Shown: in pieces, positions 1 to 44,599 of the stretch
Layout: each line of letters opens with the position of its first letter
How positions within the stretch are numbered: the stretch's first letter is position 1
Origin: a virus
Virus record (IMG/VR): IMGVR_UViG_3300024312_000006
Location: 1-44,599 of that record
DNA length: 44,599 nucleotides
Strand: one strand, 5' to 3'
Translations under genes and position numbers: made by a program
Notes under the pieces: model-generated
The model's database searches: none
What the model was told of the DNA's origin: nothing
The model's input: the letters and a program-made list of their open reading frames with translations, nothing else

Positions 1-250
1 CGAAAAGAACCTAGGCTACGGTGCGTTCACTCACATCTTCACTACGGTACTTGTTCGCAAGGCTACTGAGAAAGGGGTACCAGTACCTTCTATTGAAGAC
101 GACCTTGTGACGGGCATGAAGGAGGCACGCATCATTGAGACACTTGAGCCCGTCATGGGTCGTGGTTCCTTGATCGTTACCTCCGAAGCCCTGGAGGAAG
201 ATCGCCTGTGTTGTGCCAGGTACCCGTCTGCTGAGCGTCAGCTGTACTCC
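1..250. repeat. Assembly overlap, left copy (matches 44350-44599)
   Basis: The first 250 bases repeat the last 250, with differences at 124 (G here, A at 44473, a silent Glu codon change) and at 249 (C here, A at 44598, next to the last base of the window). The copy lies inside the large terminase gene and reads in frame across the join, so it is best explained as the overlap of a circular or terminally redundant assembly rather than a true end repeat. Confidence 0.85.
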
Positions 251-490
251 TTTGTGTACCAGCTGGCTAAGATGCAGAAAGTCCGTGGTGCGCTTGTTCA
301 CGACGACCGTGCTGATGCCGTCGAAGGACTTGTCCGGCGTTTCCAGAAACTCTTGGTTGCTGACCAAGACAAGCAAGCAGAAGCTCATCGAGCGGCTGCT
401 CTGCAAGAAGCTATCCACCGCGCCATGCCCAAGGTATTCACCAAGCGGCCCATTGGCGTTAACGCAAACTCCCGTTACTTCAAACGTTAA
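2..490 (+). CDS. terL: Large terminase subunit, C-terminal part (continues from 43061-44599)
   Basis: This is the 3' end of the packaging ATPase/nuclease gene whose 5' end is at the other end of the window. Joining 43061-44349 to 1-490 gives 592 codons, close to the 586 residues of T7 gp19. This part holds the end of the RNase H-like nuclease domain (the ValThrIleGluLys acidic strand lies just before the cut) and a basic C-terminus ending LysArg. There is no proper start here; the GTG at 107 is internal. The next gene begins 2 nt after the TAA. Confidence 0.93.
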   Translation, partial: EKNLGYGAFTHIFTTVLVRKATEKGVPVPSIEDDLVTGMKEARIIETLEPVMGRGSLIVTSEALEEDRLCCARYPSAERQLYSFVYQLAKMQKVRGALVHDDRADAVEGLVRRFQKLLVADQDKQAEAHRAAALQEAIHRAMPKVFTKRPIGVNANSRYFKR

Positions 491-492
491 TC

Positions 493-972
493 ATGAAGCT
501 CACCTCTCTCATCTCTCCCGGCATGCTGTCTAACGCTGGTCGCCTGCGCATCGAAGCAGCTACCGCTTTGTCGCGTGCTCAGCTTACCTCGCTCAGCTCC
601 CCTGGTGGCAAGTCCAAGGCCGCTAAGGATCTGAAGAACTTCTTTGACGCCATGTCTGGCCTGCTCGCTACCTACGTGGAAAGCACCGTGCCTACAGTCG
701 TCAGTCGTGTGCGTACATCGTCTACCGTGGCCACCATCACGTTCAGTGAAGTGCTGGCAGCGGGTGACAAGAACATTCCGTCTGCCGCGGCTTTTGCCCT
801 GACTGGTGGTGCAACCATTACGTCTGTACGTGTCTCTGGCTCTACCGTTATCCTTGAGGGTACTGGCATCGCTGCCACTCAGACCTTGACGTACACGCAG
901 CCTACTACTGGCGCTAAGCTCACTGACCTGAGTGGCAACGCTGTAGCTACGTTCTCTGGCGCTCTGGCGTAA
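493..972 (+). CDS. SwmB-type beta-sandwich protein, possible virion decoration or adhesin
   Basis: A 159-residue protein. Residues ~1-55 are Ala/Ser/Lys-rich and look helical. Residues ~60-159 read as one SwmB/Ig-like repeat: an opening PTVVSRV strand, a TITFSEVL strand, a middle VSGSTVILEG and a closing LTDLSGNAVATF signature typical of this bacterial adhesin repeat. There is no signal peptide. It starts 2 nt after terL and its stop overlaps the endolysin start (TAATG), so it is transcribed with the packaging and lysis genes. From family knowledge such single Ig-like domains often decorate capsids or tails; that role is inferred. Domain call fairly sure, function unknown. Confidence 0.7.
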   Translation: MKLTSLISPGMLSNAGRLRIEAATALSRAQLTSLSSPGGKSKAAKDLKNFFDAMSGLLATYVESTVPTVVSRVRTSSTVATITFSEVLAAGDKNIPSAAAFALTGGATITSVRVSGSTVILEGTGIAATQTLTYTQPTTGAKLTDLSGNAVATFSGALA

Positions 973-1598
973 TGGAACGTAGGGCTGTGGCTGCCAGTCT
1001 CCTGGCCCTCAGCCTAGCAGGTTTGATTGGGATTCAGAACCACGAGGGTGTGGTGCACAAAGTGTACCTAGACCCCGTGGGTATCCCTACCGCATGCGCT
1101 GGTCATACTGCCACCGTCACTAAAGCTGACGTGGGTAAGCGTATGTCTGACGACGTATGTCGCCGCCTGCTGGCTCAGGACGTGTCTGTGGCAGAGTCTG
1201 CTGTACGCAAGTACGTTAAGCAGCCGCTGACGCAGGGTCAATACGACGCCATGGTGTCGTTTACGTTTAACGTGGGTGCGAAGAACTTCGCCAACTCCAC
1301 ACTTCTCAGGCAGCACAACCTCGGCAATTGCTGGGGTGCCGGGTACCAGTTCACTCGTTGGGTGTACGCCAAGGACAAGAAGCTCCCTGGCTTGGTAGCT
1401 CGTCGTGCTGATGAGCGCAAGCTGTACGAGGCTGACTGTGACATCACGCAAACTCCACAAACACTTCCGGCATATCAACGAGTTAGTCTTCCATGGGTGC
1501 CTACCCAAGCCGAAGATCATTCTCTGCTACGTGCCAGAGGGTTACTTGGGATTCTGCGACGAGAAGAAACCGGGGAAGTACAACGTTATCTTGTCTGA
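972..1598 (+). CDS. SAR-type endolysin (phage lysozyme)
   Basis: Muralytic enzyme of the P21/T4 lysozyme (GH24) family. The catalytic triad spacing E-x8-D-x5-T is exact at E25, D34 and T40. Residues 5-22 form a weakly hydrophobic Ala/Leu/Ser/Gly segment with no cleavage site, the hallmark of a signal-anchor-release domain that lets the enzyme reach the periplasm through the Sec system and be released when the holin depolarises the membrane. The lysozyme fold should end near residue 156. The last ~50 residues have no counterpart in the family and are read through the first 161 nt of the next gene in another frame. It starts in a TAATG overlap with the SwmB gene. Confidence 0.88.
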   Translation: MERRAVAASLLALSLAGLIGIQNHEGVVHKVYLDPVGIPTACAGHTATVTKADVGKRMSDDVCRRLLAQDVSVAESAVRKYVKQPLTQGQYDAMVSFTFNVGAKNFANSTLLRQHNLGNCWGAGYQFTRWVYAKDKKLPGLVARRADERKLYEADCDITQTPQTLPAYQRVSLPWVPTQAEDHSLLRARGLLGILRREETGEVQRYLV

Positions 1599-1749
1599 TC
1601 GCATGTCGGATGATTGTGTCGTAGCTACGCTAGCTCACGAGATGATCCATATGTGGCAGTTCGAGATGGGCTTGTCTACCGCACACAACAAGGAGTTTCG
1701 CCAATGGGCGCGACGTTGCAAAAAGTTGCTTGGGTACTCGGTGCTCTGA
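1438..1749 (+). CDS. SprT-like zinc metalloprotease
   Basis: A 103-residue protein from GTG 1438, chosen because GAGG at 1428-1431 stands 6 nt upstream; an in-frame ATG at 1411 is possible. The SprT signature is clear: HEMIHMWQ at H67-E68-H71, followed by the third zinc ligand H83 in AHNKEFRQWARR, which closely matches SprT/Spartan proteases. It is half-size, holding only the core catalytic domain. It lies wholly inside the lysis cassette, overlapping the endolysin by 161 nt and the inner spanin by 46 nt. Its substrate is unknown. SprT-like proteins cut DNA-bound proteins in cells; a lysis role would be new. Confidence 0.8.
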   Translation: MTSRKLHKHFRHINELVFHGCLPKPKIILCYVPEGYLGFCDEKKPGKYNVILSDRMSDDCVVATLAHEMIHMWQFEMGLSTAHNKEFRQWARRCKKLLGYSVL

Positions 1750-2081
1750 TAGTTGGCATGGTGTTGGGTGCTGCACTACACGCTAACCATGTCAGCAAGC
1801 AGGCGTACAAGGCGGAACGAGTAGAAGCCGTACAGCGGGCCGACGCCCTGGAACGTGTCTACCCCAAGCGGGTAACCCGACAGGCCCGCCACGAGGCGGC
1901 CAGGGCCCTTGCCGAGGCCCGCATGGCTGACGCCGCCGCCAGTTCCCCGGATTGGGCCAATGAGCCCGTGCCGGAAGCTGTGCTCAAGGAGCTACAAGAT
2001 GAAGACTACAGCCCTCGCCGCGCTGCTGAGCCTGACCCTGATGGGCTGCTCGCAAGTACCCCGGCAGGTTCCCCCGAGTGA
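1704..2081 (+). CDS. Rz: Inner-membrane spanin subunit (Rz-like)
   Basis: A 125-residue protein from ATG 1704, which gives a short N-terminus followed by one membrane segment (residues ~8-26, VAWVLGALIVGMVLGAAL) and a long charged, Arg/Ala/Glu-rich helical periplasmic part, the usual i-spanin plan. The reading frame is open further upstream, but that part is the shadow of the SprT gene. A second gene with a lipobox starts inside it at 1999, the Rz/Rz1 nested arrangement. Together they would join inner and outer membranes and fuse them in the last step of lysis. Confidence 0.85.
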   Translation: MGATLQKVAWVLGALIVGMVLGAALHANHVSKQAYKAERVEAVQRADALERVYPKRVTRQARHEAARALAEARMADAAASSPDWANEPVPEAVLKELQDEDYSPRRAAEPDPDGLLASTPAGSPE

Positions 2082-2220
2082 GTGGCTTGATCCCACGCCT
2101 GCGCCTGTGCGTGAGGTCAAGGTCAACGCCGACCTAGCTCAACTGGTCAAGGACTATCAAGCCGCGCTGCGCTCATGCAATGCGGACAAGCAAGACATCC
2201 GAGACTTCCAAGGAAAGTAA
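1999..2220 (+). CDS. Rz1: Outer-membrane lipoprotein spanin subunit (Rz1-like)
   Basis: A 73-residue lipoprotein starting inside the inner-spanin gene in another frame and running 139 nt beyond it. The signal peptide ends in a lipobox LMGC with the lipidated cysteine at C17. The mature part has Pro-rich stretches (VPRQVPPSEW, PTPAP) as in Rz1 proteins, then a short helix. AAGGAG lies 7 nt before the ATG. Its stop overlaps the next start (TAATG at 2218-2222). Confidence 0.88.
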   Translation: MKTTALAALLSLTLMGCSQVPRQVPPSEWLDPTPAPVREVKVNADLAQLVKDYQAALRSCNADKQDIRDFQGK

Positions 2221-4043
2221 TGAAGACTCTTTACATTCAATACCCGTCCATCGTCAACCTGTCCATCAAGACCCTGCGTACCGCTGGTGGTGCAGAGGTG
2301 CGGGCTAATGACGACGGTACGTTCGGCCCGCTGCTTGGCAACTACCAGATCGAAGACAACTGCACTGTTACCTTCGTTAAGACCAGCAAGCCAGACACTA
2401 AGCTGGACACCTCGCGGGCTGGCTTGGCTCACCGCCGCATTAGCATTGCCCGTGATCTACGCATCCCTGCATATGTAGCAGGTACCCGCTGGCGTGCTGC
2501 ACAGGCGTATGTCAACCCTGACGTAGCCGTGTTGCCTAGCGGTGACATCGCCATCGTCGGTGCTGGCGGTACCTCTGGTGCCACACCGCCTGTTCCTAGC
2601 TATGTTACTAGCCCTTCGGCCGGTATCACCGATAACACGGTGACGTGGTATCTGCTGGGTGAAGGCGCGCAACAAGGCGCCGTCCCCGTACGGGCTAACA
2701 GTACGTTCTATCGTGCCGGTACGCTGGTCGTGCTTGCTACTGGTGACTTGGTTCGTGCTACTGTGTCTGGTACTACGGGTGCTTCTGCCCCCACGTACTC
2801 TGCCACTGCCGCTATTACTGATGGCACGGTGACGTGGTATGCCGTCACTTCTGGTGACCTTGATGCCGACGAAGTCCTTGTGACAGACAACTCAGGCAAC
2901 CCTGGTGACACCACACTGTACAACCCGTGGATTCAACCGCAGCTGTTTACTCAACCGACTCAGATGGCTCAAGAAGCAGTCGTCGAGTCTGGTAGTACCT
3001 CGCGTCACCGTTCGTGGGTGTTCGTTGATGGCTCTACTAGCAACAACGGTCTTGGCTCTAACGGTAAACAACCGGGTGTGCGAAACCTGTTGTGTAAAAC
3101 TGAGAGCAACGTCCTTGACATCGGGTACTTCGCTACCGATGGTAGCAACGAACACCTGCAAGTGTATGACGGTAATCGACGTGTCTTCGAGGTTCCCCTG
3201 AAGTTGGTGGCTGGTTCGTCTCGCTACCTGCGCGTACTGATCCCTGGCGGCCGTCGTCGGCGCGTAATCCGGGTGGCCGTTTCTGGTCAAGTTAACCTGC
3301 GCTATGTTGGCGTGGCACCTAACTGCACTGTTCAGCCGGTTGACTCGCTCGATCCTGTTGTGCTCCTGCATACGGACAGCTACAACAACACCGAGCTGCC
3401 TGCTATCGGCAACGTGCACTACGACCTGTCGCAACAGCTTGGTATGCGCCTGGGTTGCCCTCATGTCATCAACGTGTCGTGTGGTGGCATCTCTTATTCT
3501 GTGGATTCTCCGCAGGGTCGCAAGAACTTGGCATGGGTGTACGACAACAACGACCTCAGTGTGTACAAGCCTGACTTCATCGTCAATGCTCTTGGCTTCA
3601 ATGCCTCCGCTGGTGGTACGGACTACAGCCAAGAAGCTACCAAAGCACTCTATGTGTGGCGCAAGCAGCAGCTTCTCTTCGGTCAGCAAGTCTTCCAAGC
3701 CATCGTTGGCCCTTGGTTTGAGCGTGCTGGTCAAGAAGCACAGACTCGTGAGGTCTGCCGTCAACTGTTTGCTGCGTTCCTCTCGCATGCTAACCCGAAC
3801 TCTATCTTCATCAACCCGCTGGATGGCTCTGTCACCCGTGGAGATGGTGAAGTTATCGTGTCGGCTAGTGCTGCTTGGGTGACTGCTACCAACCAACCGT
3901 GGGTTGTGCCTAGTGTTGGTGGTGTGTACGATGGTGCTCACGTCAGTATCCCTGGTCAACGCTACCTCGCCGACTGCTTGGCTCAAGCTATCGACGCTGG
4001 TTTGGCTAACCTGGGCTATGGCTTGTCCTTTCCTGCTGTCTAA
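2220..4043 (+). CDS. Tailspike/tail fibre with SGNH-hydrolase domain
   Basis: A 607-residue protein. The N-terminal ~100 residues should anchor to the tail. Residues ~100-220 hold two copies of a beta module ending in TVTWY, sharing a 16-nt identity. The C-terminal half carries SGNH/GDSL hydrolase blocks: TDS with the candidate nucleophile S387, the Gly of SCGGIS, ALGFNAS in the third-block position, and DGAH giving D571 and H574. Such enzymes de-acetylate or de-esterify surface polysaccharides, so this is a likely receptor-binding and modifying spike. Its place after the lysis genes, apart from the tail fibre at 40588, resembles phiKMV relatives with depolymerase spikes. AGGAAAG precedes the ATG. 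Confidence 0.75.
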   Translation: MKTLYIQYPSIVNLSIKTLRTAGGAEVRANDDGTFGPLLGNYQIEDNCTVTFVKTSKPDTKLDTSRAGLAHRRISIARDLRIPAYVAGTRWRAAQAYVNPDVAVLPSGDIAIVGAGGTSGATPPVPSYVTSPSAGITDNTVTWYLLGEGAQQGAVPVRANSTFYRAGTLVVLATGDLVRATVSGTTGASAPTYSATAAITDGTVTWYAVTSGDLDADEVLVTDNSGNPGDTTLYNPWIQPQLFTQPTQMAQEAVVESGSTSRHRSWVFVDGSTSNNGLGSNGKQPGVRNLLCKTESNVLDIGYFATDGSNEHLQVYDGNRRVFEVPLKLVAGSSRYLRVLIPGGRRRRVIRVAVSGQVNLRYVGVAPNCTVQPVDSLDPVVLLHTDSYNNTELPAIGNVHYDLSQQLGMRLGCPHVINVSCGGISYSVDSPQGRKNLAWVYDNNDLSVYKPDFIVNALGFNASAGGTDYSQEATKALYVWRKQQLLFGQQVFQAIVGPWFERAGQEAQTREVCRQLFAAFLSHANPNSIFINPLDGSVTRGDGEVIVSASAAWVTATNQPWVVPSVGGVYDGAHVSIPGQRYLADCLAQAIDAGLANLGYGLSFPAV

Positions 4044-4444
4044 GTAGGAGTAAAGTAGCGGCAGCTACCCGGTGCTAAAGCAAAACCTCGTGAATAGCAA
4101 CGACCTAAATTTGGTTCAGCTATTCGCGGGGGTAGCTCCGACCTATCGGGACCAGCTTCCCCCGTAGCCCCTCGCGGGCGCGTACCACGCACGTAGACGC
4201 GGGCGGTATTGCGGGCGCGAAGTGACGCGCGCGACTGGAAAGGGCTTGGCCGGGCCATGGGCGGACTGTGCGGAACCAGGGACAGGCTCAGGAAGGGGCC
4301 TAATCGGGCGCTGGTGGGGCGATCGGGACCAGGGTAAGGGGGTAGGCTAGGCTCAGGGCTTCAGAAGCTCCCAAGGGCTTTGGCGGGACAGAGGGCGCGG
4401 GCATCCGGGCTATCTGTCTTTGCTGCTAGTGCCCACCTCCTGAC
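4044..4444. other. Gene-free GC-rich region after the tailspike gene
   Basis: No frame here has a ribosome site and coding look. Two neat hairpins follow the tailspike stop: 4089-4098 pairs with 4119-4128 (10 bp with one G-U), and 4128-4137 pairs with 4154-4163 (GGGGG-T-AGCT against AGCT-T-CCCCC), with CCG/CGG nested at 4138-4149. No T-run follows, so they are not classical terminators. The rest is G-rich with early stray ACCAGGG copies at 4275 and 4328. The physical genome ends probably fall in or near this region, by analogy with phiKMV and T7. Confidence 0.5.
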
Positions 4445-4487
4445 TAGCTACCAGGGAAGTAACCAGGGAGCCACCTACTAGGCAATA

Positions 4488-4501
4488 GGTACCTTAGATC
4501 A
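4488..4501 (+). promoter_or_regulatory. Candidate phage-polymerase promoter, left-end copy 1
   Basis: GGTACCTTAGATCA matches 12 of 14 bases of the motif found before the capsid and tail-fibre genes. It lies in the repeat array of the control region. A phage promoter near the genome end would fit replication-origin or full-length transcription use as in T7. Function inferred. Confidence 0.35.
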
Positions 4502-4648
4502 GAGGGGCATTGACCAGCACCAGGGAGCACCAGTACCAGGACACATACAACCAGGGACAGAACCAGGGAGGAACTACCAGGGAGCTAGGGACAGGAGACA
4601 CGGGATAGCTACCAGGGAAGTAACCAGGGCTAGGGCTACTAATCAATG

Positions 4649-4662
4649 AGTACCTTAGATCA
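4649..4662 (+). promoter_or_regulatory. Candidate phage-polymerase promoter, left-end copy 2
   Basis: AGTACCTTAGATCA, the duplicate of the site at 4488 exactly 161 bp downstream. Same reasoning; not tested. Confidence 0.35.
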
Positions 4663-4810
4663 AGGGGCGATTGATAGCCCGGGATAGCTACCAGGGAGAA
4701 CAACCTAGAGAACCAGGAAGAACAACCAGGGAGCTAGGGATAGAACACCAGGGAGGCACTACCAGGAACACCAGGGAAGAAGCTACCAGGGAGCATAGGT
4801 AGAAACCCTA

Positions 4811-4839
4811 TTGACATGGACCAGGGAAGTCATTACAGT
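4811..4839 (+). promoter_or_regulatory. Early promoter 1 (sigma70 type)
   Basis: TTGACA at 4811-4816, 17-bp spacer, TACAGT at 4834-4839. The spacer contains one ACCAGGGA repeat. First of five promoters with identical hexamers and spacing; read by host RNA polymerase right after entry. Confidence 0.8.
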
Positions 4840-4904
4840 AGAGGGCATGGATTAGCTCATGAGCTACCAGGGAGCTACTAGATAGCTACCAGGGAGCACA
4901 GGGC

Positions 4905-4933
4905 TTGACATACGGGAAAGATTGTGATACAGT
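4905..4933 (+). promoter_or_regulatory. Early promoter 2 (sigma70, extended -10)
   Basis: TTGACA at 4905-4910, 17-bp spacer ending in TGA, TACAGT at 4928-4933. The TG one base before the -10 gives an extended -10 element. Confidence 0.85.
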
Positions 4934-5008
4934 CCATTCCGTTGACCTCAACAGCTAGTAATAGCAGTGTTCCTAGGGGTTCCTAGGGTGGCTACAGAAC
5001 GTGAGGGG

Positions 5009-5037
5009 TTGACAACAGGGACAGACTGTGATACAGT
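5009..5037 (+). promoter_or_regulatory. Early promoter 3 (sigma70, extended -10)
   Basis: TTGACA at 5009-5014, 17-bp spacer, TGA-TACAGT with the -10 at 5032-5037. A tandem 10-bp repeat (TTCCTAGGGG/TTCCTAGGGT) lies about 40 bp upstream. Confidence 0.85.
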
Positions 5038-5082
5038 ACGAACCCAGCGACAGAGGAATCTGTTGCAGTCAATCTGAGAGGG

Positions 5083-5111
5083 TTGACAAGTAGTTTAGAC
5101 TGTGATACAGT
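5083..5111 (+). promoter_or_regulatory. Early promoter 4 (sigma70, extended -10)
   Basis: TTGACA at 5083-5088, 17-bp spacer, TGA-TACAGT with the -10 at 5106-5111. The sequence after the -10 (AGAGGCT) is the same as after promoter 5. Confidence 0.85.
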
Positions 5112-5219
5112 AGAGGCTGTTGATTATCGGATGCGACGGTGAACTATAGGTTGCCCTAGGGAGTGACTGACGTTCTTAAATTCGGGTGGCGCGAGTCACG
5201 GGAGCCGGGCTAAAGGTAG

Positions 5220-5248
5220 TTGACAACGTGCTGACACTGTGCTACAGT
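5220..5248 (+). promoter_or_regulatory. Early promoter 5 (sigma70, extended -10)
   Basis: TTGACA at 5220-5225, 17-bp spacer, TGC-TACAGT with the -10 at 5243-5248. It is the last promoter before the first gene, which begins about 700 nt further on. Confidence 0.85.
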
Positions 5249-5255
5249 AGAGGCT

Positions 5256-5945
5256 ACAGATCGCAAGATCATCGTTCTTTATGCGGTACGTCGTAAGGCG
5301 TATCTGGTGACACGGGAAGCAGCTAGGCTTAGGCTTGGTGGGCGGCAAACAACCCGGTGTCACGGGATGACCTAGGCTAGGTCGAATGTGGGTGGCGATA
5401 ATCCGCCCACGGACGGCTGATGACCTTAGGTAGGATCGTGGCTTGACCTCCCGAGAGTACATGCGGGGCAACAAGGTGCAGACCTCATGGATCGGACGTG
5501 TCTGGTCTGGTGGCTAGTAACCACTAAGGCAAAGGCGGGGATCGTGTGAGAGGATTCGGAAAGATCATAGACCGAGGCTGATAGGGTAGCCCGGACTGCT
5601 TAGAATGTGGGTAACTGCGGACTAGGTGGAATGGTGCGAGAGTAGGCAGAGGTAGGTTTATGGTAGAGTACGGATAACTGTCGGAACCCTTCGGGGGAAT
5701 ATGCCGACAGCGCCCAGGTCAAGGTGGCGCGAGATAACATGACCCTAACTCTAGCATCCCTAGGAGTATCCGAAGAATGGTGCTCAAGTATGATGGCGAG
5801 CCCTGCGCTTAGTGGGTGCTAGAGTTAGGACAGGCCGACAACAGGCGACGTGTGCAAGGGCTAACACCAAGCACACTGGACACAGTACGCGGCCCATGGT
5901 TTAGCCCAGGGTGTATCCTGTCCTTCTAATAGGAGGTGACAAGCT
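5256..5945 (+). ncRNA. Long structured untranslated leader of the early transcripts
   Basis: About 690 nt between the last host promoter and the first start codon, with no supported gene but a dense chain of hairpins. These include 5307-5316 with 5353-5363 (GTGACAC/GTGTCAC plus GGG/CCC), 5369-5374 with 5378-5383, 5388-5395 with 5403-5410 (8 bp), 5479-5484 with 5504-5509 (CAGACC/GGTCTG), 5510-5513 with 5521-5524, 5569-5579 with 5588-5597, 5678-5684 with 5704-5710 around a CCCTTCGGG hairpin, 5744-5756 with 5817-5829 (13 bp), and 5850-5855 with 5871-5876. It must be transcribed if the promoters work. Whether it is a separate RNA, a processed leader or a regulator is unknown. Confidence 0.55.
5744..5829 (+). 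other. Long-range 13-bp stem enclosing a branched loop
   Basis: CCTAACTCTAGCA (5744-5756) is perfectly complementary to TGCTAGAGTTAGG (5817-5829), and the helix can extend inward by one wobble and two G-C pairs. The enclosed 60 nt contain a smaller GCTC/GAGC stem (5782-5785 with 5798-5801). This is the strongest single structure in the leader. Confidence 0.7.
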
Positions 5946-6125
5946 ATGTCTTTTCAAGATGAGCTTGATGCTATCTGTTGCAAGGTGGCCCGCCGTGTCG
6001 AACGTGACACAAAGCTGGCTTACTTGTCGATGGATGCCGATTATTGGCGCTGGGAACAGCATAAGTACGCCATGGGCGACACTTACGCCATACTTGCGCC
6101 GTTCATCAACACGGAGGATATGTGA
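5946..6125 (+). CDS. Small unknown early protein (first early gene)
   Basis: A 59-residue, charged, Trp/Tyr-containing soluble protein beginning MSFQDELDAICCKVARRVER. It has the best ribosome site of the genome, AGGAGGTGA at 5931-5939, 6 nt before the ATG. Its last codon overlaps the next start (ATGTGA, 6120-6125). As the first product of the host-promoter transcripts it is a candidate host-takeover factor, by position only; I recognise no family. Confidence 0.75.
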   Translation: MSFQDELDAICCKVARRVERDTKLAYLSMDADYWRWEQHKYAMGDTYAILAPFINTEDM

Positions 6126-6307
6126 AGATCCGCATTAACGTTGAAACGTTGGAGTACAACCTCAGGCAATGGTTCCTCAACGTCTATAAGGTGTGGGGAA
6201 CATACTACGGTGAGTATGCGTGCTGGGAAATCTTCGCCAACGATGTGCAAGAAGCAATCAATGTGGCGGTAACTGAGGGTATCAAGCATCCGAAGGTGGT
6301 GGTGTGA
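6122..6307 (+). CDS. Small unknown early protein
   Basis: A 61-residue protein with a GTG start overlapping the previous stop, so probably translated by coupling. Aromatic-rich middle (WFLNVYKVWGTYYGEYACW), helical C-terminal half ending in KVVV. No recognised family. Its stop overlaps the next GTG at 6304. Confidence 0.65.
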   Translation: MKIRINVETLEYNLRQWFLNVYKVWGTYYGEYACWEIFANDVQEAINVAVTEGIKHPKVVV

Positions 6308-6396
6308 AGCGCCGCGCCACGTTCATCCACTACTTCTATGCCACCGTGGCTCTAGCTGCGTGGGTAGGTTGTGTGTGGGTTGCCTCTCACTTCTGA
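6304..6396 (+). CDS. 30-residue putative membrane peptide
   Basis: GTG at 6304 overlaps the previous stop (GTGA). The product starts with basic MKRR and continues into one hydrophobic stretch (FYATVALAAWVGCVWVA), a clear single-span inner-membrane layout with N-in topology. It is short, but the coupled start and the charge-then-hydrophobic pattern support it. Role unknown; small early membrane peptides of T7-like phages often block other phages or inhibit host enzymes. Confidence 0.5.
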   Translation: MKRRATFIHYFYATVALAAWVGCVWVASHF

Positions 6397-6407
6397 CCTC
6401 AGACCCT

Positions 6408-6445
6408 GGCCCATCTTCGGTGGGCATGGGCCTGCGATTGGCAGG
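6408..6445 (+). other. Hairpins in the leader of the 6462 gene
   Basis: GGCCCAT 6408-6414 can pair with ATGGGCC 6426-6432. GCCCA 6409-6413 can instead pair with TGGGC 6421-6425. CCTGC 6431-6435 pairs with GCAGG 6441-6445 and is followed by TTT. The first option excludes the other two. The ribosome site AGGAG follows at 6451-6455. Confidence 0.45.
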
Positions 6446-6461
6446 TTTCTAGGAGACTTCA

Positions 6462-7037
6462 ATGTCCAAAGCTCAAGCCATCGCCATCATTGAATCTGGC
6501 GATGCCCTCAACAAGGAAATCAAGGCCATCGGCATTGCCGGTGCCAAGCTGGATGACCGCATCCAGGCTGCCGGTCTGTCGGCCATCTGGCACTTCGGTG
6601 TGCGGACGAACGACAAGGGCGAACTCATCGGCGACGTGGGGTTCATCAACCGGCTCTACAAGTCCCTGGGTAAGGGTGTGCGCCATGTCGCCTTCACCGA
6701 GTGGGTGACCAAGTTCGGCGGTGTCACTGCCAACGAGGGTGCAGACAAGGCCGACAACCCGTTCAAGAAGGATGCCAACAAGGTTGTTGACCTTGACGGT
6801 GCCCGTGAGCTGCCCTGGTTTGAGTGCAAGCCTTCCAAGGCCCCGGATGAAGTCCTGGACTTCTACGCCGTGCTCATGAAGGCGCTGAACAAGAAGGCCA
6901 AGGAAGGTCAGACCGTCAAGCACGCCGCTTTGGCCGACAAGGTGCGCAAGCTGATCCAAGACGAGATGGCCGAAGAAACTCAGACGGAAGCCGAGGCCCG
7001 CGCCCTGGCCTCTGCTGGCGAAGAACCGCCGATGTGA
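6462..7037 (+). CDS. Unknown early protein, 191 aa
   Basis: Soluble, helical protein with start ATG 6462, 6 nt after AGGAG. Features are a Lys/Ala-rich N-terminus, a central conserved-looking block (VGFINRLYKSLGKGVRH then a Trp), and an acidic Glu/Ala-rich C-terminal tail. GC-rich, regular codon use. It stands between two structured gaps, so it is probably expressed from its own processed message. I do not recognise a family; not obviously an enzyme. Confidence 0.75.
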   Translation: MSKAQAIAIIESGDALNKEIKAIGIAGAKLDDRIQAAGLSAIWHFGVRTNDKGELIGDVGFINRLYKSLGKGVRHVAFTEWVTKFGGVTANEGADKADNPFKKDANKVVDLDGARELPWFECKPSKAPDEVLDFYAVLMKALNKKAKEGQTVKHAALADKVRKLIQDEMAEETQTEAEARALASAGEEPPM

Positions 7038-7062
7038 TCGGTAGCTGCTGAGCACTGAGCTT

Positions 7063-7097
7063 AGACCGTTGCACATAGAAACTGTGTGCTTCGGTCT
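7063..7097 (+). other. AGACC-family hairpin A
   Basis: AGACCG 7063-7068 pairs with CGGTCT 7092-7097; a symmetric TT/TT internal loop separates this from GCACA 7071-7075 with TGTGC 7085-7089. It is preceded by GAGCT and followed by GCGTTC, flanks shared with the other members at 7493, 7763 and 7906. Confidence 0.7.
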
Positions 7098-7492
7098 GCG
7101 TTCTAGCAGACGCCGCGGCGAACAGCGGATAGAACACTCTGCCAGTGGAGAGGGCGACTGGTGTGTAATGGACAGTTAGTGATGACTTGGATTTAGGTTA
7201 TGCCCGATACCGTGGCTTCGTAACGGATCGTGCTGGGACCAGTAGGTGCCTAGATGATGTGGGTGGACCTGCTGGGTCGTGACCCGATTGAATCCGAACA
7301 GGTTGCAGACAAACTTGCGTATGCCTGAGGTACAAACTTACACGGCACTTGTATGCTGTGTGCCCAACTGCCCGAGTACAGCGCACTCGCAGGGTTACGG
7401 CAGAGTAAGGGGCAAACTACCATGAAGGACGCTGGCTGACGTACTAGCCCGTGGGGAAGCAGCGATAGTGCTCGGATCTATTCCGTGAGTAT

Positions 7493-7534
7493 AGACCTTA
7501 GGCCGAGTTGATCGCCGGCCCTAGGTGTGTGCTC
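7493..7534 (+). other. AGACC-family hairpin B
   Basis: ACCT 7495-7498 and GGCCG 7501-7505 pair with CGGCC 7516-7520 and AGGT 7523-7526 around a 2x2 internal loop, followed by GTGTGCTC. GAGTAT precedes it. It sits just upstream of the ribosome site of the 7553 gene. Confidence 0.6.
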
Positions 7535-7552
7535 AACCTGAAGGAGATGATG

Positions 7553-7726
7553 ATGTGTGTCCACAAGCGTGAACCCAATCGCAAGATGAGCCAAGCCCAC
7601 GACAAGATCAACAAGGAACGTGCTGCCGAGCGTCGTGGCGTGGTCACAGGTGCCGGTAAGGTGCTGCGTGAAGCACTGGCTGACTCGGGCCTGATCCGTC
7701 GCCGAGAAATCAAGCAAGCATCCTGA
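7553..7726 (+). CDS. Small basic early protein, unknown
   Basis: A 57-residue, Arg/Lys-rich protein. Three in-frame ATGs stand in a row (7547, 7550, 7553) directly after AAGGAG at 7541-7546. I choose the third because it gives a 6-nt spacing. Sequence pattern (AHDKINKERAAERRG) is helical and basic, so nucleic-acid or protein binding is possible. No family recognised. Confidence 0.65.
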   Translation: MCVHKREPNRKMSQAHDKINKERAAERRGVVTGAGKVLREALADSGLIRRREIKQAS

Positions 7727-7762
7727 CGAGGGTGGCTGCACCTAGCTAGGAGGTTCGAGCCT

Positions 7763-7826
7763 AGACCATCGCACGCAGGTCAGGGATTTAGACCCTGGTA
7801 AGATCACTTCCTGTGTGCCTTGGTCT
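7763..7826 (+). other. AGACC-family hairpin C
   Basis: AGACCA 7763-7768 pairs with TGGTCT 7821-7826; a 2x2 internal loop, then GCACGCAGG 7771-7779 with CCTGTGTGC 7810-7818 (one G-U), then a small CAGGG/CCCTG hairpin at 7781-7797. Same plan as hairpin A with a compensatory change in the last pair of the outer stem (G-C becomes A-T). Followed by GTGTTC. Confidence 0.7.
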
Positions 7827-7905
7827 GTGTTCGCCTAAGCCCTTGCCTATCCTTGGTCGGATGGGAACCGCATGGCGCGGATGGGAGTAAGCATGACCAG
7901 AGCAT

Positions 7906-7951
7906 AGACCCTTGTCCTTCCTTTTATAGGTTAGGTCCTGGGTGTGTGTTC
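7906..7951 (+). other. AGACC-family element D
   Basis: AGACCC at 7906-7911 with GGGT at 7940-7943, and a weaker CCTTCC/GGTTAGG pairing inside. It is flanked by GAGCAT upstream and GTGTGTTC downstream like the other members. The ribosome site of the next gene follows directly. Weakest structure of the four. Confidence 0.45.
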
Positions 7952-7962
7952 AGGAGGACAAC

Positions 7963-8466
7963 ATGGAGTTGACATTCAATAACTCAGCCCTTGTGGGTTC
8001 GTATGAACTCATGAGCCACTTTGTCGCACCTTTGGCTAAGGTGCTTGAGCGTAAGCAAAAACTGGTGCCGCATGAGCACAACGGTTACTCTGCGCTCACC
8101 TACTCTAAGCAAACCATGCACACGGCTTGCCTCAAAATCCGAGATAGGTTGGACGACCCTGTGTATGCAGAAGCAGATTGCATCGCAGTGACAGGCACGT
8201 CTGGCCTTAGTGTGGCCATGCTGCTGGTGCACGTTTACGAGGTGCGCCTGCCTATTCTGTACGTCCGTAAACCGACCGAACAGAGCCACGGACGAGACAT
8301 CGAGCTGATTGCTGGTCGCGGCTACTTTGGTGACCGCCGCTTTGCTCAAGCAATCTTCGTTGACGATTGTTCGTGCAGCGGAAACACTAGGCGAAGGGTT
8401 GCCGACTCGCTTCTTCGTAAAGGCACTACTCTGCACGAAGATTCCATCTACTATGACTGGGGCTAA
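7963..8466 (+). CDS. Phosphoribosyltransferase-like protein
   Basis: A 167-residue protein with a type I PRTase look: a core strand and loop ADCIAVTGTSGLSVAM (pyrophosphate-binding region) and the PRPP loop IFVDDCSCSGNT with D134-D135. Such enzymes join a base to PRPP in nucleotide salvage, and some members are regulators. The substrate cannot be read from sequence. ATG 7963 is chosen because AGGAGG 7952-7957 stands 5 nt upstream; an upstream in-frame GTG (7942) lacks one. It lies among early genes rather than with the nucleotide enzymes at 20179. Confidence 0.75.
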   Translation: MELTFNNSALVGSYELMSHFVAPLAKVLERKQKLVPHEHNGYSALTYSKQTMHTACLKIRDRLDDPVYAEADCIAVTGTSGLSVAMLLVHVYEVRLPILYVRKPTEQSHGRDIELIAGRGYFGDRRFAQAIFVDDCSCSGNTRRRVADSLLRKGTTLHEDSIYYDWG

Positions 8467-8469
8467 TCC

Positions 8470-8961
8470 ATGATCGAACAACGTATTCAAGCCCTATTCC
8501 GTGAGGCTGTCTTCAAGACTGCTGTGCAGGGTACCCGCTGCGGAATGGGCAACACCGATGATCCAGGTGGGTTCTACTGCCTGTACACCAACGCCGCAGG
8601 GCAGCATTGCGCCGTGGGGCATGCGCTTACACCAGAACTTCAGGAACTGGTAGGCGACAGCCTAGTTCGCGCCTCAGTGCTCATCGCAAAGTACCCAGGA
8701 GTTCAGCATCATCTCGGGGCTGACCTCACCAAAGAGTACGCCGACGACCCGCACCAGCGCATTTGGTCGAAGCTGCAAAGCATCCATGACGATCTTGTGG
8801 ACGGCTGCCGCAAAGGCAGGGATTACAACCCCTACCATCGGCCTTTCGGTGTGTCTTGGTCGGCGTGGTTCTGGTACCGTGCTCGCTCGCTGAGTCAGCA
8901 GTTCGGCTTCGATATCGGCAACTACCCTCGTGCGGAGGTGCGCAATGCGCAAGCTGCGTAA
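8470..8961 (+). CDS. Unknown early protein, 163 aa
   Basis: Starts 3 nt after the previous stop, with a poor ribosome site (GGGGCT), so probably coupled. The short block QHCAVGHALTPE followed by a helical region recalls a widespread phage family of unknown function with a CA(I/V)G motif. C-terminal part is rich in Trp, Tyr and Phe. Its end overlaps the next small gene by 17 nt. Confidence 0.7.
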   Translation: MIEQRIQALFREAVFKTAVQGTRCGMGNTDDPGGFYCLYTNAAGQHCAVGHALTPELQELVGDSLVRASVLIAKYPGVQHHLGADLTKEYADDPHQRIWSKLQSIHDDLVDGCRKGRDYNPYHRPFGVSWSAWFWYRARSLSQQFGFDIGNYPRAEVRNAQAA

Positions 8962-9055
8962 GCATACACAGCTTCGGCTGCAACGGTTCTTGTGGTGTTT
9001 TCATGGGGTGTTCCCAGCACCTCGCCCGACACTACACCATAAGGTGCGTCGATGA
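8945..9055 (+). CDS. Small basic peptide, 36 aa
   Basis: A very basic product starting MRKLRKHTQLRLQRF. GGAGGTG at 8934-8940 lies 4 nt before the ATG, a strong ribosome site inside the end of the previous gene. The stop overlaps the next start (ATGA 9052-9055). Function unknown. Confidence 0.5.
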   Translation: MRKLRKHTQLRLQRFLWCFHGVFPAPRPTLHHKVRR

Positions 9056-9222
9056 TCGAGCAAGAACTTCAAAGGATTCGTGACGATGAGCACGCAACCC
9101 AAGACGAACGTGACGCCGCAGAGCTTCTTCTCTCGGGTCAGAAGCCGGACCAGCATATTGCCAGCGTTCTTGCTGGCTGGTGTGCTCGCAACGCCTTCAC
9201 TCAAAACCGTTACGGCAAGTAA
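9052..9222 (+). CDS. Small unknown protein, 56 aa
   Basis: Start overlaps the previous stop (ATGA). Acidic helical N-terminus (MIEQELQRIRDDEHATQDER) and a C-terminal WCARNAFTQNRYGK block. It overlaps the ORF at 9086-9304 in another frame; on protein-like composition this one is the better candidate. Confidence 0.55.
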   Translation: MIEQELQRIRDDEHATQDERDAAELLLSGQKPDQHIASVLAGWCARNAFTQNRYGK

Positions 9223-9304
9223 GCTGGTGGCTGAGGCAGCTGCCGCACCCCTCAACCGAGAAGAACGCCGTGCCTTGGCACGAGCACAAAGGAAACGCAA
9301 ATGA
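9086..9304 (+). CDS. Possible overlapping small protein with basic tail
   Basis: A 72-codon frame overlapping the 9052 gene by 137 nt. It has a mid-length hydrophobic stretch (ILPAFLLAGVLA) and a C-terminal NREERRALARAQRKRK tail, a type of ending common in small phage proteins. Its stop overlaps the next start (ATGA, 9301). There is no good ribosome site at 9086; translation might begin at a GTG near 9228 and give only the basic tail. Uncertain. Confidence 0.35.
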   Translation: MSTQPKTNVTPQSFFSRVRSRTSILPAFLLAGVLATPSLKTVTASKLVAEAAAAPLNREERRALARAQRKRK

Positions 9305-9915
9305 GCCTTCGGGACTGGTTGCCCAAGTGCAACGTCTACACCATCAACATCGGCCTCCATAACCGGCGACAGTCGATGTTCAGCCGCTCTCTCAATACCT
9401 GGGAGGTACACGCAAGGGCAATGCAGTGGGTGCGTGCGTTCATGCCACACGCCAACCATGCAGTGGTTGAGGGTAGCGAACCTACCCTGGTCATTCGCGG
9501 TGCCTTGATGTCGTGGCCATGGTCACCCAACAGCGACTCTGTGAAGTTGCACGCTCTGGCTGTGGGCCTGCATCAGGACTGCATCGCCGTCATGACCGAC
9601 GACGGCTACGGCTTTCTCGTGGGGCCTGGTGCCCGTGAGTGGGGTCGCTTTGACTCTGCCTTCTTCTACCAGATGGACGAGGCTATCACCTTGTCCGCAC
9701 TTGACCGACTCATCCGCTACTGTGAGGACGACATGAAAGAACAAGCCCAGATTCCCCGCAACTGTATGCGCCAAGCAATCGAAGGCCGGACCAAGAGCCC
9801 GGCGCCCAACCTGAGCCCGGCCACGGTTGACAGCGAAACAGTGAAGGTGGTGCGCGATGCCCCCGCACTCAGCTATAAGCCAGCGCATGGCGGCTACCCT
9901 GGTGTCGTGCGCTGA
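9301..9915 (+). CDS. Unknown early protein, 204 aa
   Basis: Mixed alpha/beta soluble protein; ATG overlaps the preceding stop and AAAGGAAA lies about 6 nt upstream. Contains a region with alternating strands (DCIAVMTDDGYGFLVGPG) and a Pro/Ser-rich C-terminal third that is probably disordered. No family recognised. Its last 59 nt overlap the membrane-protein gene that follows. Confidence 0.7.
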   Translation: MSLRDWLPKCNVYTINIGLHNRRQSMFSRSLNTWEVHARAMQWVRAFMPHANHAVVEGSEPTLVIRGALMSWPWSPNSDSVKLHALAVGLHQDCIAVMTDDGYGFLVGPGAREWGRFDSAFFYQMDEAITLSALDRLIRYCEDDMKEQAQIPRNCMRQAIEGRTKSPAPNLSPATVDSETVKVVRDAPALSYKPAHGGYPGVVR

Positions 9916-10114
9916 GTTCCCCAAAGCACTGGCTTTGCTGGTGCTTCTTGGGTTCTTGTTCATCCTCTTCTACCCAGATGAAAAACGTACAGAAGAGATC
10001 CTAACGGTGGCCTTAGGTGCATCCTCAACGTGTGGTGCCCTGAGCCTGACCCGTACCGACACCTCCGCCTGCCGCGTGGCTGGCGGCATGAGCGGTTCGT
10101 TGGTCCCTGGCTAA
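9857..10114 (+). CDS. Small membrane protein, unknown
   Basis: An 85-residue product from ATG 9857, 6 nt after AAGGTGG; an internal ATG at 9887 has no ribosome site. One clear membrane segment (ALALLVLLGFLFILFY, residues ~34-50) with charged PDEKR after it. The tail is Thr/Ser-rich. An inner-membrane role in early infection is possible. It overlaps the previous gene by 59 nt. Confidence 0.55.
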   Translation: MPPHSAISQRMAATLVSCAEFPKALALLVLLGFLFILFYPDEKRTEEILTVALGASSTCGALSLTRTDTSACRVAGGMSGSLVPG

Positions 10115-10173
10115 TGAGGGAGGTACCATGAAGTAATACTACACCACCGGCTCCAACCATACACTCATGAATC

Positions 10174-10202
10174 AGCAGTGGGCACTGCTGCTTAACAGTG
10201 CC
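10174..10202 (+). promoter_or_regulatory. Alternative-hairpin leader before the 10235 gene
   Basis: AGCAGTG 10174-10180 can pair with CACTGCT 10183-10189. GGCACTG 10181-10187 can instead pair with CAGTGCC 10196-10202. The two share the CACTG strand, so only one can form. The ribosome site follows about 20 nt later. A similar leader follows the gene, at 10585. Confidence 0.5.
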
Positions 10203-10234
10203 AACCCTCAATCAAACCTCAAAGGAAATCAAAC

Positions 10235-10582
10235 ATGGCCAAGTCCATCAAAGAAAAGCTCGCCGCTGCCCGTGCCCAACTGGAAGCCCTGCCCGCCATC
10301 ATCGCCAACCTCGAAGCCGAGGCCGCTCGCGAATTCGATCCCGCTTCGCTGGTCGCCGGCGAGCGACTGGAAGTGAACTATGCCCGTGGTGACAAGACCA
10401 ACGTCATCGTGGCCACCGTGCTGGGTGTCAAGGTGCCCGAAGGCAAGGGCTCGACCTTCATCCGTTGCTCGGTTGGCGAGGGCGTGGACATGGATGTCAT
10501 CTCGGTGGTGCCGTCGCAAGTCCTGCGCCGCCTGGACGTGCAGCCCACCGAAGCTGAAGACCCGCTGGCTCAGGCCGAGTAA
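10235..10582 (+). CDS. Unknown protein, 115 aa, flanked by alternative hairpins
   Basis: Helical N-terminus (residues 1-33, Lys/Ala/Glu-rich, possibly coiled coil) followed by a strand-rich part (LEVNYARGDKTNVIVATVLGV) that might be a small barrel, then an acidic end. AAAGGAAA precedes the start. High-GC codons, clearly coding. Both flanks carry an AGCAGTG/CACTGCT hairpin, suggesting shared post-transcriptional control with the primase gene. No family recognised. Confidence 0.7.
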   Translation: MAKSIKEKLAAARAQLEALPAIIANLEAEAAREFDPASLVAGERLEVNYARGDKTNVIVATVLGVKVPEGKGSTFIRCSVGEGVDMDVISVVPSQVLRRLDVQPTEAEDPLAQAE

Positions 10583-10584
10583 TC

Positions 10585-10632
10585 AGCAGTGCCCGCCACT
10601 GCTAGGTAACTGTCGCGCTCCCTGTGGCGGGC
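10585..10632 (+). promoter_or_regulatory. Alternative-hairpin leader before the primase gene
   Basis: AGCAGTG 10585-10591 pairs with CACTGCT 10597-10603. GCCCGCCAC 10591-10599 pairs with GTGGCGGGC 10624-10632 (9 bp). The helices share 10597-10599 and exclude one another, the layout of attenuators and riboswitches. It starts 2 nt after the preceding stop, and GGAG follows before the primase ATG at 10652. Confidence 0.55.
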
Positions 10633-10651
10633 GCTAACTGATTGGAGATGT

Positions 10652-11464
10652 ATGGCCCTGGAACGTAGTTCGTGGATAGGATTGATCGACCAAGTACCCG
10701 ACGGTGCGAAGCGAAGGTTCAACCACAACTGCGGGCCAGGGCGTACACTCCTTGTCACGCAGGAAGCTGGTAAGTACCAAGCATTCTGCTTTCGTTGTGC
10801 TGAAGGAGATGGTTATGTCAGACAGAGAACTCTTGCTGAACTCGCGGCCTGCCTACGACAGCGTCAGCAGGGCGATGTACTATGCAGCGGCGTATCAAGC
10901 AAGCCCGAGCCAGCTACTTACAATGTGGATGCGTGGCCACAAGAAGGAAGACTGTGGTTCTACAGAGCAGGGCTTAGTCGAGCAGACATCGGACGCTTGG
11001 GTGCATACTATCATGAGCCTAGCGGACGCATCGTGCTGCCGATCCCTGGTCGTGATGGTCATGCTGGTTGGTGGCAAGCCCGTGCCCTTACGCCCGGGCA
11101 GGTACCCAAATACCTGGGACCACAAGACGCCGACCGTTCTAGGGTGTGCCCTCGTTATGGAAAGGGCAGCAGGATTGTCCTTACCGAAGACATCCTAAGC
11201 GCCTACAAAGTAGGCAAAGCAGAAGCCGACGCCGAGGGGTGGTGCATGATGGGAACATCACTGCAACCCTGGGTGCTCGCACAAATTCTCAAGCGCCGTT
11301 GTCCTGTGTCTGTGTGGCTTGACCCGGACCCAGCAGGGCAGCGCGCTGCAAGCAAAGTAATGCGGGAGCTGAGGCTGTATGGCCTTAATCCTACTAACAT
11401 CGTGTCTGAACGTGACCCTAAGCGGCACACCTACCAGGAGATTAGAGAGTATGTCCAAAGTTGA
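10652..11464 (+). CDS. DNA primase (zinc finger plus TOPRIM)
   Basis: A 270-residue primase that makes RNA primers for lagging-strand synthesis, like the N-terminal half of T7 gp4. The N-terminal zinc-binding region shows His/Cys positions FNHNC and CFRC. The TOPRIM catalytic core shows the conserved Glu (E179, in IVLTED) and the metal-binding DPD (D224, D226) in VWLDPDPAG. In T7 primase and helicase are one protein; here the helicase is separate (12042), as in phiKMV-like phages. Its stop overlaps the start of the 11451 gene. Confidence 0.9.
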   Translation: MALERSSWIGLIDQVPDGAKRRFNHNCGPGRTLLVTQEAGKYQAFCFRCAEGDGYVRQRTLAELAACLRQRQQGDVLCSGVSSKPEPATYNVDAWPQEGRLWFYRAGLSRADIGRLGAYYHEPSGRIVLPIPGRDGHAGWWQARALTPGQVPKYLGPQDADRSRVCPRYGKGSRIVLTEDILSAYKVGKAEADAEGWCMMGTSLQPWVLAQILKRRCPVSVWLDPDPAGQRAASKVMRELRLYGLNPTNIVSERDPKRHTYQEIREYVQS

Positions 11465-11816
11465 CCAACAGTCCACCGTCATGTGCGTGCGCATCACCGA
11501 GCCTGCCTTTGCCCAGGTTGGGTGCAGCCTCGACGAAGTGCAAAAACGGGTGCGGCGCAAGGCTACGCGCATGTTTGCAGACAAGCTGTTTGAAGAGGGT
11601 CAAGTGGTAGTCCAGTCTATGGGCCATCAGTTCTTTGGTTGCGCTGACGTCACCTACGACGTTGAGCTGGCCCTTGTGCCTGTGGCTGAGCACAAGAAGC
11701 AAGTGACGCTGCTGCAGGCTGAGCTGGACCGCGCCAAGATCCGGGCCACCATGCTTGAGACACAGCTCAAGATGGCCAACGGGATCATCAAAGACATTAA
11801 GAAGGTGCTGGCATGA
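11451..11816 (+). CDS. Unknown protein between primase and helicase, 121 aa
   Basis: Starts at ATG 11451 inside the last codons of the primase, with AGGAG upstream at about 10 nt. The C-terminal third (AEHKKQVTLLQAELDRAKIR onward) is a strong coiled-coil pattern, so it is probably oligomeric. No recognised family; position suggests a replication accessory. Ends in an ATGA overlap with the next gene. Confidence 0.7.
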   Translation: MSKVDQQSTVMCVRITEPAFAQVGCSLDEVQKRVRRKATRMFADKLFEEGQVVVQSMGHQFFGCADVTYDVELALVPVAEHKKQVTLLQAELDRAKIRATMLETQLKMANGIIKDIKKVLA

Positions 11817-12052
11817 GCAAGACACACGACCAGATCCGCGAACACCTTCAGATGCACCCATCTTTTGGTGTAACCTTGACGGAGATTGCGTGGTACCTGC
11901 GTAACCAGCACGGCAACACCGTCACCACACCCACCATCTCTGCCCGAATCCGTGACCTGCGCAAAGAGAAGTACGGCAAGCACAACGTCGTGCGCAAGAA
12001 GGTGGGCAGACTGCAATACTACAGCATCCCTAAGGAATCCGATGAGCCTTGA
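11813..12052 (+). CDS. Small winged-helix-like DNA-binding protein
   Basis: A 79-residue protein with a plausible winged helix-turn-helix: helix, TLTEIAWYLRN, turn, TVTTPTISARIRDLRKEKYG (recognition helix), then a beta wing around VVRKKVGRLQYYSIP. It fits a small regulator or a primase/helicase loader. Starts in an ATGA overlap and itself overlaps the helicase start by 11 nt. Confidence 0.65.
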   Translation: MSKTHDQIREHLQMHPSFGVTLTEIAWYLRNQHGNTVTTPTISARIRDLRKEKYGKHNVVRKKVGRLQYYSIPKESDEP

Positions 12053-13322
12053 CATCAGCGCCCTGCGTGTGCTCAAGTACCGTGACAGGTGGGAGCGCAT
12101 CGCCCCGAGCGTACCACAGAAGGCGCTCGACGCAAAGACCATCATCGTGATGAAGGACTTTGGTAAGTTCTTCCGTGAGTTCCCCGACCTGCAACGCATC
12201 GACTTCGATAAGTTCAAGACGATGTTCCGACTGTGGCATCCGCAGTTGAAGGAGGACACGCTCAGCATCTACGACCAGTGGTTCCGCGAGGTGCAGGAGG
12301 ACGAGCCGGAAAGCTCGGAGCGTACCTTGATGCGCCGTCTGATGGAGGCAGCTACTGCCTTCGACATGGCCAACCTCATCTCCAAGTACAACGACGGGGA
12401 AGAGGTTGACCTGCGGGCTGGGCTCACTGCATTCCTCGACAGCTACGACACACTGGTCGGACGTGTGCTCAAGTCCCCTCAAGTCCTCGACCCCATCGAG
12501 GAACTACTCAAGGAGGAAGAGAACCACTTCGGCCTGCAGTTCCGGTGGCCCTGCTTGCAGCGCACCATGCGCCCGCTGCGTGACGGTGACTTCCTTATCC
12601 TGGCAGGTCGGCCAGACAAGGGTAAGACCACGGCACTCACCGACAACCTCACGTTCATGGCTGCGCAGATCGACACCCTCTGGCCGGGTGAGAAGCGCAG
12701 CATCCTGTGGTTCAACAACGAAGGGCCGGGCAAGCGGATCGTTACCCGTTGCTTTCAGTCTGCACTGAACGCAACTAACGAAGACCTCGTGCGGTTCAAC
12801 CAAGAAGGCACGATCCGCAAGCGTTACATCGACGCCTTGGGTGGGCGAGGTGGTGCCCTCCGCGTCTTCGATGTCCACGATATGTGGAATCACGAGATCG
12901 AAGACATCATCCGGCAACACAACCCTGCCCTGCTCGTGTTCGACATGCTCGACAACGTGCGCTTCGGCGGGGACATCGGAAACGGTGGGCAACGAACGGA
13001 CCAGATCCTCGAAGCAATGTATCAGTGGGGTCGTGTGCGTGGGGTGAAGTACGGTTGCCCCGTCATCGCCACCAGCCAGATCAGCGCAGACGGCGACGGT
13101 CTGCAGTACCCTACCCTGTCAATGCTGAAGGACAGCAAGACTGGCAAGCAGGGTGCGTGCGACGCCATCGTTACCATTGGCGCAGTGAACGACATGGCCC
13201 TTGAGCGCAGCAGGTACATCGGCTGCACCAAGAACAAGCTCCAGATCACGGGGCAACCTAAGTCACCACAGCAAGAGATGCTGTTCGACGGGGCGCGAGG
13301 TCGCTATGTCGAACCGGCATGA
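12042..13322 (+). CDS. Replicative DNA helicase (DnaB/T7 gp4 C-terminal type)
   Basis: A 426-residue ring helicase. The RecA-like core has Walker A GRPDKGKTT (residues 189-197), Walker B PALLVFDMLDN, and the conserved strand ending in Gln (CPVIATSQIS). The N-terminal ~150 residues are helical and unlike the primase, so it is a stand-alone helicase. The frame is open upstream to 11886, but ATG 12042 follows AAGGA and gives the natural N-terminus. Unwinds the fork ahead of the polymerase at 14420. Confidence 0.9.
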   Translation: MSLDISALRVLKYRDRWERIAPSVPQKALDAKTIIVMKDFGKFFREFPDLQRIDFDKFKTMFRLWHPQLKEDTLSIYDQWFREVQEDEPESSERTLMRRLMEAATAFDMANLISKYNDGEEVDLRAGLTAFLDSYDTLVGRVLKSPQVLDPIEELLKEEENHFGLQFRWPCLQRTMRPLRDGDFLILAGRPDKGKTTALTDNLTFMAAQIDTLWPGEKRSILWFNNEGPGKRIVTRCFQSALNATNEDLVRFNQEGTIRKRYIDALGGRGGALRVFDVHDMWNHEIEDIIRQHNPALLVFDMLDNVRFGGDIGNGGQRTDQILEAMYQWGRVRGVKYGCPVIATSQISADGDGLQYPTLSMLKDSKTGKQGACDAIVTIGAVNDMALERSRYIGCTKNKLQITGQPKSPQQEMLFDGARGRYVEPA

Positions 13323-13482
13323 CCCGCCGTTATCAGAGTATATCTGGTATCACAACATCAAGTACCGACACACACTAAAGGCCAGTGTGTACAGGGAACA
13401 AGACAAGGAAGCAGATCGTGAACGCAACGCAAGAAATCAACGGGAAACTTTACGAACGGGTGCCCAACGTAAGGGGCTGTGA
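13306..13482 (+). CDS. Small charged protein, 58 aa
   Basis: Starts within the end of the helicase gene after GAGGT. Tyr/His-rich N-terminus (SEYIWYHNIKYRH) then an Arg/Glu-rich helix (REQDKEADRERNARNQRETLR). Overlaps the next gene by 65 nt. No family recognised. Confidence 0.5.
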   Translation: MSNRHDPPLSEYIWYHNIKYRHTLKASVYREQDKEADRERNARNQRETLRTGAQRKGL

Positions 13483-13633
13483 GGGTTGTGCTTTCCGCGC
13501 AACCAAGTACGACCCGTGCGGTTTGCTGGGCAGCGAGATCAGCTGCACCAGCCCCCATTGGGTGGTCTTTGTGGAGGTGGGTGCTAAGGTCAAGCCAGGG
13601 CCAGACGAACAGTGCGGGGTGGGTAATGGTTGA
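13418..13633 (+). CDS. Small Cys-rich protein, possible zinc ribbon
   Basis: A 71-residue protein from GTG 13418, about 6 nt after AAGGAAG. Cysteines occur as CEGC, then a single Cys, then ISC, and one near the end, which could bind one zinc. It resembles small Cys-motif phage proteins of unknown role. Its stop overlaps the next start at 13626 by a few bases. Confidence 0.6.
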   Translation: MNATQEINGKLYERVPNVRGCEGCAFRATKYDPCGLLGSEISCTSPHWVVFVEVGAKVKPGPDEQCGVGNG

Positions 13634-13883
13634 ACTTGAGCCTGGTGTGTGGGTACAAGCGTCCCATGTGTCTGTTGTTCGGTCTTTCCCAAGCCAAACA
13701 CAGGTGGTGTTGAAGAGTGGGTGGGCAGTGACTCTTAACAACCAGACGCCTGAGCAGGTATTGCGCAAGCTAGGTCTGGTGACTCAGTGGGCCCACCCTC
13801 CTGGCCAGGTCCACGGGGTCCATGCCATCATCATGGATGACCACGACACAGAAGGAGAGCTGACTCTCCGCAACTATGCCTGA
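13626..13883 (+). CDS. Unknown small protein, 85 aa
   Basis: Strand-rich beginning (GVWVQASHVSVVRSF, TQVVLKSGWAVTLNN) followed by a short helix; a small beta-barrel or SH3-like fold is possible. ATG overlaps the previous gene's end; ribosome site GGGG is moderate. No recognised family. Confidence 0.6.
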   Translation: MVELEPGVWVQASHVSVVRSFPSQTQVVLKSGWAVTLNNQTPEQVLRKLGLVTQWAHPPGQVHGVHAIIMDDHDTEGELTLRNYA

Positions 13884-13890
13884 GGTCCGT

Positions 13891-14316
13891 ATGAAACATA
13901 TCCAAGAAGCCCTTGTGTGGGCGCTGATGATCGCCGTGTTCACCCTGGTGTCTTCGCTGGTAATCACCAGCAGGTGCCAGGCACAAACCACTGTCGGTGC
14001 GCACATCGGTACGTACCACGTTGACCGCAAGGCTGGCTATGACGAGTTCAACCCAGGGTTGTACGTCAAGCACGACATCTATACAGCCGGTGTGTACCAC
14101 AATAGCGAGGGCGGCACGAGCTACTACGCTGGGTTCACCCACGAGTGGCAGTATGTCGGCGTCACCTGGGGCCTGATCGGTGGGTACAAGCGCGGCACAA
14201 TGCCGATGATCGTACCCCACGTCAAGCTGGGTAGCGGGTTCCGGCTTGCCTTCCTCCCACCCATCCCTGGTGCGGACAACAACACCGCAGGTATCCACCT
14301 GATGAAGGACTTCTGA
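13891..14316 (+). CDS. Exported beta-barrel-like protein, possibly outer membrane
   Basis: A 141-residue product with a signal peptide (MKHIQEALVWALMIAVFTLV then a polar region ending CQAQ, cleavage after residue ~28). The mature part is rich in alternating strands and Gly/Tyr/Trp, with NPGLYVKHD, AGVYHNSEGG and YYAGFTHEW segments like small outer-membrane barrels of the PagP class, and it ends in an aromatic residue (KDF), as outer-membrane barrels usually do. ATG 13891 is preferred over 13876 because GAGG stands 5 nt before it. An early-expressed envelope protein suggests surface change or superinfection exclusion; inferred. Confidence 0.6.
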   Translation: MKHIQEALVWALMIAVFTLVSSLVITSRCQAQTTVGAHIGTYHVDRKAGYDEFNPGLYVKHDIYTAGVYHNSEGGTSYYAGFTHEWQYVGVTWGLIGGYKRGTMPMIVPHVKLGSGFRLAFLPPIPGADNNTAGIHLMKDF

Positions 14317-14423
14317 TGATGGATCAGTTCATCGTGTCTACTCATGGTGCTGTGCGGTACCTCTGCCTAGAAGACTTAGGCTGGCCATGCAAGGCGTGGC
14401 TGGTTATCAAAAGGTTGTCATGA
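14316..14423 (+). CDS. Small protein coupled to DNA polymerase, 35 aa
   Basis: ATGATG at 14316 overlaps the previous stop, with AAGGA about 7 nt upstream. Its stop overlaps the polymerase start (ATGA, 14420-14423). The sequence (MMDQFIVSTHGAVRYLCLED) is protein-like. It may simply couple translation into the polymerase gene, or be a real small protein. Confidence 0.45.
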   Translation: MMDQFIVSTHGAVRYLCLEDLGWPCKAWLVIKRLS

Positions 14424-16924
14424 GCTTCGCAACTCTGGACGTTGAGTCCACCATCACAACCAGCCGCAAACGTAAAGGTAATCCTTTCGACAAACGCAAC
14501 TACGTTGTGGCGGCTGGTATTCAATACCAGAACGAGAAGGCCAAGGCTTGGTACTTCGGACGGCAAGGTCCGCCCAAGGGCTGGCTCAAGCCCTACCTCA
14601 CAGGCAAGATCGTAGTTGGGCACAACATCAAATACGACCTGCACCACGCGCTGAACGACAACGAGAACCTCCTGCTGTGGATGGACTACGTTGCCAAGGG
14701 TGGTTTGATCTGGGACACCCAGCTTGCTGAGTACCTCCTTGAGGGGATGACTCAGGAGAACCATTACCTCAGCCTAGAGGATGTGTCTCTTCGGTACGGT
14801 GGCGACTACAAGGTTGACGAGGTCAAGGCACTGTGGGAAGCGGGCGTGGACACGCCGGACATCGAGCCTGAGCTGTTGCTCCGGTACCTGATCGGCGGCA
14901 ACGACGAGACCGGCACGTTCAAGGAAGGCGACATCGGCAACACGACCAAGGTATTCCTTGGCCAGCTTGCCCGAGCCCGAGCAGCAGGTCAGCTGAACAG
15001 CATCTTGCTGAACATGGGTTCCCTCATCTGTACGGTTGAGATGGAACGCAACGGGATGTTCGTTGAGCAAGTGCTGGCCCTTGATCTTGCTAAGGATCTT
15101 GAGAAGAAGATCGGCGAGCTGGCTGCTGCCATGCAGCAGTTCATTCCCGAGGACATCCCGTTCCCCTTCAAGTGGTCAAGCTCGCGGCAAAAGTCAGCCC
15201 TGCTGTTTGGTGGGTCGGTCAAGTACCCGCGTCGTGAATACAAGCTCAAGACAGGTGAGTACGTATTCGAGGATCGCTTCCCACTTCAGGCTTGTGGTAA
15301 GCTACGTAAGCAAGACGTGACATACCCAGGGCAGCACTTCCCCGCCGATGCCTTTGAGTACACTCAAAAAGAGGAAGAGCACTACGTCATGATGGGTGGC
15401 GGAACGGTGGCCAAAGAACTGGCTAACGAGTCGCACATCCCACGCATCGAGTGCTACAAGTCTGGTAAGAACGCCGGTGCACCCAAGACCAAGAAGGTCA
15501 AGGTCAACGACTACACAAAGCCGAAGTCCCGCATGGGCGAGGACTGGTACACTTTCAAGGGCTACACCCAGCCTAAGAAAGCATGGGAGTCCGAGGCTAC
15601 CCCTGGTGTGTACAGCACCAGCAGCGAGGTCATCGAAGAGCTGGGCACCAGAAACATCCCGTTCCTCAAAGCACTAGCAGAGTTCTCGTCACTCACCAAA
15701 GACCTCGGCACGTACTACATAACGTACGACGAGAAGGGTGAGGCGAAGGGTATGCTGTCCCTGCTGGATGAACTGTCGATCATCCACCACAAGATCAACC
15801 ACACGTCGGTGGTTACGGGTCGGTTCTCATCCAGTGACCCTAACCTGCAGAACATCCCTAAGGGCAACAAGTCCGATATCAAGTCGGTCTTCATGTCACG
15901 GTTTGGCAGGTACATCGTCGATGACTTTGGTAATCTGGTGTATGTGTCTGCCGGCAAGATCATTCAGTCTGACTTCACGGCTCTGGAAATCTACATCCAA
16001 GCTCTGCTCACCAAGTGCAAGCAACTCATCATCGACCTGAAGGCCGGCCTTGACATGCACTGCGTGCGTCTGGCTACCAAGGAGAAGATGGACTACGCCG
16101 AGGTGGTCAAGCTGGCTAAGGGCTTTGACCTAGATGGGGTGTGGCACGACGCAGTCAAGGAGTGGGACTACAAGCGTACTGCGGCTAAGACCTTCTCCTT
16201 CCAGCGTGCTTATGGCGCTGGTGCTCAGAAGATCGCTGACTCGACTGGCCTACCAATCGAGGAGGTAGAGGCACTGATCGAGGCGGACAACCTGCGTTAC
16301 CCAGAGATCGAGCCCTTCTTCGAGGGGCTGGCGCAAGACCTGAAGCTGAGCCGCAAGCCGTGGCGCAGCTGTGTACCGCACCCTGACATCCCCGGTGTGA
16401 TCTGCAACCTGGGTCGTGGGTTCTACCGCACGCCTGACCAGAAGCTGTACGCCTACACGGAGCACCCTGCCCCAGAGTTCGTGGTCAACCACAAGAACCC
16501 TGCCCGCAGGGCTAACCAGTCCTTCTCACCTACCGAGATCAAGAACTACATTGTTCAGGGTGAGGGGGGTGAGTGGGCCAAGGCGGCTATGTGGTTGGCT
16601 GTGCGTTCCTTCTACTTCTATCAGAACTTCCAGCATCGTGCCTTGCTGGTCAACCAGGTGCACGACGCCCTCTATGCGGACGCCCAAGATGACGCAGCAT
16701 TTGAGTCGGCCTGCTTGCTGCACGCTTGCATGGAAGCTGCCTCTGACTTCATGGAATGGAAGTTCAACTGGAAGGTTGAAGTACCTGTTCCATCTGACAC
16801 GACCTGGGGTCGCAGCATGATGGAAGAAGAAAAGATCCCCGGCCTCAAGGCCCGTGCTGCCGAGTACCGTAGCTGGCTCCGCACCACGTTCATGTCCGGC
16901 TACGTCCCCTCATTCGCAAAATGA
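14420..16924 (+). CDS. Family A DNA polymerase with 3'-5' exonuclease
   Basis: Replicative polymerase, 834 residues against 704 in T7. Exonuclease motifs: D7 and E9 in TLDVEST, and NIKYD in the second motif. Polymerase motif A is DFTALE (D518, E523) in place of the usual DYSQIELR; motif B is RTAAKTFSFQRAYG (R586, K590); motif C is VHDA (H748, D749), where Ala replaces the usual Glu. Long segments between exonuclease and palm account for the extra length. ATG 14420 has AAAGG upstream; the frame is open to 14387 without a better site. The pocket substitutions are worth noting, but core catalytic Asp residues are present. Confidence 0.93.
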   Translation: MSFATLDVESTITTSRKRKGNPFDKRNYVVAAGIQYQNEKAKAWYFGRQGPPKGWLKPYLTGKIVVGHNIKYDLHHALNDNENLLLWMDYVAKGGLIWDTQLAEYLLEGMTQENHYLSLEDVSLRYGGDYKVDEVKALWEAGVDTPDIEPELLLRYLIGGNDETGTFKEGDIGNTTKVFLGQLARARAAGQLNSILLNMGSLICTVEMERNGMFVEQVLALDLAKDLEKKIGELAAAMQQFIPEDIPFPFKWSSSRQKSALLFGGSVKYPRREYKLKTGEYVFEDRFPLQACGKLRKQDVTYPGQHFPADAFEYTQKEEEHYVMMGGGTVAKELANESHIPRIECYKSGKNAGAPKTKKVKVNDYTKPKSRMGEDWYTFKGYTQPKKAWESEATPGVYSTSSEVIEELGTRNIPFLKALAEFSSLTKDLGTYYITYDEKGEAKGMLSLLDELSIIHHKINHTSVVTGRFSSSDPNLQNIPKGNKSDIKSVFMSRFGRYIVDDFGNLVYVSAGKIIQSDFTALEIYIQALLTKCKQLIIDLKAGLDMHCVRLATKEKMDYAEVVKLAKGFDLDGVWHDAVKEWDYKRTAAKTFSFQRAYGAGAQKIADSTGLPIEEVEALIEADNLRYPEIEPFFEGLAQDLKLSRKPWRSCVPHPDIPGVICNLGRGFYRTPDQKLYAYTEHPAPEFVVNHKNPARRANQSFSPTEIKNYIVQGEGGEWAKAAMWLAVRSFYFYQNFQHRALLVNQVHDALYADAQDDAAFESACLLHACMEAASDFMEWKFNWKVEVPVPSDTTWGRSMMEEEKIPGLKARAAEYRSWLRTTFMSGYVPSFAK

Positions 16925-17127
16925 ACTTCATCGAAGCCCTCTTTAAGATCAGCTGGGAAGCTCTGCGTGGTGGCGTGTGGCACGACCGTGTCATGGTGCT
17001 TGCCTTGTGGTTGCCCACCCTGACCGCCGCCCTCGTCAACCTGTCCAAGGTTCCGGCTGACGCCGCAGTCAAGCTCGACCTGCTGCTTACCTTCATCTCC
17101 CAATTCACCCAACCTCTGAGCATCTAA
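16921..17127 (+). CDS. Small protein with hydrophobic segment, 68 aa
   Basis: Starts in an ATGA overlap with the polymerase stop. A hydrophobic stretch (VMVLALWLPTLTAALVNL, residues ~24-41) could span the membrane, and a helical end follows. Could be a small membrane protein or a polymerase accessory. No family recognised. It is followed after 2 nt by the putative SSB gene. Confidence 0.6.
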   Translation: MNFIEALFKISWEALRGGVWHDRVMVLALWLPTLTAALVNLSKVPADAAVKLDLLLTFISQFTQPLSI

Positions 17128-17129
17128 CT

Positions 17130-18023
17130 ATGGCACTCGACCTCAACGCACTCGCCGCCGCCGCCGCCCAAACGGGCATGGCTGACATGACACAAGCCGT
17201 CAAGGGTGGTGGTTCTGAACCCCCTGCCGAGGGCAGCGGCACTGCCGTCTTCGTTGGCTACATCGAGATCGGCAAACACAAGCGCAAGATCAAGGGCGCA
17301 GACAAAACCGTGGATGAGGCCATCCTGCGCTTCGAGCTGACTGGCCCCCTCTGGCCAGCCCGCGAAGTCGATGGCGTCAAGATCCCGCACATCATCGACA
17401 TCAAGCTCACACGCAGCTTGAATGACAAAGCCAAGCTGTTCAAGCTGTTCACTCGCATGAACTACGAAGGCAAGGCTACTCACATCACGCATCTGCTGAC
17501 CCAGACCTACAAGGTTACTGTGCGCCACCGTGAAGCCAAGATCGGCGACAAGGTCATGAAGTTCCCCGAGCTGACGGACAAGGAAGGTAACTTCACCATC
17601 CTCCCGCCGCGTGTGGAAATCTTCAACGAAGACACGGGTGAGACTTCGTTCAAGAACATGAAGGTCAACCCCTACATCACGCCGTTCCATGCCCTGTTGT
17701 GGGATAACCCTGACCTGGATCAGTGGAAGTCCATCTTCATCGAGGGCAAGTGGCCTGACGAGAAGAACGACGACGGCTCGGTCAAGAAGGAAGGCAAGTC
17801 GAAGAACAAGTACCAGCAGCTCATCGCGTCTGCTGTCAACTTCGACGGAAGCAAGGTGCAACAGCTTATCATCGGCAACGGTATCGAGCTGGACATCCCC
17901 GCCCCCGGCGAAGACTTCCACGAAGACGATGACCAGGGTGAAGGCGAGCAGGCCACCAACGCCAAGCCCAGCGCAATCGAGACTGCGGCTGGTGACGACG
18001 CCCTGGCCGACGTGGGGGCGTAA
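17130..18023 (+). CDS. Putative single-stranded DNA-binding protein
   Basis: A 297-residue protein in the place of T7 gp2.5. After an Ala-rich start, the middle has strands with basic loops (IEIGKHKRKIKG, THLLTQTYKVTVRHREAKIG) compatible with an OB-type core, and the C-terminal part has an acidic run (EDFHEDDDQGEGEQ), the tail by which phage SSBs contact polymerase and helicase. Located between polymerase and exonuclease genes. High, regular GC-rich codon use suggests strong expression. No clear signature, so the assignment rests on position and the acidic tail. Confidence 0.6.
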   Translation: MALDLNALAAAAAQTGMADMTQAVKGGGSEPPAEGSGTAVFVGYIEIGKHKRKIKGADKTVDEAILRFELTGPLWPAREVDGVKIPHIIDIKLTRSLNDKAKLFKLFTRMNYEGKATHITHLLTQTYKVTVRHREAKIGDKVMKFPELTDKEGNFTILPPRVEIFNEDTGETSFKNMKVNPYITPFHALLWDNPDLDQWKSIFIEGKWPDEKNDDGSVKKEGKSKNKYQQLIASAVNFDGSKVQQLIIGNGIELDIPAPGEDFHEDDDQGEGEQATNAKPSAIETAAGDDALADVGA

Positions 18024-18025
18024 CT

Positions 18026-19168
18026 ATGGCCCTGACCCTGACCTCTCTGGCCGCTGCCGCCTCTTCGGTTGCTCAGCAAGCAGTACCTGTTATTGCCGGT
18101 AATCGGGTTCTCCTGGTTGACGGCGATGCCTTGTGCTACTACTGCGCAGGCAACGAAAACACCAGTGTCGGCGAAGCTCGGAACAACGTGACTAGCTTCA
18201 TCAAGCAGGCCACTACCCGGTCAGGTGCAAAGACTGCTGTGATCTTGGTCACTGGCGATGGCTCACACAAAGGCCATCGCTACTCCGTTGCCCGTGCCAA
18301 GCCCTACCAGGGCCACCGCACGGGTAGCCACCGGCCCAAGAATTGGCAGGCTTTGCGTGACCTGATCCAAACGGGTGCGTTCAACAGCCCCACGGTTACC
18401 ACCAACATCACCACTTACTGTGAGGCCGACGACCTCTTCTCGTACCTCGCCAACGAGGCACCTGATGAGTACGTCATCTTTACGCAGGACAAAGACCTGC
18501 GCGTGGTGCCCGGCTGGCACTTGACCTGGCCTGACATGATGCTGCACTTCGTCCCACCTGGTACCTGGCAGCTGACCATGCACGACAAGGTGTACGGTAC
18601 CAAGTGGTTCTGGCTGCAGATGCTGCATGGAGACACTGCCGACAACATCCCCGGCCTGCCTGGGTACTACGACGGCGTTACCAAGAGCGGCCCGAACAAG
18701 GGGCAACCTAAGCTGGTGAAGGTCGGAGAAGTAGGCGCCGCGAATATCCTGGCGGGTGTTCATCCTGACGCGGTGTTCCGCATCGTGGAGGATCTGTACA
18801 AGAACTACTACGGGCCCAACGCGCAGGTTGCCATGCTAGAGCAAGGCATCCTCTTGTGGATGCGCAAGAGCCCGGGCGATGTGTTCGACGTTGCTGCCCC
18901 AGGTAACCCACTATACCCAATGACCAGTCACCCTGACTGGCAGAAGTTCAAGGACACAATCAATGAGCGCATCCTTCGCGCCACGCAGACTCAAGACGAC
19001 GGAAGTCAAGACAGTGCGGGAGCAGATGCTCTTGCAACAGGCTTGCCGGTGCGCGATCTGCAAGCTACCAGTGACCCAGAGCGAAGCAGTGCTGGATCAC
19101 GACCACTCGACGGGAGCAGTACGAGCAGTGCTGCACCGGGGGTGCAACGCCCTCCTTGGGAAGATTGA
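18026..19168 (+). CDS. FEN-type 5'-3' exonuclease
   Basis: A 380-residue nuclease like T7 gp6, which removes primers and breaks down host DNA. Motifs: VLLVDGDALCYY (metal Asp residues), the basic arch with KPYQGHR, CEADD, FTQDKDL, and the helix-hairpin-helix entry HGDTADNIPGLPG. The family fold ends by about residue 310. The last ~68 residues are Ser/Gly/Pro-rich low complexity and are read through the first 206 nt of the endonuclease VII gene in another frame. A 2-nt gap separates it from the SSB gene. Confidence 0.88.
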   Translation: MALTLTSLAAAASSVAQQAVPVIAGNRVLLVDGDALCYYCAGNENTSVGEARNNVTSFIKQATTRSGAKTAVILVTGDGSHKGHRYSVARAKPYQGHRTGSHRPKNWQALRDLIQTGAFNSPTVTTNITTYCEADDLFSYLANEAPDEYVIFTQDKDLRVVPGWHLTWPDMMLHFVPPGTWQLTMHDKVYGTKWFWLQMLHGDTADNIPGLPGYYDGVTKSGPNKGQPKLVKVGEVGAANILAGVHPDAVFRIVEDLYKNYYGPNAQVAMLEQGILLWMRKSPGDVFDVAAPGNPLYPMTSHPDWQKFKDTINERILRATQTQDDGSQDSAGADALATGLPVRDLQATSDPERSSAGSRPLDGSSTSSAAPGVQRPPWED

Positions 19169-19364
19169 GAACAACTACCGACGCTACGGTGTCAAGTCGC
19201 TCTCAGCCTTTGCCAACGGTGTGGCTCAGTACCTTCAGGTACACATCGACAACCGCACCGGGCTGCTGCACCCGACGCACAAGACAGAGGATGAGAAACG
19301 TGAAACGAGGAACAAGAAAGCCAGGGCTGCCCGCCTTCGCGCTAAAAAGGACAGTCCCGCGTAA
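18963..19364 (+). CDS. Recombination endonuclease VII (HNH-type)
   Basis: A 133-residue Holliday-junction resolvase family member: CAIC zinc pair, DHDHSTG catalytic block, then HRGCNALLGKIENN, the classic endonuclease VII pattern. It would debranch replicating concatemers before packaging and help degrade host DNA. The C-terminus is very basic. Its start lies 206 nt inside the exonuclease gene, and its own end overlaps the next gene by about 65 nt. Confidence 0.88.
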   Translation: MSASFAPRRLKTTEVKTVREQMLLQQACRCAICKLPVTQSEAVLDHDHSTGAVRAVLHRGCNALLGKIENNYRRYGVKSLSAFANGVAQYLQVHIDNRTGLLHPTHKTEDEKRETRNKKARAARLRAKKDSPA

Positions 19365-20133
19365 GCTGTTCCTCGACATCGAGACAGCCCCGCTTGAGGT
19401 GTACGTGTGGGCCTTGTGGAAACAGAACGTCGGCTTGGCTCAGATCACGCACGACTTCACCATCCTCAGCTTCTCAGCATCTTGGGAGGGTGAGGATAAG
19501 GTCCACCACTTCAACACTGGTGGCAAGGGTAAAGCCAAGGTGCGGGATGACCGCTACCTGTGCGAGGTGCTTTGGCATCTGCTTGACCATGCCGACATCG
19601 TTGTGGTGCAGAACGGTAAGAAGTTCGACATCCCCAAGATCAACGCCCGTATGCTGGACTACAGCATGCCGCCATACTCGCCCATCAAGATCGTGGACAC
19701 GATGCTCATTGCGAAGAAGCACTTCGGCTTCACCAGCAATAAGCTCCAGTACATGACCGAGAAGTATTGCGAGACGAAGAAGAGGAAGCACGAGAAGTTT
19801 CCCGGCTTCGAGCTTTGGGTTGAGATGCTGAAGGATAATCCCGAGGCATGGGCTGAGTGTAAACTCTACAACGACGACGACGTGTTGTCGATGAAGGAGC
19901 TTTATTACAAGATCAGCCCGTGGATGGAAGGCCACCCCAACGTTGCCGCTTATAGCGACAGCGAGAAGACTCAGTGTCCCAAGTGTGGTAGTCACCTTGT
20001 TGATAAACGGGGCTTCTCTTACACACAGACAGGTAAGTACCAACGGTACCAATGCCGGTCCTGTGGTGGCTGGTCCCGTTCTCGATACACCCTCAACACA
20101 TTGGGCAAGCGCAAGGCGCTACTGTCCAACTAA
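19300..20133 (+). CDS. DEDD 3'-5' exonuclease with C-terminal zinc ribbon
   Basis: A 277-residue RNase H-fold exonuclease: KLFLDIETAP (first acidic pair), VVVQNGKKFDIPKINAR (second), and a late LYNDDDVLSMKELY (third motif with Tyr/Asp). Similar to stand-alone YprB-type exonucleases of many phages. Residues ~225-260 form a zinc ribbon (CPKCG and CRSCG). Start chosen at GTG 19300 because GAGG lies 9 nt upstream; ATG 19291 is immediately after it and less likely. It is extra to the exonuclease domain of the polymerase, so RNA or repair substrates are possible. Confidence 0.8.
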   Translation: MKRGTRKPGLPAFALKRTVPRKLFLDIETAPLEVYVWALWKQNVGLAQITHDFTILSFSASWEGEDKVHHFNTGGKGKAKVRDDRYLCEVLWHLLDHADIVVVQNGKKFDIPKINARMLDYSMPPYSPIKIVDTMLIAKKHFGFTSNKLQYMTEKYCETKKRKHEKFPGFELWVEMLKDNPEAWAECKLYNDDDVLSMKELYYKISPWMEGHPNVAAYSDSEKTQCPKCGSHLVDKRGFSYTQTGKYQRYQCRSCGGWSRSRYTLNTLGKRKALLSN

Positions 20134-20138
20134 CAATA

Positions 20139-20169
20139 GCACAGGTAGCTTCGGCTATCTGTGCGTTTT
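20139..20169 (+). terminator. Terminator-like UUCG hairpin
   Basis: GCACAGGTAGC 20139-20149 pairs with GCTATCTGTGC 20154-20164 (one G-U) around a TTCG tetraloop, followed by GTTTT. It begins 5 nt after the exonuclease stop. The T-run is short, so it may be a partial terminator or an end-protecting hairpin. The ribosome site of the next gene starts directly after it. Confidence 0.65.
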
Positions 20170-20178
20170 GGAGAGCCT

Positions 20179-20718
20179 ATGACTTTGTTCAAACCTGGAG
20201 ATAAAGTCCAACGACACTATGCAGCTATGTGTTCTGGTGGTTGGGCTTGGGGCCACGCTGTGCTCACAGTACACAGCTGCAAGGTTGGTGCCATTACCTT
20301 CAAAGAAGACCCAAATAAGGTGGCGTGGGACCCAGAATTTTTCGAGCACTATAGCTCCCCCACCTCTGTTCCTGGCCGCAAGGACGACAGTGGTAAGCTG
20401 GACATGACGTTGCTCGACGACATGCCCCGGGCAATGGCCGCCCTGGTTGAGGTCATGCAGTGGGCGATCACTGACAAGAAGCCTACGCCATACGTCCGAG
20501 GCTCGTGGTTGGGTGTTCACGCTGACCGCTACCGTGCAGCTATCTTGCGTCACAACCGTGACGCAGGGCAGCAAGCAAGCACCAGCAATCAACCGACCCG
20601 CTTTGAGCGAGACAAAGAAACCAACCTGCTGCATCTGGCGCATCAAGCGTGCTCTGCCATGATGGCCCTAGAGAACACGCTGCGAGAAATCGAGAAGCAA
20701 GGCAATGCTAATGTCTGA
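20179..20718 (+). CDS. dATP/dGTP diphosphohydrolase-like protein (MazG-like fold)
   Basis: A 179-residue protein. Residues ~70-170 match the phage dATP/dGTP diphosphohydrolase N-terminal domain (formerly DUF5664): KDDSGKLDMTLLDDMPRAM, a conserved Gly-Ser-Trp, RYRAAILRHNRD, and the closing ETNLLHLAHQACSAMMAL helix. These helical enzymes hydrolyse purine dNTPs and shape the nucleotide pool. The first ~65 residues (FKPGDKVQRHY and following strands) look like a separate small barrel. ATG 20179 follows GGAG at 20170-20173. Substrate not certain. Confidence 0.7.
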   Translation: MTLFKPGDKVQRHYAAMCSGGWAWGHAVLTVHSCKVGAITFKEDPNKVAWDPEFFEHYSSPTSVPGRKDDSGKLDMTLLDDMPRAMAALVEVMQWAITDKKPTPYVRGSWLGVHADRYRAAILRHNRDAGQQASTSNQPTRFERDKETNLLHLAHQACSAMMALENTLREIEKQGNANV

Positions 20719-20977
20719 CATCAACCCACTCACCATGCATCCGCAAACAACACAGCTTGCCCTGTCCCTGTTTGCTAAGCGGTGCTACCCGGACTACAGC
20801 GACGTGATCGAACAGAACATCGCTGGCCAGTTTGCCCACTACGTTGATGAGCACAAGGCCGACCTGTACGCCTTGCTAGAAGAGAGCATCGACGCAACTA
20901 TGACGTTGGGGCAGATCACCGTGGCCTGTGACAAGGCTTTGTGGAAATCTACCAACCACTTTGGTGGAGTGATCTGA
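20711..20977 (+). CDS. Unknown helical protein, 88 aa
   Basis: All-helical, acidic product. ATG 20711 lies 8 nt after AAGG; ATG 20705 is too close to it. No recognised family. Its stop overlaps the ligase start (TGATG, 20975-20979), so the two are co-translated. Confidence 0.65.
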   Translation: MSDINPLTMHPQTTQLALSLFAKRCYPDYSDVIEQNIAGQFAHYVDEHKADLYALLEESIDATMTLGQITVACDKALWKSTNHFGGVI

Positions 20978-21849
20978 TGGGCTACTTCATCCAGAAAGCA
21001 ATCGAACTTGACGAAGTCAACCGCAAGAAAGTACCGCTCACAACGCTTGCGGACTACACGCTCATGGCTAAGTATGACGGCTGCCATGGCCTCGTTACCT
21101 TCTATGGTGCCGACCTCGTCGAGTGCCGTACTGGCTCAGGAGATCCCTGGCTGTCTGTTCATGACGGAATCCTCAACCCGTTGTTCGACCGATGGGTTGA
21201 GATTGGGCGACCCGGCCCTTACTTTACATTTGCTGGCGAGGCTTGGATACCTGACACGGAGCACGCCGCCATCAACGGAACTTTCCGACGACAATCTAAA
21301 CAGCCTGATCTTAGATTCGTTCAGTTCGACACCATCCAGCACGACGTCAAGGATGTGCTCGCTGACGAGCGCACGTTCTTTGAGCGATGGACACGCGCCT
21401 CCAATGCCGGAAGTTCTGTGCTCTTGGCTGCCGAGTGGCCATCTACAACCATTGACGATGCACATACCACGGCACGTTGTCTTAAAGCAGGAGCTTCAGC
21501 TTATGACGGCTGCGTGCTAGTCCACAAGCACAAGCCCTACAAGCCGGGTCGATGCCGCGATGGTGAGAAGATCAAGGTTAAGCCTGCCCTGGAGTTCGAC
21601 CTGCGCGTCATTCGGTTCAACCCGGCTAACGGGGAGAAGACCGGCAAGATCACTGGCAGCATCACAGTTGACTTTGAGGGTAAGGAGTTGGACGTGGCTG
21701 TGCTACGAGAAGACGACCTCGAAGAACTTCATGCAGACAACAACGCATGGAGCGGACGCATCGTTGCCGTTGAGGCGATGGCACGTAGCTCCAAGGGCCT
21801 ACTGCGTGAGCCTCGCTTGAAGGGTGGGCCACGCATCGACAAGACATAA
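20977..21849 (+). CDS. ATP-dependent DNA ligase
   Basis: A 290-residue ligase that seals nicks in replicated phage DNA. Motif I is MAKYDG with the adenylated lysine K32. Motif III is around FTFAGEAW, motif IV around AYDGCVLVHK, motif V at GEKIKVKP. The OB-fold C-terminal part follows. It is shorter than T7 ligase (359 residues). TGATG overlap with the preceding stop; GGTGGAG upstream. The reading frame is open to 20941, but ATG 20977 gives the natural N-terminus. Confidence 0.9.
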   Translation: MGYFIQKAIELDEVNRKKVPLTTLADYTLMAKYDGCHGLVTFYGADLVECRTGSGDPWLSVHDGILNPLFDRWVEIGRPGPYFTFAGEAWIPDTEHAAINGTFRRQSKQPDLRFVQFDTIQHDVKDVLADERTFFERWTRASNAGSSVLLAAEWPSTTIDDAHTTARCLKAGASAYDGCVLVHKHKPYKPGRCRDGEKIKVKPALEFDLRVIRFNPANGEKTGKITGSITVDFEGKELDVAVLREDDLEELHADNNAWSGRIVAVEAMARSSKGLLREPRLKGGPRIDKT

Positions 21850-21851
21850 GC

Positions 21852-24317
21852 ATGACACTACTGACTCAGATTGAAGTTGAAGAACAGATGTACCAGGGTG
21901 GTATCACCCGTGCGCAAGCATCCATGCAGGCCAACGAGGCCAGAGGTGCGGCTGACCAGAACGCCTACGCCAAGGCAGTCTACCGTGACTGGATTGACCC
22001 GGTCGCTACTGAGATTGCCCTCGACGTGGGAGAACGCTCGAACAAGCCGGGGCAGCGCATGGCCTACACTACCCTGCTTCGACCGCTCAACGCTGAGGCA
22101 GTAGCCCTTATTGCTTTGCGGCAGGCGCTTACTTTCTGCATGGCCATGAACGAGGACAACCGGCACCACCGCGCTTTGTCGAACGCCCTCGGAGCTGCGG
22201 TGCACTCTGAGCTGGTGTTGACTCAGATCGACAGCTTAGAGCCTGACCTGTTCATGACCATTGCCCGAGACCTGGGCCGTCGGCGCAGCAAGAATCTGCG
22301 CCACAAGATGGCAGTCTTCAGGAACCAAGCGTCTGCCCACCAAATCGAGTTGACAGAGTGGCCAGTAGGGGCGCGTGACCAAGTCGGCATGTATCTGCTC
22401 GGCGTGTTAGAACGATGCGGAGTGCTCGACATCGGTGAAACTTACCGACAGGGTTACAAACACGCCTATCGTCCGGTCAATCTGTCAACCGACCTTCTGC
22501 AGAAGATCGAGCAAATCAAGGGCTTCGTGAGTATTACCTCACCTGTATACGGCCCTTGTGTGGAGCCCCCTTTGGATTGGGAGACCCCGGTTGGGGGTGG
22601 CTTCCACACTGCTCGTCTTCGCCGTGCCTTGCCTGTAGTGGTGCGCTGCCACCCTAATAGCCGCGACCTATACACCCAAGGGTGGAACCCGCCCAGATTC
22701 CTGGCCGCTGTGAACAACATGCAGCGTACCAGCTGGCAGGTGAACAAGCAGGTGCTCGACACCATCTTAGCTGTAGCAGAGGACGGCAACGTGGGTGAGA
22801 TCGTATCCATTGCCGAAGAACCCAAGCCTGCCCTACCCTCGTGGCTAACTCCTGACATGAAGAAGGAGACCATGACGGAGGTGCAGCTGGAGTCCTTCCT
22901 TTCTTGGAAGCGCAGCGTGGCCGAGTGGCACACGAAGATGAAGCTCTTGCGTAGTAAGTTCGGGCGATTCTACGCAGCATCCCGTGCAGCCCAGATGTTC
23001 CGCGACTACCCTAACCTGTACTTTGTGTACTTCGCTGACAGCCGTGGTCGGCTGTACCCGTTGACCTACGGGGTAAACCCACAAGGCAGCGACCTGCAGA
23101 AGGCACTACTTCGCTTCTCTGTAGGCAAGGCGCTTACCACACCAGAGGCTGTGCTGTGGTTCCACGTTCTTGGTGCTAACAAGTTCGGCTTCGATAAGGC
23201 TTCTCTACAAGACCGCATGGCCTGGGTGATTGAGCGTAAAGAGCAGCTTGTCGCCATTGCCGAAGACCCACTGAATAACCGTGGGTGGCTCGACGCAGAC
23301 TGCCCGCTGCAATTCCTGGCGTGGTGCTTCGAGTACAAGGGGTGGCTTGACGATCCCCTGAACTTCAAGAGCCACCTACCCGTCGGGTTGGACGGTTCGT
23401 GCAACGGCCTGCAACACTTGTCGGCCATGACCCGCGACCCCATCGGCGGCGCGGCGACGAACCTGATTCCGGCCGCGACCATGAACGACATTTACAGGCA
23501 GGTCGCCGAGGCCGCCACAACGCGCATGGCGGCGTTTTCTTACCTGGGTGAAGGGGCTGATGAGGACGCGCAGAAAAAAGAGGCTGTGCGCCTTAAATGG
23601 CTGGCCCACGGCGTCAGCCGGTCAGCCGTTAAACGCAGCGTGATGACTACCCCGTATGGAGTGACGAAGCGCAGCGCCACCACCTACGTCATTAGTGATT
23701 ACCTGGAGGCGGGCAATGCCCCTTGCTTCACCAAGGAGGAATACTACACCGCAGCATCGGTGCTCATGGATCACGCATGGCCAGCTATCGGTGACGTGGT
23801 TGTGCGGGGGCGACACGTCCTTGATTGGCTGCGACGAGCGGCCACGATCATGACGGGCAAGCTAGGTGAAGAGAAGGTGCTGTGGTGGCGGACACCGTCC
23901 GGTTTTGTCGCCAGCCAGTCCCACTTCGAGCTGGAGTTCCGCCGCATCACGACTAGGTTGTACGGTGTGGAGAAGATCCGGGTGCCTGTAGAGTCAGACC
24001 TGATCGACATTGCGGGACACAAGGCGGGACTTCCTCCTAACTTCATCCATAGTCTGGACGCGGCCCACCTTCACGTGGTAGCCGCTGCCGCACCTGAGCA
24101 AGGTATCAGCCACCTTGCCATGATTCACGACGACTACGGCACCCATGCAGCCGATGCCGACAAACTATACACGCTCATCCGAGAAAAGTTTGTCTGGCTG
24201 TACGAAAACTTCGACCCGCTGTGCGACTTGCAGGAGCAGTACAATCTGCCAAAGCCGCCTGACAAGGGTGGCCTCGACATCTCAGTGGTTCGCAACAGCG
24301 AATTTTTCTTCTCTTAA
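21852..24317 (+). CDS. Single-subunit phage RNA polymerase (T7 family)
   Basis: An 821-residue polymerase (T7: 883) that should read the later phage genes. Motif A GLDGSCNGLQH has D514; motif B is RSAVKRSVMTTPYG with K594; motif C is MIHDDYGT with D760. The specificity loop lies between RITTRLYGVEKIRV and LPPNFIHSLD and differs from T7, so its promoter should differ too. It is the last gene before the virion block, the phiKMV arrangement, which means the enzyme is made fairly late. A motif suited to be its promoter (24321) stands right after its stop. Confidence 0.95.
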   Translation: MTLLTQIEVEEQMYQGGITRAQASMQANEARGAADQNAYAKAVYRDWIDPVATEIALDVGERSNKPGQRMAYTTLLRPLNAEAVALIALRQALTFCMAMNEDNRHHRALSNALGAAVHSELVLTQIDSLEPDLFMTIARDLGRRRSKNLRHKMAVFRNQASAHQIELTEWPVGARDQVGMYLLGVLERCGVLDIGETYRQGYKHAYRPVNLSTDLLQKIEQIKGFVSITSPVYGPCVEPPLDWETPVGGGFHTARLRRALPVVVRCHPNSRDLYTQGWNPPRFLAAVNNMQRTSWQVNKQVLDTILAVAEDGNVGEIVSIAEEPKPALPSWLTPDMKKETMTEVQLESFLSWKRSVAEWHTKMKLLRSKFGRFYAASRAAQMFRDYPNLYFVYFADSRGRLYPLTYGVNPQGSDLQKALLRFSVGKALTTPEAVLWFHVLGANKFGFDKASLQDRMAWVIERKEQLVAIAEDPLNNRGWLDADCPLQFLAWCFEYKGWLDDPLNFKSHLPVGLDGSCNGLQHLSAMTRDPIGGAATNLIPAATMNDIYRQVAEAATTRMAAFSYLGEGADEDAQKKEAVRLKWLAHGVSRSAVKRSVMTTPYGVTKRSATTYVISDYLEAGNAPCFTKEEYYTAASVLMDHAWPAIGDVVVRGRHVLDWLRRAATIMTGKLGEEKVLWWRTPSGFVASQSHFELEFRRITTRLYGVEKIRVPVESDLIDIAGHKAGLPPNFIHSLDAAHLHVVAAAAPEQGISHLAMIHDDYGTHAADADKLYTLIREKFVWLYENFDPLCDLQEQYNLPKPPDKGGLDISVVRNSEFFFS

Positions 24318-24320
24318 ACG

Positions 24321-24337
24321 AGTACCTGTAATCACAG
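24321..24337 (+). promoter_or_regulatory. Candidate phage-polymerase promoter before the virion genes
   Basis: AGTACCTGTAATCACAG begins 3 nt after the RNA polymerase stop, in the only gap before the structural operon. It differs from the copies at 27591 and 40512 only at the first base and one interior base (G for T). Function inferred from repetition and position. Confidence 0.5.
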
Positions 24338-24346
24338 GGCGATGAC

Positions 24347-24526
24347 ATGGAAGCAGAACCTCAAACCACCCAAGTAGTGGTCTTTCAAAGAGACCAGTAC
24401 AAGAAGCTGGAAGCACAGCTACCAGCACCCATCCCATCAGGACAGACCACAGACATCCAAGCAGGATTCCTCCTGGGAGTCCAGCATGTTCTGAAGATGT
24501 TGAGAGAAGGATTCACCATCACATGA
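24347..24526 (+). CDS. Small unknown protein, 59 aa
   Basis: First gene after the candidate promoter. Sequence begins MEAEPQTTQVVVFQRDQYKK and ends in a helix with GFLLGVQHVLKMLREGF. Weak ribosome site (AGGGCG). The stop overlaps the next start (ATGA). A small gene of this kind commonly stands between RNA polymerase and the virion block; role unknown. Confidence 0.65.
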   Translation: MEAEPQTTQVVVFQRDQYKKLEAQLPAPIPSGQTTDIQAGFLLGVQHVLKMLREGFTIT

Positions 24527-25002
24527 GAGCAGTAATCAACTCAGACATCCCACTAATCATGGAGAAGCTCAAGGAGCTGAAGGGATACTCTACAGCCCCA
24601 CACGTTCAGTACGCTGACGAGATGGAAGCAGAGCTGCACCTGAGGAATGTCGTGCATGAGAATGGACACACTACCCAGATCACGGATAACTGCCGAGCTG
24701 TCCTAGTAGATGGGTTCTTCATCATGTATCAGGTGGCTCCTATGTGGTGCACCAAGGTCTCGTTCCTTCTGGAGGAGATGGTGATTCGTGTAGAGGGTAA
24801 CAAGTCCGCTGCCATCGTTCCACAAGTGCTCAAGCAACTGCAAGAGCGTTTCAACTGTGTTGCTTTCTTCGGAGGCGACAGCCAAGGTGACTACATGGGC
24901 AAGCACTATCGTGCCGCTGGCTGTGTGCACTCTGGTACTCTTTACATCGGAGGTCATAATGGGAGCAGTCCGCAAATGGACGGGTCAGAAGGGGGCAGTT
25001 GA
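24523..25002 (+). CDS. GNAT-like acetyltransferase
   Basis: A 159-residue protein with a GNAT-type outline: central strands (RAVLVDGFFIMYQVAPMW), a long beta strand LLEEMVIRV, a helix AAIVPQVLKQLQER, and a last FNCVAFFGGDSQGDYMGKHYRAAGC region as in phage GNAT proteins near the portal gene. The acceptor is unknown. The acetyl-CoA loop is not a textbook match, so moderate confidence. Its last 44 nt overlap the next gene. Confidence 0.55.
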   Translation: MRAVINSDIPLIMEKLKELKGYSTAPHVQYADEMEAELHLRNVVHENGHTTQITDNCRAVLVDGFFIMYQVAPMWCTKVSFLLEEMVIRVEGNKSAAIVPQVLKQLQERFNCVAFFGGDSQGDYMGKHYRAAGCVHSGTLYIGGHNGSSPQMDGSEGGS

Positions 25003-25279
25003 GCGACAGAAGCGCGCACTGACCCAGCAAGAACAAGCCGCTCGTGATGCGGAGGCACGACAAACGTCGGCCATGAATTCCAGCATTCAGCAAGCCGCAC
25101 GCAACATGGCAGCACAGCAGGAGCGAGAGGCTGCCCAAGCTGCGGCTAGCCAGGAACTCAACAAGCCGCTTGCTGCAGCCGATGTGCGTCTGGGTGACGC
25201 AGGCATGAACGTGATTGAAGCGGTGCGCAGCCGACGCAAGAAGTTCAGCGCCGGGTATTCCTCTGGGGTCAACATCTAA
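24959..25279 (+). CDS. Small virion/assembly protein upstream of portal (gp7.3-like?)
   Basis: A 106-residue, Ala/Gln/Arg-rich, coiled-coil protein with GGAGGT 4 nt before ATG 24959. Starts MGAVRKWTG and ends SRRKKFSAGYSSGVNI. T7 has a comparable small tail-assembly protein (gp7.3) just before the portal gene; the resemblance is in size, position and composition. Stop overlaps the portal start (TAATG). Confidence 0.55.
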   Translation: MGAVRKWTGQKGAVERQKRALTQQEQAARDAEARQTSAMNSSIQQAARNMAAQQEREAAQAAASQELNKPLAAADVRLGDAGMNVIEAVRSRRKKFSAGYSSGVNI

Positions 25280-26787
25280 TGCGGGCAAACACAGCTAAAC
25301 AAGCGTGGCTAGTGCAGGACGGCAAACGGCAGGGCTTGCTCAGCAAGGTCGAGCTGTGCTGTAAACTGACGCTGCCTCGCCTTTGGTACGACGAGGGCGA
25401 GGAAGATAGCTACGCAGTGAGCACCCTCGACTTCCAATCGTTGGGTGCTCTGTGCGTAAGCCACATGAGCAATAGAACCATCCTCACGATGTTTCCTCCT
25501 AGCCGTGGCTTCTTTCGCATGGAGGCTCCGGCAGACGTGGCCAACCTCGCCAGGGAGCTTGGGTTCAGCGAGCCAGACCTAGCTAAGGAGATGTCCTCGG
25601 TAGAGCAAAAGGCGTTCCGGCATCTGGAGAACTCTTTGCAACGCCCGAAGCTGACACGGATGGCCGAGCTGCTCATTGCCACAGGGAACTGCCTGGTAGT
25701 TGAGGAAGATGCTCGCCAGCTGCGCGTGATGTCCCTCAGGTACTACTGCGTGCAGCGAACAAGGAAGGGTGGCCTCAAGTCCCTCATCATCCGCGAGAAG
25801 CTGCTGTTCGACGAGCTAGATGACAAGCTGCAAGCTCTGCTCTCGGGCAGGTTCCAAGCTGACCAGACGGTCGATTACTACACGTGGGTTGTGCGGCAAC
25901 CCGGGGGTAGCTTTATTGAGACTGTGTGGGTTAACGACATCTTGCTGCCGAACAACTACGGTAGTCGGTACGCAAAGGAAGAAGACCTCCCCTATCATGT
26001 GTTGACGTGGTCCCTCGCGGATAACAAGAACTATGGTACGGGTCTGGTAGAGGACTACATCCGCGACTTCGCTGCGCTGTCGGCTGTGTCTCAGGCTGTC
26101 ACCGAAGGCTCGGTTGCCTGTGCGCAGAACCGCATCCTTGTGGACCCGGGCAGCACGACTAAGCCGGACGACTTCAACACGTCAAGCAACAACCAAGCTA
26201 TCCCGGGCACACCAGAAACCATCAACAACGTCATGCTAGGTAATCCTGCTGGCGTGCAGGTTTCGATGAGCCACGAGGAAAAGATTGATCGACGTCTTCG
26301 ACAAGCGTTCATGCTGACGTCCGGGATCATCCGTCAAGCAGAGCGGCTTACTGCCTTCGAGATCCGCAAGATGGCAGAAGAGATGGACATTCAGCACGGT
26401 GGTAGCTACTCGGCCCTGAGTGGCACAGTCCAACCCTGGATGGCCAAGTGGTGTCTGCGCGGGGCGAAGGTTCCTAAGCAGTTCATCAACAACGACGGCA
26501 TTAGCTTGGTTACGGGTACCGATGCGCTGTCTCGTAACGCCGACGTGGACAACATGCGCATGGCGATGGAAGACCTTGGGGCGGCTCAAGCTATCCCAGA
26601 GGAAGTCCGCGCAGAAATCTCTTGGCCCCGACTTATCGCCTTCGTAGGCGCAGGGCGGCAGACACCTCTCGGGGACATGCTGCTTACTGACGCAGAGAAG
26701 CAGCAACGGCAGACCCAACAGACTAACCAGGAAGCCGCCACCACATACGCAACCACTGCGGCACAAGCTGCAGCAACACCTCAATAA
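25279..26787 (+). CDS. Portal (head-tail connector) protein
   Basis: A 502-residue protein in the portal position with the T7 gp8 layout (536 residues): an N-terminal stretch, a central region with NRTILTMFPPSRGFFRM and a long helical middle (IRQAERLTAFEIRKMAEEMD), and a Gln/Thr/Ala-rich C-terminus. It forms the dodecameric ring through which DNA is packaged and ejected. Followed after 2 nt by the scaffold gene. Confidence 0.88.
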   Translation: MRANTAKQAWLVQDGKRQGLLSKVELCCKLTLPRLWYDEGEEDSYAVSTLDFQSLGALCVSHMSNRTILTMFPPSRGFFRMEAPADVANLARELGFSEPDLAKEMSSVEQKAFRHLENSLQRPKLTRMAELLIATGNCLVVEEDARQLRVMSLRYYCVQRTRKGGLKSLIIREKLLFDELDDKLQALLSGRFQADQTVDYYTWVVRQPGGSFIETVWVNDILLPNNYGSRYAKEEDLPYHVLTWSLADNKNYGTGLVEDYIRDFAALSAVSQAVTEGSVACAQNRILVDPGSTTKPDDFNTSSNNQAIPGTPETINNVMLGNPAGVQVSMSHEEKIDRRLRQAFMLTSGIIRQAERLTAFEIRKMAEEMDIQHGGSYSALSGTVQPWMAKWCLRGAKVPKQFINNDGISLVTGTDALSRNADVDNMRMAMEDLGAAQAIPEEVRAEISWPRLIAFVGAGRQTPLGDMLLTDAEKQQRQTQQTNQEAATTYATTAAQAAATPQ

Positions 26788-26789
26788 AG

Positions 26790-27587
26790 ATGTCCGAAGC
26801 AAATCAAAACACCAACCAGACGCAGCAGGTTAACCAGCAAGGTACTAACCAACAGACCAATCAGCAGGTCAATCAGCAAACCAAGCAGACAGTCGCCGGT
26901 CAGTTGCTGCCTGATGAGCAACAGCTGAATGGTACGTCCAGCAACCAGCTTGGTGATAAGAAGGAAGACGAAACCAAAGAGATCAAGTTCGAACCCACGG
27001 GTGACGCCGGCCTCGATCTTACTCTGAGCTTCCTGGGCAAGCTGGGCTTTGACATCGACCATCCGGCGATGGTGGCAGCAGGCGGCGGTGACTTCGGCCT
27101 GCTCAAGGCCGAGTTGGCACTGCTGGGTGACAAGGCCCGAGGTTGGGAGCAGGTGCTCGCTGTCGGCGAGGCTGCATACTTGAAGAAGGATACCGAGTTC
27201 AAGGCCCGCCAAGCGGAAGATGTGAAGAAGATTCACGAGGCCGCCGGTGGTGAGGAACAGTGGAAGCAAATCAAAGAGTGGGCAGGGAAGAACGCAGAGC
27301 CCGATGAGCGAACCCAGATCAACGCCGCCCTTTCGCAAGGTGGTATGGTGGCTCAGGCTATGGCCGCTTTCTTGGCCGGTCAGTTCGCCTCCGCGACGAA
27401 CGTCACGGTGCGTGGCGCCCCGGCTGTCAAGGACGGTGCAGGTACAGTCACGGCAGGTAACAGCGCGCTCAGTCCCGCCGACTATCAGAAGGGCATCAAC
27501 GAGCTGAAGAAGCAGTACGGCATGCACTTCACCAACACCACCGAGTACCAGGAACTGCAAGCCCGCCGCCGACAGTGGCGCGGTTGA
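26790..27587 (+). CDS. Capsid assembly scaffold protein
   Basis: A 265-residue acidic helical protein between portal and capsid, the place of T7 gp9. Residues 1-34 are almost only Asn, Gln and Thr with a repeated NQQ(T/V)NQQ pattern. The middle is charged and helical, and the C-terminus is basic (ARRRQWRG), as needed for contact with the capsid protein. Scaffolds shape the procapsid and leave before DNA filling. Confidence 0.85.
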   Translation: MSEANQNTNQTQQVNQQGTNQQTNQQVNQQTKQTVAGQLLPDEQQLNGTSSNQLGDKKEDETKEIKFEPTGDAGLDLTLSFLGKLGFDIDHPAMVAAGGGDFGLLKAELALLGDKARGWEQVLAVGEAAYLKKDTEFKARQAEDVKKIHEAAGGEEQWKQIKEWAGKNAEPDERTQINAALSQGGMVAQAMAAFLAGQFASATNVTVRGAPAVKDGAGTVTAGNSALSPADYQKGINELKKQYGMHFTNTTEYQELQARRRQWRG

Positions 27588-27590
27588 TTA

Positions 27591-27607
27591 GGTACCTTTA
27601 ATCACAG
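27591..27607 (+). promoter_or_regulatory. Candidate phage-polymerase promoter before capsid
   Basis: GGTACCTTTAATCACAG starts 3 nt after the scaffold stop and 42 nt before the capsid ATG. In T7 the strongest late promoter (phi10) is exactly here. Shares 16 bases with the site at 40512. Confidence 0.55.
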
Positions 27608-27632
27608 ACAACCCTAACGGCAAGGAACAACA

Positions 27633-28622
27633 ATGCCCATCATCTCGACTACCCCGGTTCGCCCGGGTCAGAACGGCGGCACCGGCGCGGTCGATGCCCT
27701 GCACATCGAAGAGTTCACCAACGAACTTCACGGTACCATTGACCGCAAATCGGTCCTCGCACCCTGGGTGCCCACCCGCTCCGTGCAAGGTACCTCCGTG
27801 CTGCAAAGCTACGCAGTTGGTGAGACTTCGCTCCAGAAGCTGGTCCCCGGTGAAGCCCCTGACGGCACCGGTGCCAAGTTCGGTAAGAACAACCTGACGA
27901 TCGACACCGTCATCCTGGGTCGCAACATCGTGCCTCTGCTGGAAGACTTCCAGACGAAGTACAACGCCCGTGCTGCCATCGGTCAGGAACAGGGCAAGAA
28001 GCACGCCAAGTTCAAGGACCAAGCGTTCTTCATTCAGGCTGTCAAGGCCGCCCTGCTCACTGACACCAAGTACACCGGTGTCTCTGGTGCAGGTCACTCT
28101 GGTGGTAACAAGGTCACCATGGCTGCTAGCGGCGACGCCCTGGACCCGGCCCTGATGTACGACTACATCGGTCAGCTGATGGTCAAGTTCCAGAACAAGG
28201 ACATCGACCCCGGCACCGAGGACATGATCGTCGCGGTCAAGCCTGAGCTGTTCATGACCCTGCTCCAGAACGAGTGGCTCGTCAACACCAACTACACCAC
28301 TGCCTCTGGCAACTCGGTGGAAGCTATGGTGCTGAAGACCTACGGTGTTCCGGTGGTGTCGTCCACGAACTTCGTGGGTGGCTCTAACATCACGGGTCAC
28401 TTCCTGTCGAACGCCAGCAACGGCAACGCTTACGACGGTGACTTCACCAAGGTCGTCGCCGGCGTGTTCTCGCCGCTGGCCCTGATGGCCGGTGAGACCA
28501 TCCCGCTGTCCACCGACGTCTGGTTCAACGACCTGGACAAGCAGTGGTACATCGACTCTTGGACCAGCTTTGGTGTCGGCCCCGACCGCGCCGAGTACGC
28601 AGGCGTCATCGTGGCTCCCTGA
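27633..28622 (+). CDS. Major capsid protein
   Basis: A 329-residue HK97-fold capsid protein of the T7 gp10 type, with a strongly biased GC-rich codon choice as expected for the most abundant product. Recognisable parts: the N-arm ending in LHGTIDRKSVLAPWV, IDTVILGRNIVPLLEDFQ, the DALDPALMYDYIGQLMVKF helix, and the C-terminal DRAEYAGVIVAP. The candidate promoter lies upstream and the terminator at 28650 downstream, the T7 gene 10 setting. AAGGAAC precedes the ATG. Confidence 0.92.
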   Translation: MPIISTTPVRPGQNGGTGAVDALHIEEFTNELHGTIDRKSVLAPWVPTRSVQGTSVLQSYAVGETSLQKLVPGEAPDGTGAKFGKNNLTIDTVILGRNIVPLLEDFQTKYNARAAIGQEQGKKHAKFKDQAFFIQAVKAALLTDTKYTGVSGAGHSGGNKVTMAASGDALDPALMYDYIGQLMVKFQNKDIDPGTEDMIVAVKPELFMTLLQNEWLVNTNYTTASGNSVEAMVLKTYGVPVVSSTNFVGGSNITGHFLSNASNGNAYDGDFTKVVAGVFSPLALMAGETIPLSTDVWFNDLDKQWYIDSWTSFGVGPDRAEYAGVIVAP

Positions 28623-28649
28623 TCTTTCGCTTGCTTAGGCAGGCTAACC

Positions 28650-28678
28650 GCCCCTCCCTAGCCGGGAGGGGCTTTTTT
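28650..28678 (+). terminator. Rho-independent-type terminator after capsid
   Basis: GCCCCTCCC 28650-28658 pairs with GGGAGGGGC 28664-28672 across a TAGCC loop, followed by six T. It is the strongest terminator in the genome and matches T7's T-phi after gene 10. It would lower expression of the tail genes relative to capsid. Confidence 0.92.
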
Positions 28679-28686
28679 GTTTGCTT

Positions 28687-29253
28687 ATGAACAAGCTCGA
28701 CGTGATTAATGCAATGCTGGCCAGCATGGGCCAAGCCCCCATCAACTCTCTTACTGAAGAGAACTCTTTCCGTGACACAGGTCTGAAGCGTTTGGATCTG
28801 TGCCAGCGACGAATTCTTTCGCGTGGCTTCTGGTTCAATGAAGAAACCAGGACGCTGACGCCTGATGCCTACGGTATCATCACTGTCCCCAACGACATGC
28901 TTGAGCTGCGCAACCCGCGTGGGGCTAGCGTGTTGTATAACAAGCGTGGGGACAAGGTCTACAATCGCTCGCAGGGCACCTACTTGTTTGATGGCCCTAT
29001 CAAAGTTAACCTGCTGGTTAACCTGGACTTCGACGACCTGCCCATCTTAGCCGCAGAATACATCGGGGCCGTAGCAGTGCACGAGTTTCAGACGGACTTC
29101 GACTCCGACCCGCAGAAGATGCGCGAGCTTGAGAAGCGCAAGACGTCTGCGTGGGCTGCGTTCAATGCCGAAGATATCCGACAACGCGCAGTGGTGCTAG
29201 CCCAGAATCCGGCGATGAATCGCCTGCGTATGTACGGACCCAACCTGCAATAA
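28687..29253 (+). CDS. Tail tubular protein A (adaptor)
   Basis: A 188-residue protein of the T7 gp11 type, forming the ring under the portal. Start MNKLDVINAMLASMGQAPIN is typical (helix then Ser/Gly-Gln-Ala-Pro turn). The frame is open from a TTG at 28681, but ATG 28687 is natural. No ribosome site stands at normal distance; the nearest is GGAGGGG in the 3' arm of the terminator, 15 nt away. Confidence 0.88.
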   Translation: MNKLDVINAMLASMGQAPINSLTEENSFRDTGLKRLDLCQRRILSRGFWFNEETRTLTPDAYGIITVPNDMLELRNPRGASVLYNKRGDKVYNRSQGTYLFDGPIKVNLLVNLDFDDLPILAAEYIGAVAVHEFQTDFDSDPQKMRELEKRKTSAWAAFNAEDIRQRAVVLAQNPAMNRLRMYGPNLQ

Positions 29254-29262
29254 GGAGCCGCA

Positions 29263-31875
29263 ATGAAGGTAAGCGACAGCTACTCTTCCCTGGTCATGGG
29301 TGTGTCGGAGCAGGTGCCTGAGCTTCGCCGCCCAGGTCAGCTAACCGAGCAGGTGAATATGCTGCCCGATCCGGTGGAGGGTTTGACCCGCCGGCCCGGT
29401 AGCGTGTTCAAACAAAGCACGAGCATCGGCACCTTTAGCGTTGCTGCTAGCACTCGGGTGCGCGACTGGTCTCGTATTGAGTACACAGCAGAGGGTAAAG
29501 ACTACATCATCCTGTACCGTAAAGCTGCACAAGCAGGTGTCCCGGTCTTGGTTGTGTACTCTAAGACAGACAACACCTTCTTGCCTGTCACCACAAACCC
29601 ACTGGACACGGGCATCAATGCCTTGTTTAACAACGGGGTTGCTGCTATCACAGCGGCTGGTAAGTACGTGTTCATCGCAGCACAGAACACACCCGTCCAA
29701 GGTACGTCTACCCAAATGTGGGCCTCGGGCCCTCTGGCTGACAAGGCCGCTGTGTGGGTACGCGGCCCAGCGTACAACCGACGGTTTACGGTTACGCTAC
29801 AGAAGGACACACCCTGGACCTTCACAGCAGGCGGCGCGACCGCCGGCCTGACTATTGATAGCACAGATGCTCGCAAGGCGTACGTCGAGTACACCACGCC
29901 GAGCAGCCAGTACACGGGTACCCTCGATACATCCGACATCGCGACCTCAGACCCTGACTATCAGAAGAAGGTCAACGACCGGACCAACGCCTACAACTCA
30001 GCGGTTAACAACTGGATCACGACTGCTGCTCAAGCAGTGGTACCGAACCGCATCGCCACAATGCTGGGGCGTATCCCAATGTACAACGCCGGAAGCACCG
30101 GCTCGCCTAACTGGCAACCCAGGCTCTCGGGGCTGCAGGTGTACATGAGCCAAGGTACGGAGTCTTCGCTACCCGTGCTCAATACCCGCGACTCGACGTG
30201 GCTGCTGTCCGGTGTGACGGCTATCTCTGCGTCCGACGACGCGGATGGTAGCTTGGTGCGTGCTGTCTGTAACGAGGTTCGCAGCACCACTGACGTGACT
30301 GCTCAGCACTGGTTCGGCAAGGTTGTCAAGATCAAGCCGACGGGCGGGTCCGCTGCTTTGTACTTACAGGCAGCTAAGAAAGACTCCGCACAGACCGGCG
30401 ACTATGGTGAGGTTACCTGGGTTGAAGGGCCGGGCAAGAAGCACACGATCACTTCGGGTCTGTTCACCTTCATCATCACGGGTGGTAGCGCCTTCCTGGC
30501 GAGTAGTGCTACATGGCTTAATGGTATCACGGCGGGCGACCACCCAAGCTGGGCCGAGTCTGTTTGTGGTGACGATGACAGTAGCCCTATGCCGTTCTTT
30601 GTTGGGCGGCAGATCACCATGTTGGCCACCTTCCAGCAAAGGTTGGTGGTCGGCTGTGGCAGCGTGGCGAACATCAGCAGCCCTGGAGACTACCTTAACT
30701 TCTTCAGAAGTACCACCCTCTCTGTGCTGGCAGACGACCCGTTTGAGGTAGCCCCGTCTGACGGCTTCGCAGACGTGCTTCGTTGGGCAGTGTTGTACGA
30801 CAAGGACCTGGTGATGTTCGGGGATAAGCGGCAGTACGGTATCTCCGGCAATGCAGTCCTGACCCCGACCGGCGCCAACATGAGTACGCGGGCTAGCATC
30901 CCAGACACCACGTTGGCTGAACCTGTCGTGCACAATGGGTTGATCTTCTACTCCCAGCCAGGAGAGCGTGCCTGCTCGGCGCACGAGATGCGCGTCGGCG
31001 AGACCGAGGACTCGGTGCAGAGCTTCACCATTAGCTCGCAGCTTTCCAGATACCTGCTAGGCAATGCCGTACAATTGGAGATCAACTCCAAGCCTGACAT
31101 GCTGTTCGTGCGCACAGCAGACAAGCCCAACAGCCTGTTCTGTTTCACATACTTCGACACGTCGGAGGGGCGCAGGCAGGATGCTTGGCATGAGTGGCGC
31201 TTTGCAGAAGGTATGGGTTCAGTCATGGCCGTTAATCAAAGCGGCACAGGACCCTTGATCTTCTTCCTGCGTGACGCGGGTGGGCAGTATGCGGTTGATG
31301 TGCACAGCATTCCTCTTGCTGGTGGCGTGAGCGAACGACCGTTCTTGGACGGGCTCCGGCCATGGGTTAGCGGCAGCGCACCCGCTGGGATGGACGCGGC
31401 ACTAGGTAATGTGGGTAACGCCCGCTACCAAGGGCTGCGTAATGCAGCGGCCACAGCCTCTGCCCTGGCAGCGTTGCAGGCTAAGAGCCCGGGTAGCACA
31501 GTGTGGCTTGGCTTTCCTCAAGAAAGCTACATGGTCCCAACTAACCCGTTCCCCAAGGACGGGGAGGGCCGCCCTATAACAACGGGCATTACAACGGTAA
31601 GCTACTTCGTTCTCGGGTTCAAGAACACCACGGGCTACAAGTGGGAGGTAGTGAAGCAGGGCCGCACAGAAACCGGCGAGTTCAACGGGCGCATCATTGG
31701 CGATCCAGAGAACTTGGTGGGGGTGGTGCCGTTTGCTAATGGTCAGCGAAATGTGCCGGTGCTTGAAGAAGTGCGGAAGTTCCGCCTCAAGATCAGCGCA
31801 GTTGACTGGTTCCCATTAACCTTGTCGTCCCTTGAGTGGGTTGGGCAAGCCTTTAACAACGTCCGCAGGGGGTAA
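29263..31875 (+). CDS. Tail tubular protein B (nozzle)
   Basis: An 870-residue protein of the T7 gp12 type (794 residues), the tail nozzle through which DNA leaves. Begins with VSEQVPELRRPGQLTEQVNM and LTRRPGSVFK, the usual start of this family, then propeller-like strands. AAGGAG 6 nt upstream of ATG 29263. Two nt before the next gene. Confidence 0.9.
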   Translation: MKVSDSYSSLVMGVSEQVPELRRPGQLTEQVNMLPDPVEGLTRRPGSVFKQSTSIGTFSVAASTRVRDWSRIEYTAEGKDYIILYRKAAQAGVPVLVVYSKTDNTFLPVTTNPLDTGINALFNNGVAAITAAGKYVFIAAQNTPVQGTSTQMWASGPLADKAAVWVRGPAYNRRFTVTLQKDTPWTFTAGGATAGLTIDSTDARKAYVEYTTPSSQYTGTLDTSDIATSDPDYQKKVNDRTNAYNSAVNNWITTAAQAVVPNRIATMLGRIPMYNAGSTGSPNWQPRLSGLQVYMSQGTESSLPVLNTRDSTWLLSGVTAISASDDADGSLVRAVCNEVRSTTDVTAQHWFGKVVKIKPTGGSAALYLQAAKKDSAQTGDYGEVTWVEGPGKKHTITSGLFTFIITGGSAFLASSATWLNGITAGDHPSWAESVCGDDDSSPMPFFVGRQITMLATFQQRLVVGCGSVANISSPGDYLNFFRSTTLSVLADDPFEVAPSDGFADVLRWAVLYDKDLVMFGDKRQYGISGNAVLTPTGANMSTRASIPDTTLAEPVVHNGLIFYSQPGERACSAHEMRVGETEDSVQSFTISSQLSRYLLGNAVQLEINSKPDMLFVRTADKPNSLFCFTYFDTSEGRRQDAWHEWRFAEGMGSVMAVNQSGTGPLIFFLRDAGGQYAVDVHSIPLAGGVSERPFLDGLRPWVSGSAPAGMDAALGNVGNARYQGLRNAAATASALAALQAKSPGSTVWLGFPQESYMVPTNPFPKDGEGRPITTGITTVSYFVLGFKNTTGYKWEVVKQGRTETGEFNGRIIGDPENLVGVVPFANGQRNVPVLEEVRKFRLKISAVDWFPLTLSSLEWVGQAFNNVRRG

Positions 31876-31877
31876 GC

Positions 31878-32687
31878 ATGTCTGCCGAAGTAATGGCGAT
31901 GATGAGCCAAATGAGCGGCGGGTCTGGTGGAGGTGGTTCACAGATGGGTAAGGTCGTAGACTTTGCACTATCGTGGGCCACCACTGGCGGAACCAACGAA
32001 ATCATCAAGGCGCAGAACAAGTTCAACGAGGCTATGGCCGGTATCAATAACCGGCTCCGCGCTAAGAGTAACGAGGTCACTGCTGCTTGGAACAACACCA
32101 AGCGGTGGCAGATGTCCGTTAACAACAACAAGAGGTTGCAGGCTGGTGGTGAGCAAGTCAACACCAACACTGTTAACACGAGGCGGCAGCTCGATACTCT
32201 ATCTCTTAACGACCTCAACAAAAGGGTTGCTGAGATGGAACAGGCCGGCGCTGCGTTTGCAGCCCAAGCAGCCTCGGGTGTGGTAGGTACGGCAGCGGAC
32301 ATGGTCAACAGCACGCTAGCCCTTCGGCGAGCACTGGAGGCAGAGCAGTCGTCCCGCAACGTAACCATGTTTACACAAGACTCGGCGCAAAGGTCTTCGG
32401 ACATCATGCGGCAGGCGGTCAGCTCTCTCGGTGACCTGTACCTGCAAACAGAGTTCGACTACGCTACCGACATCGCCCAGACACAGAGCACTATGTCTCC
32501 CTTCATGCGGTTCTATCAGGCAGCTGGTGGGGCTCAGGGCATGATGGACATGGGCAAGGCCGGGGCAAGTGCTGGCAAAAAGCTGTGGGATTGGGCAAGC
32601 TCGCCTGAGCAGATTAGCTCGGGTGACAACTACCAGTCTGCTGATGAAGCTAGCAGCTATCTTAGCAACTTCAAGTTTGATTCCTAA
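31878..32687 (+). CDS. Internal virion protein (ejection protein, gp14-like)
   Basis: A 269-residue protein in the place of T7 gp14 (196 residues), which forms the outer-membrane part of the DNA-ejection channel. Gly/Ser-rich start, long Asn/Arg/Gln helices, and Ala-rich segments (AAFAAQAASGVVGTAA) suited to membrane insertion. The stop overlaps the next start (TAATG). Confidence 0.75.
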   Translation: MSAEVMAMMSQMSGGSGGGGSQMGKVVDFALSWATTGGTNEIIKAQNKFNEAMAGINNRLRAKSNEVTAAWNNTKRWQMSVNNNKRLQAGGEQVNTNTVNTRRQLDTLSLNDLNKRVAEMEQAGAAFAAQAASGVVGTAADMVNSTLALRRALEAEQSSRNVTMFTQDSAQRSSDIMRQAVSSLGDLYLQTEFDYATDIAQTQSTMSPFMRFYQAAGGAQGMMDMGKAGASAGKKLWDWASSPEQISSGDNYQSADEASSYLSNFKFDS

Positions 32688-35089
32688 TGAGTAACACACA
32701 AGGCGCACCAACCGTAGGCTTGGGCCAGAATGTCACGTTTGTGGGTGACCCGGTAACGGGTGCGCCTGTGTCGTCACGCCTGGACCAAGCAGAACTTCAG
32801 CTCAACTCCGGGGCAACCCGGCAACAACTAGCAATCACCCCGCGAGGGGCAGACATGCGCGAGTACAACGCCTTGTCTGAGATGACATCTGACTTTGGTA
32901 AGGCCATCACCCAACGTCTGCAAGAGCGCGACCAAGAAGCCTTTGTAGGCGGCATGATGGACGCAGCCCAAGGCAAGACGGTAGAAGAGATCGCGGCAGA
33001 CCAGCCGTGGTACTCCACCCTCTTTGGCCCGTCAGGTGCTGAGTTGGGGGCCAAGGCGTTTGAGGCGCAAGACCGCGTCAACCGCACGTTGGCAGAGATT
33101 CAAGCCAACCTCCCGAACATGGCCCAGCTGGACTACGGTACAGCGAAGAGTCAGATGATGAGCACCCTGAACGGGCTGCTCACAGGTGACCAGGGTACCG
33201 ACGCGGTGGTCAGGCAAGGCTTTGCAAAGGCTCTACCAGGGATGGTGGCGCAGCACACAAAGCTGCGTGTGGAGTACGTTAATCGCACGGCCCTCACCAA
33301 CCAGAGCCGGATGCGTCGGTCGGCCTTCGACTCCATCGAGGCTCAGCGCACCGCGTTGGCAACGGGGAACATGACGCAGGAAGACTTCGACATCATGGCT
33401 AACAACCTGATCGGAGACACCCTGCTGGTCGATGGCCAGAACCCCGCCGTCTGGGAAGAGGTGGCGGTCAACGACGTTACAGCAGCAGCAGAAAAAGGGC
33501 AGCTCACCGCAGTACAGGCGTTCCTGTCTAACGGGCGGGAACAACTGCTGGACCCGGCAAACCTCGACCGCATCCGTGTGGCGCAGAAGCGGGGCAACGC
33601 CATGCTCCGGGCAAAGTGGCTCGATGAGAATGCCGACACCATCGCACAGATGGAGTTCGATATTGCTAACGCCGCAGGTGGCACGGTGGCCGAGAACTTC
33701 CAGAAGCTCATGGCGTTCAGCGACGCAGGCCGTAAGGAGACCGGCGCAACCGAGGATATGTACGACCGCAGCAAGGCCATGGCCTTGGTTAAGGGTGGCA
33801 TGGCCGCCGTGCAAGCTCGCAAGGACGCCAATGCCCGGGCACTTGCACAAGAAGAGAAGGCGGCGGCGACTGCTGCTGCTAAGGCGTTGGTCGCTGCTAA
33901 GAAAGACGCAGCGATTAGCGACCTGTTCTCTGTAGGGGATGTCTTTGCCCTGAAGCAACTTACCACCGATGAGCACATCGAGACCCTAGGTTTCAACGAG
34001 TATGCCCGGCTGACCCAGCAGAATGACTGGCAGGGCGTGGCGAGGTTCCTTGGTAAGTTCAATAAGGACAACAGGGGCTGGGCCTTTGGTCGTGTTAAGG
34101 CCCAACTGCAAGCGCAGACTGAGGCGGCGGTGCAGGCGATGAGCAAGGCTGGGGTAACGGACGCCGGTCTCCAGCAATTGTACGCCCCGTGGAAAGCACT
34201 CAATGATGCGGGCCTGAGCACTCTCTACTTCGGTGAAGGGCTTGACGGTAAGATGACCAAGTTCCACCGAATGATGGAGACAAACGGTGGTAGTGACATT
34301 GAGCGCAACCGTGTCGGTGCAGCTGCCGCCTTCGAGGATTCTTTTGTCAAGGGTAAGGAAGTCTACCTGAAGGACGACGAGATCAAGAAGCTGAGCGGAG
34401 GTATGTTCAGCTCTGGCCTGCCCGCTTTCAACAAACTGCCAGAGAAGGCACGGGCCTCCGTGCTAAGCTATCTGGATATTGGCTCTTACCCTACAGCCCT
34501 CGATGGTGTGCAGCGAGCACTCCCTGCTGCGATGGCATCGGGAAAGATCGAAGTCTTTGGCAACGCCGCGATCCACAATGGATCAGCGGTACCAGTCAAG
34601 CAGTTCTTGCGCGACCCCAAGTTGTCCAAGGACTCTGCTGAACGCTGGGGTCTTGGTACCTTTGAGACTGACGACGGGGCAGTGGAAGAGGCGTTTCAAA
34701 CAGCCCTGGCTATCAAGACCCGTGGCTTCAAGGACACTACCTGGAAACCTGTCTACTTCGACGATCTGGGTAAGTACCCTGCCGGTAACACGGCGAAGGG
34801 GCCGCGCACTAATCCAAAGGGCATCGAACAGTATCCCGGCAAGATCCCAGAGACTACCACCATTACCGACGAACGTGTGCTCCGCATGGATCAGGCTGGT
34901 AAGCCAATGCTGGTGGTAATGCAGATGGGTGACGACGGCAAGCGGTACGACACGGTCATCACTATGGAAGACATGTATGCTTCACGGGCGTACAACTACT
35001 TCTTGAAAAACGGGCATTACCCTAATCAAGGTAAGGCGAACAGCCGTGAGATGTACAACCGCTCGAAAGAGCAACTAACCAAACAGTAA
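32687..35089 (+). CDS. Internal virion protein (ejection protein, gp15-like)
   Basis: An 800-residue helical protein (T7 gp15: 747) that should form the periplasmic tube of the ejectosome together with the next protein. The N-terminus has the RQQLAITPRGADMREYNAL type block seen in gp15 relatives. Long Ala-rich helices fill the middle (EEKAAATAAAKALVAAKKDA). No enzymatic motif visible. Confidence 0.8.
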   Translation: MSNTQGAPTVGLGQNVTFVGDPVTGAPVSSRLDQAELQLNSGATRQQLAITPRGADMREYNALSEMTSDFGKAITQRLQERDQEAFVGGMMDAAQGKTVEEIAADQPWYSTLFGPSGAELGAKAFEAQDRVNRTLAEIQANLPNMAQLDYGTAKSQMMSTLNGLLTGDQGTDAVVRQGFAKALPGMVAQHTKLRVEYVNRTALTNQSRMRRSAFDSIEAQRTALATGNMTQEDFDIMANNLIGDTLLVDGQNPAVWEEVAVNDVTAAAEKGQLTAVQAFLSNGREQLLDPANLDRIRVAQKRGNAMLRAKWLDENADTIAQMEFDIANAAGGTVAENFQKLMAFSDAGRKETGATEDMYDRSKAMALVKGGMAAVQARKDANARALAQEEKAAATAAAKALVAAKKDAAISDLFSVGDVFALKQLTTDEHIETLGFNEYARLTQQNDWQGVARFLGKFNKDNRGWAFGRVKAQLQAQTEAAVQAMSKAGVTDAGLQQLYAPWKALNDAGLSTLYFGEGLDGKMTKFHRMMETNGGSDIERNRVGAAAAFEDSFVKGKEVYLKDDEIKKLSGGMFSSGLPAFNKLPEKARASVLSYLDIGSYPTALDGVQRALPAAMASGKIEVFGNAAIHNGSAVPVKQFLRDPKLSKDSAERWGLGTFETDDGAVEEAFQTALAIKTRGFKDTTWKPVYFDDLGKYPAGNTAKGPRTNPKGIEQYPGKIPETTTITDERVLRMDQAGKPMLVVMQMGDDGKRYDTVITMEDMYASRAYNYFLKNGHYPNQGKANSREMYNRSKEQLTKQ

Positions 35090-35098
35090 GGACAACCA

Positions 35099-38000
35099 AT
35101 GGCTGACTTGGACTTGACCAAGCGAGTGCTGGCTCTGAAGGAGTCGGACAACGGGAAGCACCCGAAGACCTACCAACTCAACAACCACAAGGCGTTTGGC
35201 AAGTACCAAGTTATCGAGAAGACCTTCAATGGTCTCAAGAAGAACGGGGACATTCCTGCTGACTGGCAACACACCAACCCTCAGCACGCTGACGCAGCGG
35301 GTGAGAAGCTAGTAGAGCAACTGCACAAGCAATACAATGGCGACCTGAAGAAGGTGGCTGCCGCGTTTTACGCTGGGCCTAAGGCAGTCAAGGGCGACAC
35401 CATCGTCAACTACCGTGACCTGAAGAACCCCAACAACCCGGACGTATTGCAGTACGTTCAAGCTGTGCAGCGGCTGGCAGGCGACACCGACGACGTGGAC
35501 TTCGCGGAAGAGGAGGAGGCAAGCGAGCCTCCTGCTACGGCTGAGCGGCTTACTGGCAAGGAGCTGTACAACACGCCCATGCCAGAGAAGTACGTGCCTA
35601 ATCGACAGGCTGCTGGCGGTGCAGATAAGCAGGTGATCCCAACTAGCACAGTAGACGCACCCCTCGTGCGTGTGCCTACAGAAAACCAGGTGGCAGCCCA
35701 GTCTGCTCCGCAGGTTGAACGTAAGCGGGTTATCGACAACACATCTTTCCTGGACGTGGCGCGCACTGCGGCGCTGTACAACCTCTCGGGCACCATTGCA
35801 CGCGAAGTTATCGACGCTGCCGTCATGCCAGAGTACAAGCCTGATCCGGCATACAAACCTGACCCTGAGCTGTTCGCTGGCAAATCGGGTGAAGAGCAGG
35901 CTGAGCTGCTGGAAGCAGTAAACGCCGAGCAGGCCCAGCGCATTCACCTGATGCAGCAGAGCCGTCGTGATGACGAGGACGTGCTCTCTCGTAAGGGCTT
36001 GGCAATGCAGCTGGGTGCTAGCTTCGTTGCGGCTGCTCCCGAGTCTATCGTCATGGGGCTGGGTGCAGCCCGTGGTCTGTACGCTATGGGTAAGGGTTCC
36101 ATGCAGCTTGCATCACAGGGCAAGACTGCTGCCGCCCTGGGTTCTATGGCTGTGGAGAACGTCGGGGTTGGCTTGGTTGCTACGGGTGCGCAAGACTTGC
36201 TCGATGGTCATATCTCTGCCAAAGACTATGCCATCGGGGCGATGATGGATTTGTCGCTCGGGTTCCTGGCCGCGCCGCTTCATGTCCGTCTTGCGCGGGA
36301 TGCACAGGCCCGTGGTGCTCAGTTCAGCAATGAGACTGTGCAGGCACTGGCTGAAGTAGATGCAGAGCTTGTGGCGGCCCGTAGCCGCGTTGGTGAGGGT
36401 GCGCCCAAGCAGGCCATTCAGGCCGAGGCAGCGCGGGCCGAGGCGGAGGTGGTGCAAGTCGTGCAGGAGTCTTCGACCAAGGTGGACCCTAGCCGTAAGC
36501 TAGTGTCGGACGAGGACAACGGCGCTGTGTTCTACGGTGAGAGTACGGATACGCCTGCACCTGATGAGCCTGCCGCAGAACCGGGCCTTACCTTTAAGGG
36601 TGATGTGGTCGGTGTTCATGGTAGCACTACACCTTTGAACAAGCTAGTAGACCCGGCTGACGTAAACCCGGACATTCGGTATGACGGGGACGGTGGTATC
36701 TTCGGCGCGGGCTTCTACACTGCCGAAGACGGTTTCTGGTTTATGGGCGCTAGCCTGCGCATGCCGCAGTTCACATACGCCACAGATGTCAAGTCAACGT
36801 TTGATAATGCCCTAGTTATCAGCCCCGAAACGTACAGCCGTGTGGTTGACATCCTTGATGAAGTAAACGCCAAAGCTGATCCTAATTCCTGGGTGCAGCT
36901 TAATGAGCAACTGGCTGGGCTTGGGTATGATGGTGTCATCGTCAGAGGTTTCCCACAAGAGATTGATCCAGCAGACCCTAACTACCCTAAGTATCAAGAC
37001 CTACTGCAAAACCAGATCGTTACGTTTGATCCCAAGAAAGCTGAAGTGCTCGGCGAGAATAGCGTGATTTCGCCGTTTACTAATAGGATCAGAGAAGCAG
37101 CAGATGCTGTGGCTGCTAAAGAACAAGAGCTTGGTCTGGATAAAGGAGATGCGTATAGGATGCTCTCAAGGTTTGACCTGTCCACTGAGGCTGCTCAGCA
37201 CAGAGCAGCCCATGCTGACAGGGTTAAACTGTATGAGGAAAGCGGTCTTAAAGAGCTAGTCTATAAGGAACGGGATGCTATCAAAGCCATCAAAGGTATG
37301 GCGACTAAGTCTGCCTTTGTGTCTAGTGCTTACACTGACGGTAGGTTTCAAACAGAGGCTGCAATGCGCGCCGAGCGCATGGCCGAAGAAGCTGCACCGA
37401 TGAGCAAAATCAACGAGCAGCCAGATAATGCTCGCATTGTTGATTACGTTCCTAACACAGCCCCGGCTCATGTGAAGGCAGCAGCCGCTGCTGCTTTGGA
37501 CATGGCTACCAGCCTGCTGCCTAAGCACGTTCGCGTTGGTGTAGTCTATCTTCCAGGGCAAGGCGTAGCTGGGTTGGCGTCTGTTGATGGGCCAGTAGTT
37601 CGCATCGGTCTGTCTGATATTGGCACGGCTGGTGGCAAGGGTGTTGAGGTAGGGATTCACGAAGTGGGTCACGCAGTCAATGCGTACTACTTGCCAAACT
37701 ATGTGAACAAGGCAGCCATTATTGCAGACTACCATAAGTTCATCAATACGGTCAAGTCGGGAGACTTGGACACTGCCACTAAAATGCGCTGGGCATCTCC
37801 TTACAAGGGGAAGCAGATTGACCCTACCTCTGCCTATGATCTTGACTTTGATGAGTGGCTTACTGAGCAAGCAACAAAGTACATTCGTGACAAGGAGGTT
37901 GCAGGCGATAGCAAGGGGTTGCGCAGTGAACTCGTGAAGACTTTGCGCACCTGGGTGGACAAGGTAATGCAGTTGTTTACCAAAGCCAAGGACAAGGGTT

Positions 38001-40510
38001 ATCTTCCTGCGGAACGCAGTGTTGCCGACTTCATTGATGCAGTAAGTAAAGGTGAGGTGCAGCCCGTCAAGTTTGCTAGGCCGGTGACAGCCAAGGCTTC
38101 CATGGACGACTCTGCCAACGCTGGTCGTGCTGCCGTCATGAACGACCCTATTGCCCGCAAGTACGGCATCGACCTACTGCCTAGGGGTACCCCAGCCGAG
38201 CAGGCCCGTGCCAAGACTATCCTGGCCCTGTACAAGCGTGCTGATGCGTACCCTAAGCCTGACGAGAAACGCCTGAAGTCACTGCTGAAGAACACCATGT
38301 TCGCTGACAACACCGGCACGTTGCTGCGTAGCGAGAACCCGATCATGCGCATGCTGGCTAGTGAGCTGCTTGAGTCTGCTAGCGGTGCTACCAAACGGCA
38401 GGCAACAGCTGCCATCGGCAAGTTCATCACAGAACGCAAGATGCTGGGCAACAGCCTGCAAGTTCTTGAGGGCCACTACAAGATGTGGCGCAACGAGCAT
38501 GGTGGGCATATCGGTAAGGACTTGTTCGATGGTAAGGATTGGGCTAACTTCAACAAGCAGGTGGCTATCCACATCGAGAGTAAGGGTCAGGCTAACAGCC
38601 ACCCAGCTGTGCGTGCTGCTGCGGAGGAACTTGAGAAGGCTTATGACCGCATCCGTCTGGAGCAGGTAGAAGCCAAGACGTTGGGATACAAGGGTCTTCC
38701 TGAAACCAGCGCGGGGTACATGCCTCACAAGATGTCGCCTGAAGCACTGCGTAACCTGTCAGTAGAACAGGCCCGTGTGCTGCATAGCTCTCTTACTGAC
38801 CAGTTCATCAGCATTGAAGGTTTCGACCCCACGTTTGCTGATAGGCTGGCTAGCAAGTACATCGACGTTGTGCGTCGGCGTGGCGTTGGCGGGTACCATG
38901 GCAGCATCGGTGACGGTGCAGCTGACTTGTCTGTGATGGAAGATGCTCTTGACAGCCTTAACCTGACCAAGCAAGAAAGCGACGCCATGAAGCAACGTAT
39001 GCGCTCTGGCTCTGCTGGCTACACTAAGGGTCGCCTTAAGCTGGACCTGCTGCGTGAGCATGCTCTGGCTGACGGGTCTACCTTCAGGCTTATCGACGTC
39101 TTTGAAACCGACCAACGTGCGCTGCTCCGGCAGCAGGCCGGTCGTGCCAGCGGTGAGGTTGCCCTTGCCCGCCACGGTATCCTAGGTAAGCCAGGGTTGC
39201 AGTTGATGCGTGAGGCTGCCGAGCTGGGTGATGCTGGTTCCAAGGCACAACCTAAGGAGTTTGAGGCGTTCGATCAAGTGTCTGCTGAGTTCCTTAATGA
39301 GCCGTTTGGTGACCACAACAATAAGCTGCTTGACCGTGTGATGCAGGCTAACAGCTTGGCCCGCCTGGGTGGTATGTTCTTCCCACAGTTGGGTGAGTTC
39401 ACTAACGGGGTGGCACACCTTGGGTTTGCACATGCCCTCGCTGCGGTGCCTGGGCTGCGCCGTCTTCGTGCTGAGGCTAAGGCACTGGCACGAGGGGAGA
39501 AGGTTGACAACCCGATCCTTAGCAGCATAGAGACAGTAAGCGGTGCAGAGTTCGGCACGGATACCTACAAGTTCTCTTTCCCATTCCAAGAACCAGATAA
39601 GGTCTACCAGACCTACGGACAAGACAGCCTGACAGCAGTGGATCGCCTCCTTCGTGGCGGGCTCCACGTACAGGCTAAGCTGTCCTTCTGGCGCTCCCTG
39701 CACGCTGCACAACAGCGCGGCATGGCTGAGCAGATCGTTCGTAAGGCGCTGCGCTACATGCGTGACGGCACGGACGATGTGGCGCTAGCCGACATGGGCT
39801 TCACCCCCGAGCTTCGTGAGAAGATCAGGGCAGAGCTACCGGCTATCGCTAAGTGGGGACCAGACAACCAGCTGGCAGAACTAGACCTGACCAAAGCATC
39901 AGACCTGACTGCTGTTGAGGACTTCGTTCAGGCGGTCCATCGTGGCACCAACCAGATTATCCAAGGCACCTTCATCGGTGAGCAAGGTAAATGGGCACAC
40001 GACGGGCTTCTGCGGTTCTTGACGCAGTTCCGTACATTCTCCATCACCTCGGTAGAGAAGCAGTGGACTCGTCAGATTAACAACCACGGAGCAGTTAAGG
40101 GCTGGGGTATCATGGTAGGGACTATGATGATGGCAGCGCCAATCTACATTGCTCGTACTGTGATGAACAGCATTGGGCGCGATGACCAGGAAGAGTATCT
40201 GGATAAGATGCTTACCCCTGCGATGGTTGCGCGTGCGAGCATGAACTACGTGGCCATGACCGGCTTGGCCGGGGACTTCGTGGACGCCTTCACTGCCATC
40301 ACAGGTACTGGCGAAGTAACTGGTGCGCGCTCCGGTGCGGCCACCGGCTTTGTCGGTACTGTCATCGCCCCGGGCGCAGGCTGGGTGGACGACGTGTGGA
40401 AGGGCTTGCAAGACACCAAGGATGGGACAGACCCCACCGAGCTGGCAAAGACCTTGCCGTTTGCAAACCTGCCTATGCTGTCGGTCCCTGTTAGGCTGCT
40501 GGCACCCTAA
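35099..40510 (+). CDS. Large ejection protein: transglycosylase + ART-like + HExxH protease (gp16-like)
   Basis: An 1803-residue ejection protein (T7 gp16: 1318). Residues 1-125 are a lytic transglycosylase: E15 in LKESDNG, GKYQ at 34-37, AAFYAGP at 88-94. Residues ~500-660 resemble polyvalent-protein ADP-ribosyltransferases: VHGS (H507), GAGFYTAED, LGYDGVIVRG and QNQIVTFDPKKA, that is an H-Y-[E/D/Q] triad. Residues ~780-960 hold a zinc-protease core HEVGH (H854, E855, H858) with a likely third ligand E919 in FDEWLTE. The remaining part is helical and gp16-like. The gene middle (about 36780-37500) is visibly AT-richer than both sides. Function of the first part is to open peptidoglycan for DNA entry; the other two as host effectors or self-processing are inferred. 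Confidence 0.8.
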   Translation: MADLDLTKRVLALKESDNGKHPKTYQLNNHKAFGKYQVIEKTFNGLKKNGDIPADWQHTNPQHADAAGEKLVEQLHKQYNGDLKKVAAAFYAGPKAVKGDTIVNYRDLKNPNNPDVLQYVQAVQRLAGDTDDVDFAEEEEASEPPATAERLTGKELYNTPMPEKYVPNRQAAGGADKQVIPTSTVDAPLVRVPTENQVAAQSAPQVERKRVIDNTSFLDVARTAALYNLSGTIAREVIDAAVMPEYKPDPAYKPDPELFAGKSGEEQAELLEAVNAEQAQRIHLMQQSRRDDEDVLSRKGLAMQLGASFVAAAPESIVMGLGAARGLYAMGKGSMQLASQGKTAAALGSMAVENVGVGLVATGAQDLLDGHISAKDYAIGAMMDLSLGFLAAPLHVRLARDAQARGAQFSNETVQALAEVDAELVAARSRVGEGAPKQAIQAEAARAEAEVVQVVQESSTKVDPSRKLVSDEDNGAVFYGESTDTPAPDEPAAEPGLTFKGDVVGVHGSTTPLNKLVDPADVNPDIRYDGDGGIFGAGFYTAEDGFWFMGASLRMPQFTYATDVKSTFDNALVISPETYSRVVDILDEVNAKADPNSWVQLNEQLAGLGYDGVIVRGFPQEIDPADPNYPKYQDLLQNQIVTFDPKKAEVLGENSVISPFTNRIREAADAVAAKEQELGLDKGDAYRMLSRFDLSTEAAQHRAAHADRVKLYEESGLKELVYKERDAIKAIKGMATKSAFVSSAYTDGRFQTEAAMRAERMAEEAAPMSKINEQPDNARIVDYVPNTAPAHVKAAAAAALDMATSLLPKHVRVGVVYLPGQGVAGLASVDGPVVRIGLSDIGTAGGKGVEVGIHEVGHAVNAYYLPNYVNKAAIIADYHKFINTVKSGDLDTATKMRWASPYKGKQIDPTSAYDLDFDEWLTEQATKYIRDKEVAGDSKGLRSELVKTLRTWVDKVMQLFTKAKDKGYLPAERSVADFIDAVSKGEVQPVKFARPVTAKASMDDSANAGRAAVMNDPIARKYGIDLLPRGTPAEQARAKTILALYKRADAYPKPDEKRLKSLLKNTMFADNTGTLLRSENPIMRMLASELLESASGATKRQATAAIGKFITERKMLGNSLQVLEGHYKMWRNEHGGHIGKDLFDGKDWANFNKQVAIHIESKGQANSHPAVRAAAEELEKAYDRIRLEQVEAKTLGYKGLPETSAGYMPHKMSPEALRNLSVEQARVLHSSLTDQFISIEGFDPTFADRLASKYIDVVRRRGVGGYHGSIGDGAADLSVMEDALDSLNLTKQESDAMKQRMRSGSAGYTKGRLKLDLLREHALADGSTFRLIDVFETDQRALLRQQAGRASGEVALARHGILGKPGLQLMREAAELGDAGSKAQPKEFEAFDQVSAEFLNEPFGDHNNKLLDRVMQANSLARLGGMFFPQLGEFTNGVAHLGFAHALAAVPGLRRLRAEAKALARGEKVDNPILSSIETVSGAEFGTDTYKFSFPFQEPDKVYQTYGQDSLTAVDRLLRGGLHVQAKLSFWRSLHAAQQRGMAEQIVRKALRYMRDGTDDVALADMGFTPELREKIRAELPAIAKWGPDNQLAELDLTKASDLTAVEDFVQAVHRGTNQIIQGTFIGEQGKWAHDGLLRFLTQFRTFSITSVEKQWTRQINNHGAVKGWGIMVGTMMMAAPIYIARTVMNSIGRDDQEEYLDKMLTPAMVARASMNYVAMTGLAGDFVDAFTAITGTGEVTGARSGAATGFVGTVIAPGAGWVDDVWKGLQDTKDGTDPTELAKTLPFANLPMLSVPVRLLAP

Positions 40511-40511
40511 A

Positions 40512-40527
40512 GGTACCTTTAATCACA
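40512..40527 (+). promoter_or_regulatory. Candidate phage-polymerase promoter before tail fibre
   Basis: GGTACCTTTAATCACA begins 2 nt after the ejection-protein stop and is identical to the site before the capsid gene over 16 bases. It is followed by a hairpin and then the tail-fibre ribosome site. Confidence 0.55.
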
Positions 40528-40532
40528 ACATG

Positions 40533-40570
40533 GCGGCGCCTCTGCACTTCGGTGCAAGCGTCGCTTTCTT
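40533..40570 (+). terminator. UUCG hairpin with T-rich tail in the tail-fibre leader
   Basis: GCGGCG 40533-40538 pairs with CGTCGC 40559-40564, and TGCAC 40543-40547 with GTGCA 40552-40556 around TTCG, followed by TTTCTTT. It could be a weak terminator for transcripts from upstream or a stabilising 5' hairpin for messages starting at the site before it. Confidence 0.5.
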
Positions 40571-40587
40571 TCAATGGAGAGCCTTGC

Positions 40588-41529
40588 ATGGCCTTGAGTC
40601 AAACCTTCCACGACACGAATGGAACGACCGAAGAGTGGGACATCTCCCTGTCGGGCGGTTACCTCTCTCGTGACCACGTCAAGGCGTACTTCTACCCGAC
40701 CGGGAATCTTGAAGACGCCCGTGCACCCAAGACGTTTACTTGGTTAACAGATACCCGCATCCGCATTACGCCTGCTCTGGCAGCTGGCGGAAAACTCTTG
40801 ATCCAGCGTGAGACCCCTCGGGCGGACTTGCTGGTGGAGTTCACGAACACCGCTGACTTTACTCAGCAAAACCTCACCACGTTGGGTAAACAGTCCTTGT
40901 TCATGGTGCAGGAAGTAACCGACTTGTACGAAGACCCCGAGCTTATCGGGGCGATCGCTGACGCAAAGCAGGCGGCCGCCGATGCTACCGCTGCCGCTGC
41001 TACTACAAACAGTAACGTGGTGGCTGCTCAGGCAGCAGAGGCCGCAGCAGAGGCTGCACAAGCCAGCACTGAACTTGCTGCCGATGCCGCCCTTGCTGCC
41101 TCGGAAGCAGCAGATTCTTCGCAAGCTGCGGCTGCTGGTTCGGCCAGCTCTGCTGCAACTGCCCTAGCTAGCGCGAACGCCGCGTCCACTGCCGCACAGG
41201 CTGCGCGGGACGCCATCCTCAACTCGCCTGTGATCGCCCTCGGGTCTGGCACTACTCTTGATCTGGCCGCTGGTAAGGCATTCACTAAGGCTGTTGATGG
41301 GGACACTACCTTCAGTGTTAGCGGCGTCGCGGCGTCGCCTAAGCTCAACGCCATCTTGCTTGACCTAACCTTCTCAACCAGCGCCGTCATTACCTGGTGG
41401 TCCGGTGTTAAGTGGTCGTACGGGCTGGCTCCATCTTTTAACGCCGCTGGGCGTACAACCCTGGCGTTTGTTTCATTTGATGGTGGGACTACCTGGGTTG
41501 GCAGTGTGGTTGCTAAGGACTTGGCATGA
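40588..41529 (+). CDS. Tail fibre protein
   Basis: A 313-residue protein with the T7 gp17-type N-terminal tail-binding domain (residues 1-120: DISLSGGYLSRDHVKAYFYP, TPRADLLVEF), then an Ala/Ser-rich heptad region (~125-210) that forms a triple coiled coil, then a short beta tip. It lacks a long receptor-binding end, so it is probably an anchor for the next protein or the spike at 2220. ATG 40588 follows GGAGAG at 7 nt; the upstream frame to 40552 lies in the hairpin. Stop overlaps the next start (ATGA). Confidence 0.85.
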   Translation: MALSQTFHDTNGTTEEWDISLSGGYLSRDHVKAYFYPTGNLEDARAPKTFTWLTDTRIRITPALAAGGKLLIQRETPRADLLVEFTNTADFTQQNLTTLGKQSLFMVQEVTDLYEDPELIGAIADAKQAAADATAAAATTNSNVVAAQAAEAAAEAAQASTELAADAALAASEAADSSQAAAAGSASSAATALASANAASTAAQAARDAILNSPVIALGSGTTLDLAAGKAFTKAVDGDTTFSVSGVAASPKLNAILLDLTFSTSAVITWWSGVKWSYGLAPSFNAAGRTTLAFVSFDGGTTWVGSVVAKDLA

Positions 41530-42551
41530 TTAGCGTACTGGTTTCTTTCCTTACATCGGTGCGTACTTGGTTGCTAGCCGACAAGCGATCTACAGGTAAC
41601 ACGTCATTCCCGGCCTCTAACAGGTTAGTAGCCCAGCACGCCTACTTTTCCGGCAACCGGCTAATTGAGCGTGTTGGCGGTGTATGGCAAGACTCAGGCT
41701 TAGTTGGGAAAGGCGCACTCAGCGACGATGGCCTAGTCGTAGCTTTTACTGGCTATAACATTGTCATCGACGGGCACGCGCTCATCTACCGACGTAGCAG
41801 TACCGACGTCAGCTTTAGTACAGTCACACCAGTTACCCTGGATTTTCCAGCGTCTGTGACCGATGGCTACAATGTACTGACTCCGGACAAGATTGCCCTC
41901 TCGGGAGATGGAAACCGCGTAGTAGTGACGTCGAACGCAGCTGACCGCTTTCTCGTGGCTACTGGCATATCAACAGGACCATCTACATGGGTCATGCAGA
42001 CGTTCTCTATTGTGGCCGGCACCAGCATCCCTGCTTCGCGTCTTACGCTAAACTACAACGGTACTCGCCTAGTTGTTTGGTATAACACCAGTATGGCTAA
42101 CTTCTTCTACAGCGGCATCCCAAGCCTGCCTTGGGAAGACGTTGGTACGCTAGCCGGTGGGGTTCCTAATAGCAGCGCGTGGGTTAGCCTCACCTGCCTT
42201 GTCGTAGGCTATGGTGGTGAGGTGCGTGTGTACAACAAGCAGACCGCAAGCAGCAGCATGGTGCTAACGGTTACGCGCTCTAGAGCCGAGCTAGGTACTT
42301 CAACGCTCGGCCAACTCGGTGTCCTGGGTGCAGGGCTAAACAGCCTCATGATGCGGGACGGTGTGTACCTGCTCATCTTTTCAGGTATATCTTCAACGGG
42401 GTCTTGGACACTCATAGGTAAAGAGGACATCAGCGAAGGTTTGCCAAACAACGCCGCTGTTCAAGCTAGCCCCTCCATGCACCAGGTGGTCGCTGTAAAC
42501 AACACCAACACAAGCATAGACCCCTACACAACTTTCTTATTTGAACGATGA
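41526..42551 (+). CDS. Tail-associated protein, propeller-like repeats
   Basis: A 341-residue protein. From residue ~60 it shows recurring blades of the form LSxDGxxVVV (KGALSDDGLVVAF, IALSGDGNRVVV, LTLNYNGTRLVVW, LMMRDGVYLLIF), suggesting a beta-propeller. It starts in an ATGA overlap with the tail fibre, so it may be the receptor-binding tip attached to that short fibre. Slightly AT-richer than its neighbours. I know no named family for it. Confidence 0.55.
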   Translation: MISVLVSFLTSVRTWLLADKRSTGNTSFPASNRLVAQHAYFSGNRLIERVGGVWQDSGLVGKGALSDDGLVVAFTGYNIVIDGHALIYRRSSTDVSFSTVTPVTLDFPASVTDGYNVLTPDKIALSGDGNRVVVTSNAADRFLVATGISTGPSTWVMQTFSIVAGTSIPASRLTLNYNGTRLVVWYNTSMANFFYSGIPSLPWEDVGTLAGGVPNSSAWVSLTCLVVGYGGEVRVYNKQTASSSMVLTVTRSRAELGTSTLGQLGVLGAGLNSLMMRDGVYLLIFSGISSTGSWTLIGKEDISEGLPNNAAVQASPSMHQVVAVNNTNTSIDPYTTFLFER

Positions 42552-42772
42552 GTCAACATCAACTCCTGAAGGATGCCGCAGTCGCAGCACCCCCCACTTC
42601 CGTTTCCGGGATGATGCTCTTTGGCGTCCCTGTCCCGGAGTTGATCCAACTTGGAACCCTTATCTACTTGATCGTTATGATCCTGGCAAAGCTGCCTGAG
42701 ATCCTCGATGGGTTCCACAAAGCATGGAGAAAGTATGTCAGGAAAGAAGGCGACAATTGCACGCCTTGCTGA
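42548..42772 (+). CDS. Holin
   Basis: A 74-residue membrane protein in the T7 gp17.5 position, between fibre and small terminase. One strong membrane span (LIQLGTLIYLIVMILAKL, residues ~33-50), a polar N-terminus and a basic C-terminus (WRKYVRKEGD). It would depolarise the inner membrane and so trigger the SAR endolysin at 972. A weaker apolar segment (VSGMMLFGVPV) comes first. ATGA overlap with the preceding gene. Confidence 0.75.
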   Translation: MSQHQLLKDAAVAAPPTSVSGMMLFGVPVPELIQLGTLIYLIVMILAKLPEILDGFHKAWRKYVRKEGDNCTPC

Positions 42773-43064
42773 TCTGCACAACCTCGTTACAGAGGCTCTG
42801 ATCGACGGCGTAACTACCCAAGAGGTTGAGGTGGAGGGGCCGGATGGTGGCACGCGGGTTGAACGGGTTCGCCCGTCCGCTGCCATCATCGCGGTTGCTT
42901 TGACCCACCTGAAGAACAACAACATCTCTGCTGACCCCGAGACTAACAACCGCTTGCGCGAACTTGAAGGCAAGCTGCAACAGCGGCGTGCTGCTGGTAA
43001 GACGGGCGTTTCGCAGGCAGTCCTTGACATTGCTGCCGAAGAGTACCGGGGTACTATGCAATGA
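42735..43064 (+). CDS. terS: Small terminase subunit
   Basis: A 109-residue DNA-recognition subunit (T7 gp18: 89) directly before terL. Helical N-terminus (KKATIARLADLHNLVTEALI), central VRPSAAIIAVALTHLKNNNI, and a coiled C-terminal half. ATG 42735 lies 5 nt after GGAG and inside the end of the holin gene. The stop overlaps the terL start (ATGA, 43061-43064). Confidence 0.88.
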   Translation: MSGKKATIARLADLHNLVTEALIDGVTTQEVEVEGPDGGTRVERVRPSAAIIAVALTHLKNNNISADPETNNRLRELEGKLQQRRAAGKTGVSQAVLDIAAEEYRGTMQ

Positions 43065-44599
43065 AGGGGCGCGAGTCAATAGAAGACGCGCAGTTTCGGT
43101 GGGACGAGCTGCACATGCTGCAGGAACACTACCGAGACTTCCTCACGTTTCTTGAAGACGTGATGGAAATGCTCGGCTTTAGTGTCACAGACATTCAGGC
43201 CGACATCGCTGGCTTCATGGTCTACGGACCAAAGTGGCTGATGGTTCAGGCGCAGCGGTCCCAAGCCAAGACGACCATTGCCGCAGCCTACTCCGTTTGG
43301 TGCTTGATCCACAGCCCGGCCCACCGGGTACTTATCGTGTCTGCTGGTGGTACCCAGGCTAACGAAATCAGCACTCTGATCGTTCGTATCATCATGACGA
43401 TGGACGTGCTGGAGTGCATGCGGCCCGACAAGCTAGCTGGTGACCGTACCAGCACAGAGGCGTTCGACGTGCACCACAGCCTGAAGGGCGTGGACAAGTC
43501 CCCGTCTGTGGCCTGTGTCGGTATTGGTGCTAACCTTCAAGGTAAGCGCGCCGACCTGTTGATTGCCGACGACGTTGAATCTGCTAAGAACTCCCTGACG
43601 CAGCACATGCGTGCGCAGTTGCTTGACCTTACAAAAGACTTCGTGTCTATTGCCCTTGGTCGTATCATCTGGTTGGGTACTCCGCAGTCTGGTGATAGCA
43701 TCTACAACACCTTGCCCGCACGCGGGGTCACTGTTCGCATCTGGCCCGGGCGCTATCCGACTGAGGAACAGCTGAAGAACTACGGTGACCACCTAGCCCC
43801 GCTGCTGATGGAGCGCATCAAGCGCGACCCCACGCTGCAGAAAGGTGGTGGGCTGCTCGGCACTCAGGGTAAGCCTATCGACCCGGCACTGCTCGACGAA
43901 GAAAAGCTCCAAGCCAAGGAACTTAACCAAGGCGAGGCGTACTTCCAGTTGCAGCACATGCTGAACACGCGCCTCACTGATGCGCAGCGTTACCCGCTCA
44001 AGCCAGAGAAGCTCGTCCTCGTTGACGTTAACCACATCCTGGCACCTGTGCAGGTGATCCGGTCAGTGAGTGGTGCTGTGAAAGACATGATGGCCGGGGA
44101 CTTTCCGTACAAGGTCAGCCTCCCGCACAGTGTCTCGCCAGAGATGGCCAAGTACGAGCTAGTCTGGGCGTACATCGACCCGGCAGCAGGTGGCGCCAAC
44201 GCCGACGAGACAGCCTACACAGTGGGTGCCTTCCTAAACGGCAACGTCTACCTGCTAGCTGTGGGCGCTGTTGCAGGCGGCTACGATGACAGCAAACTAA
44301 CCGAGCTTGCTGACAAGTTGCTGAGGTTCCCTATCGCTGGTGTTACCATCGAAAAGAACCTAGGCTACGGTGCGTTCACTCACATCTTCACTACGGTACT
44401 TGTTCGCAAGGCTACTGAGAAAGGGGTACCAGTACCTTCTATTGAAGACGACCTTGTGACGGGCATGAAGGAAGCACGCATCATTGAGACACTTGAGCCC
44501 GTCATGGGTCGTGGTTCCTTGATCGTTACCTCCGAAGCCCTGGAGGAAGATCGCCTGTGTTGTGCCAGGTACCCGTCTGCTGAGCGTCAGCTGTACTAC
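43061..44599 (+). CDS. terL: Large terminase subunit, N-terminal part (continues at 2-490)
   Basis: Packaging motor, cut by the window end. ATPase domain: Walker A-like QAQRSQAKTT (residues 63-72, the variant form of T7-like terminases) and Walker B LLIADDVES. Nuclease domain: first Asp in WAYIDPAAGG, further acidic residue in VTIEKNLGYG. The last ~83 codons duplicate the start of the window, with a Tyr in place of Ser at the last complete codon, caused by the single mismatch at 44598. Complete product 592 residues. Confidence 0.95.
   Translation, partial: MKGRESIEDAQFRWDELHMLQEHYRDFLTFLEDVMEMLGFSVTDIQADIAGFMVYGPKWLMVQAQRSQAKTTIAAAYSVWCLIHSPAHRVLIVSAGGTQANEISTLIVRIIMTMDVLECMRPDKLAGDRTSTEAFDVHHSLKGVDKSPSVACVGIGANLQGKRADLLIADDVESAKNSLTQHMRAQLLDLTKDFVSIALGRIIWLGTPQSGDSIYNTLPARGVTVRIWPGRYPTEEQLKNYGDHLAPLLMERIKRDPTLQKGGGLLGTQGKPIDPALLDEEKLQAKELNQGEAYFQLQHMLNTRLTDAQRYPLKPEKLVLVDVNHILAPVQVIRSVSGAVKDMMAGDFPYKVSLPHSVSPEMAKYELVWAYIDPAAGGANADETAYTVGAFLNGNVYLLAVGAVAGGYDDSKLTELADKLLRFPIAGVTIEKNLGYGAFTHIFTTVLVRKATEKGVPVPSIEDDLVTGMKEARIIETLEPVMGRGSLIVTSEALEEDRLCCARYPSAERQLYY
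44350..44599. repeat. Assembly overlap, right copy (matches 1-250)
   Basis: Same 250 bases as the window start, with differences at 44473 and 44598. The change at 44598 is the penultimate base of the contig, where assembly ends are often wrong. The silent A/G at 44473 could be a real population variant. Confidence 0.85.

What the first reader, a model, noticed from the sequence alone, without database searches (positions are those of the whole stretch)
7063..7951. Family of AGACC/GGTCT hairpins between early genes, with compensatory changes
Elements at 7063, 7493, 7763 and 7906 share an upstream GAG-NN-AGACC and a downstream TG(T/C)GTTC or GTGTG(C/T)TC. At 7063 and 7763 the outer stem is AGACCG/CGGTCT and AGACCA/TGGTCT, a paired change, with the same 2x2 internal loop and a GCAC/GTGC inner stem. 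Further AGACC-type stems occur in the leader at 5479-5509 and 5569-5597. T7 early RNA is cut by RNase III at hairpins between genes; these could be the counterpart, or sites for an RNA-binding protein.
Basis: partly seen in the sequence, partly recalled or inferred. Interest (0 to 1): 0.65.

Follow-up and report, generated by a model that had tools for sequence, protein, structure and literature searches.

The report
Phage mRNA-punctuating hairpins with refolding tails
Between its early genes this T7-like virus of bacteria carries five copies of a precisely built RNA hairpin shared with a whole branch of related phages; it most likely marks where the long early messenger RNA is cut into gene-sized pieces, and the piece downstream of the cut can usually refold into a small protective hairpin.

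Summary
E1-E4 (7057-7103, 7487-7534, 7757-7832, 7900-7951) are strong sense-strand hairpins (z -5.4 to -6.4); the two leader stems are not members. A structural scan and covariance models reveal an RNA family absent from Rfam: a fifth window copy, E0 (6395-6439), and about 40 copies in 14 related phage records, including Curvibacter phage P26059B and Aquamicrobium phage P14. Geometry is fixed: 12-nt arms with set non-canonical positions (5, 8-9), a 2x2 loop (mostly UU/UU), a GC-rich upper stem. A7-U, U13 and G15-C are near-invariant; other pairs covary. Most copies lie between genes, after stop codons and/or 12-31 nt before start codons. Also new: in 24 of 36 elements the 3' arm can re-pair with the sequence just downstream (0 of 2000 within-genome permutations as good), a hairpin exclusive with the lower stem. 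Best reading: host RNase III-type processing sites, as in T7, cut in the internal loop so that both new mRNA ends can be hairpin-capped. T7's R1.1 is the only match among the reference phages, but weak (E about 0.05). Cleavage is untested.

The parts
6395..6439 (+). E0: fifth copy, 22 nt upstream of the start of gene A; predicted cut near 6426-6428
   Evidence: model R1 E=2.5e-5, R2 E=7e-9 (R2 includes this copy)
6428..6448 (+). alternative hairpin of E0: 3' arm GGGCCUGC (6428-6435) with GCAGGUUU (6441-6448)
7057..7103 (+). E1: copy 20 nt after the stop of gene A; predicted cut near 7090-7092
   Evidence: z -6.4; R1 E=1.5e-11
7094..7111 (+). alternative hairpin of E1: GUCUGC (7094-7099) with GCAGAC (7106-7111)
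7487..7534 (+). E2: copy directly before the Shine-Dalgarno of gene B; predicted cut near 7521-7523; alternative pairing weak (AGGU/ACCU)
   Evidence: z -6.0; R1 E=4.6e-10
7757..7832 (+). E3: copy 31 nt after the stop of gene B, with a longer inner arm; predicted cut near 7819-7821; no alternative hairpin found
   Evidence: z -5.4; R1 E=5.8e-6, not in the training set
7900..7951 (+). E4: copy directly before the Shine-Dalgarno of gene C; predicted cut near 7938-7940; alternative pairing weak
   Evidence: z -5.6; R1 E=8.8e-10
6462..7037 (+). gene A (phrog_1448, unknown function; homologues in phiKMV-like phages), bracketed by E0 and E1
7550..7726 (+). gene B (small, unknown), bracketed by E2 and E3; start is one of the in-frame ATGs 7547/7550/7553
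7963..8466 (+). gene C (unknown function), preceded by E4
4811..5248 (+). five tandem TTGACA-N17-TACAGT promoters expected to drive the early transcript that carries the elements

Best explanation
The elements are RNA processing signals that punctuate the polycistronic early mRNA and work like the RNase III sites of T7. Host RNA polymerase reads from the five leader promoters through genes A, B and C (inferred). Each element folds as a long imperfect duplex: a 12-position lower stem, a 2x2 UU/UU-type loop and a GC-rich upper stem (structure supported by covariation). A host double-strand-specific RNase, most likely RNase III, cuts the 3' strand at the internal loop (inferred from T7 R1.1). The upper stem-loop stays on the upstream mRNA as a 3' cap (inferred). 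The freed 3' arm then pairs with the sequence just downstream, giving a small hairpin 0-4 nt from the new 5' end (the pairing is shown statistically; that it forms after cutting is inferred). The conserved weak positions of the lower stem (5, 8, 9) would let the two halves part after the cut. The result would be gene-sized mRNAs with protected ends. In the window only E0 and E1 have a strong second hairpin; E2 and E4 have a weak one and E3 none, so the refolding step is common but not universal.
For: Sense-strand copies at gene boundaries: 27 of 43 begin within 10 nt of a stop codon (some overlap it) and 22 of 43 end 12-31 nt before a start with a Shine-Dalgarno. Five tandem promoters upstream. 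Fixed geometry with 12 of 14 pairs changing on both sides and invariant letters A7-U, U13, G15-C. No terminator-like T-run at any element. T7 R1.1, a 60-nt RNA with an internal loop that RNase III cuts into 47 and 13 nt (PMC6121014), is the only R2 match at E<=0.1 in eight named reference phages, over the full model; the 3' lower arm here is 12 nt. Alternative pairing: 24 of 36 elements against a swap mean of 12.7; 0 of 2000 within-genome permutations as good. The intact lower stem (median -11.6 kcal/mol) beats the second hairpin (-7.9), as a refold-after-cut model needs.
Against: No RNA-end or cleavage data for any carrier phage. The T7 match is weak (E about 0.05) and may only reflect that strong T7 hairpins are RNase III sites; T7 site R0.3 scores at noise level. 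Sequence conservation (A7, U13, G15) is stronger than RNase III is generally thought to need, which would also suit a specific protein. Window copies E2-E4 have a weak second hairpin or none. Pair statistics are inflated because descriptor and model demand pairing.
Confidence: 0.58

Rival explanations
1. A binding site for a phage or host RNA-binding protein, or a bistable switch without cutting (antitermination- or translation-control-like). A ribosome ending at the adjacent stop codon would cover the 5' arm and let the second hairpin form.
For: Invariant letters inside the helix, two mutually exclusive structures, many copies overlapping or touching a stop codon.
Against: The second hairpin neither hides the Shine-Dalgarno in most copies nor ends in a U-run. 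Several copies per genome, one per gene boundary, fit punctuation better than a single regulatory switch. Some copies lie far from a preceding stop (E2, E4).
Confidence: 0.27
2. Hairpins that stabilise mRNA 3' ends or block exonucleases in place, without being cut (REP-like or terminator-like).
For: GC-rich stems directly after stop codons, also after the major capsid gene in two genomes.
Against: No U-runs; half the copies sit 12-31 nt before a start codon; the conserved internal loop and alternative downstream pairing have no role.
Confidence: 0.1
3. Recent duplications or DNA-level repeats with no RNA role.
For: Similar copies within one genome.
Against: Inner stems and loops are unrelated between copies while pairs covary; strict strand and gene-boundary placement; conserved among phages with RNA polymerases only about 50% identical.
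Confidence: 0.03

Closest known systems
Bacteriophage T7 early RNase III processing sites (type R1.1)
   Same: Between early genes, sense strand, long imperfect hairpin with internal loop, no U-run; R1.1 is matched by model R2 over its full length (E about 0.05), and its 3' product also folds near the 5' end.
   Different: T7 R1.1 has an asymmetric 4/5-nt loop (PMC6121014) where these have a symmetric 2x2 UU/UU; fixed non-canonical positions 5, 8, 9 and invariant A7-U and G15-C are specific to this family; two copies per gene (before and after) in the window; the covarying second hairpin is general here but seen in only two of six T7 sites.
Ribozyme-plus-hairpin insulators (RiboJ type, synthetic parts)
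   Same: Cut followed by a hairpin at the new 5' end in front of the ribosome-binding site (described in PMC6993053).
   Different: No self-cleavage motif known here; the hairpin is built from the 3' arm of the cut structure itself.
Intrinsic transcription terminators
   Same: GC-rich hairpin after a stop codon.
   Different: No U-run, and in many copies directly followed by a Shine-Dalgarno and gene start.
Rfam release 15 families
   Same: None.
   Different: No match at gathering scores over the window nor at E<=1 over 6300-8100.

Membership tests
T7-type phage RNase III processing site | located between genes on the transcribed strand of the early region | tested here: met
   two records also have a copy in the late region
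T7-type phage RNase III processing site | imperfect hairpin with internal loop and about 20 or more helical positions, without a U-run | tested here: met
T7-type phage RNase III processing site | sequence/structure relationship to T7 sites | tested here: inconclusive
   R2 matches R1.1 at E about 0.05, 0.0075 for 5.7 kb; other T7 sites at noise level
T7-type phage RNase III processing site | cut by RNase III in the 3' strand of the internal loop | not testable with these tools
   needs enzyme assay or RNA-end mapping
intrinsic terminator | hairpin followed by a run of U | tested here: not met
   no + strand terminator-like site at any element
any curated Rfam family | covariance-model match | tested here: not met
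put/nut-type antitermination element | suppresses termination downstream | not tested
   needs a functional assay; the per-gene copies are unlike put/nut (own knowledge)

The most novel reading that the evidence does not exclude
A new class of bistable 'cut-and-cap' mRNA punctuation element: cutting one hairpin frees an arm that is built to re-pair downstream, so that one conserved RNA of about 65 nt gives the upstream message a 3' cap and the downstream message a 5' cap that insulates its translation start, used repeatedly along a phage genome and in some phages after the capsid gene.
Probability: 0.4. Interest if true: 0.75.

Novelty: new variant of a known kind. Interest (0 to 1): 0.62.

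Why it matters
It defines an RNA family that Rfam lacks and that the papers on the two named carrier phages do not mention. It gives a comparative, sequence-constrained candidate for phage RNase III processing well outside the T7 lineage, and the covarying second structure makes a direct prediction of how phage messages acquire stable ends. If right, it is a natural insulator part for multi-gene constructs in Alpha- and Betaproteobacteria.

Tried and rejected
Exact-sequence pattern scans of viral and genome collections with the window's own consensus: only chance-level hits. A loose stem descriptor on the whole window: uninformative. Leader stems 5479 and 5569: rejected. The idea that the 383-nt E1-E2 spacer is a conserved small RNA: no excess structure in the window (z 0.16) and hardly any sequence conservation beyond the near-identical pair G003/G004. 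Terminator: rejected. Scans with early-gene proteins found few relatives; the RNA polymerase was the productive anchor. The contig closest by gene A (G034 = L082) shows a UAGAC/GUCUG hairpin after gene A when folded, but neither model scores it, so it is not counted. G017 has one weak hit in the E0 position (E=0.03), not counted. T7 sites other than R1.1 and R0.5 show no 5' refolding.

Full report
Setting. The window is a 44.6 kb virus record with a family A DNA polymerase at 14387-16924 and a single-subunit RNA polymerase at 21852-24317 directly before the structural genes, the gene order reported for phiKMV-like phages (PMC5295034). By DNA it has no close annotated relative; its RNA polymerase is at best 51% identical to a named phage, Curvibacter phage P26059B. 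Upstream of the early genes lies a 1.9 kb non-coding leader with five exact TTGACA-N17-TACAGT promoters at 4811-5248, all on the + strand.

Observation. E1-E4 are real hairpins with z-scores of -6.4, -6.0, -5.4 and -5.6. GAG-N3-AGACC occurs four times within 850 nt on the + strand and once more in the genome, on the other strand. The four share one geometry: 4 bp, position 5 often mismatched, seven positions UAGACCN/NGGUSUG, a 2x2 loop, a variable inner stem. Position 12 is G-C, U-A, A-U and C-G in the four copies. E1 and E3, which follow genes, have a pyrimidine mismatch at position 5 and G-C at position 8; E2 and E4, which precede genes, have A-U at 5 and G.G at 8.

Relatives. I fetched early regions of 16 related phages reached through the RNA polymerase and gene A and scanned them for the bare geometry, requiring pairs but no letters. 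The hits share a consensus that had not been asked for. From 21 sequences I built model R1. In the window R1 finds the four known copies plus E0 at 6395-6439 and nothing else up to E=10. It gives 39 matches in 14 of 50 related records at E<=0.01, and one more. Carriers include Curvibacter phage P26059B (five copies; identity of the record confirmed) and Aquamicrobium phage P14 (three copies). On 42 distinct aligned copies 97.4% of cells are paired, 12 of 14 pairs change on both sides, and the covariation score is 0.82, against 0.24 shuffled and at most 0.19 with slid partners. A7-U86, U13 and G15-C78 are near-invariant and the 2x2 loop is UU/UU in 24 and UA/CU in 7; position 9 is A.C or C.A in 24 of 36. 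The pairing figures are inflated because descriptor and model demand pairs; the invariant letters were not demanded by the descriptor, and E0 and E3 were found by R1 without being in its training set. In a tree of 22 RNA polymerases, 11 of the 12 rows that carry the element form a fully supported group together with one other row; P14 lies outside it. Twelve other named phages, among them phiKMV, LKD16, SP6 and KP34, have no match up to E=10.

Placement. Of 43 elements listed, 27 begin within 10 nt of a stop codon (some overlap it) and 22 end 12-31 nt before a start codon with a Shine-Dalgarno (ORFs by a simple rule). The annotated P26059B record agrees: copies lie directly after gp39, between gp36 and gp35, and between gp35 and gp34. 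P26059B and G008 each have a further copy directly after the major capsid gene, in the late region. In the window that place holds a terminator-like hairpin with a U-run instead.

Second structure. The 3' arm (positions 9' to 4') is complementary to the sequence just downstream: ACCUGCG/CGCAGGU, GCCUACA/UGUAGGU, GGUACA/UGUACC, AAGUGCG/UGCACUU, and in E1 GUCUGC/GCAGAC. 24 of 36 elements form at least five of six such pairs; swapping downstream parts between elements gives 12.7 on average and never more than 21 in 500 trials. Permuting only within genomes, which removes shared ancestry between genomes as a cause, 0 of 2000 reach the observed score. While the RNA is intact the lower stem (median -11.6 kcal/mol) is favoured over the second hairpin (median -7.9). 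Folded 3' fragments leave 0-4 unpaired nt at the 5' end in 31 of 36, and are more stable than expected (mean z -1.5, against -0.6 for the mirror fragments). In the window the second hairpin is strong for E0 and E1, weak for E2 and E4 and absent for E3.

Interpretation. Position, strand, long imperfect duplex with internal loop, and lack of a U-run are what is known of T7 RNase III sites. T7 R1.1 is a 60-nt RNA with an internal loop, cut into 47 and 13 nt (PMC6121014). With R2 the only match at E<=0.1 in eight named reference phages is T7 5850-5902, the R1.1 site, aligned over the full model. That match is weak and could reflect a general liking of the model for strong hairpins, so I count it as suggestive. 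A single cut that leaves a 3' fold is reported to stabilise mRNA (PMC6993053). I propose that a cut in the 3' strand at the 2x2 loop leaves the upper stem as a 3' cap and frees the 3' arm to make a 5' cap. This explains the conserved weak positions: 8' and 9' follow the downstream partner rather than the 5' arm, and the halves must separate. Shown here: the family, its main structure, its placement, and the alternative pairing. Inferred: the nuclease, the cut position, the order of events and the stabilising effect. The main rival is a protein-bound or ribosome-driven switch without cutting.

Novelty. No Rfam family matches. The papers on P26059B and P14 contain no mention of hairpins, terminators or secondary structure, and searches of the open-licence paper library found no description of the element; papers outside that library were not searched. 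It works like a known kind but with a different structural plan and a refolding step, hence 'new variant of a known kind'.

Noticed in passing
window 4450-4895: Fifteen copies of ACCAGGGA, all on the + strand, in the non-coding leader just upstream of and overlapping the first promoters; 21 in the whole window against 1.7 expected. Function unknown; perhaps a protein-binding array.
   Followed up: partly
window 4811-5248: Five tandem TTGACA-N17-TACAGT promoters, four with TG before the second hexamer.
   Followed up: yes
window 27590-27606 and 40511-40527; variants 24320-24336 and 4487-4503: AGGTACCTTTAATCACA repeated exactly twice with two 3-mismatch variants (0.05 expected); likely promoters of the phage's own RNA polymerase, before the capsid gene and late genes.
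   Followed up: partly
window 28650-28680: Strong GC-rich hairpin followed by six or more U directly after the probable major capsid gene, where two relatives carry the processing element instead.
   Followed up: partly
G013 (P26059B) 16344-16391 and G008 21436-21483 (locus L389): Copies of the element in the late region, between the major capsid gene and the next gene.
   Followed up: partly
window 7104-7486: Non-coding stretch between E1 and E2. The layout gene A - element - 200-500 nt non-coding - element recurs in G003, G004, G011 and G013, but with little sequence conservation. It could be released as a small RNA.
   Followed up: partly
G011 8925, G012 30329, G013 just after 36047 (minus strand): Elements whose downstream partner is replaced by a conserved YGCAATAGCYT instead of the complementary hexamer.
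   Followed up: no
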